Made by a program: the position numbers and the translations under genes. The notes below the pieces were generated by a model that saw nothing but the letters and a program-made list of their open reading frames with translations, did no database searches and was not told where the DNA came from. 64,000 bases of DNA, from the NCBI RefSeq assembly GCF_012863495.1, contig NZ_JAAVJL010000003.1:1-64000 (forward strand). The letters are read 5' to 3'. Positions 1 to 64,000 of this stretch are shown piece after piece. The DNA comes from Pseudanabaena yagii GIHE-NHR1. GTDB lineage: Bacteria; Cyanobacteriota; Cyanobacteriia; Pseudanabaenales; Pseudanabaenaceae. Each line of letters begins with the position of its first letter. The first letter of the stretch is position 1.

Positions 1-150
1 CAAAATAGAATCCCATAGGCTATCTGGTGATATAGCGATCGCAGTTGATAATTTAGACGTGAATAGGCTGAAAAACCCATACATGCAAGACTTCAAATTT
101 TGCAACTCTAGTCTACAGCTACATCTAAGTCAATATTCACCAAATTATTT

Positions 151-339
151 TTAGACAACTTGACGTACTCTCCCTTGGTCGATCGCTTGCATGAGATATT
201 CCAGTGCTTCATAGTCAGGATCAGTAATATAGCCCTGTTCAGAAAGTTCTTGATTAATCAAGGTTTCCATTTCAGGAGTAAGCCGTTTGACAAGGAGAGC
301 ACGGTTAACAAGATTTCTAATGACGCTTTTGTTATTCAT
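151..339 (-). CDS. small conserved hypothetical protein (62 aa)
   Basis: A 62-residue, mostly helical acidic protein containing LTPEMETLINQEL and a C-terminal YLMQAIDQGRV segment. This pattern resembles a family of very small cyanobacterial proteins of unknown function (a helix, LTPEME, then an ALxxLMxAL helix). No signal peptide, membrane segment or catalytic motif is visible. It stands alone, followed by a hairpin-rich gap on its upstream side. No function is proposed. Family resemblance is from memory and moderate. Confidence 0.6.
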   Translation of the reverse strand: MNNKSVIRNLVNRALLVKRLTPEMETLINQELSEQGYITDPDYEALEYLMQAIDQGRVRQVV

Positions 340-490
340 GACTTTAAAGAGGTTTCTAGACGTATATCTCTACAATGATTAGTCTGATGCAAAATCCAAG
401 GTATAGATGTGACTACTATCTCTGTCCTTATGTGATTGCAATCAAAGGATTAAGAGCCTCATATCTCTTAGATCCTGTGATCTTGGTCAC

Positions 491-533
491 AAAAAAAGAG
501 GGCATATGCTTTAAAGCAATTGCTCTCTTTTTT
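491..533. terminator. bidirectional terminator-like hairpin
   Basis: AAAAAAGAGGGCA pairs with TGCTCTCTTTTTT with one G-T pair, giving A-tract and T-tract ends on both strands. The loop holds a 12-bp perfect palindrome TGCTTTAAAGCA at 507-518. It could end transcription in either direction. Confidence 0.5.
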
Positions 534-626
534 GAAATCAAAAGTGGAAATTTTGTTCCCTTATTTTTTATAAAAGAATTACCATTTTCTACAAAGCATT
601 TACAGCTTGTTGAGGCTTAAAGTTTC

Positions 627-665
627 GCTGTGCAGGTACAGCGCTTTGCGCTGTACCTGCACAGC
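627..665. repeat. perfect palindrome, 18-bp arms
   Basis: The 18-base arm at 627-644 is repeated inverted at 648-665 around a TTT loop. The tip is GCGC-TTT-GCGC, the GC-rich tip with a three-base loop seen in many intergenic palindromes of this window. Confidence 0.8.
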
Positions 666-684
666 ACTTATTGGAATTAGTTTT

Positions 685-978
685 TTAAACAAATTCTCTC
701 GGCATAAATTTTTTGTTCCAGCGCCTATCCATGTCCGATGCTATTTCCAAGAGGGAAATTTGCTGTTGTCGGCGATGTGATGCTTTGTGGTGAATAGCTT
801 CCTGTCTTTGCTGAATTTGATGAGCTGAGGGAAAATCTCTCAGAAATTGGATGTGATTTCTATTTACATAGTTCCCCAGCCAGACGCAATTATTGTCAGC
901 AAATGCTCGAACAGCGTCTTGATTCTGCTCAAATGGATATGAATAGGGTGACGATATACAATCCATGTTTAAACCCAT
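685..978 (-). CDS. hypothetical protein (97 aa)
   Basis: A 97-residue soluble protein rich in Gln, His and Arg, with no hydrophobic segment or family motif I recognise. The centre (HQIQQRQEAIHHKASHRRQQ) looks like a basic helix. It stands alone between two palindromic regions. The even composition and lack of low-complexity frame artefacts favour a real gene, but no homology supports it. It could be a remnant of a longer gene. Confidence 0.4.
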   Translation of the reverse strand: MGLNMDCISSPYSYPFEQNQDAVRAFADNNCVWLGNYVNRNHIQFLRDFPSAHQIQQRQEAIHHKASHRRQQQISLLEIASDMDRRWNKKFMPREFV

Positions 979-1078
979 ATTTAGCTATATGGCTGCCAAC
1001 GATCGCAAAGTAAATTTGTAGTCCTTGTTACATTATCCTACTTTGTAGACGCATCATAACATAGTATTTTGGGCATTA

Positions 1079-1141
1079 AAACAACAGATAAATTTGTGAA
1101 AGCTTGCTCTTGCCAAGCTTTCACAAATTTATCTGTTGTTT
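1079..1141. repeat. palindrome with 28-bp perfect arms at a stop codon
   Basis: Arms at 1079-1106 and 1114-1141 pair perfectly around CTCTTGC. The right arm reaches into the TAA stop (1140-1142) of the minus-strand YkgJ gene, so the hairpin is also that gene's likely transcription end. Confidence 0.8.
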
Positions 1142-1499
1142 AGTCTCTGGGTAAGCTAATTGCTTGCTCAAAGCGCAATAGTTCCAGTGATCTTTCGCCA
1201 TAGATTGATTCAATATGTTCTTCGCAACAGGCGATCGCAAATTCATCAAGTTCTTCCGCCTCCAACCCAAACATGTCATAAAAGGTATCTGGCTCTACTC
1301 GACAAAAGCGGGGACGTTGCTCGTAAATTGAGCATTTGCGATTGAGTCGATCAAAATTAATGCACCAGCCATCGATGCCGACCATGCTCAAATATTGTTG
1401 CAATTCTGCGGGGGTGAGATAGTCAGCAAGGTCAGGGCGATCGCTTGGGTCAAGATTACAACAAGCGCCACAACCGCTAATACATTGCCAAGTTGCCAT
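1140..1499 (-). CDS. YkgJ-family cysteine cluster protein
   Basis: 119 residues beginning with CISGCGACC, the N-terminal cysteine cluster of the YkgJ/UPF0153 family (putative Zn- or Fe-S-binding proteins). Further cysteines follow in WCINFDR, KCSIYEQRPRFCR and ACCEEH, matching the usual YkgJ layout (C-x3-C-x2-C, later C-x5-RPxxCR). Length is normal for the cyanobacterial form. The biochemical role of the family is not settled; metal binding is inferred from the cysteines. It is transcribed alone; its stop codon lies inside a palindrome. Confidence 0.85.
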   Translation of the reverse strand: MATWQCISGCGACCNLDPSDRPDLADYLTPAELQQYLSMVGIDGWCINFDRLNRKCSIYEQRPRFCRVEPDTFYDMFGLEAEELDEFAIACCEEHIESIYGERSLELLRFEQAISLPRD

Positions 1500-1536
1500 T
1501 ATTTCTATTTCTATTTGCCTGATTAATCCTGATTAA

Positions 1537-1588
1537 TATAGTAATCCTCAATGGTTTGTGGAAGCGCATCCCGAAGGGATGCGCTTCC
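1537..1588. repeat. palindromic repeat, family shared with 37923-38014
   Basis: GGAAGCGCATCCC (1560-1572) and its inverse (1576-1588) surround GAA. The left flank (TATAGTAATCCTCAATGG, then TTTGTGGAAGCGCA) matches the left flank of the element at 37923 almost base for base, so the two copies are homologous. The right outer arm present at 37992-38014 is missing here, where the hydrolase gene ends. Confidence 0.75.
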
Positions 1589-1592
1589 AAAT

Positions 1593-2474
1593 TTACAGAA
1601 AACAATCCCGAATTAAGCCATTGACAATTTCTGGGCATTCGTCGTGGGGGCAATGTCCTGCCTTAATGTAATGCTCCGTCAGCGAAGGATAAAACTCACG
1701 GAATTTCGCTCCTCTCACACGGGAATTCATCCAAGGATCACCCTCACCCCAAATAACCAATAAAGGGCAAGTCATTGATGTGAGTAGCTGATCGACCTTT
1801 TTGCCTTGGGGTGTACTAAATACTGAGGCAAAAACCTGTGCAGCTCCTTCATCACAGGATGGACGATAAATTTCTTCGACTAGTTGATCGGTTACGGCAG
1901 ATTGATCGAGATATACCTTTTGCAAAGTGCTACGAATCCGTGATTTTTGGCGCACAAATGCAAAAAGTAACTGATTTGCCCAAGGTTGCCGTAAAACGCC
2001 TTGTAAAGTTTTACTAATTGCTTTTTGAACAGGATTTACTTTTTTAGCTCCAAGGGGATTCGTATCTGTGAAAGGACCTGCACTATTGAGCAATACAACT
2101 CCTGCTACGGATTGGGGATGGTCAGCTGCCACACATAAGGAGGCATAGCCGCCAAGGGAGTTACCCGCAATGATCGTTGGGCGTTGAATTTGTTCGGTAA
2201 TAAAATCATGAAGCTGATCCCGCCATAGATCGCCACTATATTCCCATGCAGGTTTTTGCGATCGCCCAAATCCCAAAAGATCGATCGCATATACTTCAAA
2301 ATCTTGACTCAGGTCAGTAATATTTTTGCGCCAATGGTCAGTTGATGCGCCAAAACCATGTACTAGCAACAATGGTGGACGCTGTAGATTAGCCCCTGCT
2401 TTGACAAAATAAATTTTTTGATCGCGCCAAAGCCAATATTGACCTGCGATCGGCTCAGTATTTGCTAAAACCAT
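1593..2474 (-). CDS. alpha/beta fold hydrolase
   Basis: 293 residues with the full alpha/beta-hydrolase set: HGFGAS oxyanion loop near 39-44, nucleophile elbow GNSLGG with Ser106, catalytic Asp in GEGDPW near 246, and His in AGHCPHDE near 274. This is the MenH/haloperoxidase-like group common in cyanobacteria and plastids (some plastid relatives act on chlorophyll derivatives). The substrate cannot be read from sequence. No signal peptide is seen, so it is probably cytoplasmic. It is divergent from the asparaginase gene across about 90 bp. Confidence 0.9.
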   Translation of the reverse strand: MVLANTEPIAGQYWLWRDQKIYFVKAGANLQRPPLLLVHGFGASTDHWRKNITDLSQDFEVYAIDLLGFGRSQKPAWEYSGDLWRDQLHDFITEQIQRPTIIAGNSLGGYASLCVAADHPQSVAGVVLLNSAGPFTDTNPLGAKKVNPVQKAISKTLQGVLRQPWANQLLFAFVRQKSRIRSTLQKVYLDQSAVTDQLVEEIYRPSCDEGAAQVFASVFSTPQGKKVDQLLTSMTCPLLVIWGEGDPWMNSRVRGAKFREFYPSLTEHYIKAGHCPHDECPEIVNGLIRDCFL

Positions 2475-2562
2475 GTGTATTTATATCTACAATTGTTACA
2501 TATCTTCATATATATCCTAGCCTTAGCGTAGGATTATGATGGCGATCCTCAAGCAATAACTT

Positions 2563-3522
2563 ATGAATCTCGGCAAGCGTAATCGTTTCTCCGCTAACAA
2601 AATAACCGTGCAGTTGTTGCGCGAGGGAATAGTTGAATCGATCCATTCTTGCCAAGCTGCGGTAGTCGATACGAGAGGAAGAGTCCTATCAGCGGCAGGC
2701 GATCCTCAAACAACCACCTTTGCCCGTTCTTGTCTCAAGCCAATTCAAGCTTTGCCCGTCTCAATTTCTGGGGCACAGGAGCGATTTAACCTCTCCGAAA
2801 AAGATTTAGCCATCATTTGTGGTTCACACCAAGGCACGATCGCCCAAGCCAGACAGGTTTTTAGTATTCTTTGGCGTTGTGATGTTGAGCCGAGTGCCTT
2901 GCAATGTCCAATTCCTGAATGCTATCAAAGCCACCTACAACATAATTGCTCTGGTAAACATGCAGGGATGATCGCCGTATGTCGACAGCAGGGTTGGGAA
3001 ATTTCCTCCTATATGGATCGCAATCATCCTGTACAGCAACTAGCACTGAGTACGATGGCAGATCTACTGCATATGCCTGCGGCGGAGTTTATCTGTGCCC
3101 ATGATGATTGTGGTGTGCCAACTTATTTATTAGAACTCGATCAGTTAGCCCATCTCTATGCATTGCTATCTGCTCATAACCAGTTACACCTAGAGCGCAT
3201 TACTCGCGCCATGACTCGCAATCCTGACATGGTTTCAGGGGATGGTCAGTTTGATACAGAGCTAATGCGCTTAACTAATGGGGAAGTTGTCAGTAAGTCA
3301 GGTGCGGAAGGGGTGCAATGTATCGGCAGGATAGGCGAAGGTTTAGGTTTAGCCATCAAGGTTATGGATGGTTCTAAACGGGCTAAAACTGCTGTTTCGA
3401 TCCATTTACTCAAACAATTGGGCTGGATTAGTCCGACAGTTGCTCAAAGTCTAGAGGAGTCTTTTCTTTCAGTTGGTAAATATAGCCGCTTAGAAGCTAT
3501 TGGCGAATTATCTCTCGCCTAA
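2563..3522 (+). CDS. L-asparaginase, thermolabile Rhizobium type (COG4448)
   Basis: 319 residues with the signature blocks of the PF06089 asparaginase family: RSCLKPIQALP near 50, ICGSHQGT near 85, HNCSGKHAGM near 127 and SKSGAEGVQ near 250. Members hydrolyse L-asparagine to aspartate and ammonia and are unrelated to the classical AnsA/AnsB fold. The start shown is the first ATG after a short divergent intergenic region. Full-length, with no signal peptide. The TAA stop overlaps the left arm of the palindrome at 3521-3563. Confidence 0.9.
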   Translation: MNLGKRNRFSANKITVQLLREGIVESIHSCQAAVVDTRGRVLSAAGDPQTTTFARSCLKPIQALPVSISGAQERFNLSEKDLAIICGSHQGTIAQARQVFSILWRCDVEPSALQCPIPECYQSHLQHNCSGKHAGMIAVCRQQGWEISSYMDRNHPVQQLALSTMADLLHMPAAEFICAHDDCGVPTYLLELDQLAHLYALLSAHNQLHLERITRAMTRNPDMVSGDGQFDTELMRLTNGEVVSKSGAEGVQCIGRIGEGLGLAIKVMDGSKRAKTAVSIHLLKQLGWISPTVAQSLEESFLSVGKYSRLEAIGELSLA

Positions 3523-3563
3523 AAGTATGAGTGGCGGCGCGAAGAGCCGCCACTCATACTTTT
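3521..3563. repeat. perfect palindrome, GAGTGGCGGC family
   Basis: 18-bp arms at 3521-3538 and 3546-3563 around GCGAAGA. It is related to the palindromes at 54533-54583 and 59763-59811, which share ATGAGTGGCGGCGC. It begins inside the asparaginase stop codon and probably terminates that gene. Confidence 0.8.
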
Positions 3564-3598
3564 AACGTCAGTTCGGGTTAAGCTGGCAAATTTTAAAA

Positions 3599-3643
3599 GC
3601 ACAAAAGTAAAAGCCTTGCTAAGCAAGGCTTTTACTTTTGTGC
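3599..3643. repeat. perfect palindrome, 21-bp arms
   Basis: Arms 3599-3619 and 3623-3643 around TAA. It overlaps the next palindrome by its last GC and lies inside a weaker outer inverted repeat (about 3564-3582 against 3694-3712, sharing GTTCGGG/CCCGAAC). Confidence 0.8.
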
Positions 3644-3682
3644 TTTGAGAGAGGGTTTGCGTAGCAAACCCTCTCTCAAAGC
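3642..3682. repeat. perfect palindrome, 19-bp arms
   Basis: Arms 3642-3660 and 3664-3682 around GTA. Together with 3599-3643 it forms a double-hairpin block between the asparaginase gene and the convergent membrane protein gene. Confidence 0.8.
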
Positions 3683-3728
3683 ACGTTTCAAATTATCCCG
3701 AACTCGCGTTACTTTTAGTTATCTGTTG

Positions 3729-4373
3729 CTATCGTCTATCTCTTTCTAAGTCGCCAATCACCTTTTCCCAGATCCACTTTTCTCCCCTATTCCCATATTT
3801 TTGATATATCCCTTCATATAGTCTGAAGGCTTGTTTTTCATCACCATTGAGCATTCTGAGTAAGTTTTGAGGTGCGTATTTAGGCATCTCATAAACAACA
3901 GACTGGCTTTCGGGGTTCTGGCTATGGCTAAATTCTAAATATTCCCTCATTGATAGCCTAGTAGAGTTTTTGATCGGTTGATCTACTGGCTGATTTAAAG
4001 GTATTGATTCTTTTTTATTTGTCTCTGGTTGCTGAACAGTTTTGTGAGCATTCAGCGGTGTATTGGTTCTAGAGGTTGTAGCATGACCAGAATTAGAACT
4101 AACAGGCTTACTTTGATTTACCTTTGTGTTTTTAAATTTATTAAGAAAATAGAGCGCATAGATCGTAATTAAAATTCCTATGCCAGAACCAATGGGCAAT
4201 ATTAGGTCATTAGGCTGAAATGCTAGCTTAAAGGTGAAAATTTGTGGCTGAGCGATAAATAGCCATAAAACCAGACTAGCCGCGATCGCAATCATTACAA
4301 TTACAGCCAAAGCGGCTAGCGATTCCTTTTCCTGATTATTTACAAAAGGGGCTTTAGGTTTGTTATTGCTCAT
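3729..4373 (-). CDS. two-TM membrane protein of unknown function
   Basis: 214 residues. After a short polar N-terminus there are two hydrophobic segments (about 19-42 and 56-78), then a long Ser/Thr/Asn/Pro-rich linker and a compact C-terminal part with EYLEFSHSQNP and a closing EKWIWEKVIGDLERDRR. The last 60 residues (NGDEKQAFRLYEGI onward) look like a small helical domain that recurs at the ends of cyanobacterial membrane proteins. No family name can be given. The same-strand neighbour at 4514 is also a small membrane protein, so the two may be co-transcribed. Confidence 0.65.
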   Translation of the reverse strand: MSNNKPKAPFVNNQEKESLAALAVIVMIAIAASLVLWLFIAQPQIFTFKLAFQPNDLILPIGSGIGILITIYALYFLNKFKNTKVNQSKPVSSNSGHATTSRTNTPLNAHKTVQQPETNKKESIPLNQPVDQPIKNSTRLSMREYLEFSHSQNPESQSVVYEMPKYAPQNLLRMLNGDEKQAFRLYEGIYQKYGNRGEKWIWEKVIGDLERDRR

Positions 4374-4513
4374 GAGCTTGCCTTAGCTTAGAGTCATACT
4401 GCAATACCCCTTAGATCCTGTCTTGTAAAAAGGCTGGCAGCATGGTTAATGTAGTCTGTGTTTTGTTGATTTCTGATCAACATCTGTATGCCAAGAATTT
4501 GGATTCCGAACAT

Positions 4514-4768
4514 TTATCTTGAAAATTTCAATAGCCTTGAGATTTTCTTGAGTCTTCTTTGTTTTAGCTTTCTTTGACTAGCCTTACGCCAATTGTAGGG
4601 AGATAGTGGTTCTAGGTTTTCCCATGCGGATGAATTACTGTTCTTAGCGGGCGAATTACTAATCTTATTGGATGTCTTGGAAGTGTTGGGCTTAGAACTC
4701 AATAGTGAATAAATCCATAGAAAACCCAGAAGCACTATAGTGTATAGGACAAATAAGGTGATGGTCAT
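4514..4768 (-). CDS. small single-pass membrane protein (84 aa)
   Basis: One N-terminal hydrophobic segment (about residues 3-23), then a Ser/Asn/Lys-rich linker and a strongly basic tail (RKASQRKLKQRRLKKISRLL). By the positive-inside rule the tail should be cytoplasmic. It lies about 140 bp upstream of the two-TM gene on the same strand. Function unknown. Confidence 0.5.
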   Translation of the reverse strand: MTITLFVLYTIVLLGFLWIYSLLSSKPNTSKTSNKISNSPAKNSNSSAWENLEPLSPYNWRKASQRKLKQRRLKKISRLLKFSR

Positions 4769-4901
4769 TTATCTAGTTTTTGAGACTACTACTTTATGCT
4801 GATCGATTATTGCCTTTAATCAGAAACCAGTCTAGTGTCTGTCTCAAGTTAGATAAGATGACGATTTTACAAAATTCATCCTATTGTTCTTAAATGCATT
4901 A

Positions 4902-4940
4902 AAAGCAATAAAGACAAGCAAAGCTGGTCTTTATTGCTTT
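4902..4940 (-). terminator. hairpin downstream of tRNA-Val
   Basis: AAAGCAATAAAGAC (left, to 4919) pairs with GTCTTTATTGCTTT (right, 4923-4940) in an 18-bp stem with one mismatch. On the minus strand it follows the tRNA by about 13 bases and is followed by a short T-run, consistent with the tRNA terminator. Confidence 0.6.
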
Positions 4941-4952
4941 ATTCTATAATTA

Positions 4953-5025
4953 TGGGCGCTGAGGGACTCGAACCCCCGACATTCTCGGTGTAAACGAGAC
5001 GCTCTACCAACTGAGCTAAGCGCCC
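4953..5025 (-). tRNA. tRNA-Val (UAC)
   Basis: On the minus strand the cloverleaf reads: acceptor GGGCGCU paired with AGCGCCC, D arm GCUC-AGUUGGUA-GAGC, anticodon arm UCUCG-UUUACAC-CGAGA, five-base variable loop, and T arm GGGGG-UUCGAGU-CCCUC. The loop places UAC at 34-36, reading GUA/GUN valine codons. The discriminator base is A and CCA is not encoded, which is usual in cyanobacteria. Confidence 0.97.
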
Positions 5026-5161
5026 TTTTTTTGTGGTCGTTTTTTTGACCTCAATTAATATAACAGATAGAGATCGCATTTAGTCAAATTTTTTGAAAAA
5101 TCTGGTAAGTTTTTTCAAAATCAATTCTCTGCTTAGCCGCAAACGCTTATAGTTCAAGTGT

Positions 5162-6520
5162 TTACACAATTAATTGACGCGCAATTTTATTAGTGCGTTC
5201 AATTAACATTGGTAGATCAAGGGTGGTTAGCTGACCACGATCAACGATTTTACGCCCGTTAATAAAGCTATAGTCCACCGATGGCACTGGACAAAAAATT
5301 AACGCTGAGACTAGATCCTGCTGTGCGCCTGCAAATTGCGATCGCTCAATATCAATAGCAATAAAATCAGCCGCCATATTGGGAGCGATCGCACCAATAT
5401 CATCTCGCCCCAAGACCTTCGCGCCACCAAGAGTTGCGATTTCTAAAATATCCCGCGCACTCATAGATGTGGGATCGCACTCATTTACCCGCGCTAATAA
5501 AAATGCGGTGCGAGCCTCTTGTAACAGATTACCTGTGTCATTAGAGGCTGAGCCATCTACACCTAAACCTACAGGAACTCGATGATTCAACATTTTCCGA
5601 ATCGGGGCAATCCCACTGGCTAAACGCATATTGCTACAAGGACAATGCGCGACCCCTGTACCTGTACGCCCAAACTTTAAAATGGCATCATCGCTAAGTT
5701 TCACACAATGGGCGTGCCAAACATCATCACCAAGCCAACCTACGGATTCAGCATAATCTTCAGGCGTTTTACCAAATTTGCTTAAGCTATAGTCAATATC
5801 GGATTGGTTTTCAGCGAGATGCGTATGTAGTCTGACACTGGTATACGATCGCGCCATACTTGCCGATTCACGCATTAAATCCGTAGAGACGGAGAAAGGT
5901 GAACATGGAGCTAAGGTCATCCGCAACATCGCATAGCGTGAAGAATCGTGATATTGCTCGATCAGTCTTTGTGAATCCTTGAGAATATCAGCTTCTTTTT
6001 CAACCAAGCGATCGGGCGGTAGACCTCCTTTGCTTTCACCAAGGCTCATACTCCCACGACTAGCATGAAACCTCAGCCCGATTGCTTGGATGGCATCAAT
6101 TTCATCATCTAGTTGACAATCATTAGGGTAGATATAGAGGTGATCGCTAGCGGTCGTGCAGCCAGAGAGAATTAATTCGGTGGCTGCCATCTGAGCACTG
6201 ACATAGATACTTTCTGAGGTTAAATTTGCCCAAATGGGATAAAGCGTCTTTAGCCAATTAAACAGATCGCAATTTTGAGCAGCAGGGATAACCTTAGTAA
6301 GGACTTGAAAAAAATGATGATGGGTATTCACCAAACCTGGTAAGACAATGTGTTTGTCCTGTAGGTCTAGGACTTCATCGGCAGTCTGAGGTAATTCTGA
6401 GGTCAGCCCAACTTGCTCAATGACGTTATCTCGCACAAATATGGCAGCACCATGGAGTTCGCGGCGATCGCGATCCATGGTTACTAAAGTATGGATATTT
6501 TTAACTAGAAGGGTTGACAT
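5162..6520 (-). CDS. amidohydrolase, 8-oxoguanine deaminase-like
   Basis: 452 residues of the Zn-dependent amidohydrolase/cytosine-deaminase superfamily. Metal ligands and catalytic positions are visible: HHH at 67-69, HTHLAEN near 232, HCVKLSD near 270 and VDGSASND near 322. The layout and the DLFNWLKTLYPIW and ATSELIL-type blocks match 8-oxoguanine deaminases and related s-triazine hydrolases, which deaminate purine-like rings. Cytoplasmic. A monocistronic gene facing a 276-bp gap. The exact substrate (8-oxoguanine or another aminated ring) is inferred from family. Confidence 0.85.
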   Translation of the reverse strand: MSTLLVKNIHTLVTMDRDRRELHGAAIFVRDNVIEQVGLTSELPQTADEVLDLQDKHIVLPGLVNTHHHFFQVLTKVIPAAQNCDLFNWLKTLYPIWANLTSESIYVSAQMAATELILSGCTTASDHLYIYPNDCQLDDEIDAIQAIGLRFHASRGSMSLGESKGGLPPDRLVEKEADILKDSQRLIEQYHDSSRYAMLRMTLAPCSPFSVSTDLMRESASMARSYTSVRLHTHLAENQSDIDYSLSKFGKTPEDYAESVGWLGDDVWHAHCVKLSDDAILKFGRTGTGVAHCPCSNMRLASGIAPIRKMLNHRVPVGLGVDGSASNDTGNLLQEARTAFLLARVNECDPTSMSARDILEIATLGGAKVLGRDDIGAIAPNMAADFIAIDIERSQFAGAQQDLVSALIFCPVPSVDYSFINGRKIVDRGQLTTLDLPMLIERTNKIARQLIV

Positions 6521-6796
6521 TAGTTTCTATGTGTTTTTTATGAATGCATTAGACGATACCAAGACTTTTTTTAGAAATTGCGTTAAAGTTGATAAGTCCT
6601 CGTAAACTTAGAGAAATACCAATTATTATTGATCAAGGAAGTTTTGGGATTTGGCTGGTACTAGCCTGTCATAGACCGATTTAGCATTCCTTAATTTTAG
6701 AGGTAGAAAAAATCTTAAATCGTTACTTTTCTACTACATATTTGTTCATAGATAAACTATACAATGTAGCGAAATGAGGCTAGACAACGCCCAGCT

Positions 6797-7834
6797 ATGA
6801 GTAATATTTTCTTGCTCCCCCCCAACCTAAATAAAAAAGAGCGTTTTGCCGCTTTTTGGGAATATCTATTAGAGAATATTCATGATTTAGGGCAAGAGTT
6901 TGTGGATTTCTTGATGCAGCGATCAGGAAAGCATAGCTCAAACTTCCTTAAAGCTGTCAGCTATCCATCTATCTCCGATGAGATCCAGCCTGACTTAGTT
7001 TTAGAATGCCAAGATTTTGACATTATCTGTGATCACCGCTTAGAAAGCGAATTAAGCAAGCATTCTCTGGATGCTTACTTTATTTTGGCTAAGTTTCAGA
7101 AAAAGCCGACCTATGTAGTTTTGATTAGTAATAGCTACTGCTTAATTGATCCTGAAATCTTAGCTAGTGAGACCGCACAACGCTATTATCTCAAGCCTCG
7201 TGATGATCTCAATTCTTCAATGCCATACTTCTGCTGGCAAGATGTATACGCTATTGTCGCGCAAAGGCAGGAACGAATTGTCCATGAATTTACCGAATAC
7301 ATGCATTTCATGGATATGCAGCCTTGGCAACATAGTACATGGGGGCAGTTGTTTCTTAATCCTGATGTAGCTAGAAATTTTAGTGATCAATGGTCACTGG
7401 CTATAGATTATTTGCAAGGAATGGGGATTAGTTCTAAGCGTAGTGGCTATAGTGCTTTAGAGATTGTTTATCCTTTGCCTTGGTTGCAATTACTATACAT
7501 TCATGTGTCAAGATCGATACAGCACAATGATTTGCAAGCTATTAGTCCTTATTTAGTGGCAACGATTTGGATTAAGGGAGATGAAATCAATCAGATTCGG
7601 GCTTTTCATGGTATTTCTGAGCAGTTTACCTTGCCAGAAAATGATGATGTCCTCATCGAAATTAGAGCTAGCCTTGCTGATGGTCTATGGATGATGAAAA
7701 CTGGCAATCGTCCCAAATTAGCAGCCACATACTATACTTCGCTCGATCGCATTGTTTCGTCAGACCGTGAGCAAATGCAACAGAATTTGTTAGCTTTCAC
7801 CAAAGCAGTTTTTAATCACGCTAAATCCATATAG
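6797..7834 (+). CDS. hypothetical protein (345 aa)
   Basis: A soluble 345-residue protein that I do not recognise. The first third has QPDLVLECQDFDIICDHRLES, where PD, E and later acidic residues sit on predicted beta strands, reminiscent of a PD-(D/E)XK nuclease or a pseudo-nuclease fold. The rest is helical with many aromatic residues. Codon use and one HIP1-like site fit the host. It is convergent with the ABC ATPase gene; their stop codons occupy opposite arms of one palindrome. A nuclease function is only a hint. Confidence 0.6.
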   Translation: MSNIFLLPPNLNKKERFAAFWEYLLENIHDLGQEFVDFLMQRSGKHSSNFLKAVSYPSISDEIQPDLVLECQDFDIICDHRLESELSKHSLDAYFILAKFQKKPTYVVLISNSYCLIDPEILASETAQRYYLKPRDDLNSSMPYFCWQDVYAIVAQRQERIVHEFTEYMHFMDMQPWQHSTWGQLFLNPDVARNFSDQWSLAIDYLQGMGISSKRSGYSALEIVYPLPWLQLLYIHVSRSIQHNDLQAISPYLVATIWIKGDEINQIRAFHGISEQFTLPENDDVLIEIRASLADGLWMMKTGNRPKLAATYYTSLDRIVSSDREQMQQNLLAFTKAVFNHAKSI

Positions 7835-7870
7835 AAAGCGGCGCTACGCGCCGCTTTCTATATGGATTTA
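7822..7870. terminator. 23-bp perfect palindrome spanning two convergent stop codons
   Basis: Arms 7822-7844 and 7848-7870 pair perfectly around a three-base loop with GC-rich tip. The left arm contains the TAG (7832-7834) of the plus-strand gene and the right arm ends with the TAA (7868-7870) of the minus-strand ABC gene. A likely bidirectional terminator. Confidence 0.75.
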
Positions 7871-8770
7871 AGTTACTTCCAGACTTCGAGTTACCTCGAC
7901 ATAGATATTTTCGAGGCGAACTGGTTGACGCATGATCGAATCGATCGTAATGCCATCAAAATATTCCAAAATTTCTTTTAGCTCTAGCGCTTTTGGTAGC
8001 CAAAAGCTTAGCTCACGACCATAGTGACGATATTCAAAACCTAACTCGATCGCTCTTGCGATCGCAAGGTCTTCGTCGGGGGTGCATACCAGAACAATTT
8101 CCTTGGCAGGTACATATTTACGCAGTTCTTCGAGACTACCTTCAGCAAGGAGGCTACCTTGTTTGATAATGCCAATCCGCTGACAAAGGCGTTCCGCTTC
8201 GTCGAGGAGGTGAGTAGTTAATAAAATTGCTGTATCTTGGCTACTTAAATTGCGAATTACTTCCCAAATTTCGTAACGCGCCTCAATATCCAGCCCCGTT
8301 GTTGGTTCATCTAGCACCACTAACTGCGGTTGATGGACAAGAGCGATCGCCATACTCAGACGACGTTGCATTCCCCCACTGAGTGTATCGGCGATGCTTT
8401 TGGCGCGATCGCCAAGCCCCACTAGTTCTAAACAATACTTGGCTTGCTTACGACAAAGTTCATTACTCAAGCCATACAGTTGACCAAAAAATCGCAGATT
8501 TTCTTCGCAGGTTAAACTCTTATAAAAGATGTTTTCCTGTGGAGCAATCCCAATTAGCGATCGCATAGCCCCTGATGAAGTCTGACCATTCATCATCACA
8601 CTACCGCGATCGGCTTTAATCAAACCGCACAGAATGCTAATTGTGGTGGTTTTCCCAGCTCCATTGGGCCCAAGTAAGCCGTAAACTTCACCTGATTGGA
8701 TAGCAAAGCTCAAGTCCTGCAAAACTTGCTTCTTTCCATAAGATTTACAGATTTTGCGAACCTCTAGCAC
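7868..8770 (-). CDS. ABC transporter ATP-binding protein (orphan)
   Basis: 300 residues. Walker A GPNGAGKTT near 33-41, Q-loop in APQENIF, signature LSGGMQRR, Walker B LVVLDEPTTG and switch His in TTHLLDEAE. The layout is that of the drug-export/CcmA-like (DrrA, ABC-2) subfamily, whose members energise ABC-2 permeases. A C-terminal regulatory extension of about 80 residues follows. No permease gene is adjacent, so the partner must be elsewhere. ATP binding is certain; the substrate is not. Confidence 0.9.
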   Translation of the reverse strand: MLEVRKICKSYGKKQVLQDLSFAIQSGEVYGLLGPNGAGKTTTISILCGLIKADRGSVMMNGQTSSGAMRSLIGIAPQENIFYKSLTCEENLRFFGQLYGLSNELCRKQAKYCLELVGLGDRAKSIADTLSGGMQRRLSMAIALVHQPQLVVLDEPTTGLDIEARYEIWEVIRNLSSQDTAILLTTHLLDEAERLCQRIGIIKQGSLLAEGSLEELRKYVPAKEIVLVCTPDEDLAIARAIELGFEYRHYGRELSFWLPKALELKEILEYFDGITIDSIMRQPVRLENIYVEVTRSLEVT

Positions 8771-8858
8771 GAATATATCTATCTCTCTTAAAAGTATTGC
8801 TTAAAGTATAGCAATCACCATTACACAACCCCAAAGGTTACAGCGCATTAAAACCCAG

Positions 8859-8903
8859 ATAAATCTTTGAAAGCGTGGCTTCGCCGCGCTTTCAAAGATT
8901 TAT
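8859..8903. repeat. palindrome, GAAAGCGYGGC family
   Basis: 21-bp arms (8859-8879, 8883-8903, one T-G pair) around TTC. The core TTTGAAAGCG-GGC and the preceding TACAGCGC...AAACCCAGA are shared with 63680-63755, showing a repeat family with a conserved left flank. Confidence 0.75.
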
Positions 8904-8952
8904 AGTCGATGGGCAAAAGGGTATGGCGCACGCTGCACCACACCCTCTCGTT

Positions 8953-11409
8953 TTAATACTGCAATATTGTATATTCCCCTTGAGGTGACAGCAAAGTAGA
9001 CTCAATTTGATTTTTGACTAATGGGCTGACATACTCGGCATTATTCAGACATTCCACCAAAAGCTTATTGGCATCGTGATATGTCCGCAATATTTTAAGT
9101 TGGTTTTCGCTAAATTGCCATTCCTGTGAACCCTTGCGATGTTGCACTATTAGGCTGCGTAATTTCTTTGACCAATCCAGCCCCTTAGCTTGCCACCATT
9201 TAGAAAACTTCTCACGATCTTTATAAGGATCAGGAAATTTCTGACGTAAAAACTGTAGCCCCTTATGAAGATCTGGTTCAAGGATGCAGGCTAAGTCTAA
9301 AATGCGATGATTAGCAAAATATAGTGCGAGGTCGAGGTTGAGGGCGAGATTAATCGTGTAATCAATATCCACCTCTGTTTCCATAGTGTTATCAAAGCCT
9401 AAAGCTTTGGTTCGTGCGCGCTCTAAAGAACGTGAATGGGCAATATCTAAAGCACGTGCGCGATCAAGCGATCGCGTATTCTCCAAATCAATGTCTAAAT
9501 ACAGCGCCCGAATCGTCACTGCCTTGTAGGGAGTTTTCATCTGAATTGATTGCTGATTTACCCATGACAAAAATGATTGGAGATGCGGATCTTTGATCAC
9601 AAGCTCATCGATTTTGCGTTTCATCATCTGTAACATATGATCGGCTTGCTGGGAAATGCTCACTGTCATGACGATCACTCCATGCCAACGGTTGAGATAC
9701 ATCCGCTCTAGCAAATATTTTTGAGCCGCCGCAGGATTACTATTGGCAATGCGATAAGCTGCGAGGTAGTCATGTAAGGTCGTATGGCAGAGCCTATGAA
9801 CACCTTTGGCAGATTCAATTAATAAGCTGTGTCGCCACTTCAGGAGTTGAAAAAATTGATCGCGATCGATCGCTACATTAGCTAAATTCCGACTAGCCCT
9901 GATGCAAGCCTGAAAGTCATCCTCTAGTTCATTGTTTTGCCAAACATAACCATGGCGATCGAGCGAAACGATCGCTATATAGGAAAGCAAATCCTGTTTT
10001 TGGGCAACTGATAGGGATTGATTTGTGGAACTGGGTAAGCATTTCGTCTGTTCCCATTTGCTTAATAACAAATTGAGAATTTCCTGATAAAAGTTAGGTT
10101 TGAGATATTCACAACTGTTGAAAGCTGTACAAATATGTGTCAATAGTAGAGGATTCTTCGCAACTTCAGCTAAGGGTTGATTGGTGTTTAGTAATTGTTG
10201 GAATTTATCTAACTTCTTAGGTAATTGAGGACAGGTAGTTTGAACCCATTTACCTGCAAATTCGGCTATTTGTGATTCTTGGAAAGGAGCAACTTCTATA
10301 GTTTTAAAAGATTCCAAAATATGGCTATAGACTGGATTGCGGGTAGCCACTACCATTCTATTTTTGGGATAGAGATCACTAAAATTCAGAATTTGATAAG
10401 CAATTTCAGTTCGATAATTGTCTGGGATTTCATCCAGTCCATCCCAAAGCAAGAGAAAATTCCCTTCGCTTAATAGCTGCTCTAGTAAATTGTCAATTGA
10501 TGCTCCATCTAATATTTCATTAGCCAATCCATAGCTAGTAAATTGAGATTTCAGCCATGTAAAGGGATTGCCGAGGGAATTAGTCCCATGAAAGTTACCA
10601 GTATCTACTAGCGAGCGCAATGGCAAAAATATTGGCAAATAATCAGACAGGATTTGATCAGTAATACAGGCTAAAGCCCAATATTTGAGTAATGTGGTTT
10701 TACCTGCCCCTAAACTGCCAGTTACTAATAGCTTGTTGTATTCTTCTAAGGCTTGATTTGCAGGAATTGAGGACGGATTTAGCTTCGCTAAATAGAAGCG
10801 ATCATATTGTTCAGGCGGAATATTTTGGAAAGTCTCGTTGAGATCTAGATATTGGCTACTTGGTAAATCTATAAAGACTTCAATATCTGTATATAGATCG
10901 TGTAAATACAGGGGAGTATTAATATCAATGACTCTGAGGCGATCGCATTGACGAATTAAGGCGGAAGAAATGTGGCGACGAATTTTCTGGACAAACTGAT
11001 TAGGTTGGGGGTAATCAATTTCATCATCAATTGGGGCGATATTTTCTGATTTTACGGAAACATCACTGAAGTTAGCGATTACTCGCATCTCCTTGTCATT
11101 TATAGCAGCATGACCATTGGTCAATTCGTTCTTAGCAGGCTTAGAATCTGCAATATCTTGACTGCTTAAATTATCTGATTTTTTTGGTGGTTGATCTTCA
11201 GAGGAATTGATGGGGATATGCAGCTTGTCACAGACTAGGTTATAGGTATTGCGATCAACAATTTCTCCATTCAGAAAGTTGTCAACTAGTTGCACTGCGA
11301 TACCAAGCTCACTTGCCAATTGCACGGAAGTATAGCCATTACTTGAGAGTTCTTCCTTAGCTTTTAGAATGGCTTCTGACGGTGCTCTTAGCATCAATGC
11401 TGCAACCAT
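8953..11409 (-). CDS. NACHT-domain NTPase with N-terminal HTH-like region
   Basis: 818 residues. N-terminus (about 12-65) contains YTSVQLASELGIAVQLVDNF, a helix-turn-helix-like segment. A polar linker follows, then a NACHT module: Walker A GSLGAGKTT at 231-239, Walker B LLLWDGLDEIP near 319-328 with the typical NACHT D-G-L-D-E, and NPLLLTHICTAF in the winged-helix part. Residues around 640-710 show a periodic RxLDxARxLDxA pattern, and the tail is a helical NACHT C-terminal domain. Bacterial NACHT proteins are STAND-type sensors, several of which protect against phage by abortive responses. No toxin domain is visible. Divergent from the ROK kinase gene. Confidence 0.85.
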   Translation of the reverse strand: MVAALMLRAPSEAILKAKEELSSNGYTSVQLASELGIAVQLVDNFLNGEIVDRNTYNLVCDKLHIPINSSEDQPPKKSDNLSSQDIADSKPAKNELTNGHAAINDKEMRVIANFSDVSVKSENIAPIDDEIDYPQPNQFVQKIRRHISSALIRQCDRLRVIDINTPLYLHDLYTDIEVFIDLPSSQYLDLNETFQNIPPEQYDRFYLAKLNPSSIPANQALEEYNKLLVTGSLGAGKTTLLKYWALACITDQILSDYLPIFLPLRSLVDTGNFHGTNSLGNPFTWLKSQFTSYGLANEILDGASIDNLLEQLLSEGNFLLLWDGLDEIPDNYRTEIAYQILNFSDLYPKNRMVVATRNPVYSHILESFKTIEVAPFQESQIAEFAGKWVQTTCPQLPKKLDKFQQLLNTNQPLAEVAKNPLLLTHICTAFNSCEYLKPNFYQEILNLLLSKWEQTKCLPSSTNQSLSVAQKQDLLSYIAIVSLDRHGYVWQNNELEDDFQACIRASRNLANVAIDRDQFFQLLKWRHSLLIESAKGVHRLCHTTLHDYLAAYRIANSNPAAAQKYLLERMYLNRWHGVIVMTVSISQQADHMLQMMKRKIDELVIKDPHLQSFLSWVNQQSIQMKTPYKAVTIRALYLDIDLENTRSLDRARALDIAHSRSLERARTKALGFDNTMETEVDIDYTINLALNLDLALYFANHRILDLACILEPDLHKGLQFLRQKFPDPYKDREKFSKWWQAKGLDWSKKLRSLIVQHRKGSQEWQFSENQLKILRTYHDANKLLVECLNNAEYVSPLVKNQIESTLLSPQGEYTILQY

Positions 11410-11622
11410 AATTCTAATTCCTCATGTTTCAATCATCTTGCTATATCGGTTTGCCAATGAGTATGCACCCATTTACAAACAAAAAATCAATCCTAGTAAG
11501 AGTTTTGAGCTTGAATTTTGTCTTAGGCAAAATCAAAACTGCTATACCTGTAAAAACGCTACAATGCGATCGCAAGTTGCTTTAATCAATAATATTACTT
11601 TTATTAAGAGAATTCGACTGAA

Positions 11623-12336
11623 GTGAATTTATTGACATTAGCAATTGATGTGGGTGGAAGTAGTATTAAGGCGATCATATTGCGAGATGATGGGACTGCT
11701 GTCTCAGAGCGATCGCAAATTCCCACACCACATCCTGCGACACCTGAGGTGGTAGTAGCAGCATTGCTAGATCTCATTGCGGGGCAAAGTAGATATGACC
11801 GACTGGCGATTGGATTTCCCAGCGTTCTTGAACATGGGATTACAAGGGGAGCAATTAACTTACATCCTGACTGGGATGGGTTTCCCTTAGCACAGGTATT
11901 ACAGGATAAATTAGGAAAACCGTTGCGGATCGCTAATGATGCCGATGTGCAAGGGTGTGGGGCGATCGCTGGTCAGGGTGTAGAGCTAGTCATTACTCTA
12001 GGTACTGGGTTTGGATCATCACTATTTCTCAATGGTCAGCTTTTGCCAAATTTAGAATTAGGTCAACATATTTTCCAAGGTAATGATACCTATGAGGATT
12101 GCTTGGGACAAGCAGCTTTAGATCTCATTGGTGTTGAATTATGGAATGTCAAATTAGCGGAGGCGATCGCCTCACTCTATAAGTTATTTAATTTCGACAA
12201 AATATATCTTGGTGGTGGAAATTCTCGTTTAGTTTCTGTAGATTTGCCGCTAAATTTATCGAACAAAGTAGCGATCGTTTCTAACGATTTGGGATTGATC
12301 GGCGGGCTTGCATTGTGGCGCTTTAGCGACGCATGA
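11623..12336 (+). CDS. ROK-family / polyphosphate-glucokinase-like sugar kinase
   Basis: 237 residues beginning IDVGGSSIKAIIL, the ATP-binding N-terminal motif of ROK kinases, with ANDADVQGCGA (catalytic Asp) and TLGTGFGSSLF further on. Short length and the GGSS start resemble polyphosphate glucokinases, which phosphorylate glucose with polyP or ATP, but the family also includes other sugar kinases. Start taken at GTG 11623 because it is the only one giving the complete N-terminal phosphate loop. No strong ribosome-binding site is seen. Ends before the convergent Uma2 gene. Confidence 0.8.
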   Translation: MNLLTLAIDVGGSSIKAIILRDDGTAVSERSQIPTPHPATPEVVVAALLDLIAGQSRYDRLAIGFPSVLEHGITRGAINLHPDWDGFPLAQVLQDKLGKPLRIANDADVQGCGAIAGQGVELVITLGTGFGSSLFLNGQLLPNLELGQHIFQGNDTYEDCLGQAALDLIGVELWNVKLAEAIASLYKLFNFDKIYLGGGNSRLVSVDLPLNLSNKVAIVSNDLGLIGGLALWRFSDA

Positions 12337-12364
12337 TTACTTAACGGAGAAGCAACCTCAGCGA

Positions 12365-13168
12365 TTAAATCGCATCAGGATCAACGCCGATCGACCTTAA
12401 ATAATTTGCTAATTTTTCTTTTTGTTGCCGCTCTTGATCGGCGATCGTCCGTTGTTGATCAGCGATCGCCTCAGCTTGTGCTGCGCGTTCATCACCAGTT
12501 AACAACAAATTCCCCGACTCATCCCACCAGCGCAACCAAGATACACCATTCTCTAATTTCAGCCCAAGTTCCACGCCCATCGGCGCGATCGCAAAATGTC
12601 CGCGATCATTGGGCTGTACTTTGATATAGCGTCCATCAACTAAGTGATAGACTTCAAGACTGTCTCGCCATGTATCAAAAATGGCATAAAAAGGAATGCG
12701 AATTGCCTGCTCATAAACCCAGAATTTTCCTGCTTTGTCGGTTTCACTGGGCGGCGTTGTGTCTCTTTCTTCATCCCCATTACCAGATACAAATTCAATT
12801 GCAATTAAGGGTGCAACAAACTCTTTCCACAAAACATAGGAACGCCGATATTCACCATCAAGCAGTGGCGATACATTAGGAACATAAAACCAGTCGGGGG
12901 CTTCAGCTCCTTTTTCGGGTGGTTCTATTAGTCGCCAGTAAATGCCACTGTCTTGACCAATGCAGTAACGTCCATCGGGATGTAATTTTTCTAGGACTGG
13001 AGTGATGGAGCTAGTTAAAACAATACTTTGTGGGTGTTCCTGAAAATTTTTCACAAAGGTTCCGTCTGATTCTGGCAGTTGCTTATGATCGGGAATATTG
13101 ATGGGTGTGGAGGCAATATTGGGTGGTGGTGAGGCGGTAGTTTTAATGGGTGTTTGTGTGGTTTGCAT
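12365..13168 (-). CDS. Uma2-family (DUF820) putative PD-(D/E)XK protein
   Basis: 267 residues of the Uma2/DUF820 family, extremely expanded in cyanobacteria. Visible blocks: DWFYVPNV, LIAIEFVSGNG (predicted E-x-S/K active strand), KFWVYEQAIRIPFYAIFD and the VYHLVDGRY domain, then a C-terminal Gln/Glu coiled coil and a terminal LRSIGVDPD. The fold is restriction-endonuclease-like; cellular function of the family is unknown. It precedes a truncated family member on the same strand. Confidence 0.85.
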   Translation of the reverse strand: MQTTQTPIKTTASPPPNIASTPINIPDHKQLPESDGTFVKNFQEHPQSIVLTSSITPVLEKLHPDGRYCIGQDSGIYWRLIEPPEKGAEAPDWFYVPNVSPLLDGEYRRSYVLWKEFVAPLIAIEFVSGNGDEERDTTPPSETDKAGKFWVYEQAIRIPFYAIFDTWRDSLEVYHLVDGRYIKVQPNDRGHFAIAPMGVELGLKLENGVSWLRWWDESGNLLLTGDERAAQAEAIADQQRTIADQERQQKEKLANYLRSIGVDPDAI

Positions 13169-13239
13169 AGTAACTCTGGGAGATACATTAGCGCGATTCT
13201 AACATGAATTTTTAGGCGAGGACGATCGCCGTAAAGGCT

Positions 13240-13617
13240 CTAGCCCCAGCCAAATATGCTACTAACATCTAAAACAAAATTGAGTAAAAAGCCTTTGCGC
13301 TGCTCAGGAGTAAGAGATTCCCATTTTGCTAAAGAAATCCATGCCGCATCAGGTGAGCGATCGCTACCCTTCGGCAAACTAAAACCAGTCGATGAATCAA
13401 AGGTTTTACCTTGTTTACATGAGTGATTCCATATATACAGTTCACCGTTGAGGTCAGAGTTAAAACTACCAGTTTCACCACCCGTCGGGGACATAACGAC
13501 CAATTCTCCTTTAGCTGTACGCTCTAGTTTCATTTCAGGATTTGCCGCACAAAGCTTGATAAACTCTTCGCGAGTCAGCGTAATTACTGGGCTGAGATCG
13601 AGGGTTTGAAAGTTCAT
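13240..13617 (-). pseudogene. truncated Uma2-family gene
   Basis: The first about 115 residues match the shorter Uma2 form: VITLTREEFIKLCAANPE, MSPTGGETGSFNSDLNGEL, FDSSTGFSLPKGSDRSPDAAW and ESLTPEQRKGF. Immediately after KGF, where family members continue into the FVxEVxS catalytic strand, the frame turns into an unrelated 15-residue tail and stops. Normal length is about 190 residues, so the active-site half is missing. Start set at the ATG at 13617 (MNFQTLDLS), the usual family start; an upstream ATG at 13644 is less likely. Possibly transcribed with the following Uma2 gene. Confidence 0.75.
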
Positions 13618-13646
13618 GATGTTTAATCCCATAAAATGGTTCAAGC

Positions 13647-13687
13647 AAAAAACTTCCTGATTAACTAATGGGATCAGGAAGTTTTTT
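13647..13687 (-). terminator. intrinsic terminator of the rel gene
   Basis: AAAAAACTTCCTGAT (13647-13661) pairs with ATCAGGAAGTTTTTT (13673-13687). On the minus strand it lies just past the rel stop codon and ends in a T-run. Confidence 0.75.
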
Positions 13688-13691
13688 TAAC

Positions 13692-15965
13692 TTACTCAGC
13701 GACTAGGCGAGAAACAGAGAGGGTATCTGACATTTTTTTGATTTGATTGCAAACACGATCGAATTGGTGGCGATCGCTAATATCAATACTTAGATCAATA
13801 ATTGCAGCTTTACCTTTTTTGGTCTGGACATTTGCCCTTCGCACATTAATCTTGTTGTCAGAAAGACGAGTCAAAATATCGCGCAATACACCTACACGAT
13901 CTATGGTTTCCACACGAATATCAATCGGATAGGTGACAACTTGATCATTCTCTTTGCGCTGATTCCATGCCACATGTAAGAGTCGATCGCTAGGAATATT
14001 TGCCAAATTATTGCAATCATTGCGGTGAATCGTGATGCCACGATTGCTACCGAGGGCAACCACACCCGTAATTGCTTCACCAGGGAGAGGCGCACAACAA
14101 CCAGCGATCGAATACACCATTCCTTCCAATCCCAAAATTGGCGACTTAGAGTTATAGTTTTGGGCAGGTTCATGACGGGCTTCAAATTTTTGCGGATTGA
14201 AATAGCGATCGCTATGTTGATGTTCCCTTAATTTATTGACAACCGCATTGATAGAAGTTTCACCATAGCCAATGCCAGCCAGCAGATCATCAACGGTGTG
14301 ATAGTTGCAGCGCTCGGCAAGTTTGAGCATCTGATCCGATTTGAGCAATGCATCTAAGCCATTCTTGCCCAACTCTCTTTCCAACGCACTGCGACCGAGA
14401 GCAAGATTTTCCTCACGGCGCGATCGCTTAAACCATTGCCGAATTCTAGATTTCGCGGAATTAGTAGCAACAAAGTTAATCCAGTCAGTACTGGGGTGGG
14501 CATTGTTTTGAGTGAGAATCGTGACAATATCACCATGCTTAAGGGGACGATGCAGAGGAACCATCACGCTATTTACCAAAGCTCCTGAGCAATGATTGCC
14601 AACTTCAGTATGTACACGATAGGCAAAATCTACAGGAGTTGCGCCCCTTGGCAAACAATACACATCGCCCTTGGGACTAAAGACATAAACCTCACTATCA
14701 AATAAATCTTCCTTGACGCTGTCTAAATATTCCTGAGGATCTTTCAGTTCACGTTGCCATTCCACCAACTGACGTAACCAAGTAAATTTCTGATCATCGC
14801 CCTTGAGGGGTTTGCTCGTGGAATTGCTCTCTTTATATTTCCAATGGGCAGCAATCCCATAGTCAGCGATATGATGCATTTCCCATGTGCGAATTTGCAC
14901 TTCTACAGGCTGTCCCTTTGGACCAATTACCGCCGTATGTAGCGATTGATAGCGGTTTGGTTTTGGTAAGCCAATGTAGTCTTTAAACCGTCCAGGGATT
15001 GGACAAAAATGATCATGGACGACCGCAAGAACGCGATAACATTCCTCTTTACTATTAACGATCACCCGCACTGCTTGGATATCGTAAATCTCGTTGTACT
15101 GCTTCTGTTGGCGTTCCATTTTGCGGAAAATGCCGTATAGATGCTTGGGTCTACCGCTAATTTCAAAATCTTCCAACCCCATTGACTTTAAGCGATCGCC
15201 TAAAATCCTTGTCACTTCCACGAGTTGTTCTTGGCGACTCTCGCGAGTTTCCGCAACAAGAGACTCCATCATTTGATATTGCTCTGGTTCAATATATTTA
15301 AAAGCAATATCTTCCAGTTCCCACTTGATTTGTCCTAGACCGAGGCGATTGGCTAAAGGAGCAAAAATTTCTCTAGTTTCCCTAGAAATTAAAACTTGTT
15401 TCTCAGGACGCAGATGCTCCAGAGTTCGCATATTGTGGAGGCGATCGGCAAGCTTGACAATGATTACGCGGATGTCCTGTGCCATCGCCAGAAACATGCG
15501 ACGGAAGTTTTCGGCTTGACTTTCAGTTTTACTCTCAAAACTCAGCTTTGATAGCTTAGTTACCCCCTCAACCAATTGCCTGACTTCTTTACCAAACTTT
15601 TCCTCAATCTGCTCGCAAGACACCTCAGTATCTTCAACCACATCATGTAAGAAACCTGCGGCGATCATGGCATTGCTGCCACCTAAATCCTTCAAAATCG
15701 AGGCAACTGCGATCGGATGCAGTATGTATGGCTCCCCCGAAGCGCGACATTGACCATCATGTAGCCGATAGGCAAAGTCTAAAGCGCGACAAACAACATC
15801 CTCATCCTCTAAACTATCTCCCCTTTGCGACTTTTCCCAACAACACTGTAACCATTCTGGAATCCAAGCACCCACTACTTCATCGCACTTTCGCGCTTTT
15901 TCATAATCTAGAGACTGACCTAGACGTTCTACTGGAGCTTCAGCTAATAATGTCATCGGAGTCAT
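13692..15965 (-). CDS. spoT: bifunctional (p)ppGpp synthetase/hydrolase (RelA/SpoT)
   Basis: 757 residues, full-length Rel. N-terminal HD hydrolase domain with His83 in LHP and HD at 107-108 (HDVVEDTE), then RLHNMRTLEH. The synthetase domain has YGIFRKMERQ and DYIGLPKPNRYQSLHT near 350. A TGS domain (VYVFSPKGDVYCLPRGATP) near 430, a zinc-finger-like CCAPLPGE region and a C-terminal ACT domain (DRVGVLRDILTRLSD) follow. The protein makes and degrades the stringent-response alarmone. Both catalytic centres look intact. A dedicated terminator follows. Confidence 0.95.
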   Translation of the reverse strand: MTPMTLLAEAPVERLGQSLDYEKARKCDEVVGAWIPEWLQCCWEKSQRGDSLEDEDVVCRALDFAYRLHDGQCRASGEPYILHPIAVASILKDLGGSNAMIAAGFLHDVVEDTEVSCEQIEEKFGKEVRQLVEGVTKLSKLSFESKTESQAENFRRMFLAMAQDIRVIIVKLADRLHNMRTLEHLRPEKQVLISRETREIFAPLANRLGLGQIKWELEDIAFKYIEPEQYQMMESLVAETRESRQEQLVEVTRILGDRLKSMGLEDFEISGRPKHLYGIFRKMERQQKQYNEIYDIQAVRVIVNSKEECYRVLAVVHDHFCPIPGRFKDYIGLPKPNRYQSLHTAVIGPKGQPVEVQIRTWEMHHIADYGIAAHWKYKESNSTSKPLKGDDQKFTWLRQLVEWQRELKDPQEYLDSVKEDLFDSEVYVFSPKGDVYCLPRGATPVDFAYRVHTEVGNHCSGALVNSVMVPLHRPLKHGDIVTILTQNNAHPSTDWINFVATNSAKSRIRQWFKRSRREENLALGRSALERELGKNGLDALLKSDQMLKLAERCNYHTVDDLLAGIGYGETSINAVVNKLREHQHSDRYFNPQKFEARHEPAQNYNSKSPILGLEGMVYSIAGCCAPLPGEAITGVVALGSNRGITIHRNDCNNLANIPSDRLLHVAWNQRKENDQVVTYPIDIRVETIDRVGVLRDILTRLSDNKINVRRANVQTKKGKAAIIDLSIDISDRHQFDRVCNQIKKMSDTLSVSRLVAE

Positions 15966-16168
15966 TGGTTCAAGTTCCCCTTAGCAGAGATGTTTATATA
16001 AGATTTCCATAACCTTATTTTAAACTTTATGTCAAATATGCTACTTTGTCTTTAGATTTGCATTAAAATCGCAAAATTATTAAAAAATCATAAAGATTTA
16101 GCATTTAACACCTAGAATTCGAGGCAGAACTTTCTAAAATGCCAATTTATCAAGCCAATTTATCGATG

Positions 16169-16606
16169 TCAAACAATCATTGGTTTACTGGAGCGATCGA
16201 TCTTTTTGCCTAGGGTTAAACGATGAATATCACTATCCCACTGCACATGATCAAAAATTTTGCGTAAGATATAGAACCCTCTACCACATTCCAAGTCATG
16301 ACATGGGGTTGGCTCTTCTTTACCAACTTCTGAAGATTGAGGTGCCAGTCCTTGATCAGTAATGATCCACCAGTACATTTGTGACACAATCGAAAATTTA
16401 ACCGTGATCTGTTTACATGGATCAAGAGAATTTCCATGTTTTACTGCATTTACCAAAGCCTCTTGTAAACCCAGCCGCAACTCTGGTTGCCATTCCGACG
16501 GTACTTCGTCAAGTAACAAGTCCAGCACTGGGGCAAGATAGAGGGTTGAAGTAAAACTAAGGTTACTCCACTTACGTCCTACGGGACGGACAGGTGTCAC
16601 AATCAC
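16169..16606 (-). CDS. RsbW-like anti-sigma regulatory factor (HATPase)
   Basis: 145 residues forming a GHKL ATPase: N-box EALVNAVKHGN near 49-59, G1 ITDQG near 84-90, and G2 CGRGFYILRKI. This is the RsbW/SpoIIAB serine-kinase group, which bind sigma factors or phosphorylate STAS antagonists in partner-switching pathways. GTG at 16606 is used as the start because it overlaps the stop of a short upstream frame; a second GTG (16600) is possible. No STAS gene is adjacent. Confidence 0.85.
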   Translation of the reverse strand: MIVTPVRPVGRKWSNLSFTSTLYLAPVLDLLLDEVPSEWQPELRLGLQEALVNAVKHGNSLDPCKQITVKFSIVSQMYWWIITDQGLAPQSSEVGKEEPTPCHDLECGRGFYILRKIFDHVQWDSDIHRLTLGKKIDRSSKPMIV

Positions 16607-16716
16607 GCCCTTTTAGCTCCTCTGAGAATAACTGCTATAGCCTGATGAGGTTTTGGTTGCAAGGATTTACTTTGTAACCAGTCCACAATGGAATCAACTA
16701 AATTCACGATCGCCAT
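16603..16716 (-). CDS. 37-aa frame overlapping the RsbW-like gene start
   Basis: ATG at 16716 opens a 37-codon frame (begins MAIVNLVDSIVDWLQ, ends VILRGAKRA) whose TGA stop overlaps the GTG start of the RsbW-like gene by four bases. The composition (one amphipathic helix, then a basic segment) is plausible for a small protein or a coupling leader. No ribosome-binding site is obvious and no homology is known to me. Confidence 0.35.
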   Translation of the reverse strand: MAIVNLVDSIVDWLQSKSLQPKPHQAIAVILRGAKRA

Positions 16717-16764
16717 ACAATAGTAATAGTTCCTATTCTAGCGAAAAAATCTTTCCAAAGAAGT

Positions 16765-18594
16765 ATGACCTTTACGCAACGCAAAACTTCTCCCTTTAAT
16801 CCCACCGAAAACATGCGTACTATGGGCAAGGGGATGCGAGCCGCAATTTTATTTTTGCTGGGCGTACTGATGCTGCTGGGAATTTTGGGGGGGCGACTAT
16901 TTTACTTACAAATAATTGAGGGCGATCTCAATCAACAACTTGCAGAAAATAATCGGATTCGCCTGATTGCGAAACCACCTGAGCGTGGTCGGCTATTCGA
17001 TCGCAAAGGAAATATTCTTGCCTCTAGCCGACTAGCTCATGTGGTGTATCTCTGGCCGATCGCTCAATCTAAGGATAAATGGCAACCAATTATTGAGCGC
17101 TTGGCGCAGTTAATGGGAGTCTCTGCTCAGACCATTTCTGACAAGCTAGAGCAGGAGGGGTATAACTCGCCCAATTTGGTCAGAATCTCTACAGCTATTA
17201 GCCCCAAACTTGTAACAGTGCTCTCGGAGCATAGCCTTGAGTTACCGGGGGTCAAGGTAGAGCCAGAGGCAGTCCGCTATTACCCTAATGGTGATGTCGC
17301 CGCCCATTTGCTGGGATATACAGGAGAATTAACTGCCGAAGAATTACCCAAATTGCGCGAAAAAGGCTATCGTCCGGGGGATGTGATTGGTAAAGCAGGT
17401 GTAGAGTATGCCTTTGAGAATATGTTGCGTGGTGAATGGGGTGGTCAACAGGTAGAAGTTGATGCCTTTGGTAAGGTGTTGCGGATTTTAGGACAAAAGC
17501 CTCCCAAAGCAGGAAATGCTGTCAAACTAACCATCGATCTCGATTTAGAAAAAGCAGTTGAGAAGATTTTAGGAGAGCAGCAAGGCGGCATCGTGGCGAT
17601 GAATCCTAATAATGGCGAAATATTGGCAATGGTCAGTCATCCCGCCTTTGATCCCAATTTATTTTCTGGCAAAATCTCCGAAGCAACATGGAAGCGCCTT
17701 CAAGAAAAAGATCACCCCTTTGTTAATCGCACTCTACAGGTATATCCCCCCGCAAGTACCTTCAAGGTTGTGACCATGACTGCGGCGCTAGAGAGCAAAG
17801 CATTTAGTCCCAGTGATGTATTGCCGACATATCCATACCTTGATGTGGGTGGCTTCCAGTTTTGGGATCACAACAAAGCAGGCTTTGGCACGATTGGTTT
17901 CTATGAAGCGATGGCCTATAGCAGTAATACGTTCTTTGGTCAGGTTGGTATGCGTGTGGGTGAAAGGACTCTTGCTGAATGGTCACATAAATACGGCTAT
18001 GGTGAATATTCGGGCATTGAAATTAAAGAGGAAGAGACTAAAGGTACGGTTCCCGATCCAGAGTGGAAGCAGAAAGTGGTGGGCGAACCTTGGTATGTGG
18101 GCAATACCCTAAATATGTCGATCGGTCAGGGTGATGTGCAAGCAAATCTTGTGCAGGTTTCGATGATGACCTCTGGGGTCGCCAATGGGGGCTTTAGGAT
18201 CAGACCACATTTGCTCCTCGAAGATAATGATGCTAGGGAATGGAAACAGTCCTTAAATATATCTCCAACTAATTTGGCAGCCCTGCAAAAAGCGCTCAAA
18301 TCAGTATTTGAGTTTGGAACTGCTTCATCTCTAAGTTCTGCGGAAATTGCGATGGCTGGTAAATCTGGTACGGCGCAAGATCCGCCACGTCCTAACCACG
18401 CATGGTTTACTTTGTATGCTCCCTTCGAGAAACCTGAAATTGTGGTGACAGTATTTGCAGAAAATGCTGGTGGTGGTGGTGGTAGCGCGATCGCTGCTCC
18501 TCTCGCAGTTCAAACGGTAGAAGCCTATATGCAAATCAAAAAGCAAGGTAATTCACCCAATAATCCCCCAGTTCCTGTACCAGCCCAAAACTAA
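16765..18594 (+). CDS. mrdA: penicillin-binding protein 2 (class B transpeptidase)
   Basis: 609 residues. A single N-terminal membrane segment (about 26-42), a PBP dimerisation domain (ERGRLFDRKGNILA onward), and the transpeptidase domain with STFK at 331-334 (catalytic Ser331), SSN at 386-388 and KSGTAQ near 531. The GEWGGQQVEVDAFG and IDLDLE blocks fit PBP2/MrdA, which cross-links peptidoglycan during cell elongation with RodA. Full length. The next gene starts 84 bp later and is much more AT-rich, so it is probably not part of this unit. Confidence 0.9.
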   Translation: MTFTQRKTSPFNPTENMRTMGKGMRAAILFLLGVLMLLGILGGRLFYLQIIEGDLNQQLAENNRIRLIAKPPERGRLFDRKGNILASSRLAHVVYLWPIAQSKDKWQPIIERLAQLMGVSAQTISDKLEQEGYNSPNLVRISTAISPKLVTVLSEHSLELPGVKVEPEAVRYYPNGDVAAHLLGYTGELTAEELPKLREKGYRPGDVIGKAGVEYAFENMLRGEWGGQQVEVDAFGKVLRILGQKPPKAGNAVKLTIDLDLEKAVEKILGEQQGGIVAMNPNNGEILAMVSHPAFDPNLFSGKISEATWKRLQEKDHPFVNRTLQVYPPASTFKVVTMTAALESKAFSPSDVLPTYPYLDVGGFQFWDHNKAGFGTIGFYEAMAYSSNTFFGQVGMRVGERTLAEWSHKYGYGEYSGIEIKEEETKGTVPDPEWKQKVVGEPWYVGNTLNMSIGQGDVQANLVQVSMMTSGVANGGFRIRPHLLLEDNDAREWKQSLNISPTNLAALQKALKSVFEFGTASSLSSAEIAMAGKSGTAQDPPRPNHAWFTLYAPFEKPEIVVTVFAENAGGGGGSAIAAPLAVQTVEAYMQIKKQGNSPNNPPVPVPAQN

Positions 18595-18678
18595 AAAGAA
18601 GTAATTTGCAGATACATTAAAAATTAATTGGTCAGGAATCAGTTAGCTAAATAGTTACAGGAAATAACAGGAGTTTAT

Positions 18679-20142
18679 ATGCATTTACAAAGAGTCCAAG
18701 TTCCTGATTTTCGGGTTCTAAAGGATGTAGATATCACTTTTGAGAAAAACTTTAATCCTAGAGTTTTTCCACTTGGCAGTCAGAATGGTGGTGGGAAAAG
18801 TACTTTATTACAATTGATTTTTGTATTGCTACATTGTCCAACTAATCCTGAGCGTTTGTCTGCTTTAAAGAATTTAATTGATGGGTTTAATTTGCGTGAA
18901 AATGAGAATAAAAGGGTACTGGCAAAAATTGATATTTGGGATGGAGAAAAATCTGTGGAGCTAGAATTTTTTGTTTGTGGCGATACTTATATTGATGAAA
19001 TATTAAACTTTGTACGAAACAAGCAAGATGAGAGAGCGCCAAACTACTTCTTTCAAACATTTTTAGAGTTAGAGGATATTCAACAAAAAATCTCTGAAAT
19101 TCCTAGTAAAGAAATAACACTACAAAATATTATCGAACAGATTGAAATTAGAAATAACGAAATAAGTTCTTCTTCAAAATTTCCTGATCGTCTAAAGACT
19201 CGTCTATTAAGTTTAGATATTGATATTGATTCTATTAAAATTGATTATTCGGATGCTAACTACTTAATTAAAATTGAGCAAGAACTAAAACTACAGTTGT
19301 CAAATAAACATCTGGAATTGAGGATTAAAGAAAGGCTATTGTCTAATAATATACATGAATTTATAACAGATATTAAATCAGTTAATATTGAATATATAAC
19401 TATTTGCTCATCTGAAGCTGGTAATCATAAGAATAAAGCTTTACTATGTAGTATCAACAATAAAAACACAAATTTTGACGAACAATTCTTGAATAAATTG
19501 TCAAACAAGATTTTTTTAGCTGCTCCATCTACTCAAGTGTTTTTGTTTCTTAATAAAAAAGCAATAAAATCTCTTTTTAATGAGTCTAATGATATGAATT
19601 ATTATCAATCAGAGCTTACCAAAATGAAATCTGATTTGTCGGGATTGTTTACTTATGACTTCTTAGCAACTAATATTCTGATTAAAGCTTTTAAAAATGC
19701 CAGAGACAAAGACTTTAAAGAAGCTCTTAAAACTGGTGAATATGGTAAAAACTATCAAAAACTATTAAAAGATTTAGATTTTTTACTGCATGACAAACAA
19801 GTTAATTTCATGGATGATTTTTCTGGATTAACATTTAAACTTGATAGATTTAAAGATAGTATTGAGCTTTATCCAGAAGATTTGAGTCATGGTGAGTTAA
19901 AACGACTTAGTATTTATATATGGTTGAAATATCAAAATATCGAAGACGCAATTGTATTAATGGATGAAGTCGATCTTGCGTTGCATCCAGATTGGCAGTA
20001 TCAAATTGTATCTGATTTACTTGATTGGGTTCCTAGTAATCAATATATATTAGCTACTCATTCCTACGAATTGTGTAATGCCTTAACACCTTCCCATGTA
20101 AAAATATTAGAACCAAAACTTACTGAAAGACGTAGCGATTAG
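18679..20142 (+). CDS. ABC/AAA ATPase of a two-gene ATPase-TOPRIM cassette
   Basis: 487 residues of the RecF/OLD-like ATPase type. Walker A GSQNGGGKST at 33-42, a long poorly conserved coiled middle, the signature-like LSHGELKRLS near 402, Walker B IVLMDEVDLALHPDW near 425-438 and switch ATHSYEL near 459. Such ATPases pair with nuclease or TOPRIM effectors in Gabija-, OLD- and PARIS-type defence. The downstream gene follows after two bases and has TOPRIM-like motifs. AT-rich, Lys/Asn-rich and almost free of HIP1 sites, suggesting acquisition. ATPase call firm; defence role inferred. Confidence 0.8.
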   Translation: MHLQRVQVPDFRVLKDVDITFEKNFNPRVFPLGSQNGGGKSTLLQLIFVLLHCPTNPERLSALKNLIDGFNLRENENKRVLAKIDIWDGEKSVELEFFVCGDTYIDEILNFVRNKQDERAPNYFFQTFLELEDIQQKISEIPSKEITLQNIIEQIEIRNNEISSSSKFPDRLKTRLLSLDIDIDSIKIDYSDANYLIKIEQELKLQLSNKHLELRIKERLLSNNIHEFITDIKSVNIEYITICSSEAGNHKNKALLCSINNKNTNFDEQFLNKLSNKIFLAAPSTQVFLFLNKKAIKSLFNESNDMNYYQSELTKMKSDLSGLFTYDFLATNILIKAFKNARDKDFKEALKTGEYGKNYQKLLKDLDFLLHDKQVNFMDDFSGLTFKLDRFKDSIELYPEDLSHGELKRLSIYIWLKYQNIEDAIVLMDEVDLALHPDWQYQIVSDLLDWVPSNQYILATHSYELCNALTPSHVKILEPKLTERRSD

Positions 20143-20144
20143 TC

Positions 20145-21101
20145 ATGAGTTTTAGTGAAGAACAATTAAAGCAACATTGCAAGTTTATTTTAAGTGATAG
20201 TAGGGTTAGTAATAGACTTATTATTTTATGTGAAGGTGAGACTTACATAGAAGAAGGTAAACTTTCACCACTGTATTATAAAAAAATGGAAAACTTTCCA
20301 GATGCAAATTTTTATAGTGCCTGTGTTCCAAAGCCTTGGAGAAATCTTAGACCATGTTTTTTTAATTGTGGCGATCGCAATGATGTTTTAGATACATACT
20401 TTACTTTATTAGAGATGATCAAAGAAGATATAGATAATCTATACAACCATCCTAAAAAAATATTTGCTTTAGTAGATCTAGATATTCAAGTAAAAAAGAT
20501 TGATAATTATCACTTTACTGATACACACCAAATCTTTTGTAACCTTTACCAAAACGGCAAAATAAATGATATCAATTCAGAGGTAGATCATGAAATATGG
20601 ATTACAGGACTAATTCATAAAGAAGCATACTTTTTGATTCCAGTACTTCAATCACTATTTGATGAACAATTTGATCCACCTTTTTACAAAGGTAACAGGT
20701 TATTACTTGATGATATTTATTTTTCAATGTCTCACGATCTACTGATCGATTCGGATTTAAAAAATGGCTTTGAAATTGCCTGTTCTCGAATTAATCACTG
20801 TAATGGATTAAATTTTAGTGATATAGATAAATTAAGAGATAGCTGGATTAATGAGTTTCAAAATACTACAGATGAAGAAAGAAAGCATGAGTTAGTTTTT
20901 AGTTTATTAACCATAAGAAAGGCTAAAGAATATTGGCATCAAATTAAACCGAGTGATGAATGGGATGGAGATGTTTCTCTTTATAAGAATCAACTTCTAT
21001 TAACAATCGCTAGAGATTTCTATGCACAACAAACCGATGATGAAGCGGCAGTAAAGTATCATATTCCATACTTTTTTAAAATGTTGCGTAAATTTGCTTG
21101 A
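20145..21101 (+). CDS. TOPRIM-like partner of the upstream ATPase
   Basis: 318 residues without a family name I can give. The N-terminal strand IILCEGETYIE supplies Glu30, and KKIFALVDLDIQ supplies Asp111 and Asp113; E then DxD after alternating strands and helices is the TOPRIM pattern of topoisomerases, primases and OLD/DUF4435 nucleases. The rest is helical with no known motif. It starts two bases after the ATPase stop and ends at a strong terminator, so the two genes form one unit. The effector role is inferred; the active site should be checked by structure prediction. Confidence 0.6.
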   Translation: MSFSEEQLKQHCKFILSDSRVSNRLIILCEGETYIEEGKLSPLYYKKMENFPDANFYSACVPKPWRNLRPCFFNCGDRNDVLDTYFTLLEMIKEDIDNLYNHPKKIFALVDLDIQVKKIDNYHFTDTHQIFCNLYQNGKINDINSEVDHEIWITGLIHKEAYFLIPVLQSLFDEQFDPPFYKGNRLLLDDIYFSMSHDLLIDSDLKNGFEIACSRINHCNGLNFSDIDKLRDSWINEFQNTTDEERKHELVFSLLTIRKAKEYWHQIKPSDEWDGDVSLYKNQLLLTIARDFYAQQTDDEAAVKYHIPYFFKMLRKFA

Positions 21102-21146
21102 GGCTTAGGCGATCGCTACCCCATTGCCTGTTCAGAGTATTGATCG

Positions 21147-21187
21147 CAATAAAAAAGGGAGGCACTATGTGCCTCCCTTTTTTATTG
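21147..21187. terminator. bidirectional intrinsic terminator
   Basis: 19-bp perfect stem (21147-21165 with 21169-21187) with GGGAGGCAC core and A/T tracts on both sides, between the convergent TOPRIM-like and ilvC genes. Confidence 0.85.
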
Positions 21188-21194
21188 GTTTAGA

Positions 21195-22280
<1,086 letters not shown>

Positions 22281-22319
22281 CTAGTCTAACAAAAATCGTC
22301 CCTCTAAAGAAATAAATTT

Positions 22320-22386
22320 ATGTCTATACAAAAATGTCATTTGCGCCGCGCGAAGCGCGGCGCAAATGACATTTTTGTATAGACAT
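22320..22386. repeat. perfect palindrome, 32-bp arms
   Basis: The longest simple hairpin of the window: arms 22320-22351 and 22355-22386 around GAA with tip GCGCCGCGC. It lies between ilvC and the Ser/Thr kinase gene, both on the minus strand, so it may insulate them. Confidence 0.85.
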
Positions 22387-22410
22387 TACGTTGCCTTTGT
22401 CTATGGGATA

Positions 22411-23823
22411 TTAATGCTGCGATCTCCATATTTCTAAAAAATCATTAATTTCTTGCATTAGCCATTCTTTTTCTACCCGACTTAAACCCGACCCAAATTT
22501 GTGGGAATAGATACCTTGATTTAGGCATAGCTGCATGACGGGTTGATTGTTGACTTCATAAAAACTCTTTAGCTCTAGGGGGCGCAAATCTTGAGTTTTA
22601 CCCTGTATACGTCGCTTTGCACCGAGAATATCCCATTCAAGACTGAAATTGCGATCGCCGATCAGAAGATGCACTTTACCGAATACCGTTGATAAAGCCG
22701 TATAAGCCATGCCAATACCCACAAGCCAAAATGGAATCGAAAACAGGGCAAAAAATCCTGCTCTCGAAGCCAAGGATGTCCAAAACACCAGAAAGCCATT
22801 CCAGCAAATTGCAAATATTAATAAACTGACTCCTTCACCATGCCAGCCTGTTGGTGGTATATCAATTTCTAAAAAATAGTCATTCTTTTTCAGTTCGATC
22901 CGACTACCGAGGGGCTTCTCATAGCGGCGTTGAGAAACTGGGCGATCGCCTGTTTGATTGAGTAAATGCTGAATATCAAGAGCCTTAATACGTTGCTCAA
23001 TGGATGGTAAATTTTTGGGGTTTTGTAAAGCTCTGAGAGCTTGTCTGGCACTACTAAACCGATCCTCGATCGCAGGTTCGATCATCTTTTCGAGCCAATC
23101 AGCAAAGTGCGGTGAAATATCGACAGAATCACGGAAGTTAATTTTGAATCTGACCTCAGGCAAGTCCGCAGGCGATCGCCCCGTCAGTAAAAATAAAATT
23201 GTTGCACCGAGGGCATAGAGATCGGTGGCAGGTAATGACTTTCCGCGAAATTGTTCGGGTGGCATATAACCATAAGTACCAACGATCGTACTACCGCCTA
23301 TTTGAGTATTGCGATAGGTATCTTGCACTGCGCCAAAATCAACAAGGGCAATTTTTCCATTGGGTTGCCGAATCAGATTTTGTGGTTTGATATCGCGATG
23401 TACTACGGGTGGCTTCAGTTCATGGAGATAGATCAATACATCGAGAACTTGTTCTGCAATTTGTTGAATGTCAGATTCGCTGCCATGCCAACCATTGGCA
23501 ATTTCCTGTGCTAGCGATCGCCCCTCTACTAATTGCTGCACGATGTAAAAATCGCGATCTCTTTGATGATCGATCTGAAAATAGTCTAGGTATCGGGGAA
23601 TAGCAGGATGATCGAGTTGGGCTAAGACCTTAGCTTCCCGTTCAAATAGCTCTAATACTTTCCATTCATTCATCCGCCGCAGCGATAAAGCCTTGAGTGC
23701 AACGCGATCGCCCGTTTGCAAATCTTCAGCAGCATAAGTGATACCAATTCCCCCCTGTCCCAAAACATGAGAAATACGATAACGGTCTTGAACTATTTCG
23801 CCAGCTTGATGTAGTTCTGCCAC
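22411..23823 (-). CDS. membrane-anchored serine/threonine protein kinase
   Basis: 470 residues. N-terminal PknB-like kinase: GQGGIGITYAAED glycine loop, Lys in VALKALSL, catalytic HRDIKPQN near 143, DFGAVQD, and GTYGYMPPEQ activation segment. About residues 330-375 hold two adjacent membrane segments (LLIFAICWNGFLVFW, FFALFSIPFWLVGIGMAY), followed by a soluble tail of about 90 residues. Cyanobacteria have many such kinases; substrate is unknown. All catalytic residues are present. Monocistronic between two palindromes. Confidence 0.9.
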   Translation of the reverse strand: MAELHQAGEIVQDRYRISHVLGQGGIGITYAAEDLQTGDRVALKALSLRRMNEWKVLELFEREAKVLAQLDHPAIPRYLDYFQIDHQRDRDFYIVQQLVEGRSLAQEIANGWHGSESDIQQIAEQVLDVLIYLHELKPPVVHRDIKPQNLIRQPNGKIALVDFGAVQDTYRNTQIGGSTIVGTYGYMPPEQFRGKSLPATDLYALGATILFLLTGRSPADLPEVRFKINFRDSVDISPHFADWLEKMIEPAIEDRFSSARQALRALQNPKNLPSIEQRIKALDIQHLLNQTGDRPVSQRRYEKPLGSRIELKKNDYFLEIDIPPTGWHGEGVSLLIFAICWNGFLVFWTSLASRAGFFALFSIPFWLVGIGMAYTALSTVFGKVHLLIGDRNFSLEWDILGAKRRIQGKTQDLRPLELKSFYEVNNQPVMQLCLNQGIYSHKFGSGLSRVEKEWLMQEINDFLEIWRSQH

Positions 23824-23856
23824 AGAATTTCCCTAAACTAACCCTTAATTAATATT

Positions 23857-23915
23857 ATAAAGAACCGATTTTTTGTGGCGCGGCGAAGCCGCGCCACAAA
23901 AAATCGGTTCTTTAT
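23857..23915. repeat. perfect palindrome, 28-bp arms
   Basis: Arms 23857-23884 and 23888-23915 around GAA, tip GGCGCGGC. It separates the kinase gene from the Uma2 gene. Confidence 0.85.
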
Positions 23916-23941
23916 TAAATCGCAACATCCTTGGGTTGCCA

Positions 23942-24706
23942 TCAGATCTCATCATCCAAATCAATACCCAACTGCCGTAGCTTCTCTGCAAGCCGATCAG
24001 CCCGTGCTTTTTCCTGTAACGCTCGCTTACTAGCTGCTTCTAACCTTTGATTAGCTGCTTCTGCCCTTTGATTAGCCTCCTGCGCGGCGATGTATAACTC
24101 CTCAGGAGTGAGCAACTTCTCACCATTATCAAGACGGTAAAACCCGATCAGATATTCTTCAGCTTGTAGTCTCAGTTGCAGAACTTGGCTGCAATTGTCG
24201 CTGATGGGCTTATATATATCATCCTCATTCAGTCGAAAACCTTGCAACTTTTCGGCAACCCATTCACCGTAGGGATCAAATAGCCAATATTCCGTAACCC
24301 CTAATTGTTCATATAGTGTCTTCTTAAAGTTCCAATCTACTTCCTTTGTCCCTGCGGATGTCACCTCAAAAATAATTGCAGGAGTTTGCTTTCCCTCCCA
24401 AATCTTATAATTAGCATAGAGTCGTTTCTCAATATCGAAAACCACCATCACATCAGGTGCAACTCTAGCTCTGGGATTGCCCTCAATGTAATAGAGAAAT
24501 TGATCGGCAAAGACCACCGCTTGCTGATCCTGTAAATACAGTCTCAAGAGAGCAAGGGTCATCAGGATTGCTAAAACATGCTGTTGGGTTTCTGCCAAGG
24601 GTTCTCCATCGGAACTGGGATAGACAATTTCTGAGGTTGTGGGGATGACAGCCTGTACTTGGTTAATGATTTGAGGTTGCGATCGCTGATCGGTGATAGC
24701 TACCAT
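23942..24706 (-). CDS. Uma2-family (DUF820) protein with coiled-coil tail
   Basis: About 254 residues. The N-terminal DUF820 domain contains SSDGEPLAET, RVAPDVMVVFD, IIFEVTSAGT and YEQLGVTEYWLFDPYGE, giving the D and E-x-T/S positions of the presumed PD-(D/E)XK centre. The last 60 residues are an Ala/Glu/Arg heptad repeat (QRAEAANQRLEAA) ending LRQLGIDLDD, common in this subgroup. Start set at the ATG at 24706; GTG at 24715 is an alternative. Function of the family is unknown. Confidence 0.85.
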   Translation of the reverse strand: MVAITDQRSQPQIINQVQAVIPTTSEIVYPSSDGEPLAETQQHVLAILMTLALLRLYLQDQQAVVFADQFLYYIEGNPRARVAPDVMVVFDIEKRLYANYKIWEGKQTPAIIFEVTSAGTKEVDWNFKKTLYEQLGVTEYWLFDPYGEWVAEKLQGFRLNEDDIYKPISDNCSQVLQLRLQAEEYLIGFYRLDNGEKLLTPEELYIAAQEANQRAEAANQRLEAASKRALQEKARADRLAEKLRQLGIDLDDEI

Positions 24707-24774
24707 AGGTCTCACGGGGAGGAACTTAACTTTAATTATAGAGAGACTCAGACTGATCGCGACTAATTAAACCC

Positions 24775-24815
24775 AAATTATTGGGCATCCCCCTACGCGA
24801 GATGCTCAATAATTT
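24775..24815 (-). terminator. hairpin after aat
   Basis: AAATTATTGGGCATC (24775-24789) pairs with GATGCTCAATAATTT (24801-24815) with one G-T pair. It directly follows the aat stop codon on the minus strand. Confidence 0.5.
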
Positions 24816-24817
24816 AT

Positions 24818-25399
24818 TCATACAAAAACACAAGATTTAGTTAATGCTTTTTGTAATAGATTTTGGTAACTTTGGTCGTCAATTTCATAGGCTCCAAATC
24901 TTGCTAAATGCGGATTCATTAACTGAGCATCAAATAAACCATAACCCCGCGATCGCAAATGCTCTACTAACTTCACCATTGCCACCTTTGAGCCTTCAGG
25001 AATTTTAAAAAACATCGACTCACCAATAAATACGCCACGAATAGCGATCCCCAGAATTCCGCCTGCTAACTTGTCGCCTTGCCATGTCTCAAAACTATGT
25101 GCCCAACCTGCTTGGTGCAAATTAAAATATAGCGATCGCAGTTCGTTGGAGATCCATGTCGTTTCGCGATCGGCACAGCCTTCTACAACCTGCTCAAATG
25201 CACTATCAATCTTGACTTCAAAGCGATTTTGATTGATTGCCCGCTGCAAAGATTTGGGATAGCGAAAGCGATCGTCAAGGGGGATCAAGGTGCGTTCATT
25301 GGTGTAATACCACTCAATTGGCTGTCCATCACCTTCGGACATCAAAAAGTAGCCTTGGCTATAACCGTCAATAACGCTGCGGATATCAAACCTTTCCAC
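24818..25399 (-). CDS. aat: leucyl/phenylalanyl-tRNA-protein transferase
   Basis: 193 residues with the Aat core: AGWAHSFETWQGDKLAGGILGIAIRG split into HSFETW and GGILG, then GESMFFK and LFDAQLMNPHLARFGAYEI. The enzyme transfers Leu or Phe from tRNA to N-terminal Arg/Lys of proteins, marking them for ClpS-ClpAP. The N-terminal part (LMSEGDGQPIEWY) is the cyanobacterial short form. clpB lies 1 kb upstream but on the other strand, so proximity to a Clp gene may be coincidental. Confidence 0.9.
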   Translation of the reverse strand: MERFDIRSVIDGYSQGYFLMSEGDGQPIEWYYTNERTLIPLDDRFRYPKSLQRAINQNRFEVKIDSAFEQVVEGCADRETTWISNELRSLYFNLHQAGWAHSFETWQGDKLAGGILGIAIRGVFIGESMFFKIPEGSKVAMVKLVEHLRSRGYGLFDAQLMNPHLARFGAYEIDDQSYQNLLQKALTKSCVFV

Positions 25400-25592
25400 A
25401 AATAGATTTCCAACTCACGAGTAGAGGACTTAGTTTTGTAATCTATTTTAAAGTCTCTTCATAAATTGAAATACTTTTTCATTTAGTTTTAGCTTTTTAA
25501 ATCAGATTGTTAAATGAAAAATCACTCAATATTTAAACTTATTTGCTTACAAAAAGCTGAAAACTTTAAAATATATAAAAAAGGCTAAAACG

Positions 25593-25769
25593 ATAAATGG
25601 CTCACTCAGCTTAAGTAGAAGTACTTAGTCAGAGCGAACCATTTATGCTTATAAATTGTTCTTAAATTTGGTATTGAAGTTCAGAATCTTTAAATAGGCC
25701 GATTCCGTTTGAATGTTTATATTTTGCAAGATCTTGATCAAAAACTGGGATCGCTTAATATTTTCTTTA
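25593..25769. ncRNA. candidate structured RNA, copy 1 of a tandem pair
   Basis: First of two related segments upstream of clpB. Parts: a long hairpin (25593-25600 ATAAATGG with 25639-25646 CCATTTAT), a second hairpin (GAATC 25684-25688 with GATTC 25701-25705) followed by CCGTTTGAATG, and a conserved block GATCGCTTAATA-TTTCTTTA at 25749-25769. Copy 2 keeps these parts at nearly identical spacing with compensatory changes in both stems. Strand is unsettled: the minus strand would place the long hairpin with a nearby T-run at the 3' end; the plus strand has a plausible TTGCTT/TAAAAT promoter upstream. Confidence 0.5.
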
Positions 25770-25936
25770 TAATCCAACTCGGCAATCCAGCCTAAGTTTA
25801 ATTACTCACCCCAAGAGCCTTGATTTCTCTAGATCCCCGTATTTCTACTCATAAACACTGGATTTTGCGGCTAATTAGGCTTAATTAGCGTAATTAATGG
25901 TCGGGCAAAATGAAAATTTCAAGAAGCTAGATAAAA

Positions 25937-26115
25937 ATAAGTGGCTCTTAGTGAGTAGGTAAAAATTACCATTTCTCTCTGAGAACCACTTACTTTTTTA
26001 GTAGTTTATTAAGTTTGTATTTAAATTCAGAGCCTATATATAAGCTGGCTCCGTTTGAATGAATCTATTTTGATAGAAAATTTGTCACTTTTGAGATCGC
26101 TTAATACTTTCTTTA
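25937..26115. ncRNA. candidate structured RNA, copy 2 of a tandem pair
   Basis: Second copy, offset about 345 bases. Hairpin 1: TAAGTGG (25938-25944) with CCACTTA (25986-25992). Hairpin 2: GAGCC (26030-26034) with GGCTC (26047-26051), followed by the same CGTTTGAATG. The conserved block GATCGCTTAATA-TTTCTTTA is at 26095-26115. Compared with copy 1, A-U pairs become G-C pairs in both stems. A T-run follows hairpin 1 on both strands here. No known RNA family is recognised. Confidence 0.5.
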
Positions 26116-26449
26116 CAGTTAAACTTGAGAACTTATTTATTGAGTATTTGTACTCATGTAGGTTATTTCTTTTAAATGTATTTTTAGTGATGTTTAGTAA
26201 GCAAATATGTTAATTGCTACTTAATTTTTTCTATTACTTTAAATTAATTTAACAAAGTTGCAAATATTGACTTTGATATAGATTTATTGCTGTTTGTATT
26301 GATATGTATCATTTGCTTAATAAATCTTCCCGAATATTGCTACAGGTACGGAAACACGCACCCTTTAGCAAGGTAGAACCGATCCCGCTAAAAATCTAGA
26401 CACTCTAAGATATTCTCAGTTGTCTAAATGCCACAGGAGGTAACTAGCG
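26116..26449 (+). promoter_or_regulatory. clpB upstream region
   Basis: AT-rich, no gene. Just before clpB there is a clear ribosome-binding site (AGGAGG about 8 bases before ATG 26450). No CIRCE element (TTAGCACTC-N9-GAGTGCTAA) is visible, so HrcA control is not supported here. Confidence 0.5.
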
Positions 26450-29068
26450 ATGCAACCAACTAATCCTAATCAATTTACTGAAAAAGCATGGGCGGCGATC
26501 GCAAGGACACCCGACGTGGTGAAAGCAGCCCAACAACAACAAATAGAGCCTGAACATTTACTCAAATCCTTGCTAGAGGAAGAAGGGCTAGCATCGAGTA
26601 TTTTTAGCAAAGCGGGGATCAATATTCAGCGTTTGCGCGATCGCACCGATGAGTTTATTAATCGTCAGCCCAAAGTATCTAGCTCAAATACGGCGGTGTA
26701 CTTAGGTAAAAATTTAGATGTCTTACTAGATCGCGCTGAAAAGGAACGTAAAAGTTTTGGCGATGATTTTATTTCCATTGAGCATATCCTCTTGCCCTAC
26801 TGCAAAGACGATCGCTTCGGCAAACCCCTCTATCAAGAAATGGGAATCGATGAAGCAAAGCTCCGTAACATTATTCAGCAAGTGCGAGGCAGTCAAAAAG
26901 TGAGTGATCAAAATCCCGAAAACAAGTACGAAGCTTTAACTAAATATGGTCGTGATCTAACAGAGTTAGCCCGTGAAGGTAAGCTTGATCCCGTGATCGG
27001 TCGTGATGATGAAATTCGCCGCACGATCCAGATTTTGTCACGCCGTACTAAAAATAATCCTGTCTTAATCGGTGAACCGGGGGTAGGTAAAACGGCGATC
27101 GCTGAAGGACTAGCTCAACGCATTCTCAGTGGTGATGTGCCTGAGTCGCTGCAAGAACGTAAGCTCATTGCGCTGGATATGGGCGGCTTGATTGCGGGTG
27201 CAAAATATCGGGGTGAATTTGAGGAACGGCTGAAAGCGGTTCTGAAGGAAGTTACCGAGTCGAACGGGCATATCATTCTATTTATTGATGAAATTCATAC
27301 CGTTGTCGGCGCAGGGGCAACACAAGGTGCAATGGATGCGGGTAACTTGCTCAAGCCCATGTTGGCGAGAGGTGAGTTGCGTTGTATTGGTGCAACGACT
27401 TTGGATGAATATCGGAAATATATTGAAAAAGATGCTGCCCTTGAGCGTCGGTTCCAACAGGTTTACATCGATCAGCCCAATGTTGAAGATACAATTTCGA
27501 TTTTGCGGGGTCTGCGCGATCGCTACGAGTTGCACCATGGCGTAAAAATCTCCGATACCGCGCTAGTTGCTGCCGCCACCCTTTCCAATCGCTATATTAG
27601 CGATCGCTTTTTACCTGACAAGGCGATCGATCTAGTTGACGAGTCCGCCGCGAAGCTGAAAATGGAAATCACTTCTCAACCTGAAACCCTTGATGAAATC
27701 AATCGCAAGGTGATTCAGCTAGAGATGGAATGTCTCTCTCTCAAAAAAGAAACCGATCGCGAGTCCCTAGATCGCCTCGAAAAATTGAATAAAGAATTGG
27801 GCGACTTGAAGGAAGAACAAACCACCCTCAAGGCTCAGTGGGAAGCCGAGAAACAGGTGATCGATAACATCCGTAAACTCAAGGAAAATATTGATCATGT
27901 CAATGTCGAGATTCAACAAGCAGAGCGCAATTACGACCTAAACAAAGCAGCGGAGTTGAAGTATGGCAAATTAACGGATTTGCAACGTCAGTTAGAAATT
28001 GCGGAGGTCAATCTCAAGGAAGCACAAACTTCAGGGCGATCGCTATTGCGTCAAGAAGTTACGGAAGAAGACATTGCCGAAATCATTTCTAAATGGTCAG
28101 GTATTCCCGTTAGCAAGTTAGTGGAATCGGAAAAAGAAAAGCTCTTGCAATTGGAAGATGTCCTCCACGATCGCGTAGTTGGTCAAGAAGAGGCTGTCAC
28201 AGCGATCGCTGATGCTATCCAAAGATCCAGAGCAGGACTCGCCGATCCCAACCGTCCGATCGCTAGCTTTATTTTCCTAGGTCCCACAGGTGTCGGTAAA
28301 ACGGAACTTGCCAAAGCCCTCGCCGCCTATCTCTTCGATACCGAAGACTCGATGGTACGGATTGATATGTCCGAATATATGGAGAAGCACAGCGTTTCCC
28401 GCTTAGTCGGCGCACCTCCTGGCTATGTCGGCTATGAAGAAGGCGGACAATTGACGGAAGCCGTGCGTCGTCGTCCCTATGCTGTGATTCTCTTTGATGA
28501 AATCGAAAAGGCCCATCCAGATGTATTTAATATCATGCTGCAAATCCTAGATGATGGGCGCGTTACCGATTCACAAGGTCGCACCGTTGACTTCAAGAAT
28601 TCGATTATCATCATGACCAGCAACGTTGGTTCGCAATATATTCTCGATATTGCAGGAGATGATGCTCGCCATGAAGAAATGCGCGCAAGGGTAATGGAAT
28701 CGATGCAATCCAGTTTCCGTCCTGAATTCCTCAATCGCATTGATGAAATTGTGATCTTCCATGCCCTCCGCCGTGAACAATTGCGACGTATCGTCAAGCT
28801 TCAAGTTCAGCGCTTAGAAAAACGTTTAGGCGATCGCCGCATGACCCTAAAACTTGCGGATGCGGCCCTCGACTTCATCGCTGAAGTTGGCTATGATCCT
28901 GTCTACGGAGCGCGTCCACTCAAACGCATCATTCAGCGACAACTGGAAACCCAAATCGCCAAAGGAATTTTGCGTGGTGACTTCTCCGATGGCGACACTA
29001 TTTTTGTAGATATCGAAAATGAGCGTCTCGCCTTTAAGCGACTTCACTCTGGTTTAGTCACTGTTTAA
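26450..29068 (+). CDS. clpB: ATP-dependent disaggregase ClpB
   Basis: 872 residues. N-terminal repeat domain (about 1-150), first AAA module with Walker [10 protein letters not shown] and Walker B LFIDEIHT, a middle coiled-coil domain (about 405-530, [15 protein letters not shown] onward), second AAA module with GPTGVGKTE and [13 protein letters not shown], and the C-terminal sensor-2 region [11 protein letters not shown]. The hexameric chaperone resolves protein aggregates with DnaK. The PGYVGY pore loop is present and no ClpP-binding IGF loop is seen, separating it from ClpC. Preceded by a strong ribosome-binding site and followed by an intrinsic terminator. Confidence 0.97.
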
Positions 29069-29073
29069 TTCAC

Positions 29074-29107
29074 GAGAGGCGGCGCTTAGCGCCGCCTCTC
29101 CTTTTTT
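29074..29107 (+). terminator. intrinsic terminator of clpB
   Basis: GAGAGGCGGCGC (29074-29085) and its inverse (29089-29100) around TTA, followed by CTTTTTT. The tip resembles the other intergenic palindromes, so this terminator is probably drawn from the same stock. Confidence 0.85.
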
Positions 29108-29264
29108 GTTGATATATAATCATTCCATAGCCAATTATTAGGAGGCGATCGCAGATGGTGTTAGCTACTTAGAAATCAGATTAAGCGATTTGTATAAGCT
29201 CGTGAAATTCGATTAACTATTTTAAGATATCTGATTTGCTTTTTGGGAATTCGAGATTTACTAA

Positions 29265-29597
29265 TTATTGCTCATCAATACCAAGTGATCGCAACTTTGC
29301 CAACAACAACTCCACCTGTTTCTGGGCAGTATCGACGCGTTGTTTTTCAGTTTGTGCTTTTTGACTCTCTAGCTCAGCCCGATATTTCTCTAGATCACCT
29401 TGCTCATCAGTAGTGAGATAGAGATCGCCTTTTTGATCAAACCAACTTAAAACTTCTCTTCTAAAGCGATCTCTTAATACAACCCTCCCAAGCCCTAACC
29501 CGCTCTCTGGCATCCACAGAGATTCGCCAATTGGCAATTGATAAGCACCATCAACTAAATTATAAATCTCCAATGGCAAACGTCTGTAGCATTTCAC
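29265..29597 (-). pseudogene. C-terminal remnant of a Uma2-family gene
   Basis: 110 residues equivalent to the end of the long Uma2 form: LEIYNLVDGAYQLP, a GLGLGRVVLRD middle, WFDQKGDLYLTTDE and a Gln/Glu coiled coil ending LRSLGIDEQ. The gene at 12365-13168 has the same order (VYHLVDGRY, WWDESGNLLLTGDE, coiled coil, LRSIGVDPD). The N-terminal nuclease-like half is absent; a mutated palindrome at 29614-29648 sits at the break. Probably non-functional. Confidence 0.7.
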
Positions 29598-29613
29598 AGT
29601 CTAGTGAAGTACG

Positions 29614-29648
29614 GGATTGTCTCCCTACCTTCGGCAGGGAAACAATCC
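29614..29648. repeat. imperfect palindrome at the Uma2 remnant break
   Basis: GGATTGTCTCCCTACC (29614-29629) pairs with 29633-29648 with two mismatches around TTC. It lies directly upstream of the truncated Uma2 frame. Confidence 0.65.
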
Positions 29649-29710
29649 TTTGTACCTCGCTTGATTGAAAAGCGCTATATCACGCTGCCAAAATTGAGGC
29701 TTCTAAATCT

Positions 29711-30895
29711 CTATTTTATAATTGCCTCTTCATAAGCTGCAATTGTACCTAGAGTCATAGATTCTATAGTAAATTTATTTGCAGAATATTTAAGGGCATT
29801 GTTAACCATTTGCGATCGCAGGTTAGTATTTTCATATAGTTGGATTAGCTTAGAAGCAAGTGTATCTACATCATTAAAAGGAATGATAAATCCATTTAGA
29901 CCATCCTCAATTTGATCATAGGCTCCAGCAGCAGGAGTACGTATTGAAACTATACCGCAAGCCATTGCCTCCAAAACGACCAACGGAAATCCTTCATTCT
30001 GACTTGGTAAAACAATAATATCTGAAGCCCAATAAATATTTCGAGGCTCACTGACATAACCTAAAAACAGAAATATCTGGCGATTTTCTTGAGCCTCAAA
30101 AGCATATTTTTCTATTTCTTCTCTCTGGTCTCCAGATCCTGCAAATATATACTTGAAAGAGTATTGTGGGTTGCTTTTTTTGATGTGATTAGCTGTATCA
30201 ATTAATGTTTTATGTCCTTTCTCCCATTGTAATCTACCTATTAAAGTAACTACAAAATCTTGTTCAGAAATTTTAAATTTAGACCTTGATTCTTTTCTCT
30301 CTTCATTGCTAGGAGGATAAAAATATTTATTGTCAATTCCATTAAATATTTTCTTGATTCTCTTCTCAGTAATACCAATATCTTGTATTAGCCACTGCTC
30401 AATATCTGAAGATATTGCAATAAAAATCTTAGGAGATAGAGCTTTTAAATACGCTTTTAAAAGAAAATGTTTAAATCTAAGACGTTTATTCACTCCAGTT
30501 GCTTCTGACCAACTAGAATTAAGTAGATGTGATGTTGCAACGCATTTTACTCCTGTAAAAATTTTGAGTACAAATGTTAAAAATAGCATTGAGTAGCCAT
30601 GAGTATGAAAAATTTGAATTCTGTGATATTTGATTGCTTTCAATATTTTGGAGAAACTTGTCACAGATGGAAAGATTTTATTAAAACTATCAAATATGAT
30701 CCATTCTTCTGATAACTCTTTTAAGGTTTGTAATCTTTTGAAGGAATTCTCATCAAATCCTACTTTCCCTGTTATTAAGACTACTTTCCATCCAGAATCT
30801 TTCAATCCACGGATTAAAGTTTCACAGTGTGAAGCAATTCCATCGTTACAGTCAACACGATTGAGAAAAAATGCTACAGTTTTGTGCGATTCCAT
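29711..30895 (-). CDS. glycosyltransferase, GT4 family
   Basis: 394 residues with a GT-B fold. N-terminal domain with NRVDCNDGIASHCETLIRGL, linker, then the nucleotide-sugar site: LIGRLQWEKGHKTLIDTA, VLPSQNEGFPLVVLEAMACGI (the E-x7-E motif) and GIVSIRTPAAG. Members transfer a sugar with retention, usually to a lipid-linked or surface polysaccharide. AT-rich and Lys/Ile-rich, with a single HIP1-like site, so possibly acquired. It heads the polysaccharide cluster but points away from it. Confidence 0.9.
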   Translation of the reverse strand: MESHKTVAFFLNRVDCNDGIASHCETLIRGLKDSGWKVVLITGKVGFDENSFKRLQTLKELSEEWIIFDSFNKIFPSVTSFSKILKAIKYHRIQIFHTHGYSMLFLTFVLKIFTGVKCVATSHLLNSSWSEATGVNKRLRFKHFLLKAYLKALSPKIFIAISSDIEQWLIQDIGITEKRIKKIFNGIDNKYFYPPSNEERKESRSKFKISEQDFVVTLIGRLQWEKGHKTLIDTANHIKKSNPQYSFKYIFAGSGDQREEIEKYAFEAQENRQIFLFLGYVSEPRNIYWASDIIVLPSQNEGFPLVVLEAMACGIVSIRTPAAGAYDQIEDGLNGFIIPFNDVDTLASKLIQLYENTNLRSQMVNNALKYSANKFTIESMTLGTIAAYEEAIIK

Positions 30896-30928
30896 CTGTA
30901 TTTTTTACCTCGACAATATCTTAGTTGA

Positions 30929-31018
30929 AATTAAATGTAGGATGGGTTAACAATAGCTTAGCCCATCATCTTTATCTAATGGATGCGTTAAGTTACTCTA
31001 ACGCATCCTACATTTAAT
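30929..31018. mobile_element. MITE-like repeat with GGATGCGTTA termini
   Basis: Terminal inverted repeats AATTAAATGTAGGATG-GTTA (from about 30929) and TAACGCATCCTACATTTAATT (to about 31020) flank two internal short hairpins built on GGATG(C/G)GTTA and TAACGCATCC/CCCATC. This GTAGGATGCGTTA motif is a very common dispersed repeat in cyanobacterial genomes. It carries no gene and sits between divergent glycosyl genes. Confidence 0.7.
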
Positions 31019-31144
31019 TACGCCTAGCTACTTAAGTAGTTCAGCGTCGTTAAACAAAAATTTGATGGTAACTATTCTAAATATTCTGGGATAAAATGTT
31101 TTCTGTTGCTTTAGCGATAACATGTCCCTTGATAAAACCCAATT

Positions 31145-32605
31145 ATGAATTTTAGAGAGCATTTGCAACCGCCACATTCTATAGAAGGATCTTCAACTTT
31201 AAATACAAAAGAAGCATGGTTTGTGATCTTTCTATTCTCTTTTGTGACGATTATGTTACTTATCGTCGGATCAGTTGGATCTAAAGTACTAGGAATTATT
31301 TTTCCCCTTGGTGCTTTTGCGGTTGGATGGTTTTTATATTTTCGACATCCTACCATCTACATTGGCTTTGTGTGGTGGCTTTTCTTTCTAGTATCTTTTG
31401 TGAGGCGTTTTGCTGATTTCCGATCAGGTGCTTTTACTGACTCTAGCCCGATCTTACTTGCCCCATTTATGGCGATTTTGGTATGTGCACATACATTGTA
31501 CTTTAACTTGCCTAAAGCAAGAGAACAGGGAACTACACCATTTATTCTCGCTTTAGCTAGTACAGGTTATGGATATTGTGTTGGTATCTTAAATGGAGCA
31601 TTACCTGTTAAAGCTACAGTTGCCATATTAGGGTGGATCTCGCCAATTTTGTTTGGGTATCATCTCTACACCAACTGGCGTAGATACCCCGAATACAGAG
31701 CAGTAATTCAAAAAGCTTTTTTATGGGGGGGATTAGTAATGGGAATATATGGTGTTTATCAGTATATGACTGCTCCGCAATGGGATTGTTTATGGCTGAT
31801 TGGCTCAGGTTTGACCTCTAGTGCAGGTAGACCAGAACCATTTGGGATGAGGGTTTGGAGTACCTTAAACTCTCCAGGCCCTTTTGGGGATGTGATGGCG
31901 ACAATATTGTTGATTTTATTTAGTTCCGCAAGTCCTTTAATTTTACCTGCGGCGATCGCAGGTGGTCTTGCTTTTCTGTTAAGTTCAGTACGAGTCGCTT
32001 GGATTGGTTGGTTATTCGGGATGCTGTTTATAAGTACTTCTCTACGTCCAAGACAGCAATTACGCTTAATTACTCTATTCTCAGTACTAGCACTATTCAT
32101 CGTTCCCTTAAGTACAGTGGAACCATTTTCTACAACAATTTCTAAACGACTGGAAACTTTATCTGATATCCAAAACGATACTAGCGCTCAAGATCGACAG
32201 GGGGTTTATAAGAGATTTTTTCAATCTGGCATGTACAACTATATTGGTGATGGTATTGGTCTTAACGAAATTGTAGATAGTGGACCCCTTTCTTTAGTCT
32301 TAGATTTAGGTTGGTTAGGAACTATTCCTTACCTAGGTAGCCTTCTCCTATTAGCAACAACGCTGATAGGAAATCTCAAAAAACAAGCAGATTTATTTAT
32401 CAAGCTTGCTGGAGCGATTCTGATCAAATCTACAGTTTTTTTCTTAGCTACAAGGGTAACTTCTGGTATTCATGGAATGCTTATTTGGAGTTTCTTGGGA
32501 ATTGGATTGTCTGGACAACGTTATTTCAAGTATCAGATGGCTCTACAAATGGAAAATATTGTTGAAAAAGGTGTAGAAAAAACTTTGGATGTCGAAGCAT
32601 CTTAG
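31145..32605 (+). CDS. O-antigen polymerase/ligase-like membrane protein
   Basis: 486 residues with about 10-12 hydrophobic segments. A larger loop between segments (around 320-375) contains LETLSDIQNDTSAQDRQGVYKR and GDGIGLNE, the position of the conserved periplasmic loop in Wzy/WaaL proteins. Wzy polymerises polysaccharide repeat units, WaaL ligates them; sequence does not decide which. Lying with three glycosyltransferases, it belongs to a surface polysaccharide cluster. Followed by a GT4 gene on the same strand after 85 bp. Confidence 0.85.
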   Translation: MNFREHLQPPHSIEGSSTLNTKEAWFVIFLFSFVTIMLLIVGSVGSKVLGIIFPLGAFAVGWFLYFRHPTIYIGFVWWLFFLVSFVRRFADFRSGAFTDSSPILLAPFMAILVCAHTLYFNLPKAREQGTTPFILALASTGYGYCVGILNGALPVKATVAILGWISPILFGYHLYTNWRRYPEYRAVIQKAFLWGGLVMGIYGVYQYMTAPQWDCLWLIGSGLTSSAGRPEPFGMRVWSTLNSPGPFGDVMATILLILFSSASPLILPAAIAGGLAFLLSSVRVAWIGWLFGMLFISTSLRPRQQLRLITLFSVLALFIVPLSTVEPFSTTISKRLETLSDIQNDTSAQDRQGVYKRFFQSGMYNYIGDGIGLNEIVDSGPLSLVLDLGWLGTIPYLGSLLLLATTLIGNLKKQADLFIKLAGAILIKSTVFFLATRVTSGIHGMLIWSFLGIGLSGQRYFKYQMALQMENIVEKGVEKTLDVEAS

Positions 32606-32690
32606 ACAATACTATAATCCTAGTCATGACAAGTCTAAAATAACCAAGACTTGACGTAGAAAAATCCATGCAGGCTTGTGAGACTTTGTT

Positions 32691-33821
32691 ATGAGACTTT
32701 GTATTGTCACACATAATATTATTAAGGGTGATGGACAGGGGAGAGCTAATTATGAGATTGTTTTAGAAGCAATTCGACGTGGTTATCATGTCACTTTAGT
32801 TGCCATAAATGTGTCCCCTAAATTACAACAAAATAGCCAAGTTAAATGGGTTCCCATTTCCGTCAAGGGCTTTCCAACAGCACTGTTGAGTAATTTGGTT
32901 TTTACTTGGCAAAGTCGTCACTGGCTACAACAGCATCATCATGAGTTTGATTTGTTGCAGGTTTATGGTTGTGTGACTGACTACCCTGCCGACATCAATG
33001 CATTTCATTTTGTCCATAGTGGCTGGTTACGATCGCCTGCCCATACTTGGAAGTTACAAAAAAATCTGTATGGCGCATATCAGTGGTTATTTACGGCTCT
33101 AAATGCTCATTGGGAAAGAAAATCTTATCAAATGTCAAAAGTGTTAGTAGCTGTGTCTGAGGGGATTAAGCGAGAATTAATCGATATTGGGGTGAATCCA
33201 AATAAGATTCGAGTGATTTTGAATGGTGTCGATGTTGAGGAGTTTGTTCCTGAGGTAAGAGAAAGGAGTCAGTTCAGCTTGCCTGAGAATGTTACCTTAG
33301 CGCTATTTGCTGGTGATATTAGAACCAATCGCAAAAATCTGGATACAGTTTTGCATGGATTAGTTCATGTGCCTGATTTGCATCTCGCGGTAGTTGGGAA
33401 TGTTACCAAAAGTCCCTATCCTCAACTTGCTAGTCAATTGGGGCTGAGTGAACGGGTGCATTTCTTAGGATATCGACGGGATATTGCGGAAATTATGAAG
33501 GCGGTTGATTTTTTTGTATTTCCGTCACGCTATGAGCCTTTTGGGATGGTTGTTAGTGAAGCAATGGCAACGGGATTACCTGTGATTACTACAGCGATAT
33601 CAGGAGTTGCCGAAATCGTTACCCCTGAATCTGGAGTTGTTCTCAATGATTCTGAGGATGTTATTGCTTTAGCAGATGCTATGGCTAAGCTCGCTAGCGA
33701 TCGCGATCTGAGATCGCAAATGGGGCAAGCGGCTAGGGCGATCGCAGAGCAACATACTTGGAAAAGTAAAGCCAAGATTTATGTTGATCTCTTTGAAGAA
33801 TTACATCAAGGAAAAGCTTAA
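32691..33821 (+). CDS. glycosyltransferase, GT4 family
   Basis: 376 residues. GT-B fold: N-terminal GDGQGRANYEIVLEAIRRG, then LFAGDIRTNRKNLDTVLHGL, GYRRDIAEIMKAVDFFVFPSRYEPFGMVVSEAMATGLP (E-x7-E region) and VITTAISGVAEIV, typical of GT4 retaining transferases. The gene lies between the Wzy-like gene and the GT2 gene with short gaps, so the three form a likely operon for polysaccharide assembly. Confidence 0.92.
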   Translation: MRLCIVTHNIIKGDGQGRANYEIVLEAIRRGYHVTLVAINVSPKLQQNSQVKWVPISVKGFPTALLSNLVFTWQSRHWLQQHHHEFDLLQVYGCVTDYPADINAFHFVHSGWLRSPAHTWKLQKNLYGAYQWLFTALNAHWERKSYQMSKVLVAVSEGIKRELIDIGVNPNKIRVILNGVDVEEFVPEVRERSQFSLPENVTLALFAGDIRTNRKNLDTVLHGLVHVPDLHLAVVGNVTKSPYPQLASQLGLSERVHFLGYRRDIAEIMKAVDFFVFPSRYEPFGMVVSEAMATGLPVITTAISGVAEIVTPESGVVLNDSEDVIALADAMAKLASDRDLRSQMGQAARAIAEQHTWKSKAKIYVDLFEELHQGKA

Positions 33822-33850
33822 TCGGAAATTAATCATTAAATTAATCGTAA

Positions 33851-34777
33851 ATGAAGATAACTGTAGCTGTCCCAACTTATCGCCGTTCTAAGGATTTAGC
33901 GCGTTGCTTAGCAGCATTAAAAGTGCAAATTCGTTCAGTGGATGAGCTGTGGATTATTGTACGTGATACCGATGAAGAGACTCGGACATTTTTGCAGAAT
34001 TTTGATATAGAATCTCTGCCCTTACAGATTGCGACGGTGACTACGGTGGGGGTAGTTGCGGCAATGAATATCGGTCTAGAATCTGCCTCTGGCGATATTA
34101 TTGCTTTTACCGATGATGATGCTGCACCGCATTCTGATTGGTTAGAACGGATCGAAGCTTATTTTCTATCAGATCCGAATGTTGCTGGGGTAGGTGGTCG
34201 TGATTGGGTTTATCATGGCACAGAATTGGAGGATGGAGCAGAGCCTATAGTCGGTAAACTGCAATGGTTTGGACGTTTGATTGGAAATCATCATATTGGT
34301 ACTGGTCAAGAGAGAGAAGTAGATGTTCTCAAGGGCGTAAATATGAGCTTTCGACGTACATCAATTCAAAACTTACGCTTTGATCAAAGGATGCGTGGTA
34401 CGGGTGCTCAAGTTCATTTTGAAGTAATGTTCTGTCTAAAACTTAAGCAACGAGGTTGGAAACTGATTTATGATTCCCAAATTGGTGTAGATCATTTCCG
34501 AGGCGATCGCTTTGATGAAGATCAGCGCGATCAATTTAATCATATTGCAGTAGTCAACGCAGTTCATAACGAAACCTTATCCCTATTAGAATATTTACCT
34601 TTAGTTGGACGTTTGGCATTTTTAGGATGGGCGATCGCAATTGGTACAAGAGATGCGAGAGGTTTATTACAATGGCTGCGGTTTTTACCAAAGGAAGGGA
34701 AAGTGTCAGGGCAAAAATTATGGGCTTGTTGGCAAGGACGTTGGGAAGGTTGGCAAACTTGGCGAAAATCTCAATAA
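33851..34777 (+). CDS. glycosyltransferase, GT2 family
   Basis: 308 residues, GT-A fold. N-terminal VAVPTYRRSKDLARCLAAL, DxD-like FTDDDAAPHSDWLERI near 90-105, and GVNMSFRRTSIQNLRFD further on. These inverting transferases add sugars from nucleotide donors. A C-terminal hydrophobic patch (LVGRLAFLGWAIAIG) may touch the membrane. Its TAA stop lies in the left arm of the terminator hairpin at 34773-34813. Confidence 0.9.
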   Translation: MKITVAVPTYRRSKDLARCLAALKVQIRSVDELWIIVRDTDEETRTFLQNFDIESLPLQIATVTTVGVVAAMNIGLESASGDIIAFTDDDAAPHSDWLERIEAYFLSDPNVAGVGGRDWVYHGTELEDGAEPIVGKLQWFGRLIGNHHIGTGQEREVDVLKGVNMSFRRTSIQNLRFDQRMRGTGAQVHFEVMFCLKLKQRGWKLIYDSQIGVDHFRGDRFDEDQRDQFNHIAVVNAVHNETLSLLEYLPLVGRLAFLGWAIAIGTRDARGLLQWLRFLPKEGKVSGQKLWACWQGRWEGWQTWRKSQ

Positions 34778-34813
34778 AAATCTCTTTTGGCAATGCCAAA
34801 AGAGATTTTTATT
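34773..34813. terminator. bidirectional terminator containing both stop codons
   Basis: 20-bp arms (34773-34792 and 34794-34813) with core CTCTTTTGGC and A/T tracts at both ends. It holds the TAA of the GT2 gene and the first two bases of the stop triplet of the convergent TIGR02652 gene. Confidence 0.8.
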
Positions 34814-35309
34814 AAAAAGAACGAAAGTATGGATAACCTTTAGGTGTTCCAAGTTCTTTTTCTAGCTCAAAGTTAATTATTCCCCAGCGTGGTTCTTCCT
34901 CTTCGGGAGGACTAAACTCAACGTTTAATCCATATAAACGTTGAATATTAGAGCCGATCGCACTAGTCTCAAGGTAGGGACTAACGAGATCTATATAACG
35001 GTGAGCGATCGTGACTTTGATCGCGCGATAACCTTGGGTATATAGCCGATCTATATTTTCATGGATCTCAAACCTGATGCCGTCGGGATGGGTATGTTGC
35101 CGATACCATTCATCATTCCATAGTCGCCATTGGCGATCGGATTGCAAATGTACTAAATCTTTGCCATTAGAACTAACTTCAAAAGCACCATGTCTTGGGC
35201 AGAGATAGGTATCTGTCAAAATCAGCGCGGGAATAATCTGCCGACAGTGGGGACATTTAATCTCAGAACCAAAGATCGGATATTGCTGTGCCGAGTTAAC
35301 TATCCTCAT
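34812..35309 (-). CDS. TIGR02652-family protein (cyanobacterial)
   Basis: 165 residues. PIFGSEIKCPHCRQ and YLCPRHGAF give two CP-x-C/H pairs, a probable zinc ribbon at 18-43. The central HLQSDRQWRLWNDEWYRQHTHPDGIRFE block and GYRAIKVTIAHRY are hallmarks of a conserved family restricted, as far as I know, to cyanobacteria. Function unknown; a zinc-dependent structural role is likely. Convergent with the polysaccharide operon. Confidence 0.85.
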   Translation of the reverse strand: MRIVNSAQQYPIFGSEIKCPHCRQIIPALILTDTYLCPRHGAFEVSSNGKDLVHLQSDRQWRLWNDEWYRQHTHPDGIRFEIHENIDRLYTQGYRAIKVTIAHRYIDLVSPYLETSAIGSNIQRLYGLNVEFSPPEEEEPRWGIINFELEKELGTPKGYPYFRSF

Positions 35310-35394
35310 GGTTAATAGGAGTTGAAGATATCTTTAATAGCAATCTTAACATGGCATATCTATACCTACAGCGCTTTGCTCTCAAAGCCAAACT

Positions 35395-35443
35395 AAGAAA
35401 AATTTTGAAAACGTTGCGAAGCAACGTTTTCAAAATTTTTCTT
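35395..35443. repeat. perfect palindrome, 23-bp arms
   Basis: Arms 35395-35417 and 35421-35443 around GAA, core GAAAACGTTGC. Confidence 0.8.
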
Positions 35444-35503
35444 GTGGTTCGTTTGATCGGAAATTGTTGTAGGTTCCTGATTACAGAGAGTTGCGCTGAA
35501 TTA

Positions 35504-35542
35504 AATTTCTGAAAGAGCGACGAAGCCGCCCTTTCAGAAATT
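35504..35542. repeat. palindrome with two arm mutations
   Basis: 18-base arms (35504-35521, 35525-35542) around GAA. Both mismatches are A in the left arm where G is expected from the right arm (GGGCGGC against GAGCGAC), as if the left arm took two G-to-A changes. Confidence 0.75.
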
Positions 35543-35573
35543 CCTTTGTAATAAAGCTAGGCATAAGTAGTTC

Positions 35574-35630
35574 ACAAAGCAAGAATCGTGAGTCGTCCGC
35601 GTAGCGGACGACTCACAATTCTTGCTTTGT
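35574..35630. repeat. palindrome, 27-bp arms, one mismatch
   Basis: Arms 35574-35600 and 35604-35630 around GTA; the single mismatch is C against A in AATCGTG/CACAATT. Confidence 0.8.
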
Positions 35631-35761
35631 TTGCAACATGATCAAGGTTAGATTTAACCAACAAAAGTAGATTGTGGTTCAAACGACACACTCTAAAGAT
35701 TTCCTAACCGCTACAATTTTGAATGAAACATCTAAAAAATTCTTAAATTAGTAAGGTTAGG

Positions 35762-37927
35762 ATGCTAAAGGCTAACCCAAAGGCTGCATGGGGAACGATC
35801 GCAAGTCGTACTAATCATGCAGAAAAATATCTACGGTGGTTTGTTGATTTCTGCCCAGCAGCGATCGCGATGTTTGACTGCGAGCTTAACTATGTATTAG
35901 TCAGTCAGCCTTGGGTCAAAATGCTGGGAATCCCTCGTCTCAAGCTCATTGGCACAAATATCTATAAATCTTTACCGATCTCATTAAGTTATCGACGCGG
36001 TTTAGAGCGTTGTCTCATTGGTGGACAAATGCATTACTCGACTGAGGTCGAGATTACTGATCGGGGTGGTTTGATTACCAAATATCAGCTTGTAGTTCAA
36101 CCTTGGTACAACGATGATGGTTCGGCGGGTGGCATCATTGTTGCGAGTTATGCCATGGGCGATTGTCAGTCAGCGACTCTGAAACGACGTTTACAAGAAG
36201 AAATTGCTGAGCGGCAATATTTTGAAGATGCCTTTACCAAAATTGGGACAGCACTTGAAAGCACAAACGATGGTATTTGTATTACAGATGACTTAGGGCA
36301 GCCAATTTATCTCAATTCTGCCTTTAGTGAATTATTTGCATATAACTTACCTAACCTCCAGAATCCTACAGAGTTTGAGGCGTTATTTACTGATCCACAA
36401 ATTGCGAAAGCGATCCATGCGGCGGTGATGCATGGAGGTACTTGGTCAGGGGAATTGGAACTGCGCGATCGCGATCGGAAGCATATTCCCATTAGCTTAA
36501 GGGTCAATCCTGTCAAAAGCCCTAATGGCTCAGTAATTGGCATGACCTATGTTTGCACCAATATTAGCGATCGCAAAGCTGCGGAAGCGGAGATTAACAA
36601 AAGCTTTGCAGCCTTGGGAGCCACCCTTGAGGCAACTGCGGATAGCATCTTAGTACTTGATGCGATCGGCAATATTATTATTTGCAATCAAAAATTTGTT
36701 GATATGTGGCGCATCCCCAGTCACATTTTTACATCCGATGATGCCCATATTCTGCAATATGTCACCGAACGAATTAAATCTTCCCAATATCTCCATAATT
36801 TTGGCAAGCACCTGAGTAGTGACCAAAATAGTTTTGAAATTGTCGAGCTAGAGGATGGTAGAACCTTAGAATGTTATTCACAACCCCAAAATATTCTAAA
36901 TAGTTGTGCAGGTAGAGTTTGGAGTCTACGCGATATCACGGAACGTCTAGCGGCAGAAGCGATAGTAAAAGCCTCTGAGGAAAAATATCGTCTGCAAGCA
37001 GAAAAACTAGAATCTGCTCTCCAGAATCTCAAGAATACGCAAGCTCAACTCATCCAAGCTGAGAAAATGTCAGGACTAGGACAACTAGTGGCGGGAATTG
37101 CCCATGAAATCAATAATCCTGTCAATTTCATCTATGGCAATCTTACCTATGCCGATAATTACACTCAGGATCTGCTGAGCTTGATTGAAACATATCGCAA
37201 TCAATATCCCCATCCTAATCAGGTGATTCAAGACAAGTTAGAAGAGATTGATATTGATTTTCTGGTTACTGATTTTGTGAAGTTGATTAGTTCGATTAAA
37301 GTCGGTGCAGAAAGGATTCAGCAGATCGTTAAATCCTTAAATAAGTTCTCTCGCAGTGATGAATCTGGCTGTAAGTATGTCGATATTCACGAGGGAATTG
37401 ACAGCACCTTGATGATTTTACAAAGTCGGCTCAAAGCAAATTCGCATCGTCCTGAAATCGTCATTAAAAAGCATTATGGTAACTTGCCTGCCATTTGCTG
37501 TTATGCAGGACAGCTCAATCAAGTCTTTATGAATCTATTAACTAATGCGATCGATGCCCTTGAGGAAGACAATCAGGCAAATGGAAATTGGCAGGTTATG
37601 GATGATAAACCGCAATGGATTAGAAAAGATGGTAAGGTTTCCATAATTTCTATTACAACGGAAGTTCAAAATGGTGATCAGTCTTGCGATCGCCTAATTG
37701 TTAAAATTGCCGATAATGGCAAGGGTATTCCCCAAGAACTACGCAATCGTTTATTTGATTTATTCTTTACAACCAAGCCTGTAGGTAAGGGCACAGGGCT
37801 AGGGCTATCCCTTGCCTATCAAATTGTCACGGAAAATCATGGCGGTAAGTTGTCCTTCAATTCTGAAATTGGTAAGGGGACAGAATTTGTCATTGAGATT
37901 CCGTTAAAACAACCAAAAGCCATATAG
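35762..37927 (+). CDS. sensor histidine kinase with PAS domains
   Basis: 721 residues, no membrane segment. Three PAS-like domains (about 20-130, 160-275 and 285-400; e.g. STNDGICITDDLGQPIY and TADSILVLDAIGNII), a coiled coil (EEKYRLQAEKLESALQNL), then the kinase core: H-box AGIAHEINNPVNF near 448, N-box FMNLLTNAIDAL near 588, G1 DNGKGIP and G2 GKGTGLGLSLAYQIV. It autophosphorylates on His in response to a cytosolic signal. No response regulator is adjacent, so the partner is unknown. Confidence 0.92.
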   Translation: MLKANPKAAWGTIASRTNHAEKYLRWFVDFCPAAIAMFDCELNYVLVSQPWVKMLGIPRLKLIGTNIYKSLPISLSYRRGLERCLIGGQMHYSTEVEITDRGGLITKYQLVVQPWYNDDGSAGGIIVASYAMGDCQSATLKRRLQEEIAERQYFEDAFTKIGTALESTNDGICITDDLGQPIYLNSAFSELFAYNLPNLQNPTEFEALFTDPQIAKAIHAAVMHGGTWSGELELRDRDRKHIPISLRVNPVKSPNGSVIGMTYVCTNISDRKAAEAEINKSFAALGATLEATADSILVLDAIGNIIICNQKFVDMWRIPSHIFTSDDAHILQYVTERIKSSQYLHNFGKHLSSDQNSFEIVELEDGRTLECYSQPQNILNSCAGRVWSLRDITERLAAEAIVKASEEKYRLQAEKLESALQNLKNTQAQLIQAEKMSGLGQLVAGIAHEINNPVNFIYGNLTYADNYTQDLLSLIETYRNQYPHPNQVIQDKLEEIDIDFLVTDFVKLISSIKVGAERIQQIVKSLNKFSRSDESGCKYVDIHEGIDSTLMILQSRLKANSHRPEIVIKKHYGNLPAICCYAGQLNQVFMNLLTNAIDALEEDNQANGNWQVMDDKPQWIRKDGKVSIISITTEVQNGDQSCDRLIVKIADNGKGIPQELRNRLFDLFFTTKPVGKGTGLGLSLAYQIVTENHGGKLSFNSEIGKGTEFVIEIPLKQPKAI

Positions 37928-38014
37928 CAATCCTAAATGGTTTGTGGAAGCGCACCCCTTCGGGGTGCGCTTCCACAAACCCCAAAAATCTACAAATGAT
38001 TTAGGACTGCTATA
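37923..38014. repeat. nested palindromic element with outer and inner arms
   Basis: Inner arms GTTTGTGGAAGCGCACCCC (37940-37958) and inverse (37962-37980) around TTC. Outer arms TATAGCAATCCTAAAT... (37923-37945) and ...ATTTAGGACTGCTATA (37992-38014) pair at 20 of 23 positions. The left half is homologous to 1537-1572, identifying a mobile or amplified unit of about 92 bp. Confidence 0.75.
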
Positions 38015-38052
38015 GAATAAATAACTGGCTAATGCCAGTTATTTATTCTATA
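38011..38052. repeat. perfect palindrome, 19-bp arms
   Basis: Arms 38011-38029 and 38034-38052 around TAAT. It shares TATA with the end of the preceding element. Confidence 0.8.
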
Positions 38053-38063
38053 TTTAAAAAATT

Positions 38064-38900
38064 ATGCGATCGCAATGGGAATGTTTACTTCAAAATCTTG
38101 GCTGTTGGCAAGGTTCTTTTGCTCGACTATCACCACAGGGCGAAATATTAGAAGATATTCCCAGTGAAACTAGCTTAGAACTGAAAGAAGATCAGCAAAC
38201 AATGCATCAAGTCGTGCGTCGCTTTTATGATGGACAGCCACAGGACTTAGTATTGGAATATCGCACCTTAAATAAAAGCATAATTCTATTTGAAAATGGA
38301 GCTTTCTCTCAGGGATCAATTCAGTTTTCTCCAGTTGCAGAATTTGGGGCAGAGTTGGGCTTAATCTATGGCGATCGCCGTTTACGCATAATTCCTCTGT
38401 ATGACAAAACTAGCAAACTACAACAGTTCACACTGATTCGTGAACATCTGCCCCATAGCAACACACCCGAACGTCCCCCTTTAACTCTTGATGCGTTATT
38501 AGGCAAGTGGGAAGGTGAAGCGATTACTCTTTCGCCCGATTGGTTAACACCAGAAGTAACACCAACGGTAACGGAATGGAGACGTGATGGCGATCGCGCA
38601 ATCATGTCTTTGCAAATGCCCACAATAGCGGGTACACAGACAATTACTTCAATTGCTCACATCGATCCTCACAATCCACAGATTTTAAGATTTGAGCAAA
38701 ACCCTATATCTATCCAGACCTTGTTTTTACCTGACGGTTCTTCTCTAACCTGTCCTGAAACAATCATTCCCCGTCAGCCATTTCGCTTATCTATATCTTG
38801 GTTATTAGAAACAAACCTCCACCAAAGGATGATTCGAGCTTATAACCCGCAGGGGGGATGGGAAAATCTGACATTAGTGACTGAGCGCAAAGTGGGGTAG
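38064..38900 (+). CDS. DUF3598-family protein
   Basis: 278 residues. Two similar halves of beta strands, each opening with a W-x-G-type motif: CLLQNLGCWQGSFARLSPQG at 8-27 and LLGKWEGEAITLSPDW near 145-160. This lipocalin-like double-barrel layout is that of DUF3598, a family of cyanobacteria and plastids whose fold resembles the CpcS/CpeS bilin lyases. Function unknown; pigment or lipid binding is a guess from the fold. Confidence 0.8.
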   Translation: MRSQWECLLQNLGCWQGSFARLSPQGEILEDIPSETSLELKEDQQTMHQVVRRFYDGQPQDLVLEYRTLNKSIILFENGAFSQGSIQFSPVAEFGAELGLIYGDRRLRIIPLYDKTSKLQQFTLIREHLPHSNTPERPPLTLDALLGKWEGEAITLSPDWLTPEVTPTVTEWRRDGDRAIMSLQMPTIAGTQTITSIAHIDPHNPQILRFEQNPISIQTLFLPDGSSLTCPETIIPRQPFRLSISWLLETNLHQRMIRAYNPQGGWENLTLVTERKVG

Positions 38901-38951
38901 TCTGATAGTGCTTTACTAAGCCAATCATTCACGATATCTAAATGAAATAAT

Positions 38952-39839
38952 ATGGCAGATACTACTCGCAAGCTTCTCACGAAGCGTATTGTCATTATCC
39001 TGATCTGTTTAGCACTATTTGTTGGGGCATTTTCGGGGGCGCTATATTTCTATCAAAGCGATCGCACCCAGAAATCAGCAAATTTGCTATTTGGTGATGA
39101 TAAAGAACCAAATAGGATGGAAGTTGCTGTCACTTTATTAGGAGTTGATCCGATCAAAGGTGAACTAAATTTTCGTTTTGCGTCCATACCAGAAGGTACA
39201 TATGCTGCTAAGGAAGGTCGCCTTGCTAAGGAGTTGAAATTTTTTACAGGAATTGAATCGGGAAAGGCTGAAGTCACCCTAGAGAAAAATCGTATTCCTG
39301 ACCCAGTAACGGGTTCAATATCCATAGCCAAGGGCAAGGTGAGCGATTATCCTTTTGATGAACATAGTTCTGATTTCTTTCTGTTTTTCTCTAATCCCAA
39401 GGATGAGAAAGAAGAGGTTCCAATGGCACTACATTTCTATGGTGCGATCGCAGGCTATAACGTTGATGCTGATTATATTCCTAAAACTGAATTTGAATCT
39501 TCAGATAGCTATATTGGCTTGCGTGTCAATGTATCACGATCGGTCATCACTAAGTCTTTCTCCATTTTCTTAATGTTTGCCATGTGGTTGATTGGTTTAG
39601 TAGTCTTTATCATGACGATGGTAGTAGCTTTGCAACCTCGTCCCATTGAATTTGGGATGTTTACGCTCATTGCAGGTATGTTATTTGCTTTGCCTGCGGT
39701 ACGAAACCTTCAGCCTAATGTTCCTCCCCTTGGTGGTTTAAGCGATTTTCTATCATTTTTCTGGGCAGAGTCATTAGTCGCAGTTTCACTACCAATTCTA
39801 TTCTTCACTTGGCTAACACGCTATAAAAAGCCTAGCTAG
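38952..39839 (+). CDS. DUF4436-family membrane protein
   Basis: 295 residues. One N-terminal membrane segment (about 12-32), an extracytoplasmic beta-rich domain (about 50-200, with KGKVSDYPFDEHSSDF), then three membrane segments (about 205-228, 235-250 and 270-290). The domain order and YPFDxH motif match DUF4436, first described in actinobacteria. Function unknown. Lies 51 bp after the DUF3598 gene on the same strand. Confidence 0.75.
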   Translation: MADTTRKLLTKRIVIILICLALFVGAFSGALYFYQSDRTQKSANLLFGDDKEPNRMEVAVTLLGVDPIKGELNFRFASIPEGTYAAKEGRLAKELKFFTGIESGKAEVTLEKNRIPDPVTGSISIAKGKVSDYPFDEHSSDFFLFFSNPKDEKEEVPMALHFYGAIAGYNVDADYIPKTEFESSDSYIGLRVNVSRSVITKSFSIFLMFAMWLIGLVVFIMTMVVALQPRPIEFGMFTLIAGMLFALPAVRNLQPNVPPLGGLSDFLSFFWAESLVAVSLPILFFTWLTRYKKPS

Positions 39840-39857
39840 TCCTAACCTAACGAACCA

Positions 39858-39908
39858 CAAAAACAATATTAAAAACTTTGCAAAGCAAAGTTTTTAATAT
39901 TGTTTTTG
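39858..39908. repeat. palindrome, 24-bp arms
   Basis: Arms 39858-39881 and 39885-39908 around AAA, core AAAAACTTTGC. Preceded by CGAACCAC, inverse of the flank at 35445. Confidence 0.8.
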
Positions 39909-39941
39909 GTTTGGTTTTAAGCGCAAAGCGCCGCATATTAA

Positions 39942-39966
39942 ATAAGGCTTGCCAAGCAAGCCTTAT
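39942..39966. repeat. short palindrome, 11-bp arms
   Basis: ATAAGGCTTGC (39942-39952) and inverse (39956-39966) around CAA. Confidence 0.7.
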
Positions 39967-39998
39967 ATTATTTACACACACCCATTCGCAATTCATTT

Positions 39999-41501
39999 AT
40001 GTCTTTACCGCCAGTTATTGAGCAGATGCTCTCGCCTGAGTTTTACGATCATCCTGTCACAGAGCCAATCCAGCTTTTGCAAACCCATATTTCCTTTGTA
40101 TTACTCACAGGCAGCTATGCCTATAAGGTCAAGAAACCGATGAATTTTGGGTTCTTAGATTTTTCTACCTTAGAGAAGCGCAAATATTTCTGTGAGGAAG
40201 AACTGCGGCTCAATCGTCGTCTTGCGCCTGAGCTATATCTCTCTGTTCTACCGATTGTCGAAACCGATGGCAAATATCGCTTTGATCACACTGGTAAGGG
40301 AACACCTGTGGAATATGCGATCGCCATGCCAGAGTTCTCACAAGAGGATTTATTGATTGAGATGTTTGCCTCGGGGCGTTTGACGGCTGACCATGTAAAA
40401 CAAATTGGTGAGCAGCTAGCGGCATTTCATCAACAGGCGGCGACTAATGACCATATCAATACTTTTGGGACAGCCGAGGCAGTTCGCGCTGTGGCAAATG
40501 ATAACTATGCTTCTACGGAGAAATATGTTGGTCTTGCTCAAACTGAGGAGCAACTAGCTCAAACCCGTGCCTATACTGAAAAATTCTTTGCTGAAAATGT
40601 TGCCTTATTTAGCGATCGCATTGCTAAGGGGAAAGTGCGTGAATGTCATGGCGATGTCCATTTAAAAAATATCTGTCTCTATCAAGACAAAATCCAGATT
40701 TTTGATTGTATCGAGTTTAATGAGCCATTCCGTAATAGTGATGTACTCTACGATGCGGCTTTTCTATTAATGGATTTACAATTTCGCGGCAGAAGGGATC
40801 TCGCCAATATTTTCCTGAATACTTATTTGGAACGAACGGGTGATTATGAAGGAGCAGTACTGCTACCTCTGCATTGCAGTATGCGAGCCTATATTCGCGC
40901 CAAAGTGACATCCTTCCTCCTCGATGATCCGAACATTCCTGCAGATGTGAAAGCGAATGCTCAAGCGGAAGCTGCTGCATATTACAAACTTGCGTGGGAA
41001 TATACGCAACCCAAACAGGGCAAGGTGATCATCATGTCAGGTGTGTCTGGTTCTGGCAAAAGTACAACCGCTAGAGCGATCGCCTCTGAGCAAGATGCTA
41101 TTTATTTGCGATCGGATGCCATTCGTAAGCAAATTGCAGGAATTGGTCTAATGGAGCGTGGTAGTGATGACATTTACACTCCAGAAATGACTGCAAAAAC
41201 CTATGGCAGGTTAGCGGAGTTAGGTGCATTGTTAGCTAGCAAAGGCTTTACAGTGATTCTCGATGCTAAATACGATCGCATTAGTTTACGCAGTCAAGCG
41301 ATCGCTGCTGCCCAATCTCAAAACATCCCTGTAGAAATCATTTATTGCACTGCGCCTGTGGAGGTTTTGCAGCAACGTTTACGCGATCGGGCTGCGGCAA
41401 ATAATAACATCGCTGATGCAACGGTCGATCTATTAGCTAGTCAGCAAGCCGCTTTTGAAGACTTCACGGCTGAAGAGTTGGTCTTGGTGAAGAAAAGCTA
41501 G
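39999..41501 (+). CDS. fusion of aminoglycoside-phosphotransferase-like and P-loop kinase domains
   Basis: 500 residues. The N-terminal COG2187 part is APH-like: LLTGSYAYKVKKPMNFGFLD, then CHGDVHLKN near 212 (catalytic Asp) and FDCIEFNEPFR. The C-terminal part (from about 345) is a COG0645 P-loop kinase: GVSGSGKST at 348-356 and a lid region with RSDAIRK. This two-domain protein is common in bacteria, often annotated as a bifunctional phosphotransferase/ATP-binding protein; natural substrates are unknown and antibiotic resistance should not be assumed. Confidence 0.88.
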   Translation: MSLPPVIEQMLSPEFYDHPVTEPIQLLQTHISFVLLTGSYAYKVKKPMNFGFLDFSTLEKRKYFCEEELRLNRRLAPELYLSVLPIVETDGKYRFDHTGKGTPVEYAIAMPEFSQEDLLIEMFASGRLTADHVKQIGEQLAAFHQQAATNDHINTFGTAEAVRAVANDNYASTEKYVGLAQTEEQLAQTRAYTEKFFAENVALFSDRIAKGKVRECHGDVHLKNICLYQDKIQIFDCIEFNEPFRNSDVLYDAAFLLMDLQFRGRRDLANIFLNTYLERTGDYEGAVLLPLHCSMRAYIRAKVTSFLLDDPNIPADVKANAQAEAAAYYKLAWEYTQPKQGKVIIMSGVSGSGKSTTARAIASEQDAIYLRSDAIRKQIAGIGLMERGSDDIYTPEMTAKTYGRLAELGALLASKGFTVILDAKYDRISLRSQAIAAAQSQNIPVEIIYCTAPVEVLQQRLRDRAAANNNIADATVDLLASQQAAFEDFTAEELVLVKKS

Positions 41502-41531
41502 TTACGTTCACACGATTAAGATGCATGTGTT

Positions 41532-41712
41532 GTAGGGGCTTAGCATTCCCACCTCAATCTATAGAATTCCTAGATCATCTTGATTTGGGAATTCTAAGCC
41601 CAAAACTCACAACGCAGGGACAATTTTTCTGTGAAAGCATAGAGGGCAAAGCATTTGCGGATCGAGGTTTCTGTGGTGAGTTTAAAATTGTGGCGCAAAT
41701 GCTTTGCCCCTA
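41532..41712. mobile_element. MITE-like element with GTAGGGGC termini
   Basis: Ends TGTAGGGGC (41532) and GCCCCTAC (to 41712) are inverted. Inside are two hairpins: GGGCTTAGCATTCCCA (41536-41551) with TGGGAATTCTAAGCCC (41586-41601), and GGGCAAAGCATTTGCG (41644-41659) with its exact inverse (41694-41709). The AAAGCATTTGCG/CGCAAATGCTTT motif is a dispersed repeat in many cyanobacteria. The short frame inside (41525-41740) is a by-product, not a gene. Confidence 0.7.
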
Positions 41713-41765
41713 CGGACGCAATAAATCCTCTAATATATAAACACTAACCTCTCATTAAAAATGTT

Positions 41766-42989
41766 ATGTCAGATCGCCTGAAACTTTTCCGCAGGCTGAT
41801 ATCAGCTTTTGAAGGTACTTCTAATCCTCAACGTGCTGTCGAACGGGGATTTTATGTCAATCTGCCCGATAATCCTGTAGGAGTTATTACTGGTAAAATT
41901 GCACTTCGTCCTTCTTCAGTACATTTATTGTTTGGTGGTATTGGTTCGGGAAAAACAACACAGTTACTATTAACGCAAGAAGCTTTAAATGAGTTAGAAG
42001 ATATTAAAGCTATCTATGTTGATATCAGTCTTTTTACTGATATTTCTGAGCTTCAATCTGGCGCTTTAATTGCAATAGCAGGTCTTGAATTAATAAAAAT
42101 ATTGCAAGGATACAATACCTCTGAACTAAATGATTCTAAGAGAATATTTGAGAGATTACTATATGGAAATAGCGAAATTGTTACGTACCATCAACAAAGA
42201 TTAGCACAAGGTATAGGGGCTATAGAGAGTATACTAAAAACTGGAAATTCCCAATCATTTACTACTACTGAGACGCGAGAAAATCGAAGTTCAGTTTTAC
42301 AAGCTTTTATCAAGACAAGTACATTCGTTAATGAGAAACTAGCTAAACAGGTTGTATTTCTTTTTGATAGTCTAGATAGACTAAGAGAATCTAAAACATT
42401 TGTTAAACCTGTTCTTGATGACGTAATTGAAATTAATAAGCATGGACTTGGAGCAATTCTTGTAGGTTCTATTGTAGCTCTATACACAGAGAGGGTAAAT
42501 ATTGCAAAAAACACAGAGAATTTTTATTTCTTGCCATATTTAGATATATTAGAAGATGATGAATCACGACAATTTTTTTCAGAGATTTTTAATGTGCGAG
42601 ATCCTGAAAAACTCATTAATCAAGAGGCAAGAGAATTACTGATATCTCATTCTGGAGGGGTTTTAAGAGATTTGATGTCTCTTAGTCAAGCAGCAATTGA
42701 AGAGGCTTATATGGATGGTTCAGATCTAATTATGGAACAACATGCAAACCAAGCAATTGCAGCTATAGAACGTTCAAAAACAATTGGATTAGCTGATTTA
42801 AGTATAGATATTCTTGTTTCAGTTATGACTGAAAAATCATTTTCTCCAAGAACTTCTGAAGATTTTGAATTGATGCTCACAGGGCATATTTTGGAATATG
42901 GGTATCCTCGTCAACGTTTTGCTGTTCATCCAATATTAGTTCCACTTATAGAAAATACAAGGAGAATAAAGAGACGTGTTAATCGATAG
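41766..42989 (+). CDS. P-loop (AAA/STAND-like) ATPase, first gene of a three-gene operon
   Basis: 407 residues. N-terminal FRRLISAFEGTSNPQRAV, Walker A GGIGSGKTTQ near 57-66, Walker B VVFLFDSLDRL near 197-207, sensor-like AILVGSIVALY, and a helical plus winged-helix-like tail (GGVLRDLMSLSQAAIEEAY; RFAVHPILVPLI). This is the AAA_16/KAP/STAND style of signalling ATPase. The gene is AT-rich and overlaps the next gene. The closest defence analogy is an ATPase sensor controlling downstream effectors; no named family is recognised. Confidence 0.75.
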   Translation: MSDRLKLFRRLISAFEGTSNPQRAVERGFYVNLPDNPVGVITGKIALRPSSVHLLFGGIGSGKTTQLLLTQEALNELEDIKAIYVDISLFTDISELQSGALIAIAGLELIKILQGYNTSELNDSKRIFERLLYGNSEIVTYHQQRLAQGIGAIESILKTGNSQSFTTTETRENRSSVLQAFIKTSTFVNEKLAKQVVFLFDSLDRLRESKTFVKPVLDDVIEINKHGLGAILVGSIVALYTERVNIAKNTENFYFLPYLDILEDDESRQFFSEIFNVRDPEKLINQEARELLISHSGGVLRDLMSLSQAAIEEAYMDGSDLIMEQHANQAIAAIERSKTIGLADLSIDILVSVMTEKSFSPRTSEDFELMLTGHILEYGYPRQRFAVHPILVPLIENTRRIKRRVNR

Positions 42990-43578
42990 ACTGTCTTCCG
43001 TAGATGAATTATTACAAAGAATTGGGGCGCGACCAGATGGAAATATCTGGATGGTTCTTGTTGTTGATATTAATGATATAGAATCGATAGTTACGGACTT
43101 ACAAGATACTATTGAGATTTTCAGTGAATGTATTACGGCTAGCATATCTGGTAAATCTGGTGCAAGAGCTGTAATTAATGATATTAGCAAAGCATCAGAA
43201 GAATATTTTTTGCTATGGGAATTAGATACTTGGGAAAATAACGAATGGAAAATCTTCGATGCTTTGAGAAGTCGATTGGATAAAGGTAATAAAGGTGGAT
43301 TGCTTATAATTTCTGAGCAAGCTAATAATTTAATGATACATAATGCCCCTAATTTTGTGAGTTGGTTAGGTGCAAGAATATATTATTTGCAAAAAGATGC
43401 AGAAATACTGAGTGATGAAGAATGCGATCGCCGTCTAGCAGCACTACAAGAATGGACTGGCAAAACTAATGATGATGTAATTGCTTTAGCGGAAAATCGT
43501 CAACTTCCAACCGATCCAGAATATGGGGAGTGGCTAATTTTACTTGATCGAGGTGACTTGCTTGAGCGACAAAAATAA
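42976..43578 (+). CDS. unknown protein, second gene of the ATPase operon
   Basis: 200 residues from a GTG at 42976, 14 bases inside the ATPase gene, with AAGGAG about 11 bases upstream. Alternating strands and helices (WMVLVVDINDIES, GGLLIISEQANNL, SWLGARIYYLQ) suggest a P-loop-like alpha/beta fold, but no Walker A is present, so it could be an inactive ATPase relative or adaptor. The last 50 residues carry CDRRLAALQEWTGKTNDDVI, a helical hairpin. Tight overlap with both neighbours argues for a shared function. No homolog is recognised. Confidence 0.6.
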   Translation: MLIDRLSSVDELLQRIGARPDGNIWMVLVVDINDIESIVTDLQDTIEIFSECITASISGKSGARAVINDISKASEEYFLLWELDTWENNEWKIFDALRSRLDKGNKGGLLIISEQANNLMIHNAPNFVSWLGARIYYLQKDAEILSDEECDRRLAALQEWTGKTNDDVIALAENRQLPTDPEYGEWLILLDRGDLLERQK

Positions 43579-44140
43579 TTGGCAAAAGATGTGCGTGGGG
43601 ATTCAAGAACGTTCTCTAAACAACACATACCTCGAAGTAAAAAATGCAACTTCTTTATGGGCAGAAATTTTAAAATGCTTAACAACTGCCAGTGATGAAA
43701 AGATTTTAAATGCCAAGCAAGATGAAATTCGTAAGTTGCTTAAAAAAGGTGCATCATCTCAAATCAGCAAAAAAGGCTATGCAGAAATTATGGGTGGAGG
43801 AAAAAATTTTAATCGCACTCACGATATTCCCCATTTTAAACTTCACAATGGCTGCTGGTTTGATTTCGCAATCACTATAGATGAAACTTGCAAACCTGCT
43901 CAAATTATAGGATTTGATTTTGAAATAAGGTTCCCTCAAAAAGAAGGAGAGACTCAAGTTCCTTTTCTAAGAATCGATCTTAATCTGCCAGATCATAGCA
44001 ACGATGAGCGAAATATACGTTTTCATCTCCACCCTAGCAACGACGACATCATGATTCACAGTCCACCCATGTCACCCCTCGAAATTCTCCATATGTTTCT
44101 ATATGGCATGAATATCCATGACAAGCCTCGTGCATCCTGA
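43562..44140 (+). CDS. unknown protein, third gene of the ATPase operon
   Basis: About 192 residues. Start is uncertain: TTG at 43562 has GAGGTG 8 bases upstream; TTG 43544, GTG 43553 and ATG 43589 are alternatives. The C-terminal half is distinctive: FDFEIRFPQKEG, PFLRIDLNLPDH, RFHLHPSNDD and PPMSPLEILHMFL. The repeated D/E and paired H-x-H residues on predicted strands look like a metal-dependent hydrolase or nuclease site. It overlaps the second gene and ends the operon. Effector function is inferred from position and motifs only. Confidence 0.6.
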   Translation: MSDKNNWQKMCVGIQERSLNNTYLEVKNATSLWAEILKCLTTASDEKILNAKQDEIRKLLKKGASSQISKKGYAEIMGGGKNFNRTHDIPHFKLHNGCWFDFAITIDETCKPAQIIGFDFEIRFPQKEGETQVPFLRIDLNLPDHSNDERNIRFHLHPSNDDIMIHSPPMSPLEILHMFLYGMNIHDKPRAS

Positions 44141-44279
44141 ACTTTGCTACATGCAATTTGAGTTATATTTCACCTATGAAATAGGTCACTAGTCTCAAAG
44201 TGTTACTGTACTAACTTAAACCCATGACATTTGCGTTAAACTAAAAAGCTAAGTCTCTTAAATATGTAGTTGCTTTACG

Positions 44280-44798
44280 ATGGAGTCACTGTTTTCTACT
44301 CAAGGCATCATGGTTATGCTGCTCGGTGCATACGCTGTTGCCATGTGGATGTTTCTCACCAGCGCACCAAAAGTACATACGATCATGGTTTCTGACCTCG
44401 ATCAAGCGCGATATTTTTATGAAGGCGAGTTGAAATTACCGATCGCCGATGTGCCGCTACATTACTACTATGGCTATGAATACGGCATGGGTGCACCTGC
44501 TGATCCTATTTATATCCCTGCCACGGCACGAACCGCTAAGTCTAAATATTCAGCAGACATGGAAGGCGCATGGTATCAACTAAAGAAGAATGTGCAACTG
44601 CATATCGTTCCAGGAGCAAATACCACAGATTCCAATCGCAGTCGGCATATTTGTTTTAATCGCGACTGTGTAGAACAACTCTTGTTGCAAATTCAAATTA
44701 AAGGCATTAAGCACAAAGTCCGTAGCGAAAAGCCACTTAACTTTTTAGTCAAAGATCCTGATGGACAGGTAATTGAAATTGCTGAAGTCATCAGCTAA
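44280..44798 (+). CDS. membrane-anchored VOC (glyoxalase-like) protein
   Basis: 172 residues. A hydrophobic N-terminal segment (about 9-27) is followed by a VOC/glyoxalase fold: VHTIMVSDLDQARYFYEGEL, RSRHICFNRDC and FLVKDPDGQVIEIAEV. The final beta-alpha unit with DPDGQVIEI is typical. Metal ligands are not complete, so enzymatic activity is doubtful. The form with an N-terminal anchor is widespread in cyanobacteria. Followed by its own terminator. Confidence 0.8.
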   Translation: MESLFSTQGIMVMLLGAYAVAMWMFLTSAPKVHTIMVSDLDQARYFYEGELKLPIADVPLHYYYGYEYGMGAPADPIYIPATARTAKSKYSADMEGAWYQLKKNVQLHIVPGANTTDSNRSRHICFNRDCVEQLLLQIQIKGIKHKVRSEKPLNFLVKDPDGQVIEIAEVIS

Positions 44799-44803
44799 AC
44801 CCG

Positions 44804-44836
44804 AAAGAGGACTTGCATTGCAAGTCCTCTTTTTTG
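44804..44836 (+). terminator. intrinsic terminator
   Basis: AAAGAGGACTTGC (44804-44816) and inverse (44820-44832) around ATT, then a T-run to 44836. It separates the VOC gene from carA. Confidence 0.85.
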
Positions 44837-44926
44837 ATCTTGTGACCTAGATAACGTTTAGAATGATCGCTAGTGTCCAAAATAAGTATCTGAATAGTGG
44901 ACCGCAACGAACGAGTATTTGAAGAT

Positions 44927-46096
44927 ATGGCAACAAAGCAAGCAGCGATTTTGGTCTTGGCGGATGGTACTTGTTACCGTGGCTATGCGTTTGGCGCGTC
45001 TGGAACCGCGATCGGCGAAGTGGTATTTAATACAGGTATGACTGGCTACCAAGAGGTAATGACCGATCCCAGCTACCGAGGACAAATTGTGACTTTTACC
45101 TGTCCTGAACTTGGTAATACGGGCGTAACGCCTGAAGATGATGAATCCGATCGTCCACAGGTGCGTGGTGTAATTGCGCGAAATATTACGGTAGTACCTA
45201 GCAATTGGCGATCGCGTCAGTCCTTACCTGATTACCTCAAGGCTCATAATGTTGTTGGTATTACGGGCATTGATACTCGTGCGCTCACCCGCAAACTGCG
45301 ATCGCTCGGTGCAATGAATGGCGGTATCTCTACGGAAATCCTCGATCCTGAAGTGTTATTGGCTCAAGTAAAAGCAGCTCCTTCGATGCAAGGGCAGAAC
45401 CTCGCGCAAGAAGCTTCCACCGATCGCATTTATGAATGGACAGAAAAAACCATCTCTGAATGGGAATTTGTGGAGCCATCACAGTTAACAGGTGAAGCCT
45501 TAACAGTTGTTGCGATCGACTTCGGCGTAAAGCGAAATATCTTGCGCCGACTTGCCAGCTATGGTTGCCGCGTGATCGTTGTTCCCGCCGACACCCCCGC
45601 CGAAAAGATTCTCTCTTACAACCCCGATGGCATCTTCCTATCCAACGGTCCTGGCGATCCTGCCGCCGTTACCCAAGGCATTGAAACCGCTAAGGCTTTG
45701 CTAGCTGCGGACAAACCAATGTTTGGAATTTGTCTAGGACACCAGATTTTAGGCTTATCGATGGGCGGGGACACCTTCAAGCTCAAATTTGGACATCGCG
45801 GACTCAATCAACCAGCCCAAAACCAAGCTGAAAATGCTGATCGCCGAGTGGAAATCACTAGCCAAAATCATGGTTTTGCGTTGACTGGAGAATCCTTTGA
45901 GCAATCTCCCGCGATGCTAACTCATATCAACCTCAATGATCATACTGTTGCAGGTTTAGAACATAAAAACCTACCCATTTTCTCGGTGCAATACCACCCA
46001 GAGGCAAGCCCCGGTCCTCACGATGCCGATTATTTATTCGAGCGTTTTGTGAATTCCATGCGCGAACATAAACTCTCTAAACAAGTCGCTGCTTAA
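44927..46096 (+). CDS. carA: carbamoyl-phosphate synthase small subunit
   Basis: 389 residues from ATG 44927 (MATKQAAIL); an in-frame GTG ten codons earlier is less likely because family members start at the ATG position. N-terminal CPSase domain with [10 protein letters not shown] and [12 protein letters not shown], and a class I glutamine amidotransferase domain with [10 protein letters not shown] (nucleophile Cys) and YHPEASPGP (His, Glu). It supplies ammonia from glutamine to CarB for arginine and pyrimidine synthesis. carB is not in this window. Confidence 0.97.
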
Positions 46097-46105
46097 GTCT
46101 GTATA

Positions 46106-46242
46106 AGACCTGTTGAAAAATAGGCTAAAAAAGTCTTGTAGTCTAGATTGGGCAATGGTTTTAGGGTTCTTTAATTAAAAGCCTTAAAAGCTAATCTCTG
46201 TAAAGATTTCAGCAATTTTAGTCTTTATTACACAACAGGTCT
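46106..46242. mobile_element. MITE-like element with AGACCTGTTG termini
   Basis: AGACCTGTTG at 46106-46115 is inverted as CAACAGGTCT at 46233-46242, giving a 137-bp non-coding unit. Similar AGACCTNTTG ends are typical of IS5-group and related elements in cyanobacteria. No transposase or clear target duplication is visible. The rest of the gap to 46464 is AT-rich and holds no gene. Confidence 0.65.
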
Positions 46243-46464
46243 ATTAGCTTTATAAACAATTTTATTGATAGTGTAATTCTCTAAAATGAAGACATACATA
46301 ATGTTGTATTATTATATTAGCTATAAATAAATCAATGAGAGATCAGTATTCATTTAAAAATGATATCTTTTCTTGCCTTATTGGGGGGAATTATCATCAT
46401 CCGAAATTTATAGATTTATAGCAGGGAATACTTGGCTAAATTACATAGGGAAAAATAAATTGTA

Positions 46465-46992
46465 ATGAATTCATTATTAAAATTGCGTGGACTGCTATTG
46501 GTTTCTCTAATTGGTAGCTTTCTTTATGCTTGCGAAGCTAAGGTAAACGTATCAGGTGGAACTGAGGTTAAGACGACCGCAGAAACTTCAGCTACTACTT
46601 CAAAAAAACCTTCTGAAGAAGCTGCGAAACACTACAACAGTGGTGTTGAAAAAGCGAAAGCTGGAGACAGTCAGGGGGCTATCGCTGAGTATAAAGAAGC
46701 CATCAGAATTAGTCCAGACTTTGCTCAAGCCTACAACAATAGTGGAGCCGAAAAAGCGAAACTCAAGGATTATAAGGGTGCGATCGCCGATCTCAATGAA
46801 GCGATTCATCTTACCCCTGAAGATGGCGATCCTCACTATACTCGCGGATTAGCGAAGGCTCAATCAGAGGATTTACAAGGAGCGAAGGTTGATCTTGAGA
46901 AAGCTGCTGAATTATTCAAGAAGAGTGGTTTGACAGAAAAAGCTAATGCTGCAACTACCGTAATTGAGAAAATTGACAAACTTCCTAAGTAA
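46465..46992 (+). CDS. TPR-repeat lipoprotein
   Basis: 175 residues. Signal peptide with lipobox SFLYAC, Cys23 being the lipid-modified residue, then a Thr/Ser-rich spacer and about three TPR units (AAKHYNSGVEKAKAGDSQGA, AYNNSGAEKAKLKDYKGA, PHYTRGLAKAQSEDLQGA) from about 52 to 155. TPR lipoproteins act as protein-binding adaptors at membranes; the partner is unknown. Monocistronic. Confidence 0.88.
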   Translation: MNSLLKLRGLLLVSLIGSFLYACEAKVNVSGGTEVKTTAETSATTSKKPSEEAAKHYNSGVEKAKAGDSQGAIAEYKEAIRISPDFAQAYNNSGAEKAKLKDYKGAIADLNEAIHLTPEDGDPHYTRGLAKAQSEDLQGAKVDLEKAAELFKKSGLTEKANAATTVIEKIDKLPK

Positions 46993-47030
46993 TAACTTTT
47001 CATTCCATTTACTTTCACTGATTTATATTA

Positions 47031-47077
47031 GGAGGCTTTTTGAAAGGGTTGCTTTGGAAAACTTTCAAAAAGTCTCC
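47031..47077. repeat. decayed palindrome
   Basis: GGAGGCTTTTTGAAAG (47031-47046) pairs with 47062-47077 with one G-T pair; the inner tip has lost symmetry. Followed by TATGGTTCGTTTAATCT, the flank also found after 35443. Confidence 0.65.
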
Positions 47078-47239
47078 TATGGTTCGTTTAATCTAAAATT
47101 GCTATAAGTATAAGTTCTTAGCTGTCTTTTTTGAGATAGCTTTACCTACTTACCCAGATGAGCGAAAAAATTTAACATCTAAAGTGCGATGATATTTATG
47201 GTGATCAATCCTTCCCTCATTTGATTTTGTATTACAACT

Positions 47240-48331
47240 ATGCCAACTCCCGTACCAACACTTCCCACTGACTCTGAAGGACTATTAAGACTCTTACGCC
47301 ATAAGGAAGGAACTTGGGTGCAGTGGGGAATAGCTTGCCAAATGCTTCAAAAAATGGGTGAAAGTTCCCTTGCTATCTTTGAAAATACAGGTTTTGAGCC
47401 AATCCAACAAAATCAGATTGTCGTTGCCTCACAGGTTTATGCTAGTTTGCAAGCAGGCAATGCCTCAGATATAGTCCTAGCTCACTTTGAACAAAAAGGC
47501 AGTGATATTCTTCATGAGTTGCGCGTACTCAATCAATCGGAACGGGTAACAATGGCAACCTTTGCCCTTGAGAAAAATCTTGATGTATTAGAGGCTAAGG
47601 ATGTAGTTAAAGCACTAAAGGAAGCTTCGACAGTCGCGAATTTACCAGAGGGATTTACCCGTCATCCGGGGGATGCAGTAGTTTTGCAAATTCTCAAAGC
47701 TGCACAGGGCAAAATCGATCCACAGGAACGCACAAGATTGATCGCACGAGGTCTAAGGTTTGCCCATAGTGACAAAGCTCGTGCTGCGATCGAGCGGTTG
47801 CTCACTGATATGGCAAATCCCTCTAAAAAGAAAGCTCCAAGTTTACCCACCTTCCGTTACGATGGTGAGGATGATATCCCCCGTATCCTGCCTGTAGTAG
47901 GCACACTGCCTCTGTCGGTAGCCCAGTTTCAAGCAGTTCCTCAAGTAACAGAAATAGCTCCTTTTGGCATTGTGCATTCCGATAGTAAGGCTACTTGGGC
48001 TACTCTTCCTGGATGGTTTGTGGTACATCAAGCCGAAGATGGCGTGATTATTTCTTGTAATACTGATACCTTGCAAGCTGCCATTTCTCAAGAAGTACTT
48101 AGCGCCGTTCGCGATCGCGCTGAGGACATCCTGATATTAGTTGATCGCGCCCAAAGGGATTGGGATGAAAATAGCTATTTTGCGATCGCAGATCAAGATG
48201 GCAATCTCAAATTTGCATGGTTTGACTCCCAGCCAGAGGTAGAAATCCTTGGCAAAGTTACTTTAACATTGCGCCCCAAACGCTTCTTTGACGAAAATGC
48301 ATCTCAAGATCGTTGGCAGTTTGAGGAATAG
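47240..48331 (+). CDS. raf1: Rubisco accumulation factor 1
   Basis: 363 residues. The N-terminal helical domain begins LLRLLRHKEGTWVQWGIACQ, the hallmark of Raf1, followed by EPIQQNQIVVASQVYASL and a long alpha domain. After a Lys/Pro linker near 195-203, a beta-rich dimerisation domain runs to the end (ARIL-type IPRILPVVGTLPLSVAQFQ, WATLPGWFVV). Raf1 brings RbcL dimers together during assembly of form IB Rubisco. Length is as expected. rbcL and rbcS are not in the window. Confidence 0.9.
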   Translation: MPTPVPTLPTDSEGLLRLLRHKEGTWVQWGIACQMLQKMGESSLAIFENTGFEPIQQNQIVVASQVYASLQAGNASDIVLAHFEQKGSDILHELRVLNQSERVTMATFALEKNLDVLEAKDVVKALKEASTVANLPEGFTRHPGDAVVLQILKAAQGKIDPQERTRLIARGLRFAHSDKARAAIERLLTDMANPSKKKAPSLPTFRYDGEDDIPRILPVVGTLPLSVAQFQAVPQVTEIAPFGIVHSDSKATWATLPGWFVVHQAEDGVIISCNTDTLQAAISQEVLSAVRDRAEDILILVDRAQRDWDENSYFAIADQDGNLKFAWFDSQPEVEILGKVTLTLRPKRFFDENASQDRWQFEE

Positions 48332-48339
48332 AGAAACTC

Positions 48340-48378
48340 CAAAATGATAAAAATCGCTCTGCGATTTTTATCATTTTG
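48340..48378. repeat. palindrome, AAATCGC family
   Basis: 18-bp perfect arms (48340-48357, 48361-48378) around TCT. Homologous to 51979-52023 (AAAATGRTAAAAATCGC in both). It follows the raf1 stop codon. Confidence 0.8.
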
Positions 48379-48388
48379 CACCTAGACA

Positions 48389-48427
48389 TAAAACAAAAAG
48401 CCCTGCATTGCAGGGCTTTTTGTTTTA
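48389..48427. terminator. hairpin between raf1 and the DUF4912 gene
   Basis: 18-bp perfect arms (48389-48406, 48410-48427) around ATT, GC-rich AGCCCTGC core with A and T tracts outside; suitable as a terminator for both convergent genes. Confidence 0.75.
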
Positions 48428-48440
48428 AGAGTATTGAAGT

Positions 48441-49721
48441 TTAGCTAATCCATTCAGGAATTGCTTCTTCCTTAGTATTGGTGCGGCGCTCAAGGGTTTG
48501 ACGCTCGAACTTCATGTGAATGGCGCGATTTTGTTCGCCATCTGCTGCTACCGCAAAGATAGGATAATCTTGGATACCATCTTGGAAAGATGTGTGGAAG
48601 CGGAATGTACCATCAGAGTTGAGCTTAATGGGACGACCGCCAATGGTGACCGAAGCATCAGGCTCGGTTGCACCATAGACAATCAACTCCGCATCTGCAA
48701 CTAACCAGAACTGGCGAGGACGGATGGGGGCTTCGCTAGAGAAGAAGCTATAGCTAGACTCCATACCGATACCAGAGTAGTTGATGCCGCTAGCACTAAG
48801 CGCACCTGCTGCTCCAGCAAACAAGCCTGCACCCGATGGGAAGATGTAGGAGCTAATGGATTCAGGAGCCATACCGATTCCAGATTCATGCTGCATCGAG
48901 CCATAGAGTGAACCAGAAATACGTTGAATTTCGGCTTCGCGAGCGATGTTGAAGATTTCGTCGTAGGAAGTATCGGTGGTAGATACTTCTTCGGGAGCAG
49001 GTGCTGCTTTCTTCTCAGGAGGAACCAATGTGAAGAAGGTCTGACCTTTGAGGGTTTGATCCCAAGGTACAGTAATGAAGTTATCTTCTACCCATTCCGA
49101 AGGGAATACAGGGGGAACATGGACAACCTTAGAACGAGTGAGGACTAACCAACGACCATCGGCACAACGATAGCCAAGTTCAGCAACATAGTCGCGATCG
49201 CTAATTGGAATAGGTAAATACCATTCACGAGCGAGTTCGTCACTATTGTATTCTTGTAAGTTATTGGGAGTTTGATAGTCTAAGTTCACATCAGTAGCAT
49301 CGTACAAACGTAGCGCCAACTGTTGTCCACCTTGCTTTCTCAACTCTTCCTTGTGAGCATTAGGTACATCCCAATAAACATAAGCCCATTGGGGATCGCG
49401 GGGTAGTAAGACGATGCGGCTTTCACCATAACCAGTAGGGAGATCGCCAATGCTCTTATCAATAGCGGCAAGTGATTCTAAGTTTTCTTCTGTTTCTTCA
49501 CTACCCAAATTAAACTTTGATGCTTCCACGATTTCTTGTGTCTCCGAGTTACTGCTATCTGCTTGGGTTGAGGCTGTGCCTTGAGCGGAAAGAATGGTTT
49601 GGATATCAGCAAGTAGCTGAGATTTTCGCATTCGACTATAGCGAGAAATTTCTAGCTCTGCTGCTACTTTACGAAGTTGACGCAAGGTCATTTCTTCTAG
49701 GGGAGGACGTTCCCTCGCCAT
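48441..49721 (-). CDS. DUF4912-domain protein with SAP/Rho-N-like start
   Basis: 426 residues from ATG 49721, chosen because GGAGG stands 8 bases upstream; an earlier ATG five codons up lacks it. The N-terminus TLRQLRKVAAELEISRYSRMRKSQLL is a Rho-N/SAP-like helical motif. The middle (about 90-220) is DUF4912: LLPRDPQWAYVYWDVP, LRLYDATD and REWYLPIPISDRDYVAELGYR. A Gly/Ser/Ala-rich linker follows, and the end (about 325-410) has RQFWLVADAELIVYGATEPDASV, a second beta unit. Function unknown; nucleic-acid or sugar binding has been suggested for such folds. Confidence 0.85.
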   Translation of the reverse strand: MARERPPLEEMTLRQLRKVAAELEISRYSRMRKSQLLADIQTILSAQGTASTQADSSNSETQEIVEASKFNLGSEETEENLESLAAIDKSIGDLPTGYGESRIVLLPRDPQWAYVYWDVPNAHKEELRKQGGQQLALRLYDATDVNLDYQTPNNLQEYNSDELAREWYLPIPISDRDYVAELGYRCADGRWLVLTRSKVVHVPPVFPSEWVEDNFITVPWDQTLKGQTFFTLVPPEKKAAPAPEEVSTTDTSYDEIFNIAREAEIQRISGSLYGSMQHESGIGMAPESISSYIFPSGAGLFAGAAGALSASGINYSGIGMESSYSFFSSEAPIRPRQFWLVADAELIVYGATEPDASVTIGGRPIKLNSDGTFRFHTSFQDGIQDYPIFAVAADGEQNRAIHMKFERQTLERRTNTKEEAIPEWIS

Positions 49722-49792
49722 ACAATTAACCTCCAACTGCTTGTAATTAGATTTTCCACAATTTCATAAAACTGAGGAATCGGACTGTAGCT

Positions 49793-49972
49793 ATGTCCAT
49801 TTTGCCAAAATTTTTTGAATGGTCAATGGCTGAAAGGTTTATCTTCTATTGGTTTAGGCTCATTTATGCAGTCTTAGCAGTACAAATACTTAGCCAAAAC
49901 CAAATACCTGTCATTGTTGTGGCGATCACAGTAGCTAATTTTCATGGGGATCGCAATGTTATGATTTCATGA
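49793..49972 (+). CDS. possible 59-aa hydrophobic protein
   Basis: A 59-codon frame beginning MSILPKFFEWSMAERFIFY with a hydrophobic stretch (about 16-46), the kind seen in small thylakoid proteins. It ends within the hairpin at 49946-49985. No good ribosome-binding site and no recognised family; chance remains likely. Confidence 0.2.
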   Translation: MSILPKFFEWSMAERFIFYWFRLIYAVLAVQILSQNQIPVIVVAITVANFHGDRNVMIS

Positions 49973-50038
49973 CATTGCGATCCCCTCCTTTGGATACTAG
50001 GGGAGGTTGTCCCAAAAGCCATAAGATTAAAGGGACAA
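49946..50038 (+). promoter_or_regulatory. structured region upstream of psb27
   Basis: Successive inverted repeats: GGGGATCGCAATGT (49946-49959) with ACATTGCGATCCCC (49972-49985), CCTCC (49984-49988) with GGAGG (about 50002-50006), and TTGTCCC (50008-50014) with GGGACAA (50032-50038). They end 30 bases before the psb27 start. They could be a leader that controls expression or a terminator for an upstream transcript; sequence alone does not decide. Confidence 0.4.
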
Positions 50039-50068
50039 CAAAATGTGTAATTTCATAAACTTATAACT

Positions 50069-50590
50069 ATGAAGGCAAAATACGGGTCTTTATTTAAGTC
50101 TTTAAATAAATCTTTAGAAGGTTCTTTACAAGGCTTATGTCGTTCAGTGATCGCATTCGCTTTGGCAGTATTAGTGGTAATCGGTGGTTTCACCTCAGAA
50201 GCAAATGCAGCCTTGTTTTCGAGAAAGAACGAAAGCTTGACTACCAAAGAAATTCAGACCCTTGTTAATGCAGGTTTGACTGGCAACTATGTTGCTGATA
50301 CGACGGACACAATCAAAACTTTGCGGGAAGCAATTAATTTGCCTGAAAATGCTGATAATCGTGCAGCAGTAAAGGCATCGGCTCGATATAAGATTAACGC
50401 CTATGTCTCGCGTTATCGTGCCGATCGCGACAAGAATGGGTTTTACTCCTATACAACAATGTTGACAGCTCTAAATACCTTGGCAGGATATTACAATGGC
50501 ACTGTCAAGCGCGCAGTTCCTGCGAAGGTACGCGATCGCCTGCTCCAAGAGTTTGATCGTGCTGAAGCGGCGCTTGCACAGGGACGTTAG
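50069..50590 (+). CDS. psb27: photosystem II assembly protein Psb27
   Basis: 173 residues. The mature part is a four-helix Psb27: LTGNYVADTTDTIKTLREAINLP, ARYKINAYVSRYRADRDKN, and YTTMLTALNTLAGYYNG, ending RDRLLQEFDRAEAAL. Psb27 binds CP43 on the lumenal side of immature photosystem II and keeps the manganese site accessible. The N-terminus is unusual: a long basic stretch, a hydrophobic core (about 28-40) and SEANA at 43-47, a signal-peptidase I site. No Cys follows the hydrophobic core, so it lacks the lipobox of most cyanobacterial Psb27. The only Cys (24) precedes the core. Confidence 0.92.
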   Translation: MKAKYGSLFKSLNKSLEGSLQGLCRSVIAFALAVLVVIGGFTSEANAALFSRKNESLTTKEIQTLVNAGLTGNYVADTTDTIKTLREAINLPENADNRAAVKASARYKINAYVSRYRADRDKNGFYSYTTMLTALNTLAGYYNGTVKRAVPAKVRDRLLQEFDRAEAALAQGR

Positions 50591-50699
50591 GCACAGAGAC
50601 GTTAGAAAGGGGCTGGTCTTATGTTTGAGGAACGCCGCTTTGCGACATTCCTCAAGCCTTAATATTTTGAAACCCGCTATAGTGTGAGGATGACAAACA

Positions 50700-51974
50700 T
50701 TGGCGACAGGATTGGCAACTATATACGAGGCATTGCACCAAGACCCACAAACCCGTGAGTTTGTCGAAGAGTTGCACCAAACTGACGCAAAGGAATTTTG
50801 GCATCGTGCGATCGCTGTACTTCAGCAATTTTCGATGCAGAGGCAGTTTAAGGGGATACTCCTTACGCATCATCCCTACATCTTCCCAAATGCTGCCTTT
50901 CGCCAAACTGAGTTACAAACTTGGGTATTTACTACTAGCAAATCTTCATTATTTCCTACAGGCACTTTACCCATTGGCAATACACAGGTGGTATCTCTAC
51001 CTAAGTCCGATGCTCTTAATCAGGAATGGTTCAGTCTCCTCATCACTGATACTTTTAGTATCTTGGTAGTCTCATCGACTAAAAGTCATAGTTGTATCTG
51101 GTCATTCCATCCCCACGCAATTCAGATTGCGATCGCAACTTTATTACCGCGTATTCGGCGTACTGAACAACAGACTTCATTGCAATCCAAATTGCAGCAA
51201 TTTCCGCCAACAATGCCTCCTTATCAGATCATGGCAAGGTTTGGCGCAATTTTAATGGCGCAGAGTTCCATTCATCAAGAATTACCAATTCCTGAAATTC
51301 AAGAAGTCGATATTATCAAAGCCATTACCCATGAGGTGCGGACTCCTCTTACGACGATTAGAATGTTGGTGCGATCGCTTAAACGCCGTAAAGATGTCTC
51401 CGCAGAAGTCAAAACTCGCTTAGATCGAGTAGATGCTGAATGTACGGAACAGATTGAAAGATTTAATTTGATTTTTGAGGCGGCGCAGCTAGATAGCTAT
51501 CCAATTATGCTAGAAGCAACGCAGCTTGAAGATATTCTCAGTGATGGATTTATGCGTTGGCAAGAACATGCGGGAAGACGACAAATATCTTTGGAAATGA
51601 TTTTACCAACGGAAATTCCCGCCATTTCTAGCAATGCTCTACTTCTATCTCAAGTTCTTAATGGTCTAGTGGATCGCTTAGTACGGAGCTTTCCCCCTGA
51701 TAGTCATATTCAATTAATTCTTACTAGTGCTGGGGAATATCTCAAATTACAGTTCCAATCGCAGGTGACTAGCCAAAGTGGTGGGGACTTACCTTTGCTC
51801 AAAGCGGTGGGGCAATGGCTAATGTTACAACCTGAAACAGGGACGTTAAGTTTGAGCTTACCTACTACCAAGACTTTATTAAAGGCTCTAGGCGGCAAAC
51901 TCACAGTCAGAATGCATTCCAGTAGTGCTGCCTATGATGGCGAAATTTTGACTATCTTTTTACCATTTTTTTAA
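50700..51974 (+). CDS. sensor histidine kinase with degenerate ATPase domain
   Basis: 424 residues. Starts at TTG 50700, the first in-frame start after a stop, with GAGGA 11 bases upstream. The N-terminal 200 residues are a poorly conserved sensor region without membrane segments. HisKA is clear: DIIKAITHEVRTPLTTIRML near 205-222. The following HATPase region aligns in length, but the N-box Asn (LLLSQVLNGLVDRL) is replaced and G1/G2 glycine motifs are not seen; only GTLSLSLPTTK remains. It may depend on a partner kinase or act as a phosphorelay or scaffold. Confidence 0.75.
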   Translation: MATGLATIYEALHQDPQTREFVEELHQTDAKEFWHRAIAVLQQFSMQRQFKGILLTHHPYIFPNAAFRQTELQTWVFTTSKSSLFPTGTLPIGNTQVVSLPKSDALNQEWFSLLITDTFSILVVSSTKSHSCIWSFHPHAIQIAIATLLPRIRRTEQQTSLQSKLQQFPPTMPPYQIMARFGAILMAQSSIHQELPIPEIQEVDIIKAITHEVRTPLTTIRMLVRSLKRRKDVSAEVKTRLDRVDAECTEQIERFNLIFEAAQLDSYPIMLEATQLEDILSDGFMRWQEHAGRRQISLEMILPTEIPAISSNALLLSQVLNGLVDRLVRSFPPDSHIQLILTSAGEYLKLQFQSQVTSQSGGDLPLLKAVGQWLMLQPETGTLSLSLPTTKTLLKALGGKLTVRMHSSSAAYDGEILTIFLPFF

Positions 51975-51978
51975 TATG

Positions 51979-52023
51979 GCGCAAAATGGTAAAAATCGCC
52001 CTGCGATTTTTACCATTTTGTGC
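51979..52023. repeat. palindrome, AAATCGC family
   Basis: 21-base arms (51979-51999, 52003-52023, one G-T pair) around CCT. Homologous to 48340-48378, differing by compensating changes in both arms (AATGATAA/TTATCATT against AATGGTAA/TTACCATT). Confidence 0.8.
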
Positions 52024-52058
52024 TTTCGTCGAACTGATGTTATGGCATTATCCATAAG

Positions 52059-52101
52059 CCAGAGTAGAGTTGCGGCGCGAAGCGCCGCAACTCTACTCTG
52101 G
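52059..52101. repeat. perfect palindrome, 20-bp arms
   Basis: Arms 52059-52078 and 52082-52101 around GAA, tip GCGGCGC. Lies between the histidine kinase gene and the convergent membrane protein gene. Confidence 0.85.
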
Positions 52102-52115
52102 TATAGCTATAACAT

Positions 52116-52970
52116 TCAGATATTCGTCAAATCTTGCACATTAATCCGTAAAAACCGACCTAAATTGTGAGCCATATTTTGAGCGGTTGTGATGGAGTTG
52201 GAAACTAGAGGAATTGGACTTTTTCTGCCAGTAATATAGATTTTAATATAATAGAAAGTTCCGCCCTTACTTCCTCTCACTTTAGTTAGTTTAATGTCTT
52301 GAATATTCGTCAATAAAAACTGATAATTTCGCTTGCCAAAAATTGTTTGTACTTCCCAAATTAAAGATTGTTGCTCACGATCAAATGTCAAGCAATGCCA
52401 TTGTAATAAAAGGTAAGCTAACGATAGACCAAACATGGGAAATAATAGTAACAAGCATGGTAGAAACAACACCTGCCATTGTTGATTTGCTGGATAAACC
52501 AACTCTATCTTTCCATCACTAGAATTAACAAACTTATTAAATCTTTCTACCCATGTAGTTAGCTCATTGGCTTCTATATTCAGACTAGTGGACATGCGAT
52601 CGCTAAATATAGTTATCTCTTGACCATCGTTTTTTAAAGTAATCCATTGTTCATTATTACCATTTTTACGAGTAATTAAATGAAAATCAGCTTGAGTAAT
52701 ATCTTTCCATGTAGTTTCTTCAGAATTGACATAACCTAATAAATGCTCAGATTTTTGTTGGCAAATGACTTTTTTAACCGCACTATGCTCACAGGTTAAA
52801 GTCTTTGTCCCCATAGAATAAAGACTGTCATACGCAATAAATGGGAAAGACAATAATGGAGTCATACAAGCTGAAACCCAAATACTTAAAAACACAATAA
52901 TGATAACTTCAGGTTTCCCTTTAATTGTCATTTTTTGGTGGTTTTCACTTTGGACTATGTTGTATTCCAT
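52116..52970 (-). CDS. membrane protein of unknown function
   Basis: 284 residues from ATG 52970 (AAGG about 11 bases upstream); an in-frame TTG nine codons earlier is less likely. Hydrophobic segments near 17-42 and 158-185. Between them is an extracytoplasmic part with CEHSAVKKVICQQKSE (two Cys that may pair). The soluble end (LTFDREQQSLIWEVQTIFGKRN, IQDIKLTKVRG) resembles the PH-like domains found at the ends of some bacterial membrane proteins. No family recognised. It follows lpdA on the same strand but behind a terminator. Confidence 0.65.
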   Translation of the reverse strand: MEYNIVQSENHQKMTIKGKPEVIIIVFLSIWVSACMTPLLSFPFIAYDSLYSMGTKTLTCEHSAVKKVICQQKSEHLLGYVNSEETTWKDITQADFHLITRKNGNNEQWITLKNDGQEITIFSDRMSTSLNIEANELTTWVERFNKFVNSSDGKIELVYPANQQWQVLFLPCLLLLFPMFGLSLAYLLLQWHCLTFDREQQSLIWEVQTIFGKRNYQFLLTNIQDIKLTKVRGSKGGTFYYIKIYITGRKSPIPLVSNSITTAQNMAHNLGRFLRINVQDLTNI

Positions 52971-52989
52971 GAGTTTCTCAACCTTAAAA

Positions 52990-53021
52990 TTCAACAAAAA
53001 AGCACCCCAATGGAGTGCTTT
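52990..53021 (-). terminator. intrinsic terminator of lpdA
   Basis: On the minus strand AAAGCACTCCA (53011-53021) pairs with 52999-53009 (one mismatch), followed by a T-run to about 52994, just past the lpdA stop codon. Confidence 0.75.
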
Positions 53022-53027
53022 CTGAAT

Positions 53028-54431
53028 TTAGATATGGGCGGCGCGTTTGTAAGCTTCATCCAAGACTTCGCTGAGCGTTGGGTGCGCGTGAACCACAGTT
53101 GCTAACTTCTGCACCGTTTGGCGATCGCGTATTGCTGCCGATGCCTCATGAATCAAGTCCGAAGCATGGATACCGATGATATGTACGCCCAAGAGTTCGC
53201 CTGTATCTTCACGATAAACAATCTTGGCTAAGCCTTCAGTTTCTCCTTCAGCGATCGCTTTGGAATTGCCCTTAAAGTAAGACTTGGCTGTAGCTACTTT
53301 AAAGCCTTCTGCTGCACCTTTTTCCTTAGCCTGTGGTTCCGTCAAACCGACAAAGCTAACTTCAGGATGGGTGAATGCTGCCGCAGGGATGCTTTGATAA
53401 TCGACGGTGGTAGCACGACCGCACATATTTTCCACAGCGACAATACCCTGCGCCGAAGCTGCGTGAGCCAACATCATCTTGCCTGTTGCATCCCCGATCG
53501 CCCAAAGATGAGGAACGGAAGTTGCCATCGTGTCATCCACATCAATGAATCCACGCTGATTAGGCGCAATACCTACGTTTTCTAAACCAAGATCCTTCGT
53601 AAGTGGAATCCTTCCTGTGGCAACCAAACAAGCATCCACTTCCAGAACTTCTACTACCTTCTTCGTTTTGGCATCGGTAAGTTCAATCTTGACGGGAGCA
53701 CCAGCCGTAATCTTGGTAGCGAATACACCAGTTCTCGTTTCGATATCGCGAGGTTTGAGAAGTACACGCTCCGCGATCTTGGCAATATCAGGATCAAACC
53801 CTGGCATCAAAATATCTAACGCTTCGATCATCGTTACTTCTGAACCTAGCGCTGTGTAAACATCAGCAAATTCTAGACCGATGTAACCGCTACCAATAAT
53901 TGCGACCCATTGGGGTAAGGTTTCTAGACGTACAGCCTGATCGCTGGTGTAGACGGTTTTGCCGTCGATTTCAATACCGCGAGGGACAAATGGCTCGGAA
54001 CCAGTAGCAAGAATAATGTCTTTTGCGGTGTAAGTCTTACTGCCAACACTAACTTTCTGCACGCCAGCCACACGACCACGACCTTCCAAAATATCTACGC
54101 CTAATCGTTTGAGGCTATTGGTCAAGTCGCCGCGCAATTTCAGTACTAAGTTATCGGCATGACTAGCGATCGCCCCGCGATCGAAATTTACTTCACCGAC
54201 ATCAATGCCTAATGCCTTTAGGTGAGACTTTGCTCGCATTTCGCGCACCCGTCCCGAAGCGGCTAGTAATGCCTTGGAGGGGATGCAACCACGATTAACG
54301 CAGGTTCCGCCCATTACGCCATCTTCGACGATCGCCGTTTTTAAGCCACAGGCAACGGCATGGAGGGCTGCGCCATGTCCGCCAACGCCAGCACCAATAA
54401 TGATCAAATCGTAATCAAATTTGTCCGACAC
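53028..54431 (-). CDS. lpdA: dihydrolipoamide dehydrogenase
   Basis: 467 residues. FAD-binding [10 protein letters not shown] near 13-22, redox disulfide [13 protein letters not shown] with Cys44 and Cys49, NAD-binding [16 protein letters not shown]-contacting [15 protein letters not shown], and the C-terminal HAHPTLSE with the catalytic His-Glu pair. It reoxidises lipoamide in pyruvate dehydrogenase and the glycine cleavage system. The insertions and the [10 protein letters not shown] context fit the cyanobacterial/plastid form. Confidence 0.95.
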
Positions 54432-54532
54432 CTAATCTTTCTCCAGTAGAATCGATCTACTATTTTTGCATCGTTTGGACATCGTGTTAGCTAGTCAGCG
54501 TTAGCTACTATAGCAATGCACAGGAAAATCAA

Positions 54533-54583
54533 AACCTAAGAGATGAGTGGCGGCGCGAAGCACCGCCACTCATCTCTTAGGTT
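54533..54583. repeat. palindrome, GAGTGGCGGC family
   Basis: 24-base arms (54533-54556, 54560-54583, one mismatch) around GAA. Shares AGAGATGAGTGGCGGCGC with 59763-59811. Lies between divergent lpdA and the Uma2 gene, so it is not only a terminator. Confidence 0.8.
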
Positions 54584-54631
54584 ATTCTAAAATTTGGTAA
54601 GCTGAAAATACTAATTGGGGCTAGATGAGCT

Positions 54632-55255
54632 ATGACCCTTGCGATCGCACAAGTACAGCATCAACCTGTCAGCCTAGATGAGTTTATTGCCCGTTATGGT
54701 GGTGATAATCGCTATGAATTGATTGATGGAGAGATATTCGACTTGGAACCAACGGGGCAGCATGAGGAAGTTGCGGCTTTGATCACGGCAAAAATCTGTG
54801 TGCAGATCGATCAATTAGGTTTGCCTTGGTTTGTGTTGCAAAGAGGATTATTTCGTCCCTCTAGTGCGAGTATGACGGCTTTTCGTCCTGATGTGATGGT
54901 TATAGATCGAACGGAAGTTGCAAAAGAACCGCTCTGGCAAGAACAATCGATCATTACAAGGGGTAGCTCAATTAAGTTTGTCGCGGAAGTTGTGAGTGGT
55001 AATTGGCAAAATGATTATGCGCGTAAGGTTGAGGATTATGCGGCTTTAGGTATTCCTGAATATTGGATTGCTGATTATTTAGGTTTGGGTGGGATTCGAC
55101 ATATCGGCAAACCAAAACAACCTACTCTTTCGATCTGTACTTTGGTAGATGGAGAGTATGAAATTAATTTGTTTCGCGGTAATGATGCGATCGCTTCGCC
55201 CACATTTCCAAATTTGAACTTAACTGCTGAGCAAGTTTTGAATGCTAGGATGTGA
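54632..55255 (+). CDS. Uma2-family (DUF820) protein
   Basis: 207 residues, intact. SLDEFIARYGGDNRYELIDGE, LEPTGQHEEVAALI, FRPDVMVID, FVAEVVSGNWQNDYARKVEDYAALGIPEYWIADYLG. Asp in RPDVMV and Glu in AEVVSGNW form the presumed PD-(D/E)XK centre. This is the short form without coiled coil. Function unknown. It adjoins, convergently, the PARIS-like pair. Confidence 0.88.
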   Translation: MTLAIAQVQHQPVSLDEFIARYGGDNRYELIDGEIFDLEPTGQHEEVAALITAKICVQIDQLGLPWFVLQRGLFRPSSASMTAFRPDVMVIDRTEVAKEPLWQEQSIITRGSSIKFVAEVVSGNWQNDYARKVEDYAALGIPEYWIADYLGLGGIRHIGKPKQPTLSICTLVDGEYEINLFRGNDAIASPTFPNLNLTAEQVLNARM

Positions 55256-55292
55256 AACTATGCTTTATAGGATACAAGCAAGCATTAAATGA

Positions 55293-56042
55293 TTAACTAT
55301 ACTCTTGAAACTTCTGAACGATTTTACTAACAAGTAATTCTATTCTTGGATTCCTAAATCTTGCTCCCAATTCTAGAAGATTTTCGCGTCCTAAATTAGA
55401 ATGTTTTTGAGTAGAAAGAAATTTTAATAGAGCTTGAAATAAGTTTTTTCCTCGTAAAGCTCTAGTATAGTCACTATAAATTTTATCTACTAGTTCTTGT
55501 GGTGGATTAACAAAATTTATTTTTTGTTTGAATTCACTATCTAGAACATTATTTGGACATATTTTGTGCAAATCAAAATTGCATTGTGAAGAGCCAGTCT
55601 TTATATAACGATTAACTTCAAAGGCGAACCAAATCGAGAGTTCTTTAATCAACTTATAAAAATCTATAATTTCTTTTTTGTCTAATAACTGACTAAATTG
55701 AGACTCAATGTAAAGATCATTTTCCAAGGAATACCCATCTGTAAAAACGATATATTCCTCATATCTTTTCTCTTGAGGAATACCAACGAAAAACCACATG
55801 TCTTTATCTGCGACAAAGACAACTTTCTTATGTTTAAACTCTTCTCTTCTATCAAAAACATTGAGAAGTGTAACTCTTCCTTGACAAGGTAATACATCAA
55901 CATCCTCAATATTAATTTTACTTTCTAAATATCTAGTATAAACCGATAGCTCATCCCTGCCTTCAACCAAGATTGTTGGGAGTGAAGTTTTCTTTAAATA
56001 AGATACAATTTCATTTTCAGAAAGACTTATCCCTCTGCTCAT
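55293..56042 (-). CDS. DUF4435 TOPRIM-like protein (AriB-like)
   Basis: 249 residues. TOPRIM elements: TILVEGRDELSVY with Glu27, KKVVFVADKDMW with Asp79 and Asp81, followed by FTDGYSLENDLY near 100-111, the signature that marks DUF4435. In PARIS systems the DUF4435 protein AriB is the effector nuclease held by an ATPase partner and released on sensing phage anti-restriction proteins. The gene overlaps the ATPase gene by four bases. The helical C-terminal half is variable. Assignment to PARIS is by domain pairing, not by close similarity. Confidence 0.75.
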   Translation of the reverse strand: MSRGISLSENEIVSYLKKTSLPTILVEGRDELSVYTRYLESKINIEDVDVLPCQGRVTLLNVFDRREEFKHKKVVFVADKDMWFFVGIPQEKRYEEYIVFTDGYSLENDLYIESQFSQLLDKKEIIDFYKLIKELSIWFAFEVNRYIKTGSSQCNFDLHKICPNNVLDSEFKQKINFVNPPQELVDKIYSDYTRALRGKNLFQALLKFLSTQKHSNLGRENLLELGARFRNPRIELLVSKIVQKFQEYS

Positions 56043-57163
56043 TCACCCTTCTCCTCAGATAAAATAATTTCTTTATCCTCATATTTAGAATAAATGAAAG
56101 GCGAATGGGTAGCAACAATAAACTGATTGCTTGATTGTTGTTTCATCAAGTTAGGAAATAATCTACGCTGCCAGTCTGGATGGAGACTTAATTCAGGTTC
56201 ATCAATAAATATTACTGAATTCTCATAAAATGCGTTGTAGCAAAGAAAACTCAGCATTTGTTGTTCACCAGACGAAAGCAATCTAGAATCAATAGCATCG
56301 TCTGATTGTCCAATAGTGAAATCATCAAGTTTTACACCTTTATAATGCATAACCTTAGTAACTAATTCAGATAGCACTTTGAAGGGTTGAAGAAGCTCAT
56401 CACGCTTATTATTAACATCTGCTACTTCTCGCTGTAGTTTACTAACAATAGCTAACGATTCATCTTTGCTTTCTTCAATACCAGATTTTATGTTTTCAAG
56501 CTTACTGATTAATGATTTATTTAAAGCACGCGAACATTCTTCAATTTTCTTGGTTATTTTGTCATCGTGTAAGTGGAGTAAATAGCCCAGATCATGAGTT
56601 GAAACAGAACATATGAATTTATGCTCTAAAGAAGTTAAAGTATCCGACAATTTTTCAAAATCATCTTGTATTTTTATACTAAATGCATCTATCGGCTTGT
56701 CCAAAATACCTGAAAGCATTCTTTCTGTCATCCCCATACTGCGAATATTTGCTATTGTCTTTAAATATGCCCCTTCAATTCTTCTAAAAGTCGGAAAGAA
56801 CAAAGATGATGTTCTATCTTTTATGATTAAAGATTTTAATACTCCGATCTCATCTGCTGAATTATATTCACCTAAATTAATAAAACCATTTTGTTTGACT
56901 CCATTAGCGATATGTTGCCATTGAATACCATCGTCATTGAATAGTGACAAGCAAAAATGACTGGTCTCTAAGTAAAATGATTCAAAACTTATGTCAGAGA
57001 TAAGACGCTCGATATTCGCTGAAATGGCATACCAGAGAATTTTTAATAATGTTGTTTTTCCACAGCCATTGATGCCTGTGACAATATTTATGTCATCGTG
57101 AAAATACCGATTACAATCAACTTTATTGTTTAGACCTTTGATAATGACTCTTTTAAGTTTCAT
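56039..57163 (-). CDS. AAA ATPase partner of DUF4435 (AriA-like)
   Basis: 374 residues. N-terminal strand MKLKRVIIKG, Walker A GINGCGKTTL at 30-39, coiled-coil middle (about 175-260), signature SSGEQQMLS near 297, Walker B SVIFIDEPELSLHPDW near 316-330 and ATHSPFI near 351. This is the AAA_15/21 type of overcoming-lysogenisation ATPases. Followed with a four-base overlap by the DUF4435 gene, the AriA-AriB order. AT-rich, without HIP1 sites, so probably acquired. Short for AriA (usually above 400). Confidence 0.8.
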   Translation of the reverse strand: MKLKRVIIKGLNNKVDCNRYFHDDINIVTGINGCGKTTLLKILWYAISANIERLISDISFESFYLETSHFCLSLFNDDGIQWQHIANGVKQNGFINLGEYNSADEIGVLKSLIIKDRTSSLFFPTFRRIEGAYLKTIANIRSMGMTERMLSGILDKPIDAFSIKIQDDFEKLSDTLTSLEHKFICSVSTHDLGYLLHLHDDKITKKIEECSRALNKSLISKLENIKSGIEESKDESLAIVSKLQREVADVNNKRDELLQPFKVLSELVTKVMHYKGVKLDDFTIGQSDDAIDSRLLSSGEQQMLSFLCYNAFYENSVIFIDEPELSLHPDWQRRLFPNLMKQQSSNQFIVATHSPFIYSKYEDKEIILSEEKGE

Positions 57164-57274
57164 ATTGTTTTGCTAGTTGCAATCAGTGTCAATTATACAA
57201 GAAATTTAATGCTGATATTTTGACGTTAAAGAAAGCGATCATCACTTGATTTTATAGGATTAAAAAATAGGTAA

Positions 57275-57535
57275 TTAAGACCCTCCTAAAACTTCAGAAA
57301 GAGAAAGCCTTCCGTTAATTGGCTCAAACTCATCTTCTAATAACCATAATTGCGCTTCTTCATAGCTTGGACTAGTTAACACAACCTTATAATTTTCAAC
57401 AGGATCGCAAACACGACATACACCCATGCGATCGCCCATTAGCATTAACAAATAAGGTGGCGACTGCATTGGATCGATCCAAATTTCAAGAAAGCTCCAC
57501 TCATCATTCACTGGGTCGAGTGCGGGAGATAACAT
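57275..57535 (-). CDS. small conserved hypothetical protein
   Basis: 86 residues from ATG 57535 (MLSPALDP), leaving a 56-bp divergent gap to the DUF29 gene; an in-frame ATG 16 codons upstream would overlap that gap. WSFLEIWIDPMQSPPYLLMLMGD and YEEAQLWLLEDEFEPINGRLS suggest a compact alpha/beta protein. I believe similar proteins occur in other cyanobacteria. Function unknown. Confidence 0.6.
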   Translation of the reverse strand: MLSPALDPVNDEWSFLEIWIDPMQSPPYLLMLMGDRMGVCRVCDPVENYKVVLTSPSYEEAQLWLLEDEFEPINGRLSLSEVLGGS

Positions 57536-57591
57536 AGTAGCAGTTGCGGATTTTTCAGTATACTCCCCTGATTTTACAGGCAAAGATTAGA

Positions 57592-58026
57592 ATGGATCAG
57601 TCTTTATTTGACCAAGATTATATACTTTGGGTTCAGGAAAATGTCGCCAAGCTTAAAGCCAAAGACTTTGAAAATCTGGACTTAGACAACCTGATTGAAG
57701 AATTTGAAAGCTTAATCTTTATTCTCAAAAGAGATTTAGATGACAAGCTGAAAAACTTACTTGTAAACATGCTCAAACGCCTATACGTCCCCTTACCCAA
57801 TCAATTTGAGAGATGGCAAAGCGACATCAGCTTTTATCGATGCGGTATTGAGCTTATTTTTAGAGATGCCCCTAGCTTAAAAGAAAATTGGAATGAAAGG
57901 TTTGACTTTAACTACTCATCTGCGCTCTATGATTTGACTGCCGATTATCCAGATACAAATTTTCCTGAAGTATGGGAATTTGAACGAGATATTGAATCAA
58001 TTTTGCATAAAAGATTTTGGAAATAG
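57592..58026 (+). CDS. DUF29-family protein
   Basis: 144 residues from ATG 57592. LFDQDYILWVQENVAKLKAKDFENLDLDNLIEEFESL is the standard DUF29 opening, followed by LLVNMLKRLY and a helical tail. Compared with typical members the second half (SDISFYRCGIELIFRDAPSL) is divergent. DUF29 proteins are numerous in cyanobacteria and their role is unknown. Its stop is 13 bp before the peptidase start, so the two may be co-transcribed. Confidence 0.85.
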   Translation: MDQSLFDQDYILWVQENVAKLKAKDFENLDLDNLIEEFESLIFILKRDLDDKLKNLLVNMLKRLYVPLPNQFERWQSDISFYRCGIELIFRDAPSLKENWNERFDFNYSSALYDLTADYPDTNFPEVWEFERDIESILHKRFWK

Positions 58027-58039
58027 CGATCGCGAAATT

Positions 58040-59080
58040 ATGTACCAGCCATCTAATAAACGTAGATTAAAATTCCAGATTGTTAGTAAATCAGCATTAA
58101 TCCGTTTGACTATACTCTGCGGTATTTTACTCGTTCTTAGCATATGGGGATGGTTCACCATGTTTGCGATGCCAGCCCAAAGTTATAGAGGTCAATTTAC
58201 AACTTTAAATAATGAAGAAATAGCATTGCAAGCTTTGCTAAAACAGGACATTCAAAAAATCGCCTCGGAAATTGGAGCCAGAAATTCTGGACAATATGCA
58301 AAGCTAAATGCTACCAAAGCTTTTCTTGAAGAAGCATTTACTAAAGCAGGTTATCAGCCAAAATCAATTGAGTACAAAATTCAGGGTAAACCGTACTACA
58401 ACCTAGAAGTTGAAAAAATAGGAACCGATCAACCTCAAGAAATTGTGGTAGTGGGCGGTCATTATGACACCGCTTTTAATAGTCAGGGTGCTAACGACAA
58501 TGCCACAGGAGCAGCAGCAACACTAGAACTAGCTAGAATATTTGCCACAAAACCCACAAAGAGAACTATTCGGTTTGTGGAATTTACGAATGAAGAACCA
58601 CCCTATTTCTGGACAAAGGATATGGGGAGTTTAGTGTATGCCAAACAATTACATGAGCAAGGCGAAAATATTGTGGCAATGTTGAGCCTAGAGACGATGG
58701 GATACTTTTCAGATATTGAGAAAAGCCAGAAATATCCTTTTCCTATCGGCTTACTTTATCCAAACCAAGGGAATTTCATTGGTTTTATTGGCAATATCCA
58801 ATCTGGAGATTTGGTGCGAAAAGCGATCGCCTCTTTTCGTAATCATGCCCAATTCCCCTCTGAAGGCGCTTCTTTACCTGATTGGATACCTGGAATTGGT
58901 TGGTCAGATCATTGGTCTTTTTGGCAACAGGGATATCCCGCAATCATGGTTACAGACACTGCTACTTACCGCTATCCGCATTACCATACAGAACAAGATA
59001 CTTTTGACAAAATTGACTTTGGTAAGCTTACAAGAGTCGTAACTGGCTTAGCTGAAGTTATAGCTGACCTCGCAAATTAG
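58040..59080 (+). CDS. M28-family zinc aminopeptidase, membrane-anchored
   Basis: 346 residues from ATG 58040 (MYQPSNK); an upstream in-frame start would overlap DUF29 and adds nothing conserved. One N-terminal membrane anchor (about 20-42). Zinc ligands of M28: VVVGGHYDT (His), ANDNATG (Asp), FTNEEPP (Glu-Glu) and YPHYHTEQDT (His). These enzymes remove N-terminal residues from peptides; the catalytic part should face the periplasm or lumen. All ligands appear intact. Confidence 0.88.
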   Translation: MYQPSNKRRLKFQIVSKSALIRLTILCGILLVLSIWGWFTMFAMPAQSYRGQFTTLNNEEIALQALLKQDIQKIASEIGARNSGQYAKLNATKAFLEEAFTKAGYQPKSIEYKIQGKPYYNLEVEKIGTDQPQEIVVVGGHYDTAFNSQGANDNATGAAATLELARIFATKPTKRTIRFVEFTNEEPPYFWTKDMGSLVYAKQLHEQGENIVAMLSLETMGYFSDIEKSQKYPFPIGLLYPNQGNFIGFIGNIQSGDLVRKAIASFRNHAQFPSEGASLPDWIPGIGWSDHWSFWQQGYPAIMVTDTATYRYPHYHTEQDTFDKIDFGKLTRVVTGLAEVIADLAN

Positions 59081-59134
59081 ATTTTGGATGCACTCTATCC
59101 GCAATCACCCGCAACTACCTAGCATTAGTTATTT

Positions 59135-59737
59135 ATGGCACCTATAAGTATTTCTAAAGAACTCTCAACTCTCGCTTCATGGATGACGGGGGAATTTAGC
59201 AACCGTGAACAATCGCTCGATCAACCTGTTTGGTTTGTAAATTTAGTCTGGTGGCAGCGTCCTATCCCATATAACGTTTTAGGCAGCATTGCCATCTTTG
59301 CCGAACAAACCAATGCCCTGATCCTCGATCGCCCCTATCGTCAACGCATTTTGCAATTTGTGGAAAATGACGGCAAAATTCAGGTGAAATATTGGGGATT
59401 TAAAGATCCTGTCGCATGGACTGGGGCTGGACGCGATCGCGATCGGCTCAATCAACTCACCATAAATGACATCGAACCCCTCGCTGGTTGTTTACTAGAT
59501 GTCTCATTTGCTAATGGTCGCTACAAAGCCGAAATGCCTAAAGATGCCAAATGTTGTTTTCAATATTTAAACGAATCGCGTCAAGTTGTCTTAGGTTTTG
59601 AGGTTAGCGCTGATGAATTTTGGAGTGGCGATCGCGGAGTCGAGCCTGAAACAGGCACAGCCATCTGGGGCGCAATCATGGACTTTTATAAATTTAAAAA
59701 AATCCATGATTTTAGTGCTGAAATTACCTATCACTAA
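59135..59737 (+). CDS. cpcT: CpcT/CpeT-type phycobiliprotein chromophore lyase
   Basis: 200 residues. LASWMTGEFSNREQSLDQPVWFVNL is the family opening; RPYRQRILQFVENDGKIQV and KAEMPKDAKC follow, forming a calycin-like beta barrel. CpcT attaches phycocyanobilin to Cys153-type sites of phycocyanin beta subunits. Full-length. The acceptor phycobiliproteins are not in the window. CpeT-like bilin transport for other pigments remains possible. Confidence 0.9.
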   Translation: MAPISISKELSTLASWMTGEFSNREQSLDQPVWFVNLVWWQRPIPYNVLGSIAIFAEQTNALILDRPYRQRILQFVENDGKIQVKYWGFKDPVAWTGAGRDRDRLNQLTINDIEPLAGCLLDVSFANGRYKAEMPKDAKCCFQYLNESRQVVLGFEVSADEFWSGDRGVEPETGTAIWGAIMDFYKFKKIHDFSAEITYH

Positions 59738-59762
59738 TGCTATAGCTATGGACGAAATAGCC

Positions 59763-59811
59763 AGACAAGAGATGAGTGGCGGCGCTTTGCGCCGCCACTC
59801 ATCTCTTGTCT
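59763..59811. repeat. perfect palindrome, GAGTGGCGGC family
   Basis: 23-bp arms (59763-59785, 59789-59811) around TTT. Shares AGAGATGAGTGGCGGCGC with 54533-54583. Confidence 0.85.
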
Positions 59812-59917
59812 AAGCAAAACTAGTCTTTGGGGCATCATTAGCAATGACCGTACTTACCGAACCGTGACGATTAGTGACATAATATACGGGAAAACTTAGA
59901 ACAAGACTGATACTGCT

Positions 59918-60256
59918 ATGTCAGACGGAAAAGGATTTGGCTTTGGTTTAGGCAAAATGAAAGAAGCCTTCCAAAAAGCGCAGCAAATTCAAGAAGGCGC
60001 TAAAAAACTACAAGAAGAATTAGATCAACTACGTCTAACTGGCGAATCGGGCGGCGGCTTAGTCAAAGTAACTCTAAGTGGCAACCAAGAACCCCAAGGT
60101 GTAGAAATTGCTCCTGAAGCCTTGAATGAAGGTGCAGAAGTTTTATCTGACCTAGTGCTTGCGGCGCTTAAGGATGCCTATCAGCTTTCGACTGGCACGA
60201 TGAAACAAAAAATGGAAGAGCTTACAGGTGGGCTTGGCTTACCCGCAGGTTTCTAA
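59918..60256 (+). CDS. YbaB/EbfC-family nucleoid-associated protein
   Basis: 112 residues. [22 protein letters not shown] is the first long helix, then [23 protein letters not shown] (the beta hairpin) and [14 protein letters not shown] with a final helical tail. Dimers bind DNA without strict specificity. The glycine-rich start ([11 protein letters not shown]) is typical of the cyanobacterial form. Short gap to the DUF3134 gene. Confidence 0.93.
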
Positions 60257-60321
60257 AGAATTGGAGATAGGGCGCTTTGCGCCCTTCTTGCATTGTTCCT
60301 CATTATAGATATTTTGAAGAT

Positions 60322-60564
60322 ATGAATAACCCAGCTTTGCGCGTTCAACGTCGCAACCAACCAGCCGCCCTCATTCCTACCCAACAGGAAGTATCGATCC
60401 TCGACTGGCTCGAATCTACAGGTCGCCTCATTGCCAGAGAAGGCACTGAATCTAGCTTGAAGTTTGATGATGAAGCGGAAGAACTCAGCGAATTGATGCT
60501 CGGTGATGATGCTAGCTACATCGATGATGATGATGATGATATCGATGATGATGATGTTGACTAA
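60322..60564 (+). CDS. DUF3134-family protein
   Basis: 80 residues from ATG 60322 (MNNPALRV), the usual family start; an upstream in-frame ATG at 60277 is not. NQPAALIPTQQEVSILDWLES and GRLIAREG are the conserved parts. The last 15 residues are nearly all Asp, encoded by a GATGATGAT run that may vary by slippage. A cyanobacteria-specific family of unknown role. Confidence 0.85.
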   Translation: MNNPALRVQRRNQPAALIPTQQEVSILDWLESTGRLIAREGTESSLKFDDEAEELSELMLGDDASYIDDDDDDIDDDDVD

Positions 60565-60588
60565 ACAAATGCCCTAGGGCATTTGTTT
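60563..60588. terminator. palindromic terminator
   Basis: AAACAAATGCCCT and its exact inverse meet without a spacer at 60575/60576, and a T-rich flank follows; it overlaps the DUF3134 stop codon. Confidence 0.7.
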
Positions 60589-60599
60589 GTTAAAGGCTT

Positions 60600-60830
60600 A
60601 TGCCCAAGAAACAGAAATTTCCACACCTAATTGGCTCAAAATGGACTGCCATGCAAGAAACCTTCGGCTGGCGGCATTTTGTTGTGGTAAATCGCAAAAA
60701 TGAGGGGGATTTAGTTTTTGCAGAGATTAAGGCAGCCTGTGATGATTCGGTGCGTTTCTGGCTCAATGCTAAATCCCTAAAGCATCCATCACTATGGACT
60801 CCTGGATGGAAAACTTTAAAAGAAATGTAA
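60600..60830 (+). CDS. TIGR02450-family Trp-rich small protein
   Basis: 76 residues. HLIGSKWTAMQETFGWRHFVVV, FWLNAKSLKHPSLWTPGWKTL: the spaced Trp residues and the closing W-x-x-GW are the family hallmark. Found in cyanobacteria and some proteobacteria; function unknown. Starts 35 bp after the DUF3134 stop, behind a terminator-like hairpin. Confidence 0.85.
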   Translation: MPKKQKFPHLIGSKWTAMQETFGWRHFVVVNRKNEGDLVFAEIKAACDDSVRFWLNAKSLKHPSLWTPGWKTLKEM

Positions 60831-60835
60831 TAAGA

Positions 60836-60884
60836 CAACTCAAGTTTTGTGGCGCGGCGAAGCATTGCCACAAAACTTGAGTTG
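60836..60884. repeat. palindrome with decayed tip
   Basis: 18-bp perfect outer arms (60836-60853, 60867-60884). The GCGGC-GAA-GCATT tip is no longer symmetrical, though the left half keeps the usual GGCGCGGCGAAGC. Confidence 0.75.
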
Positions 60885-60928
60885 CAAAGCAAAAGCCTCC
60901 ATATTTATGCATGGGGGCTTTTGCTTTG
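60885..60928. repeat. palindrome, 18-bp arms
   Basis: CAAAGCAAAAGCCTCCAT (60885-60902) pairs with 60911-60928 with one T-G pair. It directly follows the previous palindrome. Confidence 0.75.
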
Positions 60929-60931
60929 TTC

Positions 60932-61049
60932 TAAGGGACTTGCGATTAATTAAAGTACCTATGGCTTCGACTTCGCTCAGCCAACGTTGGCTGAGCGAAG
61001 TCGAAGCCATACAAACTCGGTGGTATCTTTTTTCTCGTCAAGTCCCTAA
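60932..61049. mobile_element. MITE-like unit with a 52-bp spacer-free palindrome
   Basis: Terminal inverted repeats AGGGACTTG (left, from about 60934) and CAAGTCCCT (right, 61039-61047) enclose a perfect 52-bp palindrome at 60960-61011 built from GGCTTCGACTTCGCTCAGCC, a motif dispersed in many cyanobacterial genomes. The right end contributes the TAG stop (61046-61048) of the phosphotransacetylase-like gene. Confidence 0.7.
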
Positions 61050-62149
61050 GCAGTAGCCAAAGCTTTGATTTTCATAAGTTTCAAAAAACGCTCAAAGTTA
61101 AAATGTTTGCCCATCATTTCGCAGATACTAGTCACCTTTATGCCTTCATGCAGGCGGACTTGACCAAGACAGCTTTCGATAATGCTGACGGTACTGAGGG
61201 TATCTTTGCTGACTGAGAGAACAGGTACGCCTAGCTCCATTGCTTTATGGGCAACATCATCACTAATATAGGGGCGACCTGTGAGAATCAAACAATTAGT
61301 AGAGGTTTCTAAAGCCGCAAACTGAAGATCAATGCGACTGCTACCTGTAATTACAGCTTTGTTATAGGACTTGCGAAAATAGCTTTGGGCAGAGTTAACA
61401 TCCATTGCCCCAATTTTCAACTCTTCGACCATCACTTTGCTTAAATCAATATTTTCAGGACAGCTAAGGATGGTTGCACCAAGTTGATCGATGAGTTCGG
61501 AGACACTGACACTTCGCAAAGTACGGTTTTCGGGCATGAGCGCAAATACAGGAATGCCTTGCTCTTCGAGGTAAGGATGCAGGATTTCGATCGCAGTTTC
61601 ATACTGGTCATCAGGAATGTCATTGATTACCACACCCAAGAGGCGATCGCCAAAGCGATTTTTTGCCATCAAGATATGGTCAACGACCAGCAATGAGCCA
61701 AATCGCATTACCAATAGAATTGGCGCATCTAAATTGTTTGCCATCTGCTCTAAAGACAGCCCAAAAATTGTCCCTTCGGCAGTATTCGCAGGTGCTTCTA
61801 AAAGGACAAGATCGCCCTCAATAATTTTTTTGTATTCTTCCAGTTTGGTACTGTAATCAGCTTTATCTTCACCAGATAGACGACGCTGGAGGGCGGCGCG
61901 GTCAAGATTGAGGAGCGTGGGACGCAAAAGCGACGATGGCAAATTTAGCGTTTTCTGGATGAAGTCCACATCAGCTTCGCTATGCTCTGCTGATTCAGGT
62001 AATTCTTTGGTCGTAAAGGTGCCAATTGGTTTACCGTAGCCAACTTTGTAACCCTTGGCTTGCAAATGATATGTTAAACCCAAAATTGTTGCTGATTTCC
62101 CACTACCTGCTCTGGTAGAACCAATCAACAAATGCTTAGCCTGTGGCAC
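61046..62149 (-). CDS. phosphotransacetylase-like DRTGG-domain protein
   Basis: 367 residues. N-terminal BioD/CobQ-like P-loop: GSTRAGSGKSATILGL at 9-24. Central VLLEAPANTAEGTIFGLS. C-terminal DRTGG domain (about 215-330, with GSSRIDLQFAAL and CLILTGRPYISDDV). It matches the N-terminal two domains of large phosphate acetyltransferases but lacks the catalytic PTA_PTB domain, so it is a regulatory or stand-alone relative rather than the enzyme. Its stop codon lies within a mobile repeat terminus, so the native C-terminus may have been altered. Confidence 0.85.
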   Translation of the reverse strand: MPQAKHLLIGSTRAGSGKSATILGLTYHLQAKGYKVGYGKPIGTFTTKELPESAEHSEADVDFIQKTLNLPSSLLRPTLLNLDRAALQRRLSGEDKADYSTKLEEYKKIIEGDLVLLEAPANTAEGTIFGLSLEQMANNLDAPILLVMRFGSLLVVDHILMAKNRFGDRLLGVVINDIPDDQYETAIEILHPYLEEQGIPVFALMPENRTLRSVSVSELIDQLGATILSCPENIDLSKVMVEELKIGAMDVNSAQSYFRKSYNKAVITGSSRIDLQFAALETSTNCLILTGRPYISDDVAHKAMELGVPVLSVSKDTLSTVSIIESCLGQVRLHEGIKVTSICEMMGKHFNFERFLKLMKIKALATA

Positions 62150-62291
62150 GTCTTGCCCTCTAAAAAATGATTACAAACTTTACAAGATTGTATTAAAGCC
62201 TACATCCTGTTTGGTTATTGTAACTGATGGACTGTAACTGATAGTTTTTGTTCTGTGCTAATTGTGCATAGAAATGATGCAGTTTATGGGA

Positions 62292-63170
62292 TTACCGCCA
62301 AATGGCATCGCCTAAACGACAAGCATCAGCGATTTCTTTGGGATCATGAACGCGCAAAATATCTGCTCCGCCTGCAATACAGGCAGTACAGGCAGCGATT
62401 GTTCCATAGAGGCGATCTTTAGGCTCAGGGCGATCGCAAAGTTTACCAATAAAGGTTTTGCGAGATACCCCTAGCAAAAGTGGTGCTGGGAGCGTTTTAA
62501 AAGCACTTAAATTCTTGATAAGTTCAAGATTATGATCTAAGGTTTTACCGAAACCAATACCAGGGTCAATTCCGATTAAATGTTGAGGAATTCCCCAAGC
62601 TTTAGCAACCAAAATTGCGTCTGACAGAAATTGCTTTACATCCCGCACGACATTACTATATCTAGGATTTTCCTGCATTGTGCGCGGTTCCCCTTGCATG
62701 TGCATCAAAAAAATTGGGACTTGCAGCTTTCCTACTAAAGGCAGCATATCGAGATCAAATCTGCCTGCGGAGACATCATTGAGTATATCTGCACCTGCGG
62801 CGATCGCTGACCTTGCTACACTCGCCTTTACGGTATCTACAGAAATCGGTAAATTCGGATATTCGGAACGGATGGCTTCGATAATCGGCAAAATGCGATC
62901 GCTTTCTTCCGCCGCACTAACAGGTTGAGCATTCGGTCTTGTCGATTCGCCACCAATATCGAGGATGTCAATATAGGGCAACATCTGCGCCACCTGTTGC
63001 AGTGCCGCATCCCGTGAGTTAAATTGACCGCCATCGCTAAAGCTATCGGGCGTAACATTCAAAATGCCCATGATGTAGGTGCGATCGCCCCAAATAAATT
63101 GGCGATCGCGAATTACCCAAGGTTCAGCAACGGGCTTAGTGATACTTGGTTCCAACTTAATAAACCTCAA
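62292..63170 (-). CDS. folP: dihydropteroate synthase
   Basis: 292 residues. MGILNVTPDSFSDGG near 34-48, DILDIGGESTRPNA, DVSAGRFD and IDPGIGFGKTLDHN are the pterin- and pABA-binding blocks. The enzyme joins pABA to dihydropterin diphosphate in folate synthesis and is the sulfonamide target. It starts 7 bp after the bcp stop, so the two genes are probably translated from one transcript. Confidence 0.95.
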   Translation of the reverse strand: MRFIKLEPSITKPVAEPWVIRDRQFIWGDRTYIMGILNVTPDSFSDGGQFNSRDAALQQVAQMLPYIDILDIGGESTRPNAQPVSAAEESDRILPIIEAIRSEYPNLPISVDTVKASVARSAIAAGADILNDVSAGRFDLDMLPLVGKLQVPIFLMHMQGEPRTMQENPRYSNVVRDVKQFLSDAILVAKAWGIPQHLIGIDPGIGFGKTLDHNLELIKNLSAFKTLPAPLLLGVSRKTFIGKLCDRPEPKDRLYGTIAACTACIAGGADILRVHDPKEIADACRLGDAIWR

Positions 63171-63177
63171 ACATCCT

Positions 63178-63633
63178 TTAGATATCTGCTAAAACTTGGG
63201 CAGGATGTAACTCTGCCTTAACACCAAGATAAATCTTCTCAATATTACCCTCCGTATCGATCACAAAGGTATTACGGAAGACACCCACATATTCTTTACC
63301 CATGAATTTTTTAAGTCCATAGCTCTCATAGGCTGTGGCAACTTGACCATCAGCATCGGTGAGTAATGGAAAGGGTAGATCAAACTTTTGCGTGAATTTT
63401 TGATGAGACTTTGCATCATCGGTACTGACACCAAAAATCAAAGTATTTTTCGCTTGGAATTGGGCGTAATTATCACGAAAGCCGCAGGCTTCCTTGGTGC
63501 ATCCGGGGGTATTATCGCGAGGATAGAAATACAAAACTACACGGCTACCTTTGAGACTAGAAAGAGTCACAATATTGCCGTTAGTATCTGGCAAGCTAAA
63601 CTCTGGAGCGTGATCGCCAACCTTTAAAGCCAT
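63178..63633 (-). CDS. bcp: thioredoxin-dependent peroxiredoxin (BCP/PrxQ)
   Basis: 151 residues. LYFYPRDNTPGCTKEACGFRD holds peroxidatic Cys45 and resolving Cys50, the PrxQ spacing. FGVSTDDAKSHQKF and FRNTFVIDTEGNI follow. It reduces hydroperoxides with thioredoxin. Full length. First complete gene of the bcp-folP unit. Confidence 0.95.
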   Translation of the reverse strand: MALKVGDHAPEFSLPDTNGNIVTLSSLKGSRVVLYFYPRDNTPGCTKEACGFRDNYAQFQAKNTLIFGVSTDDAKSHQKFTQKFDLPFPLLTDADGQVATAYESYGLKKFMGKEYVGVFRNTFVIDTEGNIEKIYLGVKAELHPAQVLADI

Positions 63634-63704
63634 AAATCTTCTTTACAAATAATCTTTACAATCGTTTACTCAAAGCATACAGCGCTTTGCGCTTACTGAA
63701 ACCC

Positions 63705-63755
63705 CAGAGAAATTTTTGAAAGCGCGGCGGAGCCGCGCTTTCAAAAATTTCTCTG
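63705..63755. repeat. perfect palindrome, GAAAGCGYGGC family
   Basis: 24-bp arms (63705-63728, 63732-63755) around GGA. The left flank TACAGCGCTTTGCGCTT...GAAACCCCAGA is shared with the copy at 8841-8903. Confidence 0.85.
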
Positions 63756-63832
63756 TACTACTCAAAACCTCAATAGGCTGTAACGCTTGGTTCAGAAAAC
63801 CATGAAGTAATGCTAGGCAATGCTCCATGGTT

Positions 63833-64000
63833 TTAGTCCTCAATGCCCATTGCCAATCTTGTATAAACCGTCGCTAGAGCATTCGCGTCACCCACATTTC
63901 CGGGGAACAAGACCACAGGTAAATCAGGAAAACGGGGATGATCGGCGGGAGTCCGCACCACGGAGCAACCTGCCAAAATTTGACCTAATAGCCTTGCTGT
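63833..64000 (-). CDS. C-terminal end of an unidentified gene (partial)
   Basis: The last 55 codons of a minus-strand gene that continues beyond the window; stop TAA at 63833-63835. The fragment has CSVVRTPADHPRFPDLPVVLFPGN and ends ATVYTRLAMGIED. It is compositionally normal coding sequence, but the family cannot be named from this piece. Confidence 0.65.
   Translation of the reverse strand, partial: TARLLGQILAGCSVVRTPADHPRFPDLPVVLFPGNVGDANALATVYTRLAMGIED

What the first reader, a model, noticed from the sequence alone, without database searches (positions are those of the whole stretch)
25593..26115. Tandem pair of a covarying structured RNA upstream of clpB
Two segments about 345 bases apart share four parts at nearly identical spacing (second hairpin 89/91 and conserved block 154/156 bases from the first stem). 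The stems differ by compensating changes: AAATGG/CCATTT against AAGTGG/CCACTT, and GAATC/GATTC against GAGCC/GGCTC. Single-stranded parts (CGTTTGAATG and GATCGCTTAATA-TTTCTTTA) are conserved. This is the signature of a functional RNA kept through duplication, in a 1-kb gap with no gene. I recognise no known family.
Basis: seen in the sequence. Interest (0 to 1): 0.8.

Follow-up and report, generated by a model that had tools for sequence, protein, structure and literature searches.

The report
Undescribed cyanobacteria-wide small RNA gene
The two repeated segments are neighbouring copies of a small RNA gene that occurs in roughly six of ten cyanobacterial genomes examined and is in no RNA family library I could search, so a conserved part of the cyanobacterial regulatory repertoire appears to be unnamed.

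Summary
The transcript runs on the MINUS strand, away from clpB. Each copy is a complete sRNA gene: an A-rich upstream block, an extended -10 box, a predicted start near AUUCAAACGG, a 7-bp 5' hairpin with a conserved loop, and a Rho-independent terminator (about 128 and 137 nt). Among 36 copies from 21 Pseudanabaena genomes the stems covary far above both controls. Standard pairs include 73 G-U against 4 A-C on the minus strand, which fixes the strand. The duplication is old: A and B copies form separate clades across the genus. A covariance model finds the element in 230 of 390 Cyanobacteriia genomes (117 of 160 genera). Other clades keep it at unrelated loci (yqeG-RNA-proB; DUF3493-RNA-DUF1565), and several genomes have both, so it is a free-standing gene. 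Nostocales carry a second copy of the hairpin inside the RNA. Rfam 15 has no match. It is not 6S, and tested features of Yfr1, NsiR4, SyR1/PsrR1 and ApcZ are not met. An unnamed entry in transcriptome supplements cannot be excluded. Most likely it is a trans-acting sRNA whose 5' hairpin is the binding unit. Its partner is unknown; no expression data here.

The parts
25933..26060 (-). sRNA copy B, predicted transcript (about 128 nt), start near AUUCAAACGG, end in the U run
   Evidence: Covariance-model match 26000-26117; start inferred from the -10 box, not measured
25578..25714 (-). sRNA copy A, predicted transcript (about 137 nt)
   Evidence: Covariance-model match 25654-25771; start inferred
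26028..26053 (-). Copy B 5' hairpin CGGAGCC/GGCUCUG with 12-nt loop; second pair an invariant G-U
25682..25707 (-). Copy A 5' hairpin CGGAAUC/GAUUCUG with 12-nt loop
25938..25996 (-). Copy B Rho-independent terminator hairpin, followed by UUAUUUUUAUC
   Evidence: Folded on the minus strand -27.7 kcal/mol, z -5.68; 11 of 13 stem pairs with double changes
25594..25647 (-). Copy A terminator hairpin, followed by CGUUUUAGCCUUUUUU
   Evidence: Folded on the minus strand -28.3 kcal/mol, z -6.31
26067..26072 (-). Copy B -10 box CAAAAT
   Evidence: Column conservation A 103/105 and T 103/105 at hexamer positions 2 and 6, usually preceded by TG in the class
25721..25726 (-). Copy A -10 box CAAAAT
26101..26117 (-). 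Copy B A-rich upstream block TGTAAAGAAAGTATTAA (about -57 to -41): UP element or activator site
   Evidence: Most conserved upstream element in 105 sequences
25755..25771 (-). Copy A A-rich upstream block TATAAAGAAAATATTAA
26142..26155 (.). Inverted repeat GAGTA-CAAA-TACTC upstream of copy B, possible operator
   Evidence: A RAGTA-N4-TACTY site lies in the 60 nt upstream of all 15 B copies printed (for L040 read by eye)

Best explanation
Each copy is an independent small-RNA gene transcribed on the window's minus strand from its own promoter and stopped by its own Rho-independent terminator. It belongs to an ancient cyanobacterial sRNA family not in Rfam. The RNA acts in trans: the 5' hairpin (conserved loop and flanks, shape-conserved stem with an invariant G-U wobble) is the binding unit, which evolution has multiplied by tandem gene duplication (Pseudanabaena), hairpin duplication inside the RNA (Nostocales) and unlinked paralogous loci. 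I think it more likely that the hairpin is bound by a protein (about 0.5) than that its loop pairs with mRNAs (about 0.35). Shown here: the covarying structure, strand, terminators, promoter-like conservation, spread and copy history. Inferred: transcription, start site and trans action. Not known: the partner.
For: Covariation against two controls. G-U 73 vs A-C 4 on the minus strand, against 3 vs 19 on the plus strand. Extended -10 and A-block conservation at fixed spacing. Terminators found in 86 of 120 homologues by a simple scan, median RNA length about 112 nt. Homologues in 230/390 genomes and 117/160 genera. An exact pattern in 257 Gb returned 108 stretches; all 80 listed look cyanobacterial, counting one contig labelled Gracilibacteria that carries yqeG. 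Changing neighbours argue against a leader role. Second hairpin in 31 of 48 DUF3493-type loci vs 0.15 expected. A/B split older than the sampled genus. No conserved ORF.
Against: No expression data for any member. Copy A's U run is interrupted. Two Pseudanabaena genomes (G009, G015) and several families lack a detectable copy. The trans role and the protein-binding preference are inferences from the conservation pattern only. Support for the B clade is modest (58).
Confidence: 0.85

Rival explanations
1. It is a cis-acting leader (riboswitch or attenuator): the hairpin and terminator control the downstream gene (aat here, proB elsewhere).
For: In at least 27 loci proB follows on the same strand, and in Pseudanabaena aat usually does.
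Against: At the DUF3493-DUF1565 locus the next gene is convergent, so there is nothing to lead. In L032 aat lies on the opposite strand, and L038, L040 and L043 have other genes. No conserved antiterminator pairing was seen.
Confidence: 0.07
2. Same gene, other mechanism: a trans-acting antisense sRNA whose conserved 5' tail and hairpin loop base-pair with mRNAs, as for most characterised cyanobacterial sRNAs.
For: Loop CAGC..AUAUAAAG and flank UUCAAA are the most conserved transcribed letters. Trans-encoded cyanobacterial sRNAs such as PsrR1 and IsaR1 work on mRNA targets (PMC6202907).
Against: The stem is held only in shape with an invariant G-U pair, and in the Nostocales second hairpin the middle of the loop is not kept while the stem and the UAAA side are. 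No anti-Shine-Dalgarno stretch. Targets were not searched.
Confidence: 0.35
3. It is a known cyanobacterial sRNA (PsrR1, NsiR4, Yfr1, Yfr2, ncl0160/Sye_sRNA1, 6S) that Rfam models poorly or lacks.
For: Similar breadth of distribution and length to PsrR1 (131 nt; PMC6202907).
Against: 6S is a separate locus in this genome. SyR1/PsrR1 and ApcZ primer sequences match about as poorly as in shuffles, and SyR1 lies between fabF and hoxH (PMC2662882). No NtcA site excess, no Yfr1 motif. Sye_sRNA1 lies by psbD or cobB (PMC6091082).
Confidence: 0.1
4. A DNA-level repeat or mobile element rather than an RNA gene.
For: Tandem copies and inverted repeats.
Against: Only two copies in the genome, orthologous across the genus, G-U asymmetry, terminators; no viral hits.
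Confidence: 0.01

Closest known systems
Yfr2 family (cyanobacterial functional RNA 2)
   Same: Short, own promoter, near-phylum-wide, several paralogous copies per genome at unrelated loci (PMC2662882)
   Different: Different sequence: the Yfr2a primer segment has at best 9 mismatches of 27; no Rfam match of any kind
PsrR1 (SyR1)
   Same: About 131 nt, widely conserved, free-standing sRNA
   Different: Sequence and locus differ (fabF-hoxH spacer; PMC2662882); tested primer segments absent
NsiR4
   Same: Widely conserved free-standing sRNA
   Different: NsiR4 homologues have an NtcA site at about -41.5 (PMC6316151); here 1 of 120 loci has GTAN8TAC, 4 in shuffles
CsrB/RsmZ-type protein-sequestering RNAs (working analogy, from general knowledge)
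   Same: Repeated hairpin modules and multiplied copies
   Different: No GGA-loop repeats and no evidence of a protein partner; not a member

Membership tests
Any Rfam 15 family | Score above the curated gathering threshold | tested here: not met
   Window, relaxed, 20 distant homologous loci: only tRNAs pass
6S RNA (RF00013) | Covariance-model match | tested here: not met
   6S found once, at C1:1316778-1316965, not here
NsiR4 | NtcA site GTAN8TAC upstream | tested here: not met
   1/120 loci, 4/120 in shuffles
Yfr1 | Single-stranded ACUCCUCAC motif | tested here: not met
   0/120 loci; motif from PMC4734099
PsrR1 (SyR1) | Sequence identity to SyR1 | tested here: not met
   Two primer segments: best 9 and 7 mismatches, shuffled 9 and 9; full SyR1 sequence not available
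PsrR1 (SyR1) | Pairing with psaL, psaJ, chlN, cpcA mRNAs and high-light induction | not testable with these tools
   No annotated transcriptome or expression data
ncl0160 / Sye_sRNA1 | Conserved 23-25 aa peptide (ncl0160); locus next to psbD or cobB (Sye_sRNA1) | tested here: not met
   Neighbours are yqeG, proB, DUF3493, aat, clpB. The only recurrent ORF start (27/120) is at stem pair 1, which reads ACG instead of AUG in about half of the sequences
Free-standing bacterial sRNA gene (general kind) | Own promoter, structured RNA, own terminator, neighbour-independent | tested here: met
   promoter and terminator by sequence only
Free-standing bacterial sRNA gene (general kind) | Detected transcript | not testable with these tools
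   No RNA-seq available

The most novel reading that the evidence does not exclude
This is an undescribed, near-phylum-wide cyanobacterial sRNA whose hairpin sequesters or recruits a conserved protein (a CsrB-like logic), with module number tuned by three separate kinds of duplication.
Probability: 0.3. Interest if true: 0.85.

Novelty: new member of a known kind. Interest (0 to 1): 0.62.

Why it matters
Only a handful of sRNAs are known to span most cyanobacteria (6S, Yfr1, Yfr2, NsiR4, PsrR1). Another family of that breadth, with a precise covariance model, fixed synteny and a clear hairpin core, can be probed directly in Nostoc, Thermosynechococcus or Pseudanabaena, and could be added to Rfam so that it is annotated in thousands of genomes.

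Tried and rejected
clpB leader: rejected, divergent and not conserved. Plus-strand RNA: rejected by G-U/A-C counts and alignment-fold energy (-27.4 vs -17.9 kcal/mol); single-sequence energies did not separate the strands. RpaB (HLR1) site: HLR1-like matches exceed shuffles (28 vs 5 of 120), but position profiling puts most of them upstream, at about -125 to -86, where some overlap yqeG codons, and the conserved A-block itself fits HLR1 poorly; left as a weak lead. Coding RNA: no shared ORF. Viral collection: no hits. mRNA target search not attempted for lack of annotated genomes. A strict regular expression first missed most Nostocales second hairpins; a pairing-based scan found them.

Full report
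CHECK OF THE OBSERVATION. The two segments exist as described, 346 bp apart in the 1,050-bp gap between aat (minus strand, starts at 25399) and clpB (plus strand, starts at 26450) (gene names are my reading of the proteins). Rfam 15 has only a tRNA in the whole window, and relaxed thresholds give only chance-level hits.

WHO HAS IT. DNA searches found the pair in most genomes of the genus. The genus is Pseudanabaena: locus L137, Pseudanabaena sp. CAN_BIN31, is on a contig of the same length (8,388 bases) as that of relative G006. The core covariance model R1 (118 nt, 36 copies) hits 24 of 26 genus genomes, 17 of them twice at high score, and exactly two places in the window's own genome.

STRAND. 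On the minus strand the consensus structure has 73 G-U and 4 A-C cells; on the plus strand it has 3 G-U and 19 A-C. The alignment fold is -27.4 against -17.9 kcal/mol.

COVARIATION. On the MAFFT alignment A1, which is not fitted to a structure, 14 of 20 pairs have double changes and 97.9% of cells pair. Shuffles give 83.8% and partner slides 32-42%. Across 105 sequences of the class the 5' stem pairs in 99.9% of cells: pair 1 is C-G 53 and U-A 52, pair 2 is G-U in 104 of 105, pairs 3-6 vary with compensation and pair 7 never varies (that alignment was fitted to the model and leans to the structure).

ANATOMY. Column conservation shows, in order: A-block TAAARAAAA.ATTA; variable spacer; extended -10 box TG-N-NANNNT with A and T at 103/105 each; then TTCAAA, stem, loop CAGC..ATATAAAG, stem, TRAA..ATAAAA. 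Variable letters at near-constant length between block and box look like promoter DNA, so I place the transcript start at TTCAAA; this is inference. CAAAAT as a Synechocystis -10 element six nt before a mapped start is reported in PMC2662882. A terminator was found automatically in 86 of 120 homologues, most RNAs being about 90-155 nt.

SPREAD AND SYNTENY. The broader model R2 finds it in 230 of 390 Cyanobacteriia genomes, 117 of 160 genera. A phylum draw gave 101 of 386, every listed hit in the same class. An exact degenerate pattern against 84,980 species gave 108 stretches; of the 80 listed, 79 are titled as cyanobacteria or cyanobacterial MAGs and one as a Gracilibacteria MAG, whose contig carries yqeG and is probably a binning error. 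Of 127 loci examined, neighbours fall into groups: yqeG and/or proB (45, plus 2 with tldD), DUF3493 and/or DUF1565/SLH (52), clpB and/or aat (12) (some loci are the same record fetched twice, and the gene names are my own reading of the sequences, not a family search). Several genomes hold both of the first two groups (G043, G629, G049, G076). The changing neighbours, and the convergent gene downstream in Nostocales, exclude a general leader role.

HISTORY. In a tree of copies the A sequences (support 85) and B sequences (58) separate and the Pseudanabaena clade holds together (90). Genomes with one copy have a B or, once, an A, which suggests loss rather than an unduplicated ancestor. B promoters share an inverted repeat RAGTA-N4-TACTY, so the copies may be regulated differently. 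In the DUF3493 group 31 of 48 RNAs contain a second GGGGUC...AAA-GACCCY hairpin about 20 nt after the first, against 0.15 expected from shuffles.

FUNCTION. Shown: a structured, terminator-ended, promoter-preceded, neighbour-independent element under selection. Inferred: an sRNA acting in trans. The stem is conserved in shape with a fixed wobble pair, the loop and flanks in letters, and the hairpin has been multiplied in three ways. I read this as a binding module, protein more likely than mRNA, and hold that step at about 0.5.

COMPARISON. 6S lies elsewhere in this genome. The NtcA site of NsiR4, the Yfr1 motif, and the SyR1/PsrR1 and ApcZ primer sequences are absent. Sye_sRNA1 has other neighbours. 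Full-text searches found no description, but the library holds only open-licence papers and no supplements could be read. The Nostoc PCC 7120 list of 327 predicted sRNAs (PMC4734099) may hold a member without a name. I therefore claim a new, apparently unnamed family of a known kind.

Noticed in passing
L085, L171 and about 30 other Nostocales-type loci: The sRNA carries a second, partly degenerate copy of its hairpin about 20 nt downstream of the first.
   Followed up: partly
window 26142-26155 and equivalents upstream of B copies: Inverted repeat RAGTA-N4-TACTY at a nearly fixed place upstream of B copies, a candidate operator of an unknown regulator.
   Followed up: partly
L081, L082, L085, L090, L091, L098, L100: A tRNA-Thr(CGU) gene lies about 0.4-0.6 kb upstream of the sRNA in these genomes.
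   Followed up: no
L125: Contig labelled Candidatus Gracilibacteria carries the sRNA next to yqeG and is probably a cyanobacterial contig mis-binned.
   Followed up: no
Genomes G009 and G015 (Pseudanabaena): No detectable copy although completeness is 93% and 99%; lineage loss or strong divergence.
   Followed up: no
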